Notes: a model not told the origin generated them from the letters alone. A stretch of DNA of 39,353 nt from Thermodesulfobacteriota bacterium (GCA_013154175.1 JAADCZ010000161.1:1-39353); one strand, 5' to 3'; shown: positions 1 through 39,353, counted from the first letter of the stretch. Program-made: numbers and translations.

Positions 1-1860
1 TCAGATGAGGCCCATCTGATGCTTTATATCTTAAAGGCAGTGGCAAATCCTTCAGACACAGGCGCCCTGTCCACTGCCATATCCACCAAGGCCTTTGGGC
101 TCAGCGCTAAGGATATTGTGGAAATGAAGCTTGATCAGGCCAGGTGGGACGTACTCGTGGACAGGTTTGAGGAATTTCGGGAGATATGGCATTCACGGGG
201 CGTGTACCCCATGGTAATGACCCTGTTTTCAAGGTTTGACATCCCGAAGAATCTTCTCTCCCTAAAGGGTGGTGAGCGGGGACTTACGAACCTGCGTCAT
301 CTGGCAGAGCTCTTGTGCCAGGAAGAAAGGCAGGAGCCTGGGCCTGAAAGGCTCATCAAGTGGCTGTCTCAACGCATACAGGAGCCAAATGACAGGGCAG
401 AGGAACAACAGCTTAGGCTTGAAAGCGATGAAAATCTCGTAAAGATAATGAGTTATCATAAAAGCAAGGGCCTCGAGTTTCCCATCCTGTTTCTGCCCTA
501 CATTCACCGGCTGGCACCAAAGACAAAAACGGGTGAGCTCAAGAAATACTATGACAGACAACGAGGAAGCTATGTGTGCCATATTGCCAGGCCTCCAGGA
601 GGTGAGGGGGCGAAAAAACGGCTAGAGGAGTATCTTTCCACCCTCTATCAGTGCCTTAAAGATCGTAAATCAGGCCAGGAAGACAGTTCCTGTTGCCTGC
701 CCAACATCCCTGAGAATCATAGGGACGATGCAGAACGCGCCCTTGCAATAGAGGAGCAGAAGATGGCCGAGATCGTTCGTCTTGGCTACGTTGCCTTTAC
801 AAGGGCAAAGTACAAGATTTACTTCTATCTTCCTGAAAGAGCCCTTCCAGAATTTATAAGGGTTCCGGTAGATGACACCAACGGTGATGCAGCCCTTGAG
901 ATAAAGGATAGGCGTTTTGAAAGGTTGGTCGAGGAAAAATTTGTCAGGGTTGTAAGCCCAAGGGCCAAGTGCAGGGAGTGGAAGGATATTTCCGTAGGAA
1001 GGGCTGACAGGAAAGTCCAGGGGCCCTTTGCCATTTCCAAGGTAACCCGTTCTCCACTAGCGCCGTGGTCTTGGAGGAGATTGAGCTTCACCTCCCTTTC
1101 TCATTCCATCAAGGAGGATGTGCCATCCCCGGTTCTCGAAGTTTCCTTGGCACATCTAGATAATGCCCCTTTAGGATCAGGGGAAGAGCCTTCTGCCTTC
1201 ACCTTTCCCAAGGGGCCACGGGCTGGGCAATGTATTCACTCCCTCTTGGAGGAGATGGACTTCAACTGGCCTGTCGAAAAGGTGGAAGAGAAGGCAAAGG
1301 AAGTCCTCTTGCGCTACGGCTTGGACAATATCTGGTACAAGGTCCTTTCGGAAATGGCTCTTGGCACAGTCAGTGCGCCCCTTGGCAGGGGAATCACTTT
1401 AAAGGGCCTTGATCCCAAATGGATTTCTAAGGAAATGGAATTTTCAATGGATTTTGACCCTCGCTACCTTGAAGGCCTTGGTGTCGATGGCCTCGAGGAG
1501 ATGAAAGAGGGGGTCCTGAAGGGGTTCATGGACCTTGTCTTTAGGCATAGGGATGAATTCTACATAGTGGATTACAAGAGTAACTGGTTTGGACCAGGGC
1601 CAGAGGCATATTCCAAAGAGGCAATGCTAGAGGCAATGGATGAGCACAACTACTGGCTCCAGGCCGCCATTTATGTAAAGGCCCTGGAAAAATTCTTGAA
1701 CCGGATAAAGGGGGAAGCAGGCCTGGAATACAAGGTGGCCGGTGCCTACTATCTCTTTATAAGGAGCCTTGGTCTCGAGGATGAAGGCAGTGGGAATGGA
1801 GTTGTCTTTGTATCCACAGACGAGTTGAAAGAGAGGTTTCCCAACCTTGTTGGAAATTAG
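1..1860 (+). CDS. recB: RecB, exodeoxyribonuclease V beta subunit (5' truncated by window edge)
   Basis: RecB is the 3'-5' helicase and nuclease subunit of RecBCD, which processes double-strand breaks for recombination. The frame is open from base 1, upstream of the ATG at 19, so the N-terminal helicase half lies outside the window. Seen here: UvrD-like helicase motifs near the start (MSYHKSKGLEFPILFLPYI, then GYVAFTRAKYKIYF, the VALTRA-type motif VI) and a C-terminal RecB-family nuclease domain with GFMDLVFRHRDEFYIVDYKSNW, which carries the catalytic Asp and the DYK signature at about residue 520 of the fragment. It overlaps recD by 14 bases, implying translational coupling. RecB is favoured over AddA by the nuclease motif style and the following RecD; recC is expected upstream. 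Confidence 0.93.
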   Translation, partial: SDEAHLMLYILKAVANPSDTGALSTAISTKAFGLSAKDIVEMKLDQARWDVLVDRFEEFREIWHSRGVYPMVMTLFSRFDIPKNLLSLKGGERGLTNLRHLAELLCQEERQEPGPERLIKWLSQRIQEPNDRAEEQQLRLESDENLVKIMSYHKSKGLEFPILFLPYIHRLAPKTKTGELKKYYDRQRGSYVCHIARPPGGEGAKKRLEEYLSTLYQCLKDRKSGQEDSSCCLPNIPENHRDDAERALAIEEQKMAEIVRLGYVAFTRAKYKIYFYLPERALPEFIRVPVDDTNGDAALEIKDRRFERLVEEKFVRVVSPRAKCREWKDISVGRADRKVQGPFAISKVTRSPLAPWSWRRLSFTSLSHSIKEDVPSPVLEVSLAHLDNAPLGSGEEPSAFTFPKGPRAGQCIHSLLEEMDFNWPVEKVEEKAKEVLLRYGLDNIWYKVLSEMALGTVSAPLGRGITLKGLDPKWISKEMEFSMDFDPRYLEGLGVDGLEEMKEGVLKGFMDLVFRHRDEFYIVDYKSNWFGPGPEAYSKEAMLEAMDEHNYWLQAAIYVKALEKFLNRIKGEAGLEYKVAGAYYLFIRSLGLEDEGSGNGVVFVSTDELKERFPNLVGN

Positions 1861-3760
1861 AGAACGGACAGATAATGCCAGTTTGGAGATAAAGTCCAGC
1901 GAGGACTTCTTTAGCATCTTTCGGGGCCTTGCCCTGAGGGATGAGGCATCGGTTCGCGCACTGGAATTTGCAAGGTTCGTCCTTCGTTTTTCATCCCGTT
2001 TTGACAAAGCTTTAGAGGACGAGCCCATTGCTCTTGGCTTTGCCTCATATCTGGCGTGGTGCGTTGTGCAGGACTCCCACACGTGTCTGGCCCTAAAGAC
2101 CCAATTTCTAAAGGACTATGTCCAGGAGAAGGGGCTTGACTGGTTCTGGAAAAATGTAATGGGGCCGCAGGAGTTCGTTGCACGCATAAGAAGATGCCAA
2201 GCAGTGGGTGACCCAGGCAATACCTCGAGGCCCCTCATCATGGATGGAAGCAGGCTCTATATCCAGCGTTACTGGTGGTATGAAACAGGGCTTGCCTCCT
2301 GGATCAGGGAAAAGGTGGCGAGGCGCCTGCCTGTTTCAGAAGGCGTTTTTCAGCTTGCCAAGAAACTCTTCCCCAAGGGGCCTGCAGTGCCGGACTGGCA
2401 AAAGATAGCTTCTGTCAATGTGGTATGCCGCAGTTTTGGGGTCATCTCCGGTGGCCCTGGCACTGGAAAGACCAGGACGGTTGCCGCAATCATGGCCCTT
2501 GTTGCAGAAAATGAAATGGCTAGCGGTAAGGAGGTCTCTGTCGCACTTTGTGCCCCCACGGGCAAGGCTGCTGCAAGGCTTACGGAGTCCTTCCAAAGGA
2601 GCCTTAGTCAGATGGCCCTGCCAGACAGAATCAAAAGCGTGTTGCCAGACAAGGCAGTAACTATACACAGGCTCCTGGGGGTATCCCCGCGTGATGGGCG
2701 CTTTAGGCACAATAAAGATCATCCACTACCGTGGGATACCGTTTTGATAGACGAGGCGTCCATGGTGGACCTGCCCCTCATGGTTCACCTTGTGGAGGCC
2801 CTAAAGGATGATGCCCGACTGGTCCTCATAGGGGACAAGGATCAGCTTGCCTCTGTTGAGGCAGGAAGCGTGCTGGCAGATATCTGTCGGGCAAGTTCTG
2901 GATATTCCTACTCTGCGGACTTTATAGACCTTGCAGAAAGGGTGGATGAAAAAATCACCCCTGGCCCAGGGGAGCCTTCACCACTGCGGGATGTGGTTGT
3001 GACCCTTGCCCATAACTTCAGGTTTCAGCAGGGAAGTGGCATACATCAGCTGGCTGAGGCAGTGAACAAAGGGAACTACCAGGGGGCCATGGATGTTTTT
3101 CAGGATGAAAGCCTCGGAGGGGCCCGTTTTGTTTCATCATCCAGGTGTCCCCTACACATCTTTCTCGAAAGGGAGATGTCAGGCCTCTTGAAGGGGTTAA
3201 AGGGAGCAGAGGGGCCAGAGGAGGCCCTAACACTCCTTCAGGCCCAAAGGATTCTGTGCGGGGTAAAGGAAGGGCCCCTTGGTACGAAGACGGTAAATGG
3301 CTTCATGGCATCCCTTTTTGATTCCCATGTCTCTGGTGCTCGGGGCATCTATCACGGAATGCCAGTGATAATCAGGGAAAATGACTATTCCATAGGCCTT
3401 TTCAACGGGGACAATGGGGTCATCTGGAGGTCCAGTCAGGGCAGGCTCCTTGCCCACTTTATGGATTCTGACACCATGAGGAAGATATCCCCTGCAAGGC
3501 TTCCAAGGTACGAGCCTGCCTGGGCAATTACCGTGCATGTAAGCCAGGGCTCTGAGTTCGACAAGGTTGTCCTGGTGTTACCATCTGAGCAGTCGGCAAT
3601 AATAGGTCGTGAGCTCCTCTATACGGCTATAACCAGGGCAAAGGACGAAATAGTTATATGGGGAAGTGAAGATGCACTCAAAAAGGCAATCAAGAGGCCT
3701 ACCTATCGCGAATCTGGCCTGGCAGACAGGCTAACGGCGAGTTTTTTTGAAAAAATCTAA
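1847..3760 (+). CDS. recD: RecD, exodeoxyribonuclease V alpha subunit
   Basis: RecD is the 5'-3' superfamily 1B helicase of RecBCD. The 637-residue ORF has Walker A ISGGPGTGKTRT at about residue 202, Walker B/motif II LIDEASMVD, motif III-like LIGDKDQLASVEAG, and the C-terminal motifs VHVSQGSEFDKVVLVLP and LLYTAITRAKDEIVIWG typical of the family. Length matches RecD. The start is one of two adjacent TTG codons (1847 or 1850) inside the end of recB; no clear Shine-Dalgarno is visible, which fits coupling to recB translation. The gene converges with the cobalamin genes on the other strand, with 63 bases between them and no strong terminator. Confidence 0.95.
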   Translation: MLEIRERTDNASLEIKSSEDFFSIFRGLALRDEASVRALEFARFVLRFSSRFDKALEDEPIALGFASYLAWCVVQDSHTCLALKTQFLKDYVQEKGLDWFWKNVMGPQEFVARIRRCQAVGDPGNTSRPLIMDGSRLYIQRYWWYETGLASWIREKVARRLPVSEGVFQLAKKLFPKGPAVPDWQKIASVNVVCRSFGVISGGPGTGKTRTVAAIMALVAENEMASGKEVSVALCAPTGKAAARLTESFQRSLSQMALPDRIKSVLPDKAVTIHRLLGVSPRDGRFRHNKDHPLPWDTVLIDEASMVDLPLMVHLVEALKDDARLVLIGDKDQLASVEAGSVLADICRASSGYSYSADFIDLAERVDEKITPGPGEPSPLRDVVVTLAHNFRFQQGSGIHQLAEAVNKGNYQGAMDVFQDESLGGARFVSSSRCPLHIFLEREMSGLLKGLKGAEGPEEALTLLQAQRILCGVKEGPLGTKTVNGFMASLFDSHVSGARGIYHGMPVIIRENDYSIGLFNGDNGVIWRSSQGRLLAHFMDSDTMRKISPARLPRYEPAWAITVHVSQGSEFDKVVLVLPSEQSAIIGRELLYTAITRAKDEIVIWGSEDALKKAIKRPTYRESGLADRLTASFFEKI

Positions 3761-3823
3761 ACCTCCTTAAAGGGCATTCACGTTATGAAGAGGTGAGGCG
3801 ATAGGTCTTGCCATCTGGCGTTT

Positions 3824-4642
3824 CTAGGAATCGTGGAGTTTCTTTTCCCTTTTCCCCTTCTTTGTGAGCAACAAGGTGAAATAGGAGGGCTTTTGCCCAT
3901 CCCATTCCTTTAGTCTCGTTGTAACCGATTCCCCTTCGAGGCCCACCCTTCTGACTGCCATGGTCTTTTGGGCAAGCCCCATCTCCTCGAGGCATCTTAC
4001 GATCTCACCATAATGTCTGTATGCCTTCATGATTACCAGGTTGTCACAGTAGGGCAAAATCTGGCGTATCTCCCTGCTGCCCTTTGCTCCGGATACGACT
4101 GCAAGGGACTCCTCTGCCTCTGCAAGGGGCACCTGAAGCCTTGCAGCAGCTGCCTGAAATGAGGTGATGCCAGGGATTATTTCTACCTTCAGCCCAGGTG
4201 CCATTGCTTTGAGTTTTCTGTGAAGGTAGGTAAATGTGGAATAGGTGGAAGGGTCACCAAGGGTTACAAAGGCAGCATCCATGCCTTTAAAGAGAGGTTC
4301 GCATACCTTTTTGGCAGCCTCGTTCCACGCCTTTTCAAGGGCTTCCTTGTCCCTGACCATGGGAAACATGAGAGGGATGATTTCGGGGCCATTCTTTACA
4401 TGGGGCATTGCTATCTTGAGGGCAAGGCTTTCCTTTTCCCCCTTGGATGTGGCTGCAAACAGATATTTTATACTTCCAAGGATCTTAGAGGCCTTGAGGG
4501 TAATGAGTTCCGGATCACCAGGCCCGACCCCAATGGCATAAAGGGTTCCCGTGGCCGATGATGCCCCCTTGGAGGATGATGCTTCTGGGTTAATCACCTT
4601 AAGAGAGTCGTTTTTTGCTGTTTCCCTGTCCTTTTTGCACAT
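3824..4642 (-). CDS. cobI: Precorrin-2 C20-methyltransferase (CobI/CbiL)
   Basis: This SAM-dependent tetrapyrrole methylase adds the C20 methyl group to precorrin-2 or cobalt-factor II in corrin-ring synthesis. Family features seen: GVGPGDPELITLKA (first glycine-rich loop), VTLGDPSTYSTFTYL, IPGITSFQAAAARLQVPLAE, and a late VIMKAYRHYGEI segment. The GDPSTYST wording is characteristic of the C20 enzymes. The core starts at about residue 34; before it is a serine-rich leader (SSSKGASSATG) of unclear value, so the true start could be internal. The gene begins 3 bases after the BtuF-like stop and is probably co-transcribed with it under the cobalamin riboswitch. CobI versus CbiL (aerobic or anaerobic substrate) cannot be decided from sequence; an anaerobic host would favour CbiL. 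Confidence 0.88.
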   Translation of the reverse strand: MCKKDRETAKNDSLKVINPEASSSKGASSATGTLYAIGVGPGDPELITLKASKILGSIKYLFAATSKGEKESLALKIAMPHVKNGPEIIPLMFPMVRDKEALEKAWNEAAKKVCEPLFKGMDAAFVTLGDPSTYSTFTYLHRKLKAMAPGLKVEIIPGITSFQAAAARLQVPLAEAEESLAVVSGAKGSREIRQILPYCDNLVIMKAYRHYGEIVRCLEEMGLAQKTMAVRRVGLEGESVTTRLKEWDGQKPSYFTLLLTKKGKREKKLHDS

Positions 4643-4645
4643 TTC

Positions 4646-5590
4646 CTAGTTCACCGCCTCTTTGGCCTTGCTGGCCCTCGATGATGAGGAGCTCTCTGAG
4701 ATTTCATAGAGATATTTTCTCAGCTGTTCTATTGCATCCACGACCCTCGGCCCTGGTCTGGAGAAGAGAAATTCATCCACGAAGAGTACATGGCCCTGGC
4801 GAACTGCCCGAAGGGAGTCAAAGTTTGGCCTCTTGGAAGGTGGAGGGACGTTTCTGTTCATTGGACCCTTTTGAACTATGTAGACATCGGGGTCGTCCAG
4901 GATGAGCTGCTCTAGGCTGTACCTGACAAACTTCTTGTTCTTGGTAACCACATTGATGCCTCCAGCCTGGTAAATGATGTCGCTTACTATATTTTTTCGC
5001 CCGGCAAAGAGCAGGCTAGGGTAACTTACCTCAAAGATGACCTTTGGCCTGTTACCAATGGGGTAACGGGCCTGACATTTCTTGATTCTTGCCTGCATCT
5101 GGTTGACGAGACCTCTTGCCTCCTTTTCCCTGCCAGTCAGGATGCCTATCCTCTCAATGGTGGAGTAGAGGCCATCTAGGTCGTGGGGGTTGAAAAGGGC
5201 CACCTTTATACCCATCATTCTCAGTTTTCCAACGACCAGCTGGCTGCCTGGCCTGGCAGATCCCTGGATGACCAGATCTGGCTTGAGTCCAAGAATGAGC
5301 TCGAGGTTTGGTCTCATGTGGGTTCCGATCTTGGTCTTTCTTCTAACCTGGGGAGGCCATGAATCCCTTTTGGTAACGCCCACCAGCTGGTCACACGCCC
5401 CAATGGCGCACACTATTTCCGTTATCCCTCCATAAAGGCTTACGATCCTCTTGGCAGGTCTTGGCAGGGTTATGACATTTCCGGCATCGTCGACCACAGA
5501 GATCTTGCCTATGGCAAGCTGAGGGGCCAGGAGCCAGAAAATGCCCACAACAAGGACAATGGCGATAGATGTATGTTTGACAGATTTCAT
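4646..5590 (-). CDS. btuF: Cobalamin ABC transporter substrate-binding protein (BtuF-like)
   Basis: A predicted periplasmic solute-binding protein of the BtuF/FecB cluster for vitamin B12 or a corrinoid. The ORF track starts at 5677, but the ATG at 5590 is preferred: it follows a GAGG ribosome-binding site and begins a clear signal peptide (MKSVKHTSIAIVLVVGIFW...LAIG), giving 314 residues. The mature part has DDAGNVITLPRPAKRIVSLYGGITEIVCAIG, then KIGTHMRPNLELILGLKPDLVI, both typical of the family. The codons between 5591 and 5677 overlap the riboswitch terminator and are not coding. An odd feature is a serine-rich C-terminal tail (SESSSSSRASKAKEAVN). The B12 substrate is inferred from the riboswitch and from cobI downstream; no permease or ATPase gene is in view. 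Confidence 0.85.
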   Translation of the reverse strand: MKSVKHTSIAIVLVVGIFWLLAPQLAIGKISVVDDAGNVITLPRPAKRIVSLYGGITEIVCAIGACDQLVGVTKRDSWPPQVRRKTKIGTHMRPNLELILGLKPDLVIQGSARPGSQLVVGKLRMMGIKVALFNPHDLDGLYSTIERIGILTGREKEARGLVNQMQARIKKCQARYPIGNRPKVIFEVSYPSLLFAGRKNIVSDIIYQAGGINVVTKNKKFVRYSLEQLILDDPDVYIVQKGPMNRNVPPPSKRPNFDSLRAVRQGHVLFVDEFLFSRPGPRVVDAIEQLRKYLYEISESSSSSRASKAKEAVN

Positions 5591-5602
5591 TTGGCTACCT
5601 CG

Positions 5603-5645
5603 CAAAATAAAAAGGCCCGAATCCCAAAACAGATAGGATTCGGGC
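5603..5645 (-). terminator. Rho-independent terminator of the cobalamin riboswitch (expression platform)
   Basis: On the minus strand GCCCGAATCC and GGATTCGGGC form a perfect 10-bp stem around an 11-base loop and are followed directly by CTTTTTATTTT. The hairpin ends about 13 bases before the btuF-like ATG and after the B12 aptamer, which is where a ligand-controlled attenuator belongs. An upstream segment AAGGCCCG (plus-strand 5680-5687) is perfectly complementary over 8 bases to CGGGCCTT in the 3' arm and is a candidate antiterminator. Confidence 0.85.
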
Positions 5646-5700
5646 GCCCTTTTCCCGTACATCCTGCTTGCCTGCAAGCCGGGCCTTGGCCAGCTCTACA

Positions 5701-5863
5701 GGGCCTTTGACCTTGGGCAGGTATCCTGACTCGTGGTTCGTCCTACTACCTGAGCCTTCCCATCGCGTGTTGGTGCGACAGTGGCACTCTTCAGGGTTCG
5801 TCCCCACTCACAGTGGCGGGCCCGTTCTGGATTTTCACCAGATTCCCTGCACCAGGCCTTTTA
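5701..5863 (-). ncRNA. Cobalamin (AdoCbl/B12) riboswitch aptamer
   Basis: Read on the minus strand, the leader contains the B12 box AGTCAGGATACCTGCC (5716-5731), the conserved core GGGAATCTGGTGAAAATCC followed by GAACGGGCCCGCCACTGTGA, and a closing P1 candidate pairing GGCCT near the 5' end with AGGCC after the B12 box. These are the hallmarks of the cobalamin riboswitch family. It precedes a transcription terminator and a BtuF-like gene plus cobI, so the expected behaviour is that bound cobalamin lets the terminator form and lowers expression. Exact ends are approximate. Confidence 0.93.
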
Positions 5864-5869
5864 GGCAAA

Positions 5870-5898
5870 TATTTACGACATGATATCCTGCGAGTCAA
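5870..5898 (-). promoter_or_regulatory. Candidate sigma-70 promoter for the riboswitch-btuF-cobI transcript
   Basis: On the minus strand TTGACT (5893-5898) is separated by exactly 17 bases from TAAATA (5870-5875). Initiation would fall near 5863, just before the aptamer, as expected for a riboswitch leader. The call rests on hexamer match and position only. Confidence 0.45.
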
Positions 5899-5944
5899 CG
5901 GTGTTGGTCAATTTTGGGCAAGGCCCAAGACCTGCGGCTTTTAC

Positions 5945-5970
5945 CCCCTTTGGGCCCAAGGGCAAAGGGG
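5945..5970 (-). terminator. Hairpin immediately after the DUF6178-like gene
   Basis: CCCCTTTG (5945-5952) and CAAAGGGG (5963-5970) form a perfect 8-bp stem with a 10-base loop, directly abutting the stop codon of the upstream minus-strand gene. There is no T-rich tract after it on either strand, so it is not a classic intrinsic terminator. It may act as an mRNA 3' end stabiliser or as a weak terminator ahead of the promoter for the B12 transcript. Confidence 0.35.
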
Positions 5971-7698
5971 TTAGGAAACCTCCACCAATAGATTCTTGAT
6001 GAACTGAGGCTCCGATAGGTGGGGCCGTTCCTCTTCCATGAACTCTCTGAGCATGGCGACTATGCGCGGAATGACTGTCTCCTTTAGCTCTCGCCTGGTT
6101 ATGGAATTTTCCTCGCCCCTGGTCATGGGCTCAAGTATGTCCTCGAGAAAGCCTGGCAGGTTTTCAAGGCCAATTTCGTCGAGTTTATTCCCAAGCTCTT
6201 CCAGCCTTTGGCTGTTAAGGGGTTCAATTTGAAACTTCAGGTCGAGGGCCAGGTTTGCCACGGCAGTGACCAGGGCATTTTCCACGCTGAACTCCTCTGG
6301 TGCCAGAAAGTTGGTGCGTTCCCAGGCTATGGATTCTGGCCACGCATCATAGGGTGGCAAGAGGAATTCTAGGACCTTTTCCCAGGTTTTGGCCTCGTCC
6401 ACACGGGCCTTTAAGAGATCAACGTCCGCAAGGCTTCTTGCAAACCTATTGTGCCCTGTTGCTTCGTCATAGACCTCACTTGGGCGCTTGGATGCAGCTT
6501 CGAGCCAGGGCTTTAGATGGTGGGGCAGGGCCTTGAATGTCTTTGAGGAAACGAGCTGCCTTGCCTGGGCCCCTATTGGCAGCAGGAGACCAGAGCTAAG
6601 TCGCACGATTTCCTCCATGTAATGGGTGCGCAAGACATCCCTTGGTGAAATGCCAAGGTCCCTGCTGAGTAGCTCGATGCCCAGATTTAGAAGGGACATT
6701 GCCTTTTGAAGGGCTCCCTTTAGCTGATCGGGCTCATCGAGGTCGATGAGGTCCGCCATGAGGATCTTATTGGCAACCCCGGTGATCTCCCTGATTATCC
6801 TCTCCATTACAGGCTCGCCCACCAGGGCGAGTGTTGCCTCCTCAAGGGCGGGCAGCCCCGAAATGTAAAGGGTTGGCACAAATGGGGGCATGTCGTAACT
6901 TACCGGCAGATTGGATATGGGAGAATTTTCGAGATCTATCCGGTGCATCTCTTCTTTTTTTAATGGCACATATATGTTAAGAGATTCGTAATAGTCTGGA
7001 ATGCCAAGATCGCCCAGTCGGCCACAGCGTAGCCTGTAGGCAGTTTCGAGGTTTTGACTGGGGGTCTCCCAGAGCATCGTTTCCAGAACGTCCCGGTACA
7101 GCCCAGGGTCAATACCCACTATATGGGTAATTAAACGGGAAAACAGGGGGGCAAGTTTCTGCTTTTTGAAACCAAGGTAATAGACGTTGTCCAGGGTAAA
7201 GGGAGGAAGGACGTCCTTGGCTTCCTGGATATCCATGTCGTCTGGCCTCTTTACAACAGTGATGAACTGATGAAGCATGGCGGGAAAGAGCCACGGGTCC
7301 TTTGACAAGATCCATTTCAGCCACTGCTCAGTGGCCCCCTCGGCGAGCTCATACATGACGAGGAGCCATGCTGCTATTTTTTCGGGCCTAAGATTGTCCT
7401 TGTGCCACCAGTCCAGATCAAAGATGAACTGGAGTTGTTCAGGAGTGGCCATGTTGAGCAGTACCCCAGAGTCCTCCACGCCAGTTGCCTTTATGGTCCA
7501 GAACAGTTCTTCAACAGGCATGTTGGCAACGAGCTGTGGGGCGAATACAGATGACGTTATGAGGTCAAAACGCTTTTCCCAGGGGCTCGTCAGTACGAGA
7601 TTCAGCTGGTCGGAGAGCTCCAGGGTATTTATCTGGTTTTCCAGGTCGGATTTTTTTTCGATTTTATTTTCTTTTAAAGATTTTAGGTTATTGTTCAT
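5971..7698 (-). CDS. DUF6178-like protein of unknown function
   Basis: A 575-residue soluble-looking protein with no signal peptide or clear membrane segment. From memory its pattern (ELFWTIKATGVEDSGVLLNMATPEQLQFIFDLDWWHKDNLRPEKIAAWL) matches the DUF6178 family reported in Desulfobacterota, which has no assigned function; this should be confirmed by profile search. The N-terminal 30 residues are charged and low in complexity (KSLKENKIEKKSDLENQ). The protein is mostly helical, with many acidic residues and tryptophans, and I see no catalytic signature. The start is supported by GGAG 5 bases before the ATG. It stands alone on the minus strand and is divergent from the receiver-domain gene at 7812, with which it shares a 113-base promoter region. 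Confidence 0.7.
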   Translation of the reverse strand: MNNNLKSLKENKIEKKSDLENQINTLELSDQLNLVLTSPWEKRFDLITSSVFAPQLVANMPVEELFWTIKATGVEDSGVLLNMATPEQLQFIFDLDWWHKDNLRPEKIAAWLLVMYELAEGATEQWLKWILSKDPWLFPAMLHQFITVVKRPDDMDIQEAKDVLPPFTLDNVYYLGFKKQKLAPLFSRLITHIVGIDPGLYRDVLETMLWETPSQNLETAYRLRCGRLGDLGIPDYYESLNIYVPLKKEEMHRIDLENSPISNLPVSYDMPPFVPTLYISGLPALEEATLALVGEPVMERIIREITGVANKILMADLIDLDEPDQLKGALQKAMSLLNLGIELLSRDLGISPRDVLRTHYMEEIVRLSSGLLLPIGAQARQLVSSKTFKALPHHLKPWLEAASKRPSEVYDEATGHNRFARSLADVDLLKARVDEAKTWEKVLEFLLPPYDAWPESIAWERTNFLAPEEFSVENALVTAVANLALDLKFQIEPLNSQRLEELGNKLDEIGLENLPGFLEDILEPMTRGEENSITRRELKETVIPRIVAMLREFMEEERPHLSEPQFIKNLLVEVS

Positions 7699-7811
7699 AG
7701 CTCCGATAGGTAAAAAAAGTCTTCACAATTGTGCATTCAAAAAGTTTTGATTATTGTAATTCTGGTATCCAACGTTAATCATACATTAGTGCCTTAACAA
7801 GTAGGTTAAAA

Positions 7812-8483
7812 ATGACGGATGAGCACAACAGGAACCTCCTGAGGATCTTGATAGCCGAAGATGAGAAGAACATTGGCGATCTTCTCGGTGAGCTCCTGAA
7901 TCAGGACGACAGAGAGATTACCCTTGTCCAGAATGGTTTGGAAGCCCTGGAGAAGCTCAAGGAGCAGCGCTACGATCTTCTCATCACCGATTTGATGATG
8001 CCAGAGATAGACGGCATGGAGGTGCTTCACCAGGCAAAGAAGCTTCATCCGGATATTATGGTGATAATCATAACGGGCTATGCATCCCTTGAGACAGCCA
8101 TCCAGGCCGTCAAGGAAGGTGCCTACGACTACCTTAGAAAGCCCTTCCGCCTTGAAGAGCTCAAAATCAGCGTGGACAATGCCTGTGAGAAGATAAGGCT
8201 GCAGCGGGAAAACCAGAGACTAATCCAGTATGTAAAGGCCTTTGCCCGGGCAGAGAAGGAACGCAGCCAGTCCAAGGAGGCGGAGCAGGCCAAGGGACTC
8301 AACCAAAAGGCCCTTTTTGGCCCCGAATGGTTTTCTCCCTTTATGTTTCAGCAGCACAACGGAAGCGTGGACAAAGAGGCGGTGCTTACCCAGCTTGAAC
8401 GGCTGGCAAAGCTGAAGGCCCAGGGTGCGATTACAGAAGAGGAGTTCTCCACGCTCAAAAAGAAACTTTTCGACCAGATTTGA
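7812..8483 (+). CDS. Response regulator receiver protein with C-terminal SHOCT-like domain
   Basis: The first 120 residues form a CheY-like receiver domain: acidic pair in ILIAEDEKN, phospho-acceptor Asp in YDLLITDLMMPEIDGMEVL, switch Thr in VIIITGYAS and the conserved Lys in YDYLRKPFRLEEL. A helical, charged linker follows (RLQRENQRLIQYVKAFARAEKERSQ). The last 35 residues (LERLAKLKAQGAITEEEFSTLKKKLF) match the SHOCT short C-terminal domain, a small oligomerisation or interaction module. There is no DNA-binding or enzymatic output domain, so output is probably by protein contact. It is followed after 7 bases by another receiver protein and is likely co-transcribed with it. AGG lies a few bases before the ATG. 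Confidence 0.87.
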   Translation: MTDEHNRNLLRILIAEDEKNIGDLLGELLNQDDREITLVQNGLEALEKLKEQRYDLLITDLMMPEIDGMEVLHQAKKLHPDIMVIIITGYASLETAIQAVKEGAYDYLRKPFRLEELKISVDNACEKIRLQRENQRLIQYVKAFARAEKERSQSKEAEQAKGLNQKALFGPEWFSPFMFQQHNGSVDKEAVLTQLERLAKLKAQGAITEEEFSTLKKKLFDQI

Positions 8484-8490
8484 AATTTCC

Positions 8491-10104
8491 ATGTTGCCTC
8501 CAAGTGTTCAGCCAAAGCAGCCGGACGCTTCCGGAACCCTCCCAAACCGTCCTTGGCGGGTGCTCATAGTAGATGACGACCCGTCCATCATCCAGATTAT
8601 AGAGGCCTATCTTCAGCGTCAAAACTGTTACGAAGTGGTAAAGGCATCGAACGCCCTGGAGGCCTTTTCCGTGCTGGACCACGTCATGGAGGTTGATGTT
8701 GTCCTGGCGGATATCAACATGCCTGGCATGAGCGGCATCGAGTTCGTTGAAAAACTCAAGATGCGGGACAGGACGATAGTTGCCGCGATCATCACAGGCG
8801 AGCCTTCCATGGACGTGATAGTGAAGGCCATGCGCAGCGGGGCCTCGGACTTCTTGTCGAAACCATTTCGCTTCGACCAGCTCCAGCTTGCCCTAGAAAG
8901 GCTCATCAAGGAGCGGAGCATACTCCTCGAAAACCAGTATCTAACCGAAGAGGTGAGGGTCAAGCGGCTCCTCGAGCAGATGAATCAGAAGCTTGCCAGG
9001 AAGATGCGTGAGCAGGAGATCCTTTTCACCATCAGCGAATCCCTGTCCAGGACCCGCAATTCCGAAGAGCTCTATCACATGCTCGTGGAGCTGAGCGCAA
9101 GGCTGGCTGATGCGTCAAAGGCCATGTTATGGATAACAGAAGAGGATCGTCAGTCTGTGATACTTGTTGCCTCCCACGGGGTCGTCGGCAAGGACTTGAA
9201 AGAAATCTCCTGCGACCAGAAGGATCACCCTGTCATAAAGGTGATAAATGACGGCATCCCTGTCTTGGGGGAAAATCCCATCTGCCCAAGTGGCCCAGAT
9301 TCAGACTCGACGAGCCACCACGTAGGCGGATGTTATTTGCTAGTGCCCTTTAGAATTCGGGATGAGATACTTGGTGTGCTTGGCATCTCAGATGAGTGCA
9401 TCGAGCTCGATGCCGCCCATGAAACCCTGTTCCTCCTTCACATTTTGTCTGAACGTGCTAGTCTCACAGTAGAGAACATACTTTTGTATGACAGCCTTTT
9501 CATGAATCTCCATGCCACACTGCGGGCACTTGTCAGGAGTCTTGAGGCCAAGGATCCATACACCAAGCTGCATTCTGAAAGGGTGACCCAGTGGGCAGTT
9601 TCCATTGCAAAGGAGATGGGCTGCAGTGAAGAGGAAATTGAATCTTTAACCTTTGCTGGCCATCTGCATGACATAGGCAAGATTGGAATCCGCGATCAGA
9701 TACTCATGAAGCCAGGAAAGCTTACAGATGAAGAATATGAAATCATCAAGACCCATCCGGTGATAGGTGCAGAGATAGTGGGGCATCTTGGTTTGCTCCA
9801 GGCCGAGACGTCCATCATCAGGCACCATCACGAGCGATGGGACGGTCAGGGGTATCCTGACGGTCTAAAGGGTTTGCAGATTCCGAAACTTAGCAGAATA
9901 TTGGCAGTAGCGGATACCTACGATGCCATAACTTCCAGGCGCCCATACCGAGATGCTAACTCGGATGAGTTTGCCCTTGAGGAAATCGTGAGGAATTCCG
10001 GAACCCAGTTCGACCCAGAGGTTGTCGAGGCCTTCATCTCCCTTTGGAAAAAGCAGGGCCAGGAAATGGAATGTGGTCATCAGGGTCAACTCCCAGGGGA
10101 GTGA
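8491..10104 (+). CDS. REC-GAF-HD-GYP response regulator, predicted c-di-GMP phosphodiesterase
   Basis: Domains in order: receiver (about 15-135; VLIVDDDPS, DVVLADINMPGMSG, AAIITGEPS, SDFLSKPFRFDQL), coiled helix, GAF-like sensor (about 180-320; ILFTISESLSRTRNSEELYHMLVELS), then HD-GYP (about 345-515). The HD-GYP part has HSERVTQWA, the metal-binding HLHDIGKIGI, RHHHERWDGQGYPDGLKG with the GYP element intact, and VADTYDAIT, so it should be an active phosphodiesterase degrading c-di-GMP. The track starts at 8425 inside the previous gene; the ATG at 8491 is preferred because it is the first ATG after that stop, although no strong ribosome-binding site is seen. In this setting it could link phosphorelay input to motility. 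Confidence 0.9.
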   Translation: MLPPSVQPKQPDASGTLPNRPWRVLIVDDDPSIIQIIEAYLQRQNCYEVVKASNALEAFSVLDHVMEVDVVLADINMPGMSGIEFVEKLKMRDRTIVAAIITGEPSMDVIVKAMRSGASDFLSKPFRFDQLQLALERLIKERSILLENQYLTEEVRVKRLLEQMNQKLARKMREQEILFTISESLSRTRNSEELYHMLVELSARLADASKAMLWITEEDRQSVILVASHGVVGKDLKEISCDQKDHPVIKVINDGIPVLGENPICPSGPDSDSTSHHVGGCYLLVPFRIRDEILGVLGISDECIELDAAHETLFLLHILSERASLTVENILLYDSLFMNLHATLRALVRSLEAKDPYTKLHSERVTQWAVSIAKEMGCSEEEIESLTFAGHLHDIGKIGIRDQILMKPGKLTDEEYEIIKTHPVIGAEIVGHLGLLQAETSIIRHHHERWDGQGYPDGLKGLQIPKLSRILAVADTYDAITSRRPYRDANSDEFALEEIVRNSGTQFDPEVVEAFISLWKKQGQEMECGHQGQLPGE

Positions 10105-10284
10105 AGGTGATCTGCCGAATTTCTCATGGTAAATCATCAATTAGCTTGTAATAAGAAAAAAAAGCTATATATATTTGTTCTTGCAATCTTGGATGCGAGT
10201 TAGTGGGTGAAAGGTTAATTGTGGAGCTGAGGCCCAGGCCGCGATTATTTGGACAGCGCCTGGGTTTGTGAGGAGGATGTTTTT
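10105..10284 (+). promoter_or_regulatory. 180-base gap with a candidate sigma-70 promoter
   Basis: The gap between the HD-GYP gene and the kinase-like gene is AT-rich in its first half. TTGTAA (10146-10151) is followed, after 16 bases including a run of eight A, by TATATATATT; TATATA at 10168-10173 would be the -10 box. A clear AGGAGG (10271-10276) precedes the ATG at 10285. I see no strong terminator for the upstream gene. The call depends only on hexamer similarity. Confidence 0.3.
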
Positions 10285-11064
10285 ATGTCCAGTGAGAAGA
10301 ACGGGGCTGCCGTGAATATGCTTAGATATTTTCGGGATAGCCTCATTGGCAGAAATGCCAAGGGGATTGTGCACAATATGAACAGCCCCCTGCAGGTCCT
10401 TTCCATGCAGATTGAACTGCTTGGAATGGATTTAAATCAGTTGGCATCTCTGCCTTGTGACAACCAAGACCTGAAAAAGGGTTTAAATCAAATAATAGAC
10501 AGGCTAGGGCAGCTTGAAGGTATCGTAGACAAGATCAATCACCTGGTTAAGCTGGTGGGATCAAGGGTCTACGATGAGGAACAGGACGATGAGGAAAGTC
10601 CTGTCATGGTCTCACAGCTTATTGACGAGACAGTGGAGTTCTGGAAATCCGATTTGTTCTTCAAACACAAGGTGGATGTAAAGCTTTCCATGCCTGAAAT
10701 ATCTCCTGTGGTGGTCTCCAAGGAGCAATATCTAAAGGACGCAATAGACAGTATACTCTTTGGCTGCATAGAGATGCTCAAGGATGCCAATGAGCCTGCC
10801 TTGGGCATCGAGGTCTCTGCCAATGGGGAGACGGATATTGCCATATCGTTCAGGCCCCAAGGAGTCAGGTTCCCAGTGGAGAAACTTGGCCAGGCAACCT
10901 CTTTGATGGAGACCTCCAGCGACCAGGGTAGCGGCTGCGAGATATCCCTGAGCCCCCTGGACGTCGCCATGGCAGTGGCAAAGATGAGCATTCAGAAAAT
11001 AGGTGGTGACTTCACCATGAAGGATGATGAGGTTACCGTGAATCTCAAGGCTGTAACGTCATGA
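10285..11064 (+). CDS. Histidine-kinase-like protein with divergent ATPase domain
   Basis: The ATG at 10285 is preferred over the track start at 10249 because AGGAGG lies 8 bases upstream; the product is 259 residues. No transmembrane segment or sensor domain is present. Residues 24-50 (NAKGIVHNMNSPLQVLSMQIELL) resemble the H-box of DHp domains (HExxxPL type), with His30 as the possible phospho-acceptor. The C-terminal half looks like a HATPase fold in outline (ILFGCIEMLKDANEPALGIEVSANG, then GSGCEISLSPLDVAMAVAKMSIQKIGGDFTM), but the usual N-box asparagine and the DxGxG motif are not recognisable. It may be a phosphotransfer protein or an ATP-poor pseudokinase. The stop overlaps the next gene by ATGA. 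Proximity to three receiver proteins suggests a shared pathway. Confidence 0.6.
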   Translation: MSSEKNGAAVNMLRYFRDSLIGRNAKGIVHNMNSPLQVLSMQIELLGMDLNQLASLPCDNQDLKKGLNQIIDRLGQLEGIVDKINHLVKLVGSRVYDEEQDDEESPVMVSQLIDETVEFWKSDLFFKHKVDVKLSMPEISPVVVSKEQYLKDAIDSILFGCIEMLKDANEPALGIEVSANGETDIAISFRPQGVRFPVEKLGQATSLMETSSDQGSGCEISLSPLDVAMAVAKMSIQKIGGDFTMKDDEVTVNLKAVTS

Positions 11065-11615
11065 TGGCCAGTTGGCCCTTTGACCAGGTCGTTTGTTTCG
11101 GAGACAGCATTACAGAAGGCTACATGGTGGACGAAGAGTCTTCCTACCCTGCCAGACTTTCAAAAATCCTAAATCTCAAATGTATAAATCTCGGTGTCTC
11201 GGGCGACACCTCCTCTGATGGCCTAAGAAGGCTTGGTCAGCTCGATGAAGCCATTGGAGCAGGGCAGCGCTCAGTGGTCCTGATAGAGTTTGGTATCAAT
11301 GACTTTTTCATGCTCTATCCCCGAAGTGAAACCAAGGCGAATCTGGAAAGGCTGATAAACCACATTCGGGAAAAGGGTCAGGGCCCGATACTTATTGGTT
11401 TTTCCATGGATTACCCAGGGGTGCCCCAGTGGGTTAGCTTGTATGAGGAACTTTCAGAGGCCCAGGAGGTTCCCCTTTACCCCAATGTGTTTCATGGGCT
11501 GTCGAAAAGGGAGGGCGATTTTTTGTCAGACGGTCTTCATCCAAGCCCATCTGGTTATCAAAAGATTGCCCAGGGTATAGGCGGTTTTCTTAGGGACATT
11601 TTTGACAATAAATAG
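11061..11615 (+). CDS. SGNH/GDSL-family hydrolase (esterase/lipase-like)
   Basis: A 184-residue cytoplasmic-looking hydrolase with all the SGNH blocks: FGDSITEG (block I, nucleophile Ser), LGVSGDTSSDGLRR (block II Gly), EFGINDFF (block III Asn) and DGLHPSPSGYQKIA (block V Asp and His). It resembles the TesA-type arylesterase/thioesterase branch, but no signal peptide is visible, so it probably acts in the cytoplasm. Substrate cannot be inferred. It starts with an ATG overlapping the stop of the kinase-like gene (ATGA), so the two are translationally coupled, which is an unusual pairing of a signalling protein with a hydrolase. Confidence 0.88.
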   Translation: MMASWPFDQVVCFGDSITEGYMVDEESSYPARLSKILNLKCINLGVSGDTSSDGLRRLGQLDEAIGAGQRSVVLIEFGINDFFMLYPRSETKANLERLINHIREKGQGPILIGFSMDYPGVPQWVSLYEELSEAQEVPLYPNVFHGLSKREGDFLSDGLHPSPSGYQKIAQGIGGFLRDIFDNK

Positions 11616-11641
11616 ACATTGACATTGTCTTTCCTAGATGG

Positions 11642-13141
11642 ATGATTGATGATCTGAAAAGCCTCATTAGAGACCAGATTCTGGCTGTAAGGCAGCAAGA
11701 CCTTTTGGCCTATCTTGGAATGGGGCAGGGTCACGATCAAATCCAAACCAAAATCTCTCCCATCACCAAGGAACAGGTAAAAGAGATAGAAGGGCTCGTG
11801 GAAAGGGGCCTTCTACACAGGAATTATTACTTCTACGCCTGTGATCTCTTTATTCGCCAGAAGGTGGAACCCGCCCAGGAGATGCTGGATCAGTGGATGA
11901 GTGGTGCCAAGGCCCAGGTTGGGGGCGAGGATATAAAATTTTCCAACATCATATCCTGGTGCCAGTACCAAGACAGCAAGGAGAAAAGGGATCATCTCGA
12001 AAGAGAGGCAAGGGCACTTTGCAGGTTTCTTTCGCCCTTTAGCGAGGCAACATGGCAGACCACCTTCAGGGCCGTTACCGAAGATCTGGGTTACAGCGAT
12101 TATTTGGGTTTCCTGCGCAAAAAAAGGGGGAGCGTACTGGATGCGGACATTGAAAATGCCAGGAGCTTTCTGGAGCAAACCAGGGATGGCTATTTCACCC
12201 TGATAGATACATGGTTCGAAAGGATTCCAGAACCCGTCATCCCAGGAGACAGGAGCCGCTTTGATGCAATCTATCTTCTTGGAATGCGCTATCTCGACTC
12301 CCTTTACCCCGATGACTGGAAGGGTGAGGAAGGAGTCAACAAAGCCGTAAACTTCTTTCAAGGGCTCGTACGCAACCTAGATGGACTAAATATCCACATC
12401 ACATCATCCTCAGGCGGAAATCCCTGCTGTTTGCCTGTGAGCATTCCCGGTGAGGTGCATGTCATAGCAGGGCCCCTTGGGGGCTGGATAGATCTTGAGG
12501 GACTCTTTCACGAGCTTGGTCATGCCCTTTTCTTTCTGGGCCACAGCGAGGAACTTCCCTTTGAGGCAAGGGAGCTCTTCTTGGAACCCGCCCTTTCTGA
12601 GGCCTTTGCCTTCTTGTTTCAGCTTGTATCCCTGGACACCACCTTTCTCACCAGGGTCATGGGCCTTGGGGAAAGGGATGCTGAAATACTGTCCATAATG
12701 CAGAAGGTTAAGTTTCTGACCCTAGCAAGAAGATATTCTGCAAAGAGCATTACGGAATATGAAAATTTCAAGGGCTGTGGCAGACAGGAGGGAAAGAGAC
12801 GCTACGCCCAACTTCTGGAGAGACATACCGGCTTTCGCTACCAACCTGAGACATACTATTTCGATCTCATGCCCGACCTCTACAGCCTCGACTACTTCAA
12901 GGCCTTTGTCGCCTCACTTTCCATGGAGCGCCATCTTGAAGGAGACAATGGGCCAGGGTGGTTCCTCCACGAGTCAGCCAGGGAGCTTTTGGGCAAGTGG
13001 GCCTTTTGCGGCAACACCATGAGCCTCGAGCAGTTCATGATACGTCACCTTGGCATGGAAGCCTGCCATGAACCCTTTGATTTTGCCATAAATGGTCCCC
13101 TTTTGGATGGATATGTCAAAAAAATGGCACAAAATGTTTGA
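11642..13141 (+). CDS. Zinc metallopeptidase, M3 (oligopeptidase)-like
   Basis: A 499-residue protein without signal peptide. The sequence GLFHELGHALFFLGHSEELPFEARELFLEPALSEAFAF contains HELGH (His290, Glu291, His294), the gluzincin zinc site, and FLEPALSE about 21 residues on (Glu315 as probable third ligand), arranged as in M3 oligopeptidases and M3-like families. The rest of the protein is helical and not closely recognisable to me, so it may be a divergent M3 member. Intracellular peptide hydrolysis is the likely role. It lies 26 bases after the SGNH hydrolase and is probably in the same transcript. The ATG at 11642 lacks a strong ribosome-binding site. Confidence 0.7.
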   Translation: MIDDLKSLIRDQILAVRQQDLLAYLGMGQGHDQIQTKISPITKEQVKEIEGLVERGLLHRNYYFYACDLFIRQKVEPAQEMLDQWMSGAKAQVGGEDIKFSNIISWCQYQDSKEKRDHLEREARALCRFLSPFSEATWQTTFRAVTEDLGYSDYLGFLRKKRGSVLDADIENARSFLEQTRDGYFTLIDTWFERIPEPVIPGDRSRFDAIYLLGMRYLDSLYPDDWKGEEGVNKAVNFFQGLVRNLDGLNIHITSSSGGNPCCLPVSIPGEVHVIAGPLGGWIDLEGLFHELGHALFFLGHSEELPFEARELFLEPALSEAFAFLFQLVSLDTTFLTRVMGLGERDAEILSIMQKVKFLTLARRYSAKSITEYENFKGCGRQEGKRRYAQLLERHTGFRYQPETYYFDLMPDLYSLDYFKAFVASLSMERHLEGDNGPGWFLHESARELLGKWAFCGNTMSLEQFMIRHLGMEACHEPFDFAINGPLLDGYVKKMAQNV

Positions 13142-13256
13142 CACCTATCTTTCTCTTTATTAACTTGAAATAATCTTAAATGGGAGAGAGTCCGTACAGC
13201 AGGGAAGCTCCTGTTCACTACGGGCAGGAGGTAGAGGAGTTTAAGGAGAAAGTCAC

Positions 13257-14669
13257 ATGAGAAACGAGTGTATCCTGGTCGTCGACGATTCGCCAGATAT
13301 TCGCTTTACCATGTCCGAAGTCCTTAAAACCAAGGGCTTTTCAGTAGAGAGTGCAAGCGACGGTCAGGAAGCCATTGAGATGCTGGAGAATCGATTCTTT
13401 GACATCGTCCTGACAGATCTCAGCATGCCTAGAAAGACGGGTATGGACGTGTTGAGATATGTCACTGAGAATTCTCCAGAGACGATCTGTATCATCATCA
13501 CAGGTTTTGGAACCATTCAGGGCGCTGTCGAGGCCCTGAAGATAGGCGCCTACGATTATCTTTGCAAACCCATAAAGCCCGACGAGGTCACCATCCTCAT
13601 TGACAAGGCCCTCGAGGTCAGGGATCTCAAGCGCGAGAACCGAAGCCTCAAAAAGGAGCTCAAGAGCCGTTACGGTTTTGACAACATCATCGGCACGAGC
13701 AAGCCCATGCAAGAGGTCTTCAGGCTCGTTGAAAAGGTGGCTGACACAGACAGCACCGTGCTGATAACCGGTGAAAGCGGTACAGGCAAGGAGCTGATCG
13801 CCCATTCCATTCACTATGCCAGTGACAGAAAGGACGGACCGTTCATCCCCGTCAACTGCGCAGCCATTCCAGAGGAGCTTTTGGAAAGCGAGCTCTTTGG
13901 TCATGAAAAGGGCGCCTTCACCCATGCCATCAAGACGCGCATTGGCAGGTTCGAGCTTGCGAACAAGGGCACTATATTCCTTGACGAGATAGGGGAAATG
14001 AGCCCATCTCTTCAGGTCAAGCTCTTGAGGGTCTTGCAGGAGAGAAAGTTTGAAAGGGTTGGAGGCGTAAAGACCATCTCTGTGGATATAAGGGTGGTGG
14101 CCGCCACCAACCAGGATCTGGAAACAGCAGTCAAGGAAGGCAGGTTCAGGGAAGACCTCTATTACAGGCTCAACGTCATTCCCATTCATGTGCCGCCCCT
14201 CAGGGAGAGGCGCAGCGATATCCCCCTTTTGGCAAAGTATTTCCTGGAGAAATATTGCAAGGGCAAGAGAAAGGGCGTCCAGGGGATTTCAGACGAGGCA
14301 ATGGAGATCCTTGTGAGATACGACTGGCCAGGTAATGTCCGGGAGCTCGAGAACATTATCGAGAGGATGGTAATTTTGGCCAATGGCGATATTATTACCA
14401 AGGAAGACTTGCCTCTTCAGATAGTGGAAAAGGCTGGCTGTTCCCCTGGCTTTTTGGCAGTCTCTGGCGAGGCAATGGAGTTTCCAGATGAAGGCCTAAG
14501 TCTAAGTCAGGCAGTGTCTGAGTTGGAGAAGACCTTGATACTGAAGGCCCTGGAACGCACGGGCGGTGTCAAGAACCGTGCCGCAAAACTCCTTAAGATG
14601 AATCGTACCACGCTCATCGAGAAGATGAAGAAATTGGGCCTCATGCCAAAGTCCAAAAAGGCAGCTTGA
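13257..14669 (+). CDS. Sigma-54-dependent response regulator (NtrC family)
   Basis: Domains: receiver (1-120; [45 protein letters not shown]), AAA+ sigma-54 interaction domain (about 140-380) and Fis-type helix-turn-helix (about 420-470; [40 protein letters not shown]). Walker A is GESGTGKE (172-179), Walker [12 protein letters not shown], and the R-finger region [23 protein letters not shown] is intact. The sigma-54 contact loop reads GAFTHA (219-224) rather than the usual GAFTGA. AAGGAGA lies 8 bases before the ATG. A sigma-54 promoter lies about 8.4 kb downstream before fliL, so this could be a flagellar regulator, but no direct link is seen; the target may equally be the next two genes or loci elsewhere. 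Confidence 0.95.
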
Positions 14670-14676
14670 GTAAAAA

Positions 14677-16266
14677 ATGAGAAATTTTTTAAAGTTTTGT
14701 TTCAACCTTTCAGTTTTAGTCTGTGTTGTCGTTTTCTCTCCACATTTTTCAACCAATTTTGTATTTGCCTCTTCCCCGACCTCTGGTTCGGCCCTCGTGG
14801 CAATGAAACCCATTGAGAGCAATCTTCAGTATGTGGGGAAGGCATTGACCCAGATGTTCGTTACAAGGCTCTCCTCCGAGGGTATCGACACGGTACCCAT
14901 CAAGCCAGACGGGGAAAATGAAACCATCGTCCAGTTGGCGGATTTCCTCTTTGGCGGCAAGGTGTACCAGAAGGGGGATCACTACGAGGCAACCTTCAGT
15001 CTCAAATCTGCCAAGGATGGCTCGGTTGTAAAGCAGTGGCAGCTTCGTGCCCAGACCCTTGATACCTTGGCCAGGGATGCAGCCCTTCTTTCTGCAAAGG
15101 TTGCCGATGTTGTTAAAAATAGCGGTCAGGTAGTGGCTCCAGAAAGTGCAACTACACTTTCGGCCCTGTCGGCTCCAGGTGCAGACACTGTGGATACCAC
15201 AGATGAGTTCAGGATGGCCCGGCTTCATCCAGATATTCTCGTCAGGGAAAAGCTAGAAAAGGATGAAGAAAGGGAGATCGAGGAGCAGAAGAGGGGCCTT
15301 AGGCCATCTGCCACAGGAGGAAGTGCAGGAGATGATTATGCTCCCCTTCCAGATGTTTATGACAGCGGGGATGATGTGACAGAATCAGATTCCCAAAAGG
15401 CCCCCTATAAGGTGGCAGGTGAGGGCGCAAATGGTCAGCAGCAAGAGGAAGAAGACTATGACTCCTACATGCCTATCCCAGATGTCTACGACCCTGAAAG
15501 CGATGAGGGCCCATCTGAAAGGATAGCCTCAAGTGTTCCTTCCAAGGAAGTTTCCGCCACCACGTCCAGCAAGGGCGAAGGGAAGGGCAAGAGTTGGTAT
15601 TCCTGGCTTTGGCCCTTTGGAGGGGACGAAAATAAAAAGAAAGAGGAGCTCGTCTCCCAGGCAAAAAAGACAAGGCTTGAAAACGAGGAGGAAGACAGGG
15701 AGCCTGTGGTTGTTTCAGGAAAGGAAAGGCTTCCTCTGCCACCGCCTCCAAAGGTGGATTTCAATATTCCAGAGCCAGTTCCCCTGGACAGGGCCCTTAG
15801 CGAGATAGAGAACATCAAGGTCCAGAAAAAGGAGAAAAAGGGCTGGCTCTCAAGGCTTTGGCCCTTTGGTCACGAGGATGAGGAAGTGACCATCCTGCCT
15901 GAAAAGGGCCAGAACAGAACAGAGGTTCAAGATTCTGTTGTTCAGTCAACACCCCAGAACATTGCCAACACCCCAGCGACAAAGAAACCCAGTGTGGATG
16001 AAGGTCTTCATCCCTTTGAGTCTGGTGAGCAGATAGAGGCCTTCAGAAGACATCTAGAGATGGAAGATAAACCAGCTGAGGGTCGAGGCCACACTGTTGA
16101 GACCCCAGAGGTAGCCAGCGACAAGGCCCAGGGGAACATACCCGTTGTCACAGGTGGAAGCGTTGAGGCGCCAAAGGTTGAAAGTTCAAGTAAAGACTCG
16201 GACGATGAGTCAGACAAAGGGCCACGCCCTGAAGACTTCAACCACCCTATCTGGCAGTGGAATTAA
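14677..16266 (+). CDS. Exported acidic repeat protein of unknown function
   Basis: A 529-residue protein starting 7 bases after the regulator stop. Residues 1-32 form a signal peptide (MRNFLKFCFNLSVLVCVVVF...FVFASS). Residues about 35-150 form a compact domain (ALVAMKPIESNLQYVGKALTQMFVTRLSSEGIDTVPI) whose outline recalls the N-terminal domains of FlgO/CsgG/TolB-type envelope proteins; that is a weak impression. The rest is long, acidic and probably disordered, with two internal repeats: PLPDVYDSGDD / PIPDVYDPESD and SWYSWLWPFGGDE / GWLSRLWPFGHED, each followed by charged linker. No transmembrane anchor follows the signal peptide and no lipobox is seen, so it is probably periplasmic or surface-associated. 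It lies 55 bases before the AAA ATPase gene. I do not recognise a function. Confidence 0.75.
   Translation: MRNFLKFCFNLSVLVCVVVFSPHFSTNFVFASSPTSGSALVAMKPIESNLQYVGKALTQMFVTRLSSEGIDTVPIKPDGENETIVQLADFLFGGKVYQKGDHYEATFSLKSAKDGSVVKQWQLRAQTLDTLARDAALLSAKVADVVKNSGQVVAPESATTLSALSAPGADTVDTTDEFRMARLHPDILVREKLEKDEEREIEEQKRGLRPSATGGSAGDDYAPLPDVYDSGDDVTESDSQKAPYKVAGEGANGQQQEEEDYDSYMPIPDVYDPESDEGPSERIASSVPSKEVSATTSSKGEGKGKSWYSWLWPFGGDENKKKEELVSQAKKTRLENEEEDREPVVVSGKERLPLPPPPKVDFNIPEPVPLDRALSEIENIKVQKKEKKGWLSRLWPFGHEDEEVTILPEKGQNRTEVQDSVVQSTPQNIANTPATKKPSVDEGLHPFESGEQIEAFRRHLEMEDKPAEGRGHTVETPEVASDKAQGNIPVVTGGSVEAPKVESSSKDSDDESDKGPRPEDFNHPIWQWN
15342..15880 (+). repeat. Internal repeats in the exported acidic protein
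   Basis: Two kinds of unit occur twice. A PDVYD unit is encoded near 15342 and 15472, and a W-L-WPFG unit near 15598 and 15844. The second pair shares the 16-base identity GGCTTTGGCCCTTTGG at 15605-15620 and 15854-15869. The aromatic WPFG islands stand out from an otherwise acidic background and look like short binding motifs. Confidence 0.75.
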
Positions 16267-16321
16267 ATCGCTAGACATTTCTTTCGCACATTTTTTTCGC
16301 AAACATCATTAGGAGGGCAAG

Positions 16322-18577
16322 GTGAATCCAGATCATAAACTCCTTTTATTGGGCTCCAACGTCAGGATTACCAACCTTCCCATTAAAGAAGTCAGCATGA
16401 TAGCAGAGGGTAGCCTGCCAGCCTATGGCTACAACCCAGGGGACTTCATTGAGCTACTTGCTGGTGACATCACTGTGGAAGAGGGGCGTCTCGAGCAGTG
16501 TCTCACATGGCTGTCGCTATTTTTCACACCTTCAGAGCTTGCCCCCAAGATTTCGACCATATCCTATGGCGAGTCCAGGGATGTCTTCCAGATGTTTTAC
16601 AGAAGGGCCGATCTCGTGGAAGATGAGGATCATGGCTGGTTCATGATGCGCCAGATCCTGCCCCCTGGAGGCAGGCCGCAACAACCAGATACAGTCGATC
16701 TTTCAGGGGAAAACCTAAAGAAGGTCCAGGGTAACTCAGGCATCATCATTGTTGATGATGGAGGCAATCCCCCGCGTATCGCCAAGGAGCTTAAAAAGAG
16801 GAATCCAAATGCATGGGTGATGGCCCTTGGGATCACCCCGGCCCACTGGCAGGATTGGGCCGATGCCTTTGGCAACAAGTTCATGCTCTTTTGCAGGCTG
16901 TCTGATCTTGAGACAACCCGCATGGAAATGGACAGTGCTGTTGTGTGGGAGTCCCTGGTAGCCATGTGTATCAGGGCCCTAAAGTCCGATGAGGTTGGGC
17001 TTTGGAGGGCCTCCTCCATGAGGTTCAAGTGCCACATCCTGGTGGAGATGTTTCCAAATGCCCTTCTCTATGTGGGGCCAAGGCGCATGATGTTCAGGCA
17101 CAAAATGGGCAGTCTGCCAGAAAGGGGCTCAAATAGGCAGCGTGGTTCCGTTCCCTGTTTCGATACCCTTGTGACAGCAATGCTTACCCTTGACGGACTG
17201 CGTCTTTCAAGGATTCCAAGCGAAAGAAGTTTCTTCTTTGATTTTTCAAAAAGGGTGCTTATGAACTGGGAGCTCCTGCGTCAAAAGGGGTATGCATTTT
17301 CTGGCGCACTGGAGTTTCCAAACCTGGATTTTTCAGCCAATTACCCACGTGGTGTGCCCTGTTCATTCCTTGAGACCGAGTCTGACCCCTGCTTCTTTGA
17401 ATTGCCTCCCTACAGCCTCGAAATGGAACGGATACTCGAGCAGGTGTCGTGCCAGGCCTGGAACGAGGAGAGGAAACAGGCCATCAGGCAATTTTTCACC
17501 AACGTAGAAAAACGCTCCATCTGTTATATCGACGAAAAGCCAAAGAACCTTGGCTACATTTCTGTGATTCTCCAGGTGCTTAGAAATCTCAAGGAGGAAG
17601 TGAACCGCAAGAACGGTTTCAAGGATTTGAGGATTTTCAGTATTGGTCATCTTCGTACCACTGACCCTGCAGAGATTGCCCCGGTTGTTACCCTAAGGGG
17701 TGTGATGAACAGCTATGTCATGAGGGATGTGTGCAAGCGCCCCCTGTGTATTGGGGTATTTGGGCCGCCAGGGTCTGGAAAATCCTTTGCAGTGGAACAG
17801 GTAGCACGGGTTATTGCTGAAAACTTCGATAACAACCCCTTTGAGTTTTTCGAGTTCAATCTCACCCAGTTTTCAGGGCCTGAAGAGATAAATTCTGCAA
17901 TTGATCTGGTCAGGGCCAGTGTGGCAAAGGGAAGGGTGCCAGTCGCCTTCTGGGACGAATTCGACTGCAAGTATGACAACAATGAATTTGGATACTTGCG
18001 TTATTTCCTGCCATCCATGCAGGACGGGGTTACCTATGTCAACGGTATCCCCAGATACATTGGCAGAAGCGTCTTTGTATTTGCCGGAGGGGTAAAGGAT
18101 TCTTACTCTGCCATGGAGGATTTGCTCAAGACAGACGATCCAGAAGAGTTGAGGCACGTCAAGGCCCTTAAGATACCAGACTTCATGAGTAGGCTACGGG
18201 TTGTGCTGGATATCGATGGCATCGATATTCCTGAGGAACTGCTTAGAGATTCGGCAAGTGGCGTAGAGTTAGAGATGTTGAAGAGGATTCTTCTGAAAAG
18301 GGCTTTCATCATTGCCCACCAAATGGAAAACCACTGGAAAAAGGCAGCCAGAAAGACCTCTGGTTTGCTCCTTAGGCTTCTCATTGCAAAGTACAAGTTT
18401 GGTGCACGAAGCATCGAGGCTGTTATAGAGGCCAGCCAGGCCGCAGACAGGCTCGTCTATGGGCTTCCCGAGCTCATTGCACCGCCCAGTGCCAGGATAC
18501 ACGCTGAATGGCGGGTTGGGCTCGAAAGGCGTATCGACCGGATAAGAAAAGAGTTTGGCATGCGGGGAATCTGGTAA
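16322..18577 (+). CDS. Large AAA-type ATPase with an uncharacterised N-terminal region
   Basis: A 751-residue cytoplasmic protein starting at GTG 16322, supported by AGGAGG 5 bases upstream. Residues 460-600 carry a P-loop ATPase: GVFGPPGSGKS (481-488 core), Walker B VAFWDEFDC (Asp545-Glu546) and a sensor-like segment SVFVFAGG. The N-terminal 400 residues are unusual: AEGSLPAYGYNPGDFIELLAGDI, GIIIVDDGGNPPRIAKEL, NAWVMALGI, then TRMEMDSAVVWESLVAMC and CHILVEMFPNALLYVG. From memory this layout resembles the ribokinase/PfkB-like N-terminal domain of large bacterial ATPases sometimes annotated with RyR domains, but the kinase active-site motif is not evident and I see no RyR domain. It follows the exported repeat protein and precedes a PAP2 gene by 2 bases. 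Function is unknown. Confidence 0.75.
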   Translation: MNPDHKLLLLGSNVRITNLPIKEVSMIAEGSLPAYGYNPGDFIELLAGDITVEEGRLEQCLTWLSLFFTPSELAPKISTISYGESRDVFQMFYRRADLVEDEDHGWFMMRQILPPGGRPQQPDTVDLSGENLKKVQGNSGIIIVDDGGNPPRIAKELKKRNPNAWVMALGITPAHWQDWADAFGNKFMLFCRLSDLETTRMEMDSAVVWESLVAMCIRALKSDEVGLWRASSMRFKCHILVEMFPNALLYVGPRRMMFRHKMGSLPERGSNRQRGSVPCFDTLVTAMLTLDGLRLSRIPSERSFFFDFSKRVLMNWELLRQKGYAFSGALEFPNLDFSANYPRGVPCSFLETESDPCFFELPPYSLEMERILEQVSCQAWNEERKQAIRQFFTNVEKRSICYIDEKPKNLGYISVILQVLRNLKEEVNRKNGFKDLRIFSIGHLRTTDPAEIAPVVTLRGVMNSYVMRDVCKRPLCIGVFGPPGSGKSFAVEQVARVIAENFDNNPFEFFEFNLTQFSGPEEINSAIDLVRASVAKGRVPVAFWDEFDCKYDNNEFGYLRYFLPSMQDGVTYVNGIPRYIGRSVFVFAGGVKDSYSAMEDLLKTDDPEELRHVKALKIPDFMSRLRVVLDIDGIDIPEELLRDSASGVELEMLKRILLKRAFIIAHQMENHWKKAARKTSGLLLRLLIAKYKFGARSIEAVIEASQAADRLVYGLPELIAPPSARIHAEWRVGLERRIDRIRKEFGMRGIW

Positions 18578-18579
18578 AA

Positions 18580-19242
18580 GTGTTCCCATTCATTACTGGT
18601 ATTGCCCCATGCAGCAGGCGTCAATGCCTCTATCTTGCAATGTTGGCCTTTATAGCCCTCTCCATTTTGATTCCAGTGGATTCATTGGTGTTCAAGATGT
18701 TGCTCCCCCTTTCAGACAGCAGTTTAGGCACCCTCTGGGCCCATACGGCCGACCTTCTTGGAAACGGCCTGCTTCTTTACCCTGCCGCCCTTGTGGCACT
18801 GCTGTTTCTGCCTACCCGGGCAAGCCGCAGAAAGGGTTTCAGGGAAGCGGTTGCCCTCTTCGCCCTGGCAGGCCTTGCGGGGCAGGTGTTTAAATTCTTG
18901 ATTGGCAGGCCAAGGCCGGGCATGGGCCTCGAGGCCTGGGATCTCAATGCCTTTTCATTATCCAGCGATTTTCATTCCTTTCCTTCAGGCCATACGGTGA
19001 CTGCATTTTCCGTTGCCTTGGTCCTATGTTACTATTTCCCCAGGTACAGGTCTTGGTGGATTGGATTGGCCCTTTTCATCAGCATTGGAAGGCTTGTTGG
19101 TCAGTCTCACTTCCTTACGGACATTGCAGCAGGCATCCTCATATCTTGTTTTGCAGCTGAACTGGTATTTGTGCACGACATACAAGGATTTCTTCATTCA
19201 GCCTCGTCCAAGGGTGGAGAGCTCAAGGCTGACAATGTCTAA
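18580..19242 (+). CDS. PAP2-family membrane phosphatase
   Basis: An integral membrane lipid-phosphate phosphatase. Motifs: KFLIGRPRPGMG (KxxxxxxRP), SFPSGHTVTAF (PSGH with catalytic His) and GRLVGQSHFLTDIAAG (SRxxxxHxxxD-like, with Gly in place of Ser). About five or six hydrophobic segments are visible. The track start at 18508 lies inside the ATPase gene; GTG at 18580, 2 bases after that stop, gives 220 residues and is preferred, though an overlapping start cannot be excluded. The substrate may be undecaprenyl pyrophosphate, lipid A phosphate or phosphatidylglycerol phosphate. Placement ahead of aminoarabinose-type genes favours a role in lipid A or lipid-carrier dephosphorylation. Confidence 0.88.
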   Translation: MFPFITGIAPCSRRQCLYLAMLAFIALSILIPVDSLVFKMLLPLSDSSLGTLWAHTADLLGNGLLLYPAALVALLFLPTRASRRKGFREAVALFALAGLAGQVFKFLIGRPRPGMGLEAWDLNAFSLSSDFHSFPSGHTVTAFSVALVLCYYFPRYRSWWIGLALFISIGRLVGQSHFLTDIAAGILISCFAAELVFVHDIQGFLHSASSKGGELKADNV

Positions 19243-19274
19243 TCATCAGGGCGAATGAGAGGAGTGAAATAGCT

Positions 19275-20198
19275 GTGTCTGTCGTACTTCTTGGCTACCA
19301 CAACATGGGCTGCAGGGCCTTGAAGGTGCTGAGAGAACTGGGGGTTCAGGTGCCTGCAGTCTTCACCCACCGGGACAGTGCCGGGGAAAACATCTGGTTT
19401 CAGTCCCTGGGGCAAATGGCAAAGGAGCAGGGGATAGCAGTTTACTATCCTGAGGATATAAATCAGGATAAATGGGTAAGGCTCATCGAGGAGCTTGCGC
19501 CAGAGTTGATTTTATCCTGCTATTTCAGGCAGATGGTAAAGGAGAGGATTCTTTCCATCCCTCCAAAGGGGGCTGTGAACCTCCACGGTTCACTCTTGCC
19601 GAAATATCGGGGAAGATGCCCGGTAAATTGGCAACTGGTTCATGGAGAGACCATGAGTGGAGTAACCCTTCATTACATGGTTAAAAAGGCTGATGCAGGC
19701 GACATAATAGCCCAGGAAAGGGTGGAGATAGCCCCGCGGGATACTGCCCAGAGTCTTTTTTCCAAACTCGAGGATGCAGCAGAGAGGGTGCTTAGGCAGT
19801 ACATTCCAAAACTTTTGGATGGGACCGCCCCGCGAATTCCCCAGGACCATTCCAAGGCCACCTACTTTGGAGGAAGAAGGCCTGAGGATGGCAAGATAGA
19901 CTGGAGCCAGGATGCACAATCCATTTACAACCTCATAAGGGCGGTGACGTGGCCGTACCCAGGTGCCTTTTGTGAGCTTGAAGGCCGAAAGCTCTTTATC
20001 TGGGATGCAGAGCCTTTAAAAGAGGCAGATACCGGTCTTCCCACTGGTACGGTGGTTGTCAGAGACGACGAGCCAATGGTGCAGACAGGAAAGGGATTGC
20101 TAAAGATCCTTGTAGCCTCCTTTGAGGGTAAGCCTCCTGAAGGCCAGGAGGAAAGGATACCATCAGAGCTTTTCCAGCAAGGGGTGCATCTTCGCTAA
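19275..20198 (+). CDS. ArnA-type N10-formyltetrahydrofolate-dependent sugar formyltransferase
   Basis: A 307-residue stand-alone homologue of the N-terminal half of ArnA. Signature residues are present: AVNLHGSLLPKYRGRCPVNW (Asn and His of the catalytic triad and the SLLPKYRG loop) and YMVKKADAGDII (catalytic Asp). In ArnA this half formylates UDP-4-amino-4-deoxy-L-arabinose. The C-terminal 100 residues (KIDWSQDAQSIYNLIRAVTWPYPGAF) match the usual formyltransferase C-terminal domain. It starts at GTG 19275 with GAGGAG about 11 bases before. The next gene encodes the ArnA C-terminal activity, so the bifunctional enzyme is split here. Formylation of another UDP-amino sugar is possible. Confidence 0.88.
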   Translation: MSVVLLGYHNMGCRALKVLRELGVQVPAVFTHRDSAGENIWFQSLGQMAKEQGIAVYYPEDINQDKWVRLIEELAPELILSCYFRQMVKERILSIPPKGAVNLHGSLLPKYRGRCPVNWQLVHGETMSGVTLHYMVKKADAGDIIAQERVEIAPRDTAQSLFSKLEDAAERVLRQYIPKLLDGTAPRIPQDHSKATYFGGRRPEDGKIDWSQDAQSIYNLIRAVTWPYPGAFCELEGRKLFIWDAEPLKEADTGLPTGTVVVRDDEPMVQTGKGLLKILVASFEGKPPEGQEERIPSELFQQGVHLR

Positions 20199-20239
20199 CA
20201 CTCATCACGTAGTCAAAGGGGTGCAGGAGAGTAGGATTG

Positions 20240-21295
20240 ATGAAGATACTGATTCTTGGAGTCAACGGTTTTATTGGCAGTCACTTTGTTAGAAGGGCCA
20301 CTGAGGAGACAGACTGGGAGATATATGGCATGGACCTGGCCTGCGACCGGCTCGGTGACAGGGTGGATCATCCAAATGTCAATTTCATCGAAGGGGATAT
20401 TTCAATCAATAAGGAGTGGATAGAGTACCATGTCAAAAAGTGTGACCTGTGTCTACCCCTCGTGGCGATTGCAACGCCTGCCAGCTACGTCAAGGACCCT
20501 TTGGCAGTGTTTGAGCTGGATTTTGAGCAAAACCTGCGAATTGTCAGGCAATGTGCCAAGTATGGCACCAGGGTGATATTTCCCTCCACCAGCGAGGTCT
20601 ATGGCATGTGTCCAGACGAGCGCTTCAATGAAGATACGAGCAACCTCGTCTATGGCCCAATACACAAGCAGCGGTGGATTTATGCCTGCGCCAAGCAGAT
20701 GATGGACAGGGTGATCTGGGCAATGGGCAAACACAAGGGTCTTCAGTTTACTCTAATCCGCCCATTCAACTGGATAGGTGCTGGCCTCGATAGCCTTGCG
20801 ACCCCAAAGGAGGGAAGCTCCAGGGTTGTGACCCAGTTTCTAGGTCACATACTTCGGGGTGAGCCAATAACCCTGGTGGACGGAGGCACCCAGAGGCGCT
20901 GTTTCACATACGTTGACGATGGTCTGGATTGTCTCTTCAAAATTATAGAGAACAAGGATGGTTGCTGTGATGGCAGGATATTCAACATAGGAAACCCTGA
21001 AAACGACTATTCCATCAGGGACCTGGCTGAAACCATGATAGAGGTCGTCAGGGAGTTTCCACAGCTTGCACACCTTGCAGACAAGGTGAGGTTCAAGAGC
21101 GTATCCTCCAGGGAATATTATGGGCCAGACTATCAGGATGTGGGTTACAGGGTCCCTGATATCACAAATGCCAAGAAAATATTGGGTTGGGAGCCCAGGA
21201 TTGGCCTTAAGGAGGCCCTTAGAAGGACGATTGCCTTCTATGTAGACTCAGGGGACATAGCCATAGACCAGCTTGGGCGCCCTGGAGACATCTGA
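20240..21295 (+). CDS. ArnA C-terminal-type UDP-glucuronate decarboxylase (SDR family)
   Basis: A 351-residue extended short-chain dehydrogenase. ILGVNGFIGSHFVRR is the NAD-binding Gly motif at the N-terminus; FPSTSEVYGMC and YACAKQMMDRVIW give the Ser/Thr and YxxxK catalytic residues; LIRPFNWIGAGLDSL, GGTQRRCFTYVDDGLDCL and IFNIGNPENDYSIRDLAE are characteristic of the ArnA decarboxylase domain. The expected reaction is oxidative decarboxylation of UDP-glucuronate to the UDP-4-keto-pentose, the first committed step to L-Ara4N. The ATG at 20240 is preferred over the TTG at 20237. It lies between the formyltransferase and ArnT-like genes, forming a compact operon. Confidence 0.9.
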   Translation: MKILILGVNGFIGSHFVRRATEETDWEIYGMDLACDRLGDRVDHPNVNFIEGDISINKEWIEYHVKKCDLCLPLVAIATPASYVKDPLAVFELDFEQNLRIVRQCAKYGTRVIFPSTSEVYGMCPDERFNEDTSNLVYGPIHKQRWIYACAKQMMDRVIWAMGKHKGLQFTLIRPFNWIGAGLDSLATPKEGSSRVVTQFLGHILRGEPITLVDGGTQRRCFTYVDDGLDCLFKIIENKDGCCDGRIFNIGNPENDYSIRDLAETMIEVVREFPQLAHLADKVRFKSVSSREYYGPDYQDVGYRVPDITNAKKILGWEPRIGLKEALRRTIAFYVDSGDIAIDQLGRPGDI

Positions 21296-21307
21296 CAAGA
21301 TACCTCG

Positions 21308-22984
21308 ATGAAGTTTACAGCGAGCCCCTTGCTAGAAGGCGTCCGCAACTGGCGGTCGCCTTTAGTTTTTGTGGTTTCATGCTCAGTGGCCTTCTTCTTG
21401 GTCGCTGCCCTGGTGCTCTCTTTGCGGGATCCCTACGGGATGGAGGCAAGGGCAGGGCTTTTTGTAAGGGCGATACTAAATGGCCACGGCCTGGTATGCC
21501 CCATCCTTTATGAAAGGCCCTATCCAGACTATCCGCCCCTTTTCTTTTTGCTCGAAGCCCTTTTCTGCTCTCTAAACTCAGATGTAACTGCCCTGTGCTT
21601 GGCACTTCCAAGCCTCATGAGCGCAAGCCTTCTCATCCTGCTCGTTTTTAAGAGCGCAAAAAGATACCTGGGGGAGAAGGAGGCCCTTGTTGCCTCTGCA
21701 ATACTCTTTGCAACCCCCTTCTTTTGGTTTAGTGCCCAGAGGGCCACAGTGGACATGCTTCTTGGGCTTCTGGTCTATTGCGCAAACATCTCCTTTTTTG
21801 CAGGCCTTTGTGATACTGAGGGCGGGCGTGTGAGGCCAGGGATGGTTGCCCTTGGGCTCGCCTTTATGGCCGGGGCCTATTGGGTCAAGGGGCCCATTGG
21901 CATTGCCCTGTCTACTGCTTCCTGTGCCATTTTTCTGACTGTCAGAAGGAGGTGGCGGAAGCTGGCAGTATTCCTGCTCGTGGTGATGTTGGCAAGTTCA
22001 GGGCTGATCTTCTTTCATTACCAGTTGCTTCTAGGCCAAGGCGGCAACACCCTTGCCATGAAGGTCCTCGATGCCCAGTTCCTTGGAAGGTTTGGAGGAC
22101 GGCCCAACAAGCCCTTCTATTATTACTTTGTCTTTTTGACCTTGACCTTTTCCCCCTTTCTCCTTGGAATGCTAGCCTTTTTCTTGAAAAGAGGCAGAAG
22201 GAATCTGGTGAAATGGAAGGAGTGTCTTGGGGGAAAGGGCGATTTTCGCCTCTTTGTAACTATCTTTTTTGCTACATGCGTACTTCCATTTCTTTTTGCC
22301 TCATCGAGGCATGGCCGTTATCTCCTTCCAGCCTTTGCTCCCCTTGCCGTGGTGCTTTCATGCCCCATTACAAAAATCTTGGAAGCTCTCGAGTCTGCTT
22401 TTTGGGCCAGGGCCATACGGGTGGTTCGAGGGCTCTACCTGATGGGGCTCGTGTCTGTATCGACCCTCTGGTTTTTTGACCCCCTGGAGTCGAGGGTTCC
22501 AATCTGGGCCATAGGGCTCTGGTTCACCTGTGCCCTGGGCCTTTTCATAGCCAGTCAAAGAGTGAGGGTGAAGGAAGGATTCACCTTTTTTGTTTCGCTC
22601 TGTGTCACCCTCTTTGTCCTCACCACAGGACTCACCCTGGTGACTGAGCCAGGTTTGTCGCGCAGGGAGTCTGGCAGGCAATTCGTGGCTGCCACTGAAG
22701 GTTCTGTAAAGGTTTCTAAGGGGGTGTATCTGATAGGCCTCAAGTGGGACGGAGATGGGCTTAAGTATTCATTGTTCAGCAGATACTATCCGCAGGGGAT
22801 TCATCTCATTCGCAGGTTACAAGATCTGGAGTCCGCCCCTTGGGGCAGTATTGTCGTCCTTTATGAACGTGACCTTGAAGGCTTTATTAAAAGATTTAAT
22901 GTTTCAAATTATTCAGTCATTTCAAGGGGTTTGATTCACGCAAAAGGCGTTGTCTCCATATTTCTTCCTCCAAGAGCGTCATAA
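21308..22984 (+). CDS. ArnT-like glycosyltransferase (GT-C, PMT/GT83 type)
   Basis: A 558-residue polytopic membrane protein with around 11-12 hydrophobic segments. Near the N-terminus LRDPYGMEARA takes the place of the DPDEGRYAE-type catalytic loop of ArnT, and YPDYPPLFFLLEALF matches the following KPPL..W element; GAYWVKGPIGI also fits. These enzymes move a sugar from undecaprenyl phosphate to an acceptor on the periplasmic face, L-Ara4N onto lipid A phosphates for ArnT. The catalytic Asp-Pro is present, while the exact acidic residues differ, so substrate may differ. It ends the run, followed by a 164-base gap with the flagellar promoter. No arnB, arnC or arnD is in the window. Confidence 0.82.
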   Translation: MKFTASPLLEGVRNWRSPLVFVVSCSVAFFLVAALVLSLRDPYGMEARAGLFVRAILNGHGLVCPILYERPYPDYPPLFFLLEALFCSLNSDVTALCLALPSLMSASLLILLVFKSAKRYLGEKEALVASAILFATPFFWFSAQRATVDMLLGLLVYCANISFFAGLCDTEGGRVRPGMVALGLAFMAGAYWVKGPIGIALSTASCAIFLTVRRRWRKLAVFLLVVMLASSGLIFFHYQLLLGQGGNTLAMKVLDAQFLGRFGGRPNKPFYYYFVFLTLTFSPFLLGMLAFFLKRGRRNLVKWKECLGGKGDFRLFVTIFFATCVLPFLFASSRHGRYLLPAFAPLAVVLSCPITKILEALESAFWARAIRVVRGLYLMGLVSVSTLWFFDPLESRVPIWAIGLWFTCALGLFIASQRVRVKEGFTFFVSLCVTLFVLTTGLTLVTEPGLSRRESGRQFVAATEGSVKVSKGVYLIGLKWDGDGLKYSLFSRYYPQGIHLIRRLQDLESAPWGSIVVLYERDLEGFIKRFNVSNYSVISRGLIHAKGVVSIFLPPRAS

Positions 22985-23083
22985 AGCTGACGCATCCTAA
23001 AGGGGCCTTTGGGCTAGTGATTTTCTTCATGTGGCCTTTTCCCATGATTTAATTGTCATTTCAGAGGGTTAGTTTTTGTGAGG

Positions 23084-23111
23084 CTAGTTGGCACAGTGGT
23101 TGCTCAACTAG
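23084..23111. repeat. Perfect inverted repeat enclosing the sigma-54 promoter
   Basis: CTAGTTG (23084-23090) and CAACTAG (23105-23111) are perfect inverted arms separated by 14 bases. The left arm ends inside the -24 element and the right arm begins directly after the -12 element. It could be an operator or chance dyad; an RNA hairpin role is unlikely because most of it lies upstream of the predicted start. Confidence 0.6.
23088..23104 (+). promoter_or_regulatory. Sigma-54 (RpoN) promoter of the fliL flagellar operon
   Basis: TTGGCACAGTGGTTGCT matches the -24/-12 consensus TTGGCAC-N5-TTGCW with no mismatch in the core, and the invariant GG (23090-23091) and GC (23102-23103) are 10 bases apart. 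It is the only such site found in an intergenic region and lies about 45 bases before the fliL ATG. Initiation is expected near 23115. Activation would require an NtrC-type enhancer-binding protein. Confidence 0.87.
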
Positions 23112-23148
23112 TTCCTGACAAATTTATGACAAAATCTGGAGCACTCTA

Positions 23149-23682
23149 ATGGCAAAGGAAGAAAAAAAGGAAAAGGCAGAGGCAGAGGCAAAGGAAGCGA
23201 AAGAGAAGAAAGGTGGCTCCAAGCTCCTAATCATCATCATAGCCCTTTTGGTACTCATCATTATCGGGGGTGCCGGGGCCTTCTTCCTTCTATTCTCAGC
23301 ACCTAGTGACGAGGAAATAGCAAAAGAGATAAAGCAGGATGAAAGCCCCCAGGAGATAGTGGCCCCCACGCCAGAGAGCATCGGTGTGGTGGTGGATCTA
23401 AAGCCCTTCCTCGTGAACCTTGCTGATCCCAAGGCGAGGCACTTTCTAAAGGCCACCCTCTCCTTGGAGGTAAAGGACGATGAGGCAAAGGGGCTCGTGG
23501 AGCAGTTCTTGCCCAAGATTCGTAATGACATATTGCTGCTCCTTAGTAGCAAGACCCTCGAGGATGTCATCACCATCGAGGGCAAGGTGCGGCTCAAGGA
23601 TGAAATCATGTCCAGGGTGAGCAGGATAATTGGCCCTGGGCAACTCAAGGATGTCTATTTTAGCCAGTTTGTCGTGCAGTAG
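23149..23682 (+). CDS. fliL: FliL, flagellar basal body-associated protein
   Basis: FliL surrounds the stator around the rotor and supports torque and stator function. The 177-residue protein has a lysine/glutamate-rich cytoplasmic head (KEEKKEKAEAEAKEAKEKK), one membrane helix at about 25-48 and a periplasmic domain with VVVDLKPFLVNLADPKARHFLKATLSLEV and the C-terminal VYFSQFVVQ, the family hallmark. GGAG precedes the ATG. It is the first gene after the sigma-54 promoter, and fliM starts 11 bases after its stop. Confidence 0.95.
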   Translation: MAKEEKKEKAEAEAKEAKEKKGGSKLLIIIIALLVLIIIGGAGAFFLLFSAPSDEEIAKEIKQDESPQEIVAPTPESIGVVVDLKPFLVNLADPKARHFLKATLSLEVKDDEAKGLVEQFLPKIRNDILLLLSSKTLEDVITIEGKVRLKDEIMSRVSRIIGPGQLKDVYFSQFVVQ

Positions 23683-23693
23683 GAGGCGAGGGT

Positions 23694-24677
23694 ATGTCCC
23701 AGGTTCTTAGCCAGGATGAAATAGATGCACTGCTTGGCGGCTTGGATGAGGCGGTAGAGTCCGACTCCGAGGATCAAGGGGCATCATCTGACCAGGATGA
23801 TGAGATTATCCCTTATGATTTTGCCAATGCCACCGCCATGTCCAGGGTCAAGTTTCCTGGCTTTGCGGTCATAAATGATCACTTCAACAGGGGCCTTAGA
23901 AGCACGCTTTCTTCCATATTGCGTGTCATGGTGGACAGCTCCGCCGTGCCCATTGAGATAATGCTCTTTAAGGATTTTCTCAAGAAGGTGCCTGTGCCAA
24001 GCAGTCTTCACATTTTGAAGATGGAACCCCTGAGGGGGCATGCCATGTTGGTCATGGATTCCCAGCTGGTTTTCTGCATTGTGGAGATTTTCCTTGGCTC
24101 CACGACCATAGGCCAGAGCAGAATAGAGGGTAGGGAATTCACCTCCATAGAACAAAGACTCATAAAAAGGATAGTCAACTCCATCCTGAAGGACTGGATG
24201 AGGGCGTGGGCATCTGTGCATCCCGTCAAGATCAAATATGTCCGGAGCGAGATCAATCCACAATTTGCCAAGATCATTCAGGATGAGGATGCAGTGATAG
24301 TGTGCAAGTTCCAGCTGGACATAGAGGAGATGAGCGGAATCATTTATGTGTGCCTGCCTGTGAGCCTCATCCAACCAATAAAGAGCAAACTCCAGAAGTC
24401 CTTTCAGGTGGATGAGGCAGAGGACCCTGCGTGGAGAAAGGCCCTTCTCAAGAATCTCCTGGAGGTTCCCGTTGAGCTCGAGGTTCCCCTTGGTACTGCC
24501 GAGCTTACAGGCTCGGACATATTGGACCTAGAGGTAGGGGACATAATCCAGCTGGATACCAGGGTGGATGACCTGCTTACTGCCCTCATCAAGGAACAAC
24601 CCAAGTTTAAGGGATTGCCAGGCATATACAGGGGCCAAAAGGCCTTGAAGATAGAAGAAGTACTTATAGACGAATAA
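23694..24677 (+). CDS. fliM: FliM, flagellar motor switch protein
   Basis: FliM is the C-ring switch protein that binds phosphorylated CheY and contacts FliG. The N-terminus SQVLSQDEIDALLGG is the classic CheY-P-binding motif, followed by an acidic linker and YDFANATAMSRVKFPGFAVINDHFNRGLRSTLS at the start of the middle CheC-like domain. A C-terminal SpoA domain (about 250-320; VPVELEVPLGTAELTGSDILDLEVGDIIQLD) pairs with FliN. The length of 327 residues is normal. It sits in the standard fliL-fliM-fliN order. Confidence 0.96.
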   Translation: MSQVLSQDEIDALLGGLDEAVESDSEDQGASSDQDDEIIPYDFANATAMSRVKFPGFAVINDHFNRGLRSTLSSILRVMVDSSAVPIEIMLFKDFLKKVPVPSSLHILKMEPLRGHAMLVMDSQLVFCIVEIFLGSTTIGQSRIEGREFTSIEQRLIKRIVNSILKDWMRAWASVHPVKIKYVRSEINPQFAKIIQDEDAVIVCKFQLDIEEMSGIIYVCLPVSLIQPIKSKLQKSFQVDEAEDPAWRKALLKNLLEVPVELEVPLGTAELTGSDILDLEVGDIIQLDTRVDDLLTALIKEQPKFKGLPGIYRGQKALKIEEVLIDE

Positions 24678-24692
24678 CAGCAGAGGCTAATT

Positions 24693-25379
24693 ATGTTGAC
24701 CCAGGAAGAACTCGACAAACTCTTACAGGAAGAAGCTGAGGGTGGTGGTGAAGGCTCAGAAGACTCCCAGGAGCAGGAGGCCCAGGCTGCCGGGGACTCT
24801 GGCGGCGAAGGGGAGGCCTCTGGGACTGTCAGCCAGGACGAGCTGGACAAGCTCCTGGAGGGTGCTGGTGGTGAGGATGGAGCAAGTGAAGGCGATGGTG
24901 CCCCAGAGGCGGCTTCAGACAGTGGCGGAGACGACATAGACTGGTCTGACGCCTTCAAGGAGGCTGCAGAGGGCGGGGACGCCGCTGCCCAAAAGGCAGT
25001 CAGCGAAGGCCTACCAGAGGATGCCCAGGCAGCACCAGAGCCGCCCCCACAGAAGGAGTGTGCACCTGCGGCACAGTTCAATGAGCTGTCTGGGGGCGGG
25101 GACGCAAAGCCTGGCACCAAGCCGGAACTAAACTTCCTTCTTGAGATCCCCCTGGAGGTGCAGGTGGAGTTGGGGCGCTGCACCCTTCAGATAAAGGAGC
25201 TCTTGCAGCTTGGGCAAGGCTCCATAGTAGAGCTTAACAAGATGGCCGGTGAGCCTGCGGACATTTACGTGAACCGGAAGCTCATGGCCAAGGGGGAGGT
25301 GGTCGTGGTCAACGAGAAGTTTGGCATAAAGCTCACCGAGATCATAAGCCCCCAGGAAAGGGTCAAGTCCCTGGGATGA
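24693..25379 (+). CDS. fliN: FliN with a long acidic N-terminus carrying two FliM-like motifs
   Basis: The C-terminal 85 residues form the SpoA domain of FliN (LEIPLEVQVELGRCTLQIKELLQLGQGSIVELNKMAGEPADIYVNRKLMAKGEVVVVNEKFGIKLTEI), the C-ring component that also docks the export ATPase complex. The 228-residue length is well above the roughly 100-140 residues usual for FliN. The extra N-terminal part is acidic and disordered-looking, and holds LTQEELDKLL at residue 2 and VSQDELDKLL near residue 48, both close to the LSQDEIDALL motif of FliM. No CheC phosphatase domain is present, so it is not a typical FliY. It lies 15 bases after fliM and 6 before fliO. Confidence 0.92.
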   Translation: MLTQEELDKLLQEEAEGGGEGSEDSQEQEAQAAGDSGGEGEASGTVSQDELDKLLEGAGGEDGASEGDGAPEAASDSGGDDIDWSDAFKEAAEGGDAAAQKAVSEGLPEDAQAAPEPPPQKECAPAAQFNELSGGGDAKPGTKPELNFLLEIPLEVQVELGRCTLQIKELLQLGQGSIVELNKMAGEPADIYVNRKLMAKGEVVVVNEKFGIKLTEIISPQERVKSLG

Positions 25380-25385
25380 TGGGTA

Positions 25386-25715
25386 ATGGATAGCCTAGAA
25401 CTCATAGCCAAGATGACTGGAGCCCTGGCCCTGGTGCTGGGGGTAATGTTCATAGTGGCCCTGGTCCTTCGGCGCCTGGGGCTTGTGGCCCAGTCCACCA
25501 AAAAGGGCGTGATTGAAGTGGTGGAGAACAGGGCCATATTGCCCAAACGTTATATTTCCCTGGTGAAGGTGGCCGGTAACTACTATCTCATTGGCTCGAC
25601 AGAGCAGGGGATCACCCTGCTTGGTTCACTCGACTCCCTGGGTGCAAAGGGGTTCGATGAGTTTGTGGCAGAGGAAGTTGCGGCCCAATCGGGCAAGGAG
25701 GATGGCCATGAATAG
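25386..25715 (+). CDS. fliO: FliO, flagellar export apparatus assembly protein
   Basis: FliO helps assemble the FliP ring of the flagellar export gate. The 109-residue protein has a single N-terminal membrane helix (ALALVLGVMFIVALVLRRLGLV) followed by a small cytoplasmic domain with IEVVENRAILPKRYISLVKVAGNYYLIGSTEQGITLL, the typical FliO pattern. Its stop overlaps the start of fliP by 8 bases. Identification is supported both by this domain and by its location between fliN and fliP. Confidence 0.9.
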   Translation: MDSLELIAKMTGALALVLGVMFIVALVLRRLGLVAQSTKKGVIEVVENRAILPKRYISLVKVAGNYYLIGSTEQGITLLGSLDSLGAKGFDEFVAEEVAAQSGKEDGHE

Positions 25716-26457
25716 AAAATGGTTCTATCTGGCCATATTCTTGGGGCTGATTTTTCTTGCCCCCTGGGATGCATGGGCGGTTCACATCCCGAATATCAAT
25801 ATCGGAATCGAAAATACAGACGATCCAAAGAAGATTTCTGCTGCCATTGAAATCATCCTGATACTCACCGTCCTGTCCCTTGCGCCATCCATACTTCTCA
25901 TGATGACCTCCTTTACCAGGCTGATCATCGTCTTCGGGTTCCTTCGTCAGGCAATAGGAACCCAGCAGATGCCTCCAAACCAGGTGCTGATAGGCCTTTC
26001 CCTCTTTCTGACGCTCTTCATCATGCAGCCTGTCTGGACGGTGGCCAACCAACAGGGAATCCAGCCATATCTCAATGACGAGATAAATTTCAAACAGGCC
26101 CTCAAGAATGTGGAGAGGCCCCTAAGGAAGTTCATGTTCAAAAATACCAGGGAAGCGGACCTGGCCCTCTTTGCCCATTTTGCCAAGATAGACAATCCAA
26201 AGGATGAAAGCGACATTCCCATGTCGGTCCTCATCCCTTCCTTCATGATTAGCGAGCTCAAGACAGCCTTCGAGATAGGCTTCATCCTTTATATTCCATT
26301 TCTCATTATCGATATGGTGGTCTCCAGCGTGCTTCTTTCCATGGGGATGATGATGCTGCCGCCAGTGCTCATATCGTTGCCATTCAAGCTTCTTCTTTTC
26401 GTTCTGGTGGATGGCTGGCACATCCTTGCTGGCTCTCTGCTGCAAAGCTTTTCATAA
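25708..26457 (+). CDS. fliP: FliP, flagellar type III export gate protein
   Basis: FliP forms most of the FliPQR export gate in the membrane. The track start at 25591 lies inside fliO; the ATG at 25708 is chosen because AAGGAGG ends about 6 bases upstream and the product then begins with a signal peptide (MNRKWFYLAIFLGLIFLAPWDAWA), as FliP does, giving 249 residues. Conserved elements seen: LSLAPSILLMMTSFTRLIIVFGFLRQAIGTQQMPPNQVLIGLSLFLT and VLIPSFMISELKTAFEIGFILYIPFLIIDMVVSSVLLSMGMMMLPPVLISLPFKLLLFVLVDGW. Confidence 0.96.
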   Translation: MNRKWFYLAIFLGLIFLAPWDAWAVHIPNINIGIENTDDPKKISAAIEIILILTVLSLAPSILLMMTSFTRLIIVFGFLRQAIGTQQMPPNQVLIGLSLFLTLFIMQPVWTVANQQGIQPYLNDEINFKQALKNVERPLRKFMFKNTREADLALFAHFAKIDNPKDESDIPMSVLIPSFMISELKTAFEIGFILYIPFLIIDMVVSSVLLSMGMMMLPPVLISLPFKLLLFVLVDGWHILAGSLLQSFS

Positions 26458-26474
26458 CCAGGGAGGAGATACCC

Positions 26475-26744
26475 ATGACTCAGGATATGGTAGTTGGTTT
26501 TGCCAGGAACGCAGTGGAGATAACCCTTCTCATCAGCCTGCCAATGCTGGGCCTTGGCCTGGTGGTTGGCCTTATGGTGAGCATCTTTCAGGCAGTCACC
26601 CAGATCCAGGAGATGACCCTTACCTTCGTGCCAAAGATAATAGCAGTACTCTTGGGTCTGCTCCTGGCTTTTCCCTGGATGATGAACAAGATGGTGGACT
26701 ACACCAGGGACATTATCATAAACATTCCCCAGTTTATAAAGTAG
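26475..26744 (+). CDS. fliQ: FliQ, flagellar type III export gate protein
   Basis: FliQ contributes the outer layer of the FliPQR gate. The 89-residue, two-helix protein shows LLISLPMLGLGLVVGLMVSIFQAVTQIQEMTLTFVPKIIAVLL, which is strongly conserved in FliQ and its injectisome homologues. A GGGAGGAG site precedes the ATG. fliR starts 3 bases after its stop. Confidence 0.96.
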   Translation: MTQDMVVGFARNAVEITLLISLPMLGLGLVVGLMVSIFQAVTQIQEMTLTFVPKIIAVLLGLLLAFPWMMNKMVDYTRDIIINIPQFIK

Positions 26745-26747
26745 GTC

Positions 26748-27536
26748 ATGGGGCAGGATTTCATTGCATGGATCCTTTTGCACTACAAGGTGTTCGTCCT
26801 AGTGCTAGTGAGGGTGTCAACGATGTTCTTCATGATGCCCATTTTCGATTCGAGAACAATCCCCATGACGGTGAAGGCGTGTATAAGCCTAATGCTTGCC
26901 TGGTGTCTGGCGCCAGTCGTCCATCTCTCCCCAGATATCTTTCCAGTGACCACCCTTGGATTCTTCATTTTGGTCCTGCAGGAGGTGCTGGTTGGTATCA
27001 TCCTCTCCCTCCTCTTAAAGCTTGTATTTGCCGGGCTCCAGGTGGCAGGCCAGATGGTTGGTGTCCAGATGGGGCTAAGTGTTGCCAATATAATGGACCC
27101 GCAGACAGGGGTTCAGTCAGTGATCGTAGCCCAGTTCGCCTACATGATCGCCCTGCTGCTGTTTCTTGTGGCAAATGGACACCATGCCATCTTAAGAGCA
27201 CTTTACGAAAGCTTTGAGATACTTCCCCCTGGCACCCTGGTTCTAAATGGCACCCTATACAAGATTGTCATGCTCATGGGCCATGAGATGTTCGTGTTGT
27301 CCATAAAGCTCATGGCCCCTGTTATGGCCATACTCTTTCTGAGTCAGGTGGGCCTTGGAATCCTGGCCAAGCTCGTGCCCCAGATAAATATGCTCATGGT
27401 GAGTTTTAGTCTCAATGTTGCCTTGGGGCTCTTCTTCTTTGGTCTTACGCTGCAGTTTTTTTGGCCTGTCCTTGCAAGGTCCCTCAACAAGGCGGTGCAT
27501 CTGTTGCCACTGGCGCTTAGGGCAATGGGAGGCTGA
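26748..27536 (+). CDS. fliR: FliR, flagellar type III export gate protein
   Basis: FliR completes the FliPQR export channel. The 262-residue polytopic protein has family features VLVRVSTMFFMMPIFDSRTIPMTVKACISLMLAW near the start, LQVAGQMVGVQMGLSVANIMDPQTG in the middle and LSQVGLGILAKLVPQINMLMVSFSLNVALGLFFFGLTL near the end. Its length is normal for FliR without fusion to FlhB. The next gene begins 2 bases after the stop. Confidence 0.95.
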   Translation: MGQDFIAWILLHYKVFVLVLVRVSTMFFMMPIFDSRTIPMTVKACISLMLAWCLAPVVHLSPDIFPVTTLGFFILVLQEVLVGIILSLLLKLVFAGLQVAGQMVGVQMGLSVANIMDPQTGVQSVIVAQFAYMIALLLFLVANGHHAILRALYESFEILPPGTLVLNGTLYKIVMLMGHEMFVLSIKLMAPVMAILFLSQVGLGILAKLVPQINMLMVSFSLNVALGLFFFGLTLQFFWPVLARSLNKAVHLLPLALRAMGG

Positions 27537-27538
27537 GC

Positions 27539-28627
27539 ATGGCAGAGGAGTCCTTTCAGGAACGCACTGAACAAGCGACCCCGAAACGGCGGGAAGAGGC
27601 CCGCAAAAAGGGGCAGGTACCAAAGAGCAGGGAGCTCGCCTCTGTTTCCGTGCTCCTCTCAGGCCTCTTTACCCTCTACTGGGGCAGTGCATTCTTCATG
27701 ACGAGGCTTGACCAGATGCTCATCTACTATCTGGAAAACCTCCACTCCTTTCCTGTGACTCTGGCGGGCGTGAGGTCTCTGGGGCTTACTGGGCTCATCC
27801 AGTTTGCCACCATCCTGGCACCCCTTCTCCTTGTCATCACCCTTGTGTCCATACTGTCAAATTTCCTGCAGATAGGTCCACTTTTGACCCTCGAGCCCCT
27901 GAAGCCCCAGTTTTCACGTATGAGCCCTGCCCAGGGAATAAAGAGGCTCTTTTCCCTCCAGGCACTAATGGAGTTCGTCAAATCCCTGTTTAAGCTCATT
28001 GTGGTGTGCTGGATTGTCTATACCACAGTTTCAAAGGGCGTAGAGCATATAATGCCCCTTTTGGACATGACTCCCTACAATATCGCCTCTTTCATAGGGA
28101 TGGTGAGCTTCGAGATTTTCTGGAAGTCGTGTTTGGCAATGATATTGCTTTCTATTCTTGACTACCTGTTCCAGAGATACGAACACGAGAAGAACCTGAA
28201 GATGACCAAGCAAGAAGTGAAGGAAGAATTCAAACAGACAGAGGGTGACCCCCACGTGAAGTCGAGGATCAGGAGCATACAGCGGGAGATGGCAAAGAAA
28301 CGCATGATGCAAGAGGTGCCAGAGGCAGATGTCGTCATCACCAACCCAACGAGGCTAGCCGTAGCCCTCAAGTATGAACCAGGAAAGATGGAGGCACCAA
28401 TGGTCGTTGCAAAGGGGGCAGGTACCATAGCAGACAAGATTCGCGAGATTGCAAGGCAACATTCAGTGCCTGTTATCGAGAACAAGCCAGTGGCCCAGGG
28501 TCTCTACAAGCTTGTGGACATAGGCGAGACAATTCCGGAAAGCCTCTTCAAGGCTGTGGCTGAAATATTTGCCTACGTTTACAAGCTTCAGGGCAAGGGC
28601 AAGAGGGCCGGTTCGGCAAAGGCTTAA
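27539..28627 (+). CDS. flhB: FlhB, export switch protein, with NPTR in place of NPTH
   Basis: FlhB switches substrate specificity from rod/hook to filament proteins. The N-terminus EESFQERTEQATPKRREEARKKGQVPKSREL is the classic FlhB opening; four membrane segments follow up to about residue 210, then the cytoplasmic domain with KMTKQEVKEEFKQTEGDPHVKSRIRSIQREMAKKRMM. The autocleavage site usually reads NPTH, but here codons aac cca acg agg give NPTR (269-272) within VVITNPTRLAVALKYEP. Asn and Pro are retained. Length is 362 residues. The remainder (VPVIENKPVAQGLYKLVDIGETIPESLFKAVAEIFAYVYKL) is fully conventional. Confidence 0.95.
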   Translation: MAEESFQERTEQATPKRREEARKKGQVPKSRELASVSVLLSGLFTLYWGSAFFMTRLDQMLIYYLENLHSFPVTLAGVRSLGLTGLIQFATILAPLLLVITLVSILSNFLQIGPLLTLEPLKPQFSRMSPAQGIKRLFSLQALMEFVKSLFKLIVVCWIVYTTVSKGVEHIMPLLDMTPYNIASFIGMVSFEIFWKSCLAMILLSILDYLFQRYEHEKNLKMTKQEVKEEFKQTEGDPHVKSRIRSIQREMAKKRMMQEVPEADVVITNPTRLAVALKYEPGKMEAPMVVAKGAGTIADKIREIARQHSVPVIENKPVAQGLYKLVDIGETIPESLFKAVAEIFAYVYKLQGKGKRAGSAKA

Positions 28628-28639
28628 GGAGGATAGGTA

Positions 28640-30745
28640 GTGGCAGCTATTAACGCAGTAAGATCCTTTTGGAGTGGGATAGAGGTAGATACGAGCAACA
28701 TCATTGCAGCGGCAGGCGTGGTTGGAATCCTGTTGCTCATGATCCTTCCCTTGCCTGCAGCCGCGCTGGATCTTTTTTTGGCACTCAATATAACCATATC
28801 CCTCCTTGTGTTTCTCATGTCCATCTACATATTGAAACCACTGGATTTTCCAGTGTTTCCATCCTTGCTCCTGATAACGACCCTCTTCAGGCTTTCCCTC
28901 AACATTGCCTCGACCAGGCTTATTCTCCTCCACGGACACGAAGGGGTGGATGCAGCAGGAAAGATAATCATGGGGTTTGGCCACTTTGTGGTTGGAGGCA
29001 ACTTCGTCGTGGGGGCCATTGTCTTCTTCATACTGGTCATCATCAACTTTGTGGTTATCACAAAGGGTGCCGGGCGAATTGCAGAGGTGGCAGCACGCTT
29101 CACCCTGGATGCAATGCCTGGAAAGCAGATGGCCATCGATGCAGATCTCAATGCCGGGCTCATAGACGAGGCAGAGGCCAAGCGCAGAAGGGAAGAGATA
29201 GCAAAGGAGTCTGAATTCTACGGCGCCATGGACGGTGCCAGCAAGTTCGTCCGGGGCGAGGCCATTGCCGGGCTCATCATCATGGCAATAAACGTAATAG
29301 GCGGCTTCGTCATTGGAGTTTTGCAACAGGGCATGCCAGTAGCCAGCGCAGCCCAGAGCTATACCCTCCTGACCATTGGAGACGGGCTGGTATCCCAGAT
29401 TCCAGCACTCATCATCTCCACTGCCGCAGGTATCCTTGTGAGCCGGGCAGCCTCGACCACAAGTATGGGAAAGGAGTTCATCAGGCAGTTTTCCTCCCAC
29501 CCACAGGCACTGGCTGTCACAAGCGTCATAGTCTTTCTGTTCAGCTTCATCCCCGGGCTTCCAACCATACCCTTCGTGCTCCTTTCTGGCGGCATAGCAT
29601 TTCTTGCCTACACGGCCTTTAAGGAGCAGAGGCGGGTCAGCCAGGATCTCGAGGGCAAGGAGAAGAAAGAAGAAGAGGCCAAGGCCGAGGAAGAGGCCTC
29701 CGAGCCTGAAGAGGTGGAGCGGCTTCTTCAGCTCGACATACTGGAGCTCGAGGTTGGCTATGGCCTCATTCCGCTTGTGGATGAAGAGCAGGGTGGGGAT
29801 CTCCTTGAGCGGATAAAGTCCATCAGGCGCCAGTTTGCCCAGGAGATGGGAATTATCGTTCCGCCCCTTCACGTAAGGGACAATCTCCAGCTGCAACCTG
29901 GCCAGTACAGGTTTCTCATAAAGGGTATCGACGTTGCCAAGGGCAATCTGATGATTGGCCATCTTCTAGCCATGAATCCTGGGGATGTGAGAAAGGAGAT
30001 TGACGGCATTCCAACCACAGAGCCCGCCTTTGGCCTTCCTGCAATATGGATAAGGGAAGACCAGAAGGAAGAGGCCCAGCTTGCGGGTTACACAGTGGTT
30101 GATCTGTCAACCGTAATAGCAACCCATCTTGCCGAGGTCATCAAGAAGAACGCAGCAGATCTCCTTGGCAGACAGGAGGTTCAGCGTCTTCTCGACACCC
30201 TTGCCAAGACGAGTCCAAAGGCCGTCGAGGAGGTTACCTCCATCCTCAATCTGGGGATTATCCAGAAGGTCCTCCAGAATCTTGTCAGGGAGAATATTTC
30301 CATTCGTGACCTCCTTACCATTACCGAGGCCCTTGCAGATTATGGCGAGATGACCAAGGATCCAGAGATCCTCACAGAATATGTGAGACAGCGTCTTGGC
30401 AGGGCAATAGTCAAGCCCTTTGTCGACGAGGATGAAACCCTGCGGGTGCTCACAGTCGATTCCCAGATCGAGGAGATAATCAGGAACAGTCTCCAGCAGA
30501 CAGAGCATGGTGTATTTCTCACCCTGGATCCAGCAGCGGCCCAGAGGATAATCAACGCTGTCAAGAAGGGTGTGGAAGAGGCGGAGAGCAAGGGTTTCGC
30601 TCCGGTAATACTTACAAATCCCACTGTTAGGCGCCACCTGAGACGCCTTATCGAGCGGTTTATCCCGGATGCACATGTGATCTCCCATTCGGAGATCCCT
30701 GGAAACATCCGACTTGAATCCGTTGGTGTAATAACCCTGGAGTAA
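28640..30745 (+). CDS. flhA: FlhA, flagellar export gate protein
   Basis: FlhA forms the nonameric export gate ring that receives substrate-chaperone complexes. The 701-residue protein has about eight membrane helices in the first 320 residues, including the FHIPEP-family segments FPSLLLITTLFRLSLNIASTRLIL and FTLDAMPGKQMAIDADLNAGLIDEAEAKRRR, then a charged linker (EGKEKKEEEAKAEEEASEPEEVERLLQ) and the cytoplasmic substrate-docking domain. It starts at GTG 28640 with AAGGAGG 7 bases upstream. Confidence 0.96.
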   Translation: MAAINAVRSFWSGIEVDTSNIIAAAGVVGILLLMILPLPAAALDLFLALNITISLLVFLMSIYILKPLDFPVFPSLLLITTLFRLSLNIASTRLILLHGHEGVDAAGKIIMGFGHFVVGGNFVVGAIVFFILVIINFVVITKGAGRIAEVAARFTLDAMPGKQMAIDADLNAGLIDEAEAKRRREEIAKESEFYGAMDGASKFVRGEAIAGLIIMAINVIGGFVIGVLQQGMPVASAAQSYTLLTIGDGLVSQIPALIISTAAGILVSRAASTTSMGKEFIRQFSSHPQALAVTSVIVFLFSFIPGLPTIPFVLLSGGIAFLAYTAFKEQRRVSQDLEGKEKKEEEAKAEEEASEPEEVERLLQLDILELEVGYGLIPLVDEEQGGDLLERIKSIRRQFAQEMGIIVPPLHVRDNLQLQPGQYRFLIKGIDVAKGNLMIGHLLAMNPGDVRKEIDGIPTTEPAFGLPAIWIREDQKEEAQLAGYTVVDLSTVIATHLAEVIKKNAADLLGRQEVQRLLDTLAKTSPKAVEEVTSILNLGIIQKVLQNLVRENISIRDLLTITEALADYGEMTKDPEILTEYVRQRLGRAIVKPFVDEDETLRVLTVDSQIEEIIRNSLQQTEHGVFLTLDPAAAQRIINAVKKGVEEAESKGFAPVILTNPTVRRHLRRLIERFIPDAHVISHSEIPGNIRLESVGVITLE

Positions 30746-30774
30746 CATGGAATCAATGATAGTGGAGGGGCATC

Positions 30775-31992
30775 ATGCAGCTGAGGCGGTTTAGGGCAAA
30801 ATCCATTTCAGATGCCTTGGAAAAGGTAAAGGTAGAGCTTGGAGACGATGCAGTAATACTTAGCACCAAGAACAGGTCAGAAAGGGATAAAAAAACCGGA
30901 AAACGGATAAATTATGTAGAAATAGTCGCAGCCGTCGACAAGGACGTTGACAGGCTTTGCCGCCCCTTTGAACCCCAAAGGGAGGAGGTGGCAGGCAAGA
31001 AGGCAGATGTCGGCCCTGGCCAGGAAGACCTTTTCAAGGAAATGGCTCAACTCAAGGCCCAGGTTGCAAGGCTCGTCCAGGTGGTGGAGGGGCTGAGCCA
31101 AAGGGAACACGAGGGAGAAAGAGCCACAGCGAGGCAGGGAGACGGCAGTCAGGGGCTTCATGAAACCGTTGCCTCCTGCCTTGGGCTAGACAGAAAGAGC
31201 GAGGCTATTGTCAGAAACGTTCTTTCAAGGCTTTCAGAGGGTGAGAAGGGCTGGACAAAGGTGATTCCTGCCCTCAGGGCCTTTATCACAAAGGGGCTCA
31301 GACAGGGGCCTATTGCAGAGGAGCTTGGCACGAGGTGCTGGTGGGCCTTTGTTGGCCCCACGGGTGTCGGAAAAACGACTACGCTTGCCAAAATTGCTGC
31401 AAGGCTCAAATTCCTCTGCAAGAAGGAGGGAGCCCTCATATGCGTGGATGGTTACCGCATGGGAGCGGCAGAGCAGCTCGAGAAGTACGCAAACCTCATG
31501 GATATACCCTTCTACACTGCCAAGACCAACAAGGAGCTCGTGAGGCTCTTTGGCATCCACAAGGATAAGGATTTTATCTTTGTAGATACAACTGGCCGAA
31601 ATCCTTTTACTTCCTCCCACAAGACAGAACTGGAGCGTCTCTTCGACTCTGTACCCGGACTTATGGCACAGGTCATGCTTAGTGCTACTTGTAAGAGAGA
31701 GGATCTTATGGGAGCAATTAGTTTCTACAAACAGTTTCCAATAGCAGGCTGGACCCTTACAAAGGTTGATGAAACCAGGTCCTTGGCCGCCTCTGTCTTT
31801 CCCTTGATAGAGGCCGATCTTCCTCTTTCTTATGTTACCAACGGACAGCGGGTTCCTGAGGACATAAGTAGTGCAAGTGGCAAAGAGATAGCGGAACTGA
31901 CCCTTGAGCCACTGAGAGGGCTTGGGAGACTTCTTGATGTTCCTAGATGTAATGCAAAAGAGAAAGAAACTGTGGTACCGGAGTCCCTATGA
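30775..31992 (+). CDS. flhF: FlhF, SRP-type GTPase for flagellar placement
   Basis: FlhF recruits early flagellar components to the pole. The N-terminus LRRFRAKSISDALEKVKVELGDDAVILSTKN is the FlhF B-domain, then a charged linker, then the NG GTPase domain with WAFVGPTGVGKTTTLAKIAARL (G1), DGYRMGAAEQLEKYANLM, VDTTGRNP (G3) and LTKVDETRS (G4). Length of 405 residues is normal. It starts 29 bases after flhA and overlaps flhG by the 4-base ATGA. Confidence 0.95.
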   Translation: MQLRRFRAKSISDALEKVKVELGDDAVILSTKNRSERDKKTGKRINYVEIVAAVDKDVDRLCRPFEPQREEVAGKKADVGPGQEDLFKEMAQLKAQVARLVQVVEGLSQREHEGERATARQGDGSQGLHETVASCLGLDRKSEAIVRNVLSRLSEGEKGWTKVIPALRAFITKGLRQGPIAEELGTRCWWAFVGPTGVGKTTTLAKIAARLKFLCKKEGALICVDGYRMGAAEQLEKYANLMDIPFYTAKTNKELVRLFGIHKDKDFIFVDTTGRNPFTSSHKTELERLFDSVPGLMAQVMLSATCKREDLMGAISFYKQFPIAGWTLTKVDETRSLAASVFPLIEADLPLSYVTNGQRVPEDISSASGKEIAELTLEPLRGLGRLLDVPRCNAKEKETVVPESL

Positions 31993-32885
31993 ATCAAGCT
32001 GCTACACTCAAGCAATGGAAGGCTTACTGCTCGTTCAACCAGGCTGCCATGGAAAGTAAAGGCCAGGGCAGTCGGGTTCAGTCGTCTCATCCCAAGGTCT
32101 TGTGTTTCAGCAGCGGCAAGGGCGGGGTAGGAAAGACCAGCATAGTCACCAACCTTGCCATAGCCATGGCACAAAAGGGTAAGAGGGTATTGGTCTTGGA
32201 TGCGGATCTCGGACTTGCCAATGTTGATGTAATGCTTGGAATTACACCCAAATATTCCATACAGCATGTTTTTTCTGGTGAACGAACCTTGTCGGACGTA
32301 ATCATGGAGGGGCCGGGAGGCATAAGGCTCTTGCCGGCAAGCTCGGGCATTCAGGAGCTATGTAACCTGAATGACAGTGAAAAACTCTTCCTGCTCAATG
32401 AGTTTGATTCCCTGGAGGAGCCGGTGGACATAATGCTCATCGATAATTCTGCTGGTATTTCTGACACTGTCATGTATTTTAACATGGCATCCCAAAGCAG
32501 GGTTATAATTTTGACACCAGAGCCTACCTCCATAACTGATGCCTATGCCCTCATAAAGGTTTTGTCCAAGAGGTATATGGTCAAGGAGTTTTCAATAGTG
32601 GTCAACTGGACCAATAGCAGTCATGAGGCCCAAAAAATCTTTAGACAGCTTACAGCGGTTGCAGACAGGTTTCTCGGTTTTCTGTCTTTCCACTTTCTGG
32701 GATACATCCCCAAGGATACATCCATCCCAAAGTCGGTGAGACAGCAACGGCCAGCCCTGGAACTGTTTCCTGATTCAAAGGCCAGTCAGAGGATTAGGCT
32801 GCTTGCAGACAATATCTTGAAGCTGGATGCAGGCACGAACGACGGTAACATAAAATTTTTCTGGAAGAATCTGTTGAGGCTATAG
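31989..32885 (+). CDS. flhG: FlhG/FleN, MinD-type ATPase controlling flagellar number
   Basis: FlhG limits flagellar number by acting on FlhF and, in some species, on the master regulator. The 298-residue protein has the deviant Walker A FSSGKGGVGKTSIVTNLAIAM, VLVLDADLGLANVDVMLG, and LIDNSAGISD. The N-terminus MNQAATLKQWK resembles the DQAxxLR activation helix that stimulates FlhF GTPase activity in studied homologues. It starts with the ATGA overlap with flhF and is followed 2 bases later by fliA. Confidence 0.93.
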   Translation: MNQAATLKQWKAYCSFNQAAMESKGQGSRVQSSHPKVLCFSSGKGGVGKTSIVTNLAIAMAQKGKRVLVLDADLGLANVDVMLGITPKYSIQHVFSGERTLSDVIMEGPGGIRLLPASSGIQELCNLNDSEKLFLLNEFDSLEEPVDIMLIDNSAGISDTVMYFNMASQSRVIILTPEPTSITDAYALIKVLSKRYMVKEFSIVVNWTNSSHEAQKIFRQLTAVADRFLGFLSFHFLGYIPKDTSIPKSVRQQRPALELFPDSKASQRIRLLADNILKLDAGTNDGNIKFFWKNLLRL

Positions 32886-32887
32886 AT

Positions 32888-33706
32888 ATGGCACGAACAA
32901 GCGCAGCTCCTAAACTCAAAGACTATACAGATGAGTTCTTCGGACAAGGCAAGGCCCTGACACCGGAAAAGAGGGAGGAACTGATAATCAAGTATTCTCC
33001 CCTGGTAAACTATGTGGCCAACAGGCTGGCCGGCAGGCTACCGCCCCACATCTTGCCTGAGGATTTGATAGGGCCTGGAATCATTGGCCTTATCGATGCC
33101 ATAGAGAAGTTCGATCCAGCCAAGAAGATAAAGTTCAAGACCTATGCGGAGTTTCGTATAAGGGGCGCCATGCTCGATGAACTCAGGCATCTTGATTGGG
33201 TACCCCGGTCAGTGAGGAAAAAGGCAACGGAACTCGAGCAGGTGATAGAACGTCTGGAGAAGCGCCTCGAGCGAGTGCCCGAGGATGAGGAGATTGCCGA
33301 GGAGATGGGGCTCAGTATCAATGAATATTACAAGCTTCTCGATAAGACTCGTGGCATAACCTTCCTGGACATCGAGGCCATAAGGCGAAGGATGCCAGAT
33401 GCAACGGATGAAGACCTCTTTGACCTCATTGCAGATGACGGCCAGAGCGATCCCTTTGAGCGTCTCAACATGCTGGAGATAAAGGAGATAGTGGTAGATT
33501 GCATCAAATCCCTGCCTGAGAAGGAAAAGCTCGTGGTCTCCCTCTACTACTTCGAGGATCTCACCATGAAGGAAATCGGTGAAATTATGGGATATACAGA
33601 GAGTCGTATCTCCCAGATGCACACCAAGGCGGTAATGACCATCCGCGCAAAGTTGGCAGAAATTTTTGATAAAAATGAATTATCTCAAATAAAGGAGATT
33701 TTTTAG
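32888..33706 (+). CDS. fliA: FliA, sigma-28 factor for late flagellar genes
   Basis: FliA directs RNA polymerase to flagellin, motor and chemotaxis genes. The 272-residue protein shows region 2 (YSPLVNYVANRLAGRLPPHILPEDLIGPGIIGLIDAIEKFDPAKKIKFKTYAEFRIRGAMLDELRHLDWVPRSVR), region 3 and region 4 (SLPEKEKLVVSLYYFEDLTMKEIGEIMGYTESRISQMHTKAVMTIRAKL). The overall pattern is closer to FliA/WhiG than to other sigma-70 factors, and the operon position after flhG is standard. I found no clear sigma-28 promoter within the window, so its targets appear to be elsewhere. Confidence 0.95.
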   Translation: MARTSAAPKLKDYTDEFFGQGKALTPEKREELIIKYSPLVNYVANRLAGRLPPHILPEDLIGPGIIGLIDAIEKFDPAKKIKFKTYAEFRIRGAMLDELRHLDWVPRSVRKKATELEQVIERLEKRLERVPEDEEIAEEMGLSINEYYKLLDKTRGITFLDIEAIRRRMPDATDEDLFDLIADDGQSDPFERLNMLEIKEIVVDCIKSLPEKEKLVVSLYYFEDLTMKEIGEIMGYTESRISQMHTKAVMTIRAKLAEIFDKNELSQIKEIF

Positions 33707-33719
33707 TGCTGAGCCATTT

Positions 33720-33806
33720 ATGGATTTTGGGAAAAAGTTCGATGAATTACTAAAATCCAAAGTGAGTCAGGAGGAACACTCTAAATGGCCATTAATCACG
33801 ATATGA
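33720..33806 (+). CDS. Possible 28-residue small protein between fliA and cheY
   Basis: An ATG at 33720 opens a frame MDFGKKFDELLKSKVSQEEHSKW... that runs through the fliA-cheY gap and ends inside cheY. No strong ribosome-binding site precedes it. The amphipathic, charged composition makes it plausible as a short peptide, but it may be chance; ribosomes reading it would deliver translation to the cheY start. Listed with low confidence because it was too short for the ORF track. Confidence 0.2.
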   Translation: MDFGKKFDELLKSKVSQEEHSKWPLITI

Positions 33807-34165
33807 AGATTCTGATTGTGGATGACTTTGCCACTATGCGCAGGATTGTAAAAAACATCCTTACACAGCTTGGTTTCAAGAATTTCATCGAGGCAGATGA
33901 CGGCTCAGTGGCATGGGAAATTCTTCAGAAGGAGCAGGTAGATTTCATCGTTTCCGACTGGAATATGCCGAAAATGCCCGGTATCGAGCTTCTCAAGAAG
34001 GTTAGGGCAGATGAGAGACTGAAGGACATTCCCTTTCTCATGGTCACTGCAGAGGCCCAGAAGGAAAACATCATCGAAGCGGTCAAGGCAAAGGTTAGCA
34101 ATTACATCGTTAAACCCTTTACACCAGAGACCTTAAGCGAGAAAATAGAAAAAATATTTGCGTGA
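33785..34165 (+). CDS. cheY: CheY, chemotaxis response regulator
   Basis: A single-domain receiver of 126 residues with the CheY pattern: ILIVDDFATMRRIVKNIL (acidic pocket), VDFIVSDWNMPKMPGIELL (phospho-acceptor Asp), PFLMVTAEAQKENIIEAV (switch Thr) and NYIVKPFTPETL (conserved Lys). Wording such as DFATMRRI and SDWNMP is typical of flagellar-motor CheY rather than of other receivers. AGGAGG lies about 8 bases before the ATG. Its likely partners are FliM and perhaps the FliN described here. Confidence 0.95.
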   Translation: MAINHDMKILIVDDFATMRRIVKNILTQLGFKNFIEADDGSVAWEILQKEQVDFIVSDWNMPKMPGIELLKKVRADERLKDIPFLMVTAEAQKENIIEAVKAKVSNYIVKPFTPETLSEKIEKIFA

Positions 34166-34181
34166 TCTCATCATGGGTTAA

Positions 34182-35369
34182 ATGGGCGAGGCCTTATCAG
34201 AAGAAAAAATTGACGACAGCTTTAGCAAAAAACTAGAGGAGTTGAGCCGCCAAATGGAAGAAGTCAACACCAAGGAACAAGGTCCGGGGTCCGAGCAGGA
34301 AGCACAAGAGATCCTGGAAGAAGAGGTGTCCCTCAATGTGGAACAGCCAGCCGACGCCTCGTCCTTGGATTCCCTCGCCCAAGAACAGGGGGAGTCATTC
34401 CCCCAAGGGGATGACGCTCCAATCGATGTCGACTATGACATTGACGACGACATTGGTGATGACATTGGGGCTGATGTTGATAGCAATGTCCCGGACGAAT
34501 CAGGGACTCAAGAGGGCCCTTCCCAGACCGAGGCCACCTCAGAGGATGCCCTTGGCATATCTGTCGAGGATGACGAATTGTGGGAAGAGGATGAAACAGA
34601 GGAAATCCCACTTTTCGAAGACGAACTTCTTGATGAGATAAGCCAAGAGGAAGAAAAGGAGCAGGCCGCCCAGGAAGCTGGCGGTGCTGCTGCCGGTGAT
34701 GAGGGGTCGGCATCCCAGGGAGATCCAGAGGGTGCTGTGGCGCAAGAGGCTTCGTCTGATGAGGATGACTCCAAGTCACGGCCCGAGCATGAAGGCCCAG
34801 ACAATGAGGGCGACGAGGCAGGTGAGGCGGCCCCACAGGAGGCCCAGGCCCCTGAGCCCAGTTTGTTGATGCGCCTTGTACCCTGGATAATCACCGGTGT
34901 TTCCTCGTGTCTGCTTGTTGCAGGTATCTTCACCTTCTGGATGTTGTGGAAGGGGGCCGTATCTGCCAAGCCTGAAAACCCACAGCCAACCCCGGCCAAG
35001 ACAGAGGCTCCGGCCAAGAATGTCGCCAAGCCAGTTGCCCAGACAGAAAAGAAGGTAACGGCCCACGGCTTTGAGGCCCTGGATCTTGCTCCCTTCATTA
35101 TTCCGGGCAAAAGTGGCGGCGAGCTCGTGTTCTTCAAACTCGAAGTGGAGCTTGTCGTGCCAGATGCCTCGACCAAACAGAAACTTATTAGGCGTCAGGC
35201 ATGGCTTCGTGATATAATCTATCAGGAACTGAAGGGGCTGGATATCTCTTCCGGGGTAAAGGGAGATATCTTGGAGCGATACAGGGTGCCTCTTTTGAAG
35301 CGCCTGAACAAGGAATTTGCCCCGCTCAAGATCGAGGATATAAGGCTCATGGGTTACTTGTTGAGGTAA
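34182..35369 (+). CDS. Second FliL-like membrane protein with a long acidic cytoplasmic region
   Basis: The 395-residue protein has a very acidic low-complexity N-terminal region (1-225, rich in E, D and Q; for example DYDIDDDIGDDIGADVD), one membrane helix at about 230-255 (LVPWIITGVSSCLLVAGIFTFWMLW), a Pro/Ala/Lys linker and a C-terminal domain of about 110 residues. That domain (LDLAPFIIPGKSGGELVFFKLEVELVVPD, then IRRQAWLRDIIYQEL, then RYRVPLLKRLNKEF) follows the layout of the FliL periplasmic domain, though it ends in MGYLLR rather than FxxFVVQ. It is therefore probably a FliL paralogue in the same operon. Function is unproven; a stator- or ring-associated role is the natural guess. Confidence 0.72.
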   Translation: MGEALSEEKIDDSFSKKLEELSRQMEEVNTKEQGPGSEQEAQEILEEEVSLNVEQPADASSLDSLAQEQGESFPQGDDAPIDVDYDIDDDIGDDIGADVDSNVPDESGTQEGPSQTEATSEDALGISVEDDELWEEDETEEIPLFEDELLDEISQEEEKEQAAQEAGGAAAGDEGSASQGDPEGAVAQEASSDEDDSKSRPEHEGPDNEGDEAGEAAPQEAQAPEPSLLMRLVPWIITGVSSCLLVAGIFTFWMLWKGAVSAKPENPQPTPAKTEAPAKNVAKPVAQTEKKVTAHGFEALDLAPFIIPGKSGGELVFFKLEVELVVPDASTKQKLIRRQAWLRDIIYQELKGLDISSGVKGDILERYRVPLLKRLNKEFAPLKIEDIRLMGYLLR

Positions 35370-35371
35370 GA

Positions 35372-35674
35372 ATGCCAGAAGGATATGTACGGGACATAAG
35401 CCCCCTCGTTAATATCACGCCAGTTCGGCCTCATCCTGAATTCATAAGGCAGGAGGGGAGGCGACGTGGCGGTACGGGCAAGAGGGGACATCCTGGCAAA
35501 AATGATGGCGATGAAGACAAACACAAGGCCCAATCGACCCTCTCCGAAGACAGGGTAACCCTACATTCAGAACGAGATGCATCCGCCCCAGGAACAGACC
35601 CCCCTAAAGACAAAAAAGCCCAGACAGCCACGAGTGAAACCACCATTCCACGACATATAGACGTCAGGATTTAA
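35372..35674 (+). CDS. Small basic hypothetical protein at the end of the flagellar operon
   Basis: A 100-residue, mostly disordered protein rich in Arg, Lys, Gly and charged residues (RRRGGTGKRGHPGKNDGDEDKHKAQ). No signal peptide, membrane helix or known motif is recognised. It begins 2 bases after the FliL-like gene and ends 5 bases before the DUF2802-like gene, so it is likely translated as part of that run. The conserved-looking ends (MPEGYVRDISPLVNITPV and PRHIDVRI) suggest a short functional peptide at each terminus. Its reality rests on tight spacing and consistent frame. Confidence 0.6.
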   Translation: MPEGYVRDISPLVNITPVRPHPEFIRQEGRRRGGTGKRGHPGKNDGDEDKHKAQSTLSEDRVTLHSERDASAPGTDPPKDKKAQTATSETTIPRHIDVRI

Positions 35675-35679
35675 TCGTC

Positions 35680-36090
35680 ATGGATACCTCACAGGTCCTA
35701 ATCGTTGTCTCCATTCTTTGTGATTTGGTGCTCTTTGCCCTGTTTGGATGGCTTTTTTGGCGCATAAGGGCCCTCAGTGGAGACAGATTGCAGGAACTTA
35801 TCGATCAGCTCAAGGAGAGCCAGGAGCTTGCCAAAAGGCTGCAGGCCCTTGTGGAGGAAAAGGCGCGTCTGGCCAAGAGGCTCGAGGCCACCCTGAAAGA
35901 TGGCAGTGAAGTAAAGAAAGGGGAATGGGCAGCTTCGGATACGCACCGAAACACAGAAAACAGACGGGAACGGGTTCTGGAGCTGATGAATAAGGGGCTT
36001 GGTGTCTCCGAGATTTCAGAGGCCACTGGCATGTCTGCGGCAGAGGTTGAGTTTATCCTGGCGGTGCAGAAGGTTCGGCCTGGTAGCTGA
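35680..36090 (+). CDS. DUF2802-like membrane-anchored small protein
   Basis: The 136-residue protein has an N-terminal membrane helix (VLIVVSILCDLVLFALFGWLFWRI), a coiled-coil segment (ELIDQLKESQELAKRLQALVEEKARLAKRLEATL) and a C-terminal helix-turn-helix-like segment (RRERVLELMNKGLGVSEISEATGMSAAEVEFILAVQK) that matches DUF2802 as I remember it. DUF2802 genes are often found at the end of flagellar or chemotaxis operons; function is unknown. Last gene of this plus-strand run; its stop is 34 bases from the stop of the opposing gene. Confidence 0.75.
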   Translation: MDTSQVLIVVSILCDLVLFALFGWLFWRIRALSGDRLQELIDQLKESQELAKRLQALVEEKARLAKRLEATLKDGSEVKKGEWAASDTHRNTENRRERVLELMNKGLGVSEISEATGMSAAEVEFILAVQKVRPGS

Positions 36091-36093
36091 CTT

Positions 36094-36113
36094 GGGCTTG
36101 GTGCCCCTTTTTG
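36094..36113 (+). terminator. Weak hairpin plus T-run in the convergent gap
   Basis: GGGC (36094-36097) and GCCC (36103-36106) could form a 4-bp stem around TTGGT, followed by CTTTTT. It sits just after the DUF2802-like stop in the short space between converging genes. The stem is very short, so the call is tentative. Confidence 0.25.
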
Positions 36114-36124
36114 TCCAAAGCCTC

Positions 36125-36373
36125 CTAGTCTTCTTGGTCCAGATTGACCACAGTGCAGGTCATGGTGTGCCTGATTGCATCTATTGCCTGGAGCCTCTTC
36201 ATCACAATGTGGGAAAGCTCCTCATGGGAGTCTGTCTCAACCTGGGCGATTATATCGTAGGGCCCCATGATTATGTCCAGATGTTTGATGGCATCCATCT
36301 CCTTAAGCTGTTTTACAACATCTGCAGTCTTGCCAATCTGGGTGTTTATGAGGATATATGCCTTTAGCGCCAT
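36125..36373 (-). CDS. Stand-alone Lrp/AsnC ligand-binding (RAM) domain protein
   Basis: The 82-residue protein is a single AsnC-type ligand-binding domain (ALKAYILINTQIGKTADVVKQLKEMDAIKHLDIIMGPYDIIAQVETDSHEEL, then IDAIRHTMTCTVVN) with no helix-turn-helix. Such proteins are expected to assemble into ring-like oligomers and bind small ligands such as amino acids. The AGGAGGT site lies over the stop of the preceding one-TM gene, with 3 bases between stop and start, implying translational coupling. Confidence 0.9.
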   Translation of the reverse strand: MALKAYILINTQIGKTADVVKQLKEMDAIKHLDIIMGPYDIIAQVETDSHEELSHIVMKRLQAIDAIRHTMTCTVVNLDQED

Positions 36374-36376
36374 TTC

Positions 36377-36598
36377 TTACCTCCTTTCTTGCTCCGTGGC
36401 TTCCTGCCCTTTATCTCTTTTTCTTGCCTCATACTGCTCCATCTTGCGCTGGGCAAAAATGTCCAGACCAAGCCTGAACAGTAGCAGGCTTCCTATGACA
36501 GTCAGGGGGCCGAGGAAAAAGGCCTTCAGCCCCTTGCCCTTCTTATCTCCTGTCTTCTTGTCATTTTTGTTGCGTGCTGCACGCGCTTGCGCTTCCAC
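36377..36598 (-). CDS. Small single-TM hypothetical protein
   Basis: A 73-residue protein with a basic N-terminus (RAARNKNDKKTGDKKGKG), one hydrophobic stretch (AFFLGPLTVIGSLLLFRLGLDIF) and a charged tail (RKMEQYEARKRDKGQEATEQERR). It starts at GTG 36598 with AAGGAGG about 11 bases before, inside the end of the YkgJ-type gene, which it overlaps by 38 bases. I do not recognise a family. Its position between the cysteine-cluster gene and the AsnC-domain gene suggests a three-gene operon. Confidence 0.65.
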   Translation of the reverse strand: MEAQARAARNKNDKKTGDKKGKGLKAFFLGPLTVIGSLLLFRLGLDIFAQRKMEQYEARKRDKGQEATEQERR

Positions 36599-37355
36599 AG
36601 GCCAGGCATCCTCCTTGAAACAGCTTTTTCTTTACCCATCTCATTCCATATTTTAGAAGTTCCTCTTCATCCTTGGAAATAAGCTCTATGAGTTCCGGAT
36701 CTTCCATGTATCTGTCCAGGTTTGGTCCTTCGAGGAAACTTTGGCGAAAGGCATCGATGTCATAGCAACCCATATAAAATATCTCTATCTGGTCGGCGTT
36801 TAGGTGTTCAATGCCAGATTCGGTCTTGGCCTGGAGGAGCTCACCGAAGATGTCATTCATTTCATTGTATTTTTCAATGCCTTCGTTTTCCTTCCATTCC
36901 TTGACTGTCCATTCCTTGCAGTCCCTGAAACCATGACAGTCTGGCTCCCTGACGATGTAGTAAAACTCTTCGACCTGGTCTGAATCCTTGCTGCGTTTTG
37001 CCATGCGGGCAAGGGGGTAGGTGCGGCAGGCACCAGGACGAGCGTCATAAACGGTGCAACCCTTTCCCTCTTCAAGAAATGGGCATTTGAGATAGGGCCC
37101 GTCCATCTTGAGCACAACGACGGGCAGGCCCGAGCCGAAACCAACGTGGACCGATGTGTACTTTTTGAGAAAATCCCCTGACTTCATCCCCAGCTTGTTC
37201 TTGAGCCTGAGGATGTCATAGGGCATGAGTACCAGGTTGATGTCATAGCAGCACCTTGTGAAGCATTTCTTTTCAGGGGTGCAAGAAAAACAGAATGTGC
37301 TGTCGTCTGTAAGTTGTCTCGAGTCGTCAAGATATGATTCTGGTCCCTGGGACAT
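36561..37355 (-). CDS. YkgJ-type cysteine-cluster protein (Fe-S or zinc binding)
   Basis: A 264-residue cytoplasmic protein with the YkgJ/UPF0153 pattern: TFCFSCTPEKKCFTRCCYDINLVLMPYDILRL near residues 20-50, then LKCPFLEEGKGCTVYDARPGACRTYPLARM. The eight or so conserved cysteines are thought to bind a metal or iron-sulfur cluster; no activity is established. The length is greater than simple YkgJ proteins because of a helical C-terminal half ending in GGCLACGSASACSTQQK, with extra cysteines. AGGAG precedes the ATG. Confidence 0.9.
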   Translation of the reverse strand: MSQGPESYLDDSRQLTDDSTFCFSCTPEKKCFTRCCYDINLVLMPYDILRLKNKLGMKSGDFLKKYTSVHVGFGSGLPVVVLKMDGPYLKCPFLEEGKGCTVYDARPGACRTYPLARMAKRSKDSDQVEEFYYIVREPDCHGFRDCKEWTVKEWKENEGIEKYNEMNDIFGELLQAKTESGIEHLNADQIEIFYMGCYDIDAFRQSFLEGPNLDRYMEDPELIELISKDEEELLKYGMRWVKKKLFQGGCLACGSASACSTQQK

Positions 37356-37393
37356 ATTTTTTGCGCTCCTTTATCCAAAAAATGGCGTTATTT

Positions 37394-38074
37394 TTAAAGA
37401 ATCGATAAGAATATGGTGCTGAGCCTGAAAGTAAGGTTACTTTCGAGCCCGCTCCTAAGATAAATATCATCTTGAATTCGCGTCAACATCTGCGTCAAGA
37501 TTACTTCAAATCCCATATTTATGTAGCCATTGTCAAGGGCCTGGTTGGTAATGAACATGAGGTGACCACCCTGGTCCCTGTAGGTCTTGAGGCGCCATTT
37601 TGCCTGGGAGATGTTGCTGTAGAGCCTTTCGAGCCTTTTGACATCTATCTGGCATCCTGTAAGGAAAGGGCCGTGCCCTGTGTTGTAGGCCTCATCTACC
37701 CCCTTTTTAAGTCCCAGAATGAAAACAAGCACCCTGTCGCGCTCAGGGGGAGTAGGGGCAAAGGATGCCTCGAGAAGCTGGTGCGACATGGATATCCGAA
37801 GCTCATAGGGAATGGTGTAGGGGCTCGTTTCCCCAAAGATGGCCCTGATTTTTGCCCTTCGTCTTTCAGGGTCGGGTTCATAACAGGGATTTTTGGCATA
37901 AAGCCTGTTGGCCAGGGTCCTTATGGATTCGTAATGCTTCTTTACATGGTAGTTTATTATCTTTACGTCCGGGCTTAAAAGGGCATTTGAGCAGCGTTCC
38001 CTTACGCTTGAACATCCTCCAAGGGCTAGAATCAGCCCCAAAATCATAGTCAAATGTGAAAGGCGCCCTGTCAT
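37394..38074 (-). CDS. Predicted lipoprotein of unknown function
   Basis: A 226-residue protein with a lipoprotein signal peptide (MTGRLSHLTMILGLILALGGC, lipobox LGGC at residue 21). The mature part is helical, with DRVLVFILGLKKGVDEAYNTGHGPFLTGCQIDVKRLERLYSNI and WRLKTYRDQGGHLMFITNQALDNGYINMGFEVILTQML. No enzymatic motif is recognised. It follows hemW on the same strand after 9 bases. Confidence 0.7.
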   Translation of the reverse strand: MTGRLSHLTMILGLILALGGCSSVRERCSNALLSPDVKIINYHVKKHYESIRTLANRLYAKNPCYEPDPERRRAKIRAIFGETSPYTIPYELRISMSHQLLEASFAPTPPERDRVLVFILGLKKGVDEAYNTGHGPFLTGCQIDVKRLERLYSNISQAKWRLKTYRDQGGHLMFITNQALDNGYINMGFEVILTQMLTRIQDDIYLRSGLESNLTFRLSTIFLSIL

Positions 38075-38083
38075 ACGAATCTG

Positions 38084-39229
38084 TCATACAAAGTAGCTAA
38101 GCACGTAATTAGAGATATACCTTCCCCTCTTGGTTAGACGTATGGTGGAATGCTCCTCTTTTGCTTCCATAAGGCCCAGGGAACACATCCTTTCAAGGCT
38201 CTTTCCATAGTATTTGAAAGGGTCAATTCCAAAACGGGTGATAAAGAGGTTCCTGTCTATTCCCTTCGTCATTCTAAGGCCCATGATAAAACTTTCCCTG
38301 AAACGGGCCTCGATATCAAGGGTTTCCCTCTCCTCAAAGGCCAGTCTTCCTGTCTGGATACGTTTCATATACTCTGGAAGACCCTTTGTGTTGAAATATC
38401 TTGTACCGCCCATAAATGAAACGGCTCCACAGCCAAGGCCAACATAGTCGCCGCACATCCAGTAGTTTATGTTATGCACGCATTCATGGCCAGGGACGGC
38501 AAAGTTTGAGATTTCATACTGCCTAAACCCCTGCTTATTTAGAAAATCTTCCAGAAACTGGGTGAGTTCCAGGCTTCTTTCCTGGCTTGGAAGGGAGATT
38601 TCCCCCTTGGTAACAAGCTGTTTCAGGGGTGTTCCATCCTCGAGTGTAAGCTCATAGGCGGAAATGTGGGTGGGCTCAAGGCCAATGAGGCGCACTAAGG
38701 TTTTTGAAAGCCACCTCGTGTCCTGGCCAGGAAGGCCGTAAATGATGTCTACGCAAAGTTCTTCAAAGCCCACGTCCCTTACGAGTTTGCATGCCTTAAT
38801 GGCATCTTCTGGCGAATGAATACGTCCAAGGATTTCAAGGCCGCCACTTGTCAGATCCTGGATGCCAAGGCTTATCCGGTTGATCCCTGCATCCCTCAGT
38901 GTCTCAAGAAGGGGCTTATTTACCGATTCAGGGTTACATTCAAGGCTTGCCTCCACTAGCCCTTTTCTGTCTATGGCAAAGAGCTCCATCAGGGAATCAA
39001 CGAGGTCCCGTGCAGTTGGGGCAGCAAGCAGGGAAGGGGTTCCACCACCAATATAGATGGTATCTATTTGGATTTTTTCAAGAAATCCTTGCTCCCTAAG
39101 GATTTTTGCTTCCTGTTTGATGGCAGATACATACTCCTTTTCATGATGCTCCATGCCCTCAAAGGATACAAATGAGCAGTACCTACACTTTTTTTTGCAA
39201 AAGGGGATGTGAACGTAGAGTCCAGCCAA
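38084..39229 (-). CDS. hemW: HemW, radical SAM heme chaperone (HemN-like)
   Basis: The 381-residue protein has the radical SAM signature at its very start, LYVHIPFCKKKCRYCSFVSF (CxxxCxxC), followed by YIGGGTPSLL, SLECNPESVN, NRISLGIQDL, CVDIIYGLPGQD and an HxxxY-type YEISNFAVPGHECVHNINYW region, all typical of HemW. These proteins deliver heme and are often misnamed coproporphyrinogen III oxidase; the cysteine spacing favours HemW over HemN. The start is TTG at 39229, only 5 bases after the upstream stop. Confidence 0.92.
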   Translation of the reverse strand: MAGLYVHIPFCKKKCRYCSFVSFEGMEHHEKEYVSAIKQEAKILREQGFLEKIQIDTIYIGGGTPSLLAAPTARDLVDSLMELFAIDRKGLVEASLECNPESVNKPLLETLRDAGINRISLGIQDLTSGGLEILGRIHSPEDAIKACKLVRDVGFEELCVDIIYGLPGQDTRWLSKTLVRLIGLEPTHISAYELTLEDGTPLKQLVTKGEISLPSQERSLELTQFLEDFLNKQGFRQYEISNFAVPGHECVHNINYWMCGDYVGLGCGAVSFMGGTRYFNTKGLPEYMKRIQTGRLAFEERETLDIEARFRESFIMGLRMTKGIDRNLFITRFGIDPFKYYGKSLERMCSLGLMEAKEEHSTIRLTKRGRYISNYVLSYFV

Positions 39230-39234
39230 TTCAG

Positions 39235-39353
39235 CTACTTTTTCTTGTGCTGACAGAAAAGGAACTTCTCCACACTTTCTGCCCTGGAGCTTTTTGGTTT
39301 AAAAATCTTGACACTCTTGAAAAGCTCCTGGGCCTCCCTTTTTAACTGGGGGA
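39235..39353 (-). CDS. rlmE: RlmE/FtsJ-like 23S rRNA 2'-O-methyltransferase, C-terminal fragment
   Basis: Not in the ORF track. On the minus strand a frame open at the window edge ends with TAG at 39235-39237. The deduced end, QELFKSVKIFKPKSSRAESVEKFLFCQHKKK, matches the C-terminus of RlmE as I remember it (LFxxVKxxKPxxSRxxSxExYLV). RlmE methylates U2552 of 23S rRNA. Only about 38 codons are visible, so the identity is fairly likely rather than certain. It precedes hemW by 5 bases. Confidence 0.65.
   Translation of the reverse strand, partial: PQLKREAQELFKSVKIFKPKSSRAESVEKFLFCQHKKK

Follow-up and report, generated by a model that had tools for sequence, protein, structure and literature searches.

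The window, the whole stretch of 39,353 nucleotides analysed here, comes from a bacterium of the Thermodesulfobacteriota whose class is taken to be Dissulfuribacteria. Two genes are at issue in it: that of an exported protein, labelled EXP, and, 55 bases further on, a GTG-started gene referred to as the ATPase; both lie where the sequence-only reading had placed them (Table 1). Homologues were searched for in the genome itself, in 60 relatives, in the class (46 genomes) and in about 300-400 genomes of the phylum, after which the gene neighbourhoods were read. Since a scan of genome contigs by exact peptides returns near-identical copies only, the survey is confined to Desulfobacterota. Searches of Pfam, NCBIfam, PADLOC and PHROGs gave no name to either protein beyond the AAA core of the ATPase, and EXP had no Pfam match at all.

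Table 1. Features of the window bearing on EXP and the ATPase
Feature	Position	Strand	Basis or remark
Histidine-kinase-like protein upstream of the regulator	10249..11064	+	HisKA E 4e-5 (below cut-off); kept upstream of NtrC-EXP
HELGH-motif protein of 499 aa, encoded between kinase and regulator	11642..13141	+	conserved position
NtrC-type sigma-54 response regulator, conserved neighbour of EXP	13257..14669	+	Pfam domains; next to EXP in five genomes from two further genera
EXP, exported acidic protein, 529 aa; motifs WLWPFG and PDVYD, and PIWQWN at the C-terminus	14677..16266	+	ATG start; closes the kinase-NtrC operon of related genera
EXP N-terminal domain (about residues 30-163), predicted PelC/TolB-N/CsgG/FlgT-type alpha/beta fold	14764..15165	+	AF2 and Foldseek
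ATPase, 751 aa, solitary AAA+ protein related to RyR-ATPases, lacking the RyR domain	16322..18577	+	ORF, GTG start; hhalign; 29 orthologues; Pfam AAA only
ATPase residues 138-368, homologous to RyR-ATPase N-terminal region	16733..17425	+	hhalign 97%, E 8.8e-11
ATPase residues 433-720, AAA+ core	17618..18481	+	47% of columns invariant in 29 orthologues
Walker A GPPGSGKS, residues 481-488	17762-17785	+	motif
Walker B FWDEFD, residues 543-548	17948-17965	+	motif
SRL motif of the ATPase	18188-18196	+	motif
GARS motif of the ATPase	18401-18412	+	motif
Sigma-54 promoter TGGCACAGTGGTTGCT	23089..23104	+	upstream of fliL (23149-23682)

EXP has a hydrophobic, signal-like N-terminus and is acidic (94 D+E against 61 K+R). 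The repeats noticed in the earlier reading are present, WPFG at residues 312 and 395 and PDVYD at 225 and 268; each occurs only twice in the window protein, neither was repeated in any of 2000 residue shuffles, and both are kept in 11 orthologues, which indicates that the motifs are real. WLWPFG, a second tryptophan-rich motif and a C-terminal P-[IV]-W-x-W show no or almost no variation in the same 11 proteins. An AF2 model of the N-terminal domain, built from four sequences, reached a pLDDT of about 90 over most of the domain, and Foldseek matched it to PelC (E 1.8e-7, TM about 0.44-0.56) and further to the TolB N-terminal domain, FlgT, GNA1162, LpoB and CsgG. The envelope location proposed earlier agrees with this model, on which EXP is a predicted periplasmic or envelope-type protein whose PelC/TolB-N/FlgT-like domain is followed by a long acidic tail. 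The tail, of some 350 residues, is an addition to the fold shared with PelC, TolB-N, CsgG and FlgT, and its WLWPFG and terminal PIWQW motifs are unnamed in every library searched. EXP also differs from the PelC and CsgG lipoproteins in that, by eye, no lipobox cysteine follows the signal-like stretch ending in FVFASSP.

The surroundings of EXP point to a regulatory operon. In five genomes (G010, G011, G014, G016 and G018) from two other genera of the family of the window, EXP directly follows the NtrC-type regulator while the ATPase is located elsewhere; in these genera, where the contig reaches, the kinase lies upstream of the NtrC-EXP pair, and in several of them so does the HELGH protein. 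The last of these has no match in Pfam or NCBIfam, and its HELGH motif is zinc-protease-like. fliL has a perfect sigma-54 promoter 60 bases upstream, which is retained in five members of the genus, namely those with fliL in the stretch read. In six genomes, no -24/-12 site was found within 160 bases of the starts of EXP or of the ATPase, and the same was true of the regulator and kinase genes. Because the perfect site precedes fliL and none precedes these other genes, the target of the regulator is likely to be the flagellar genes, and a flagellar role for EXP may be envisaged. The likeness of EXP to FlgT, a flagellar basal-body protein, fits such a motility context. EXP would then close a two-component operon connected with motility, in which it comes after the kinase, the HELGH protein and the NtrC-type regulator. 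In genus g4, a protein that by eye resembles CheX lies beside EXP (L103 6058-6747, L104 10346-11050, L105 7115-7798), again a motility or chemotaxis context.

The start of the ATPase gene is preceded by AGGAGG and, since the orthologues align from about residue 3-5, is correct to within a few codons; the product has 751 residues, as given previously. Pfam recognises the AAA domain only (PF00004, E 2e-5). Walker A and Walker B are intact, as had been claimed, and every residue in them but S485 is invariant in 29 orthologues. Judged by motif, the arginine finger (S623-R624) and sensor 2 (G694-A695-R696) are likewise invariant. At the place expected for sensor 1, there is an invariant FVFAGG, in which AGG stands instead of a polar residue, with neither Asn nor Thr; a normal ATPase cycle is thus not assured. 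The orthologues, 60-91% identical, are found in single copy in Dissulfuribacteria and in four other Desulfobacterota families. The ATPase is a single, strongly conserved, mostly vertically inherited cytoplasmic AAA+ gene. Downstream of it (18508-22984) lie a PAP2 phosphatase, an ArnA-like formyltransferase and a UDP-4-keto-pentose synthase, each encoded by its own gene, and a distant ArnT-like transferase, which is probably a cluster of the lipid A aminoarabinose type.

Membership of the Qat, MADS or bpMoxR families was considered for the ATPase and dropped, the window protein falling below the cut-off or giving weak E-values. With the MoxR proteins of MoxR-vWA-beta-propeller systems (Pfam bpMoxR), there is a weak P-loop similarity (E 1e-5 to 3e-4, the window protein below cut-off), but the window ATPase has no vWA or beta-propeller partner beside it and its N-terminal region is unlike theirs.

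A much closer relationship is that with the RyR-domain ATPases, which the sequence-only reading had suggested from two peptides, VWESLVAMC (residues 208-216) and HILVEMFPNALLYV (residues 238-251), both present in the ATPase. When the 29 orthologues were aligned by hhalign with seven RyR-clade ATPases, the probability was 100 and the E-value 4.8e-55 over residues 138-714; the AAA+ core alone gave 100% and 3e-53. The N-terminal regions alone are also homologous, as the table records, with residues 1-137 not aligning to the RyR-ATPases. The two families (the RyR-domain proteins including those of Methylobacterium sp. FF17 plasmid pA and of loci L086, L087, L090 and L091) have in common a core with GPPGxGKSF, FWDEFD, PDFxSRL and GxRS. 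They differ at the C-terminus: the RyR domain (PF02026), present in six of the seven RyR-clade ATPases, is absent from the window ATPase and from its 28 other orthologues, and these solitary proteins end shortly after the core. In a tree, all 34 solitary proteins fall on one side of a branch supported at 100/100; because the RyR branches are long, the tree supports nothing beyond this solitary clade. One member of the genus (G002) has a solitary copy and an RyR-type copy. Searches of viral collections produced one full RyR-type relative and no solitary-type ATPase, phage records contained no relative, and a plasmid search gave two of the RyR clade.

The neighbours of the two families also differ. 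Alongside the RyR-ATPases at the loci examined are TIR, ThsB-type TIR, NB-ARC, NACHT and DUF4062 proteins, whereas no TIR, STAND or other conflict gene was found at about 30 loci of the solitary family, which is single-copy, conserved and a clade of its own. The RyR-domain ATPases of L035 (2280-11592), L087, L088 and L090, accompanied by TIR (some ThsB-like), NB-ARC/NACHT and DUF4062-WD40 proteins, form what looks like a Thoeris-like signalling locus with little or no published description, and these loci may exceed the window gene in novelty. A further RyR-clade ATPase, with no RyR domain evident, was found on a 117 kb IMG/VR viral contig (L092 5287-8181), near ParB-like and DNA-methylase-like genes. 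The solitary ATPase would descend from the RyR-domain ATPases of TIR/STAND conflict loci or share an ancestor with them. According to recent work (PMC13232231), RyR-domain proteins of phages bind ADP-ribose immune signals or break them down, so an ATPase lacking the RyR domain plausibly lacks an ADP-ribose signal input.

Some leads, all weak, tie the ATPase to respiration. The cydAB genes directly precede it in one genome of the class (G031) and lie near it, with genes between, in two others (G023 and G024); they also precede it in three genomes outside the class (G371, G388 and G406), making three families in all. The CydA proteins at these loci are of two types, only 35-38% identical, which suggests that the proximity is not simply one inherited locus. 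Within the class, cydA occurs in 28 of the 29 ATPase-positive genomes and in 6 of the 17 negative ones (Fisher 9e-6, uncorrected for kinship, some of the negative genomes being incomplete assemblies). Most of this association comes from a single family (f2), in which two genera lack both genes and one has both; cydA was not detected in the ATPase-positive genomes G014, G256 and G277, and most ATPase loci do not adjoin cydAB. Hydrogenase genes, MobB and RACo each lie beside the ATPase once or twice, which may be chance in such genomes. Elsewhere in the genome of the window (contig C70, L100 7948-10567), a YedE gene and small DsrE/TusA-like genes form a YTD cluster, a proposed marker of sulfur disproportionation. 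YedE was tried as a discriminator inside the class and failed, being present in ATPase-positive and ATPase-negative genomes alike.

How, then, are the two genes to be interpreted? The earlier suggestion was of a joint module, energy-driven, acting in the envelope or in signalling and controlled by the sigma-54 regulator; their common strand and spacing are indeed conserved throughout the genus. However, in about 35 loci compared, the adjacency is confined to this genus; wherever else one or the other gene occurs, the two are apart, and most ATPase-bearing genera lack EXP. No sigma-54 site precedes either gene, while fliL has one. Moreover, identity among members of the genus is 84-90% for the ATPase and about 35-45% for EXP, a further sign that they evolve separately. 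Outside the genus, the neighbours of the ATPase differ in nearly every lineage and are mostly scrambled, and no conserved operon partner emerged from the loci read. A joint module is thus extremely improbable. We consider it probable, after a discount for mechanism, that EXP and the ATPase are two independent genes, with the ATPase placed as described above; its position downstream of EXP in this genus is happenstance. Another suggestion concerned the N-terminal region of the ATPase, parts of which were likened to a ribokinase-like (PfkB) domain; such a domain might couple the phosphorylation of nucleotides or sugars to AAA+ activity. The RyR-ATPases start with a GD-x-x-x-D-like motif, and later stretches of them resemble PfkB by eye. 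The window family, though, has GSNVRI where the GD motif is expected, and Pfam PfkB matches none of the 29 solitary and 7 RyR-clade proteins. Hhalign against 22 PfkB proteins of relatives gave 0.1-0.2%, equal to unrelated controls, a soft negative given the narrow PfkB alignment; an AF2 model of the ATPase from few sequences (pLDDT 35.5) was too poor for a fold assignment. A ribokinase-like region now appears decidedly unlikely.

Given its relatives, the solitary ATPase could still be a stress or anti-phage sensor that does without the RyR domain; its N-terminal region might, for instance, read a nucleotide instead. The proximity of the RyR family to TIR (including ThsB-type), NB-ARC and NACHT proteins, the action of phage RyR-domain proteins on immune signals and the relative on a viral contig would all be consistent with this. 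Yet no defence neighbours were found at about 30 solitary loci, the best PADLOC match of the ATPase has an E-value of only 0.025, and slow evolution with mostly vertical inheritance is unlike that of defence genes, so that such a sensor seems rather unlikely. A different possibility is a specific tie of the ATPase to sulfur disproportionation, in which it would act together with the YTD gene cluster. Each of the nine ATPase carriers found outside the class encodes a YTD-type YedE (E < 1e-95), which only 10 of 285 genomes outside the class possess; four of these carriers came to light once the association had been noticed and constitute a small independent test, uncorrected for kinship. Nevertheless, these carriers belong to four families whose shared ancestry is uncontrolled, and five outside genomes have a strong YedE but no ATPase. 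Moreover, YedE occurs in all 46 genomes of the class, even though 17 have no detected ATPase, and in the stretches read no YTD genes lie close to the ATPase. A specific tie of this kind is improbable.

With EXP and the ATPase taken as independent genes, we would tentatively propose that the ATPase forms an oligomeric AAA+ machine, the N-terminal region of which would recruit a client to be remodelled by the ring. This client might be a respiratory or redox membrane complex, for which cytochrome bd is the best single lead. A bolder version, which we regard as unlikely, is that a conflict-type RyR ATPase was domesticated once, in anaerobes that disproportionate sulfur: having shed its ADP-ribose-sensing RyR domain and its immune partners, it would have turned into a core AAA+ factor for the assembly or protection of redox complexes, cytochrome bd among them.

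The removal of a false lead, the pairing of EXP with the ATPase, leaves a cleaner one in the form of an unnamed AAA+ family related to the ATPases of TIR/STAND loci. Beyond its AAA core, this family is covered by none of the libraries searched, and it is conserved in single copy among bacteria with a poorly understood sulfur metabolism. If the ATPase does serve respiration, an immune-type ATPase would have turned into a housekeeping factor, although the direction may be either way, that is, domestication or the reverse.
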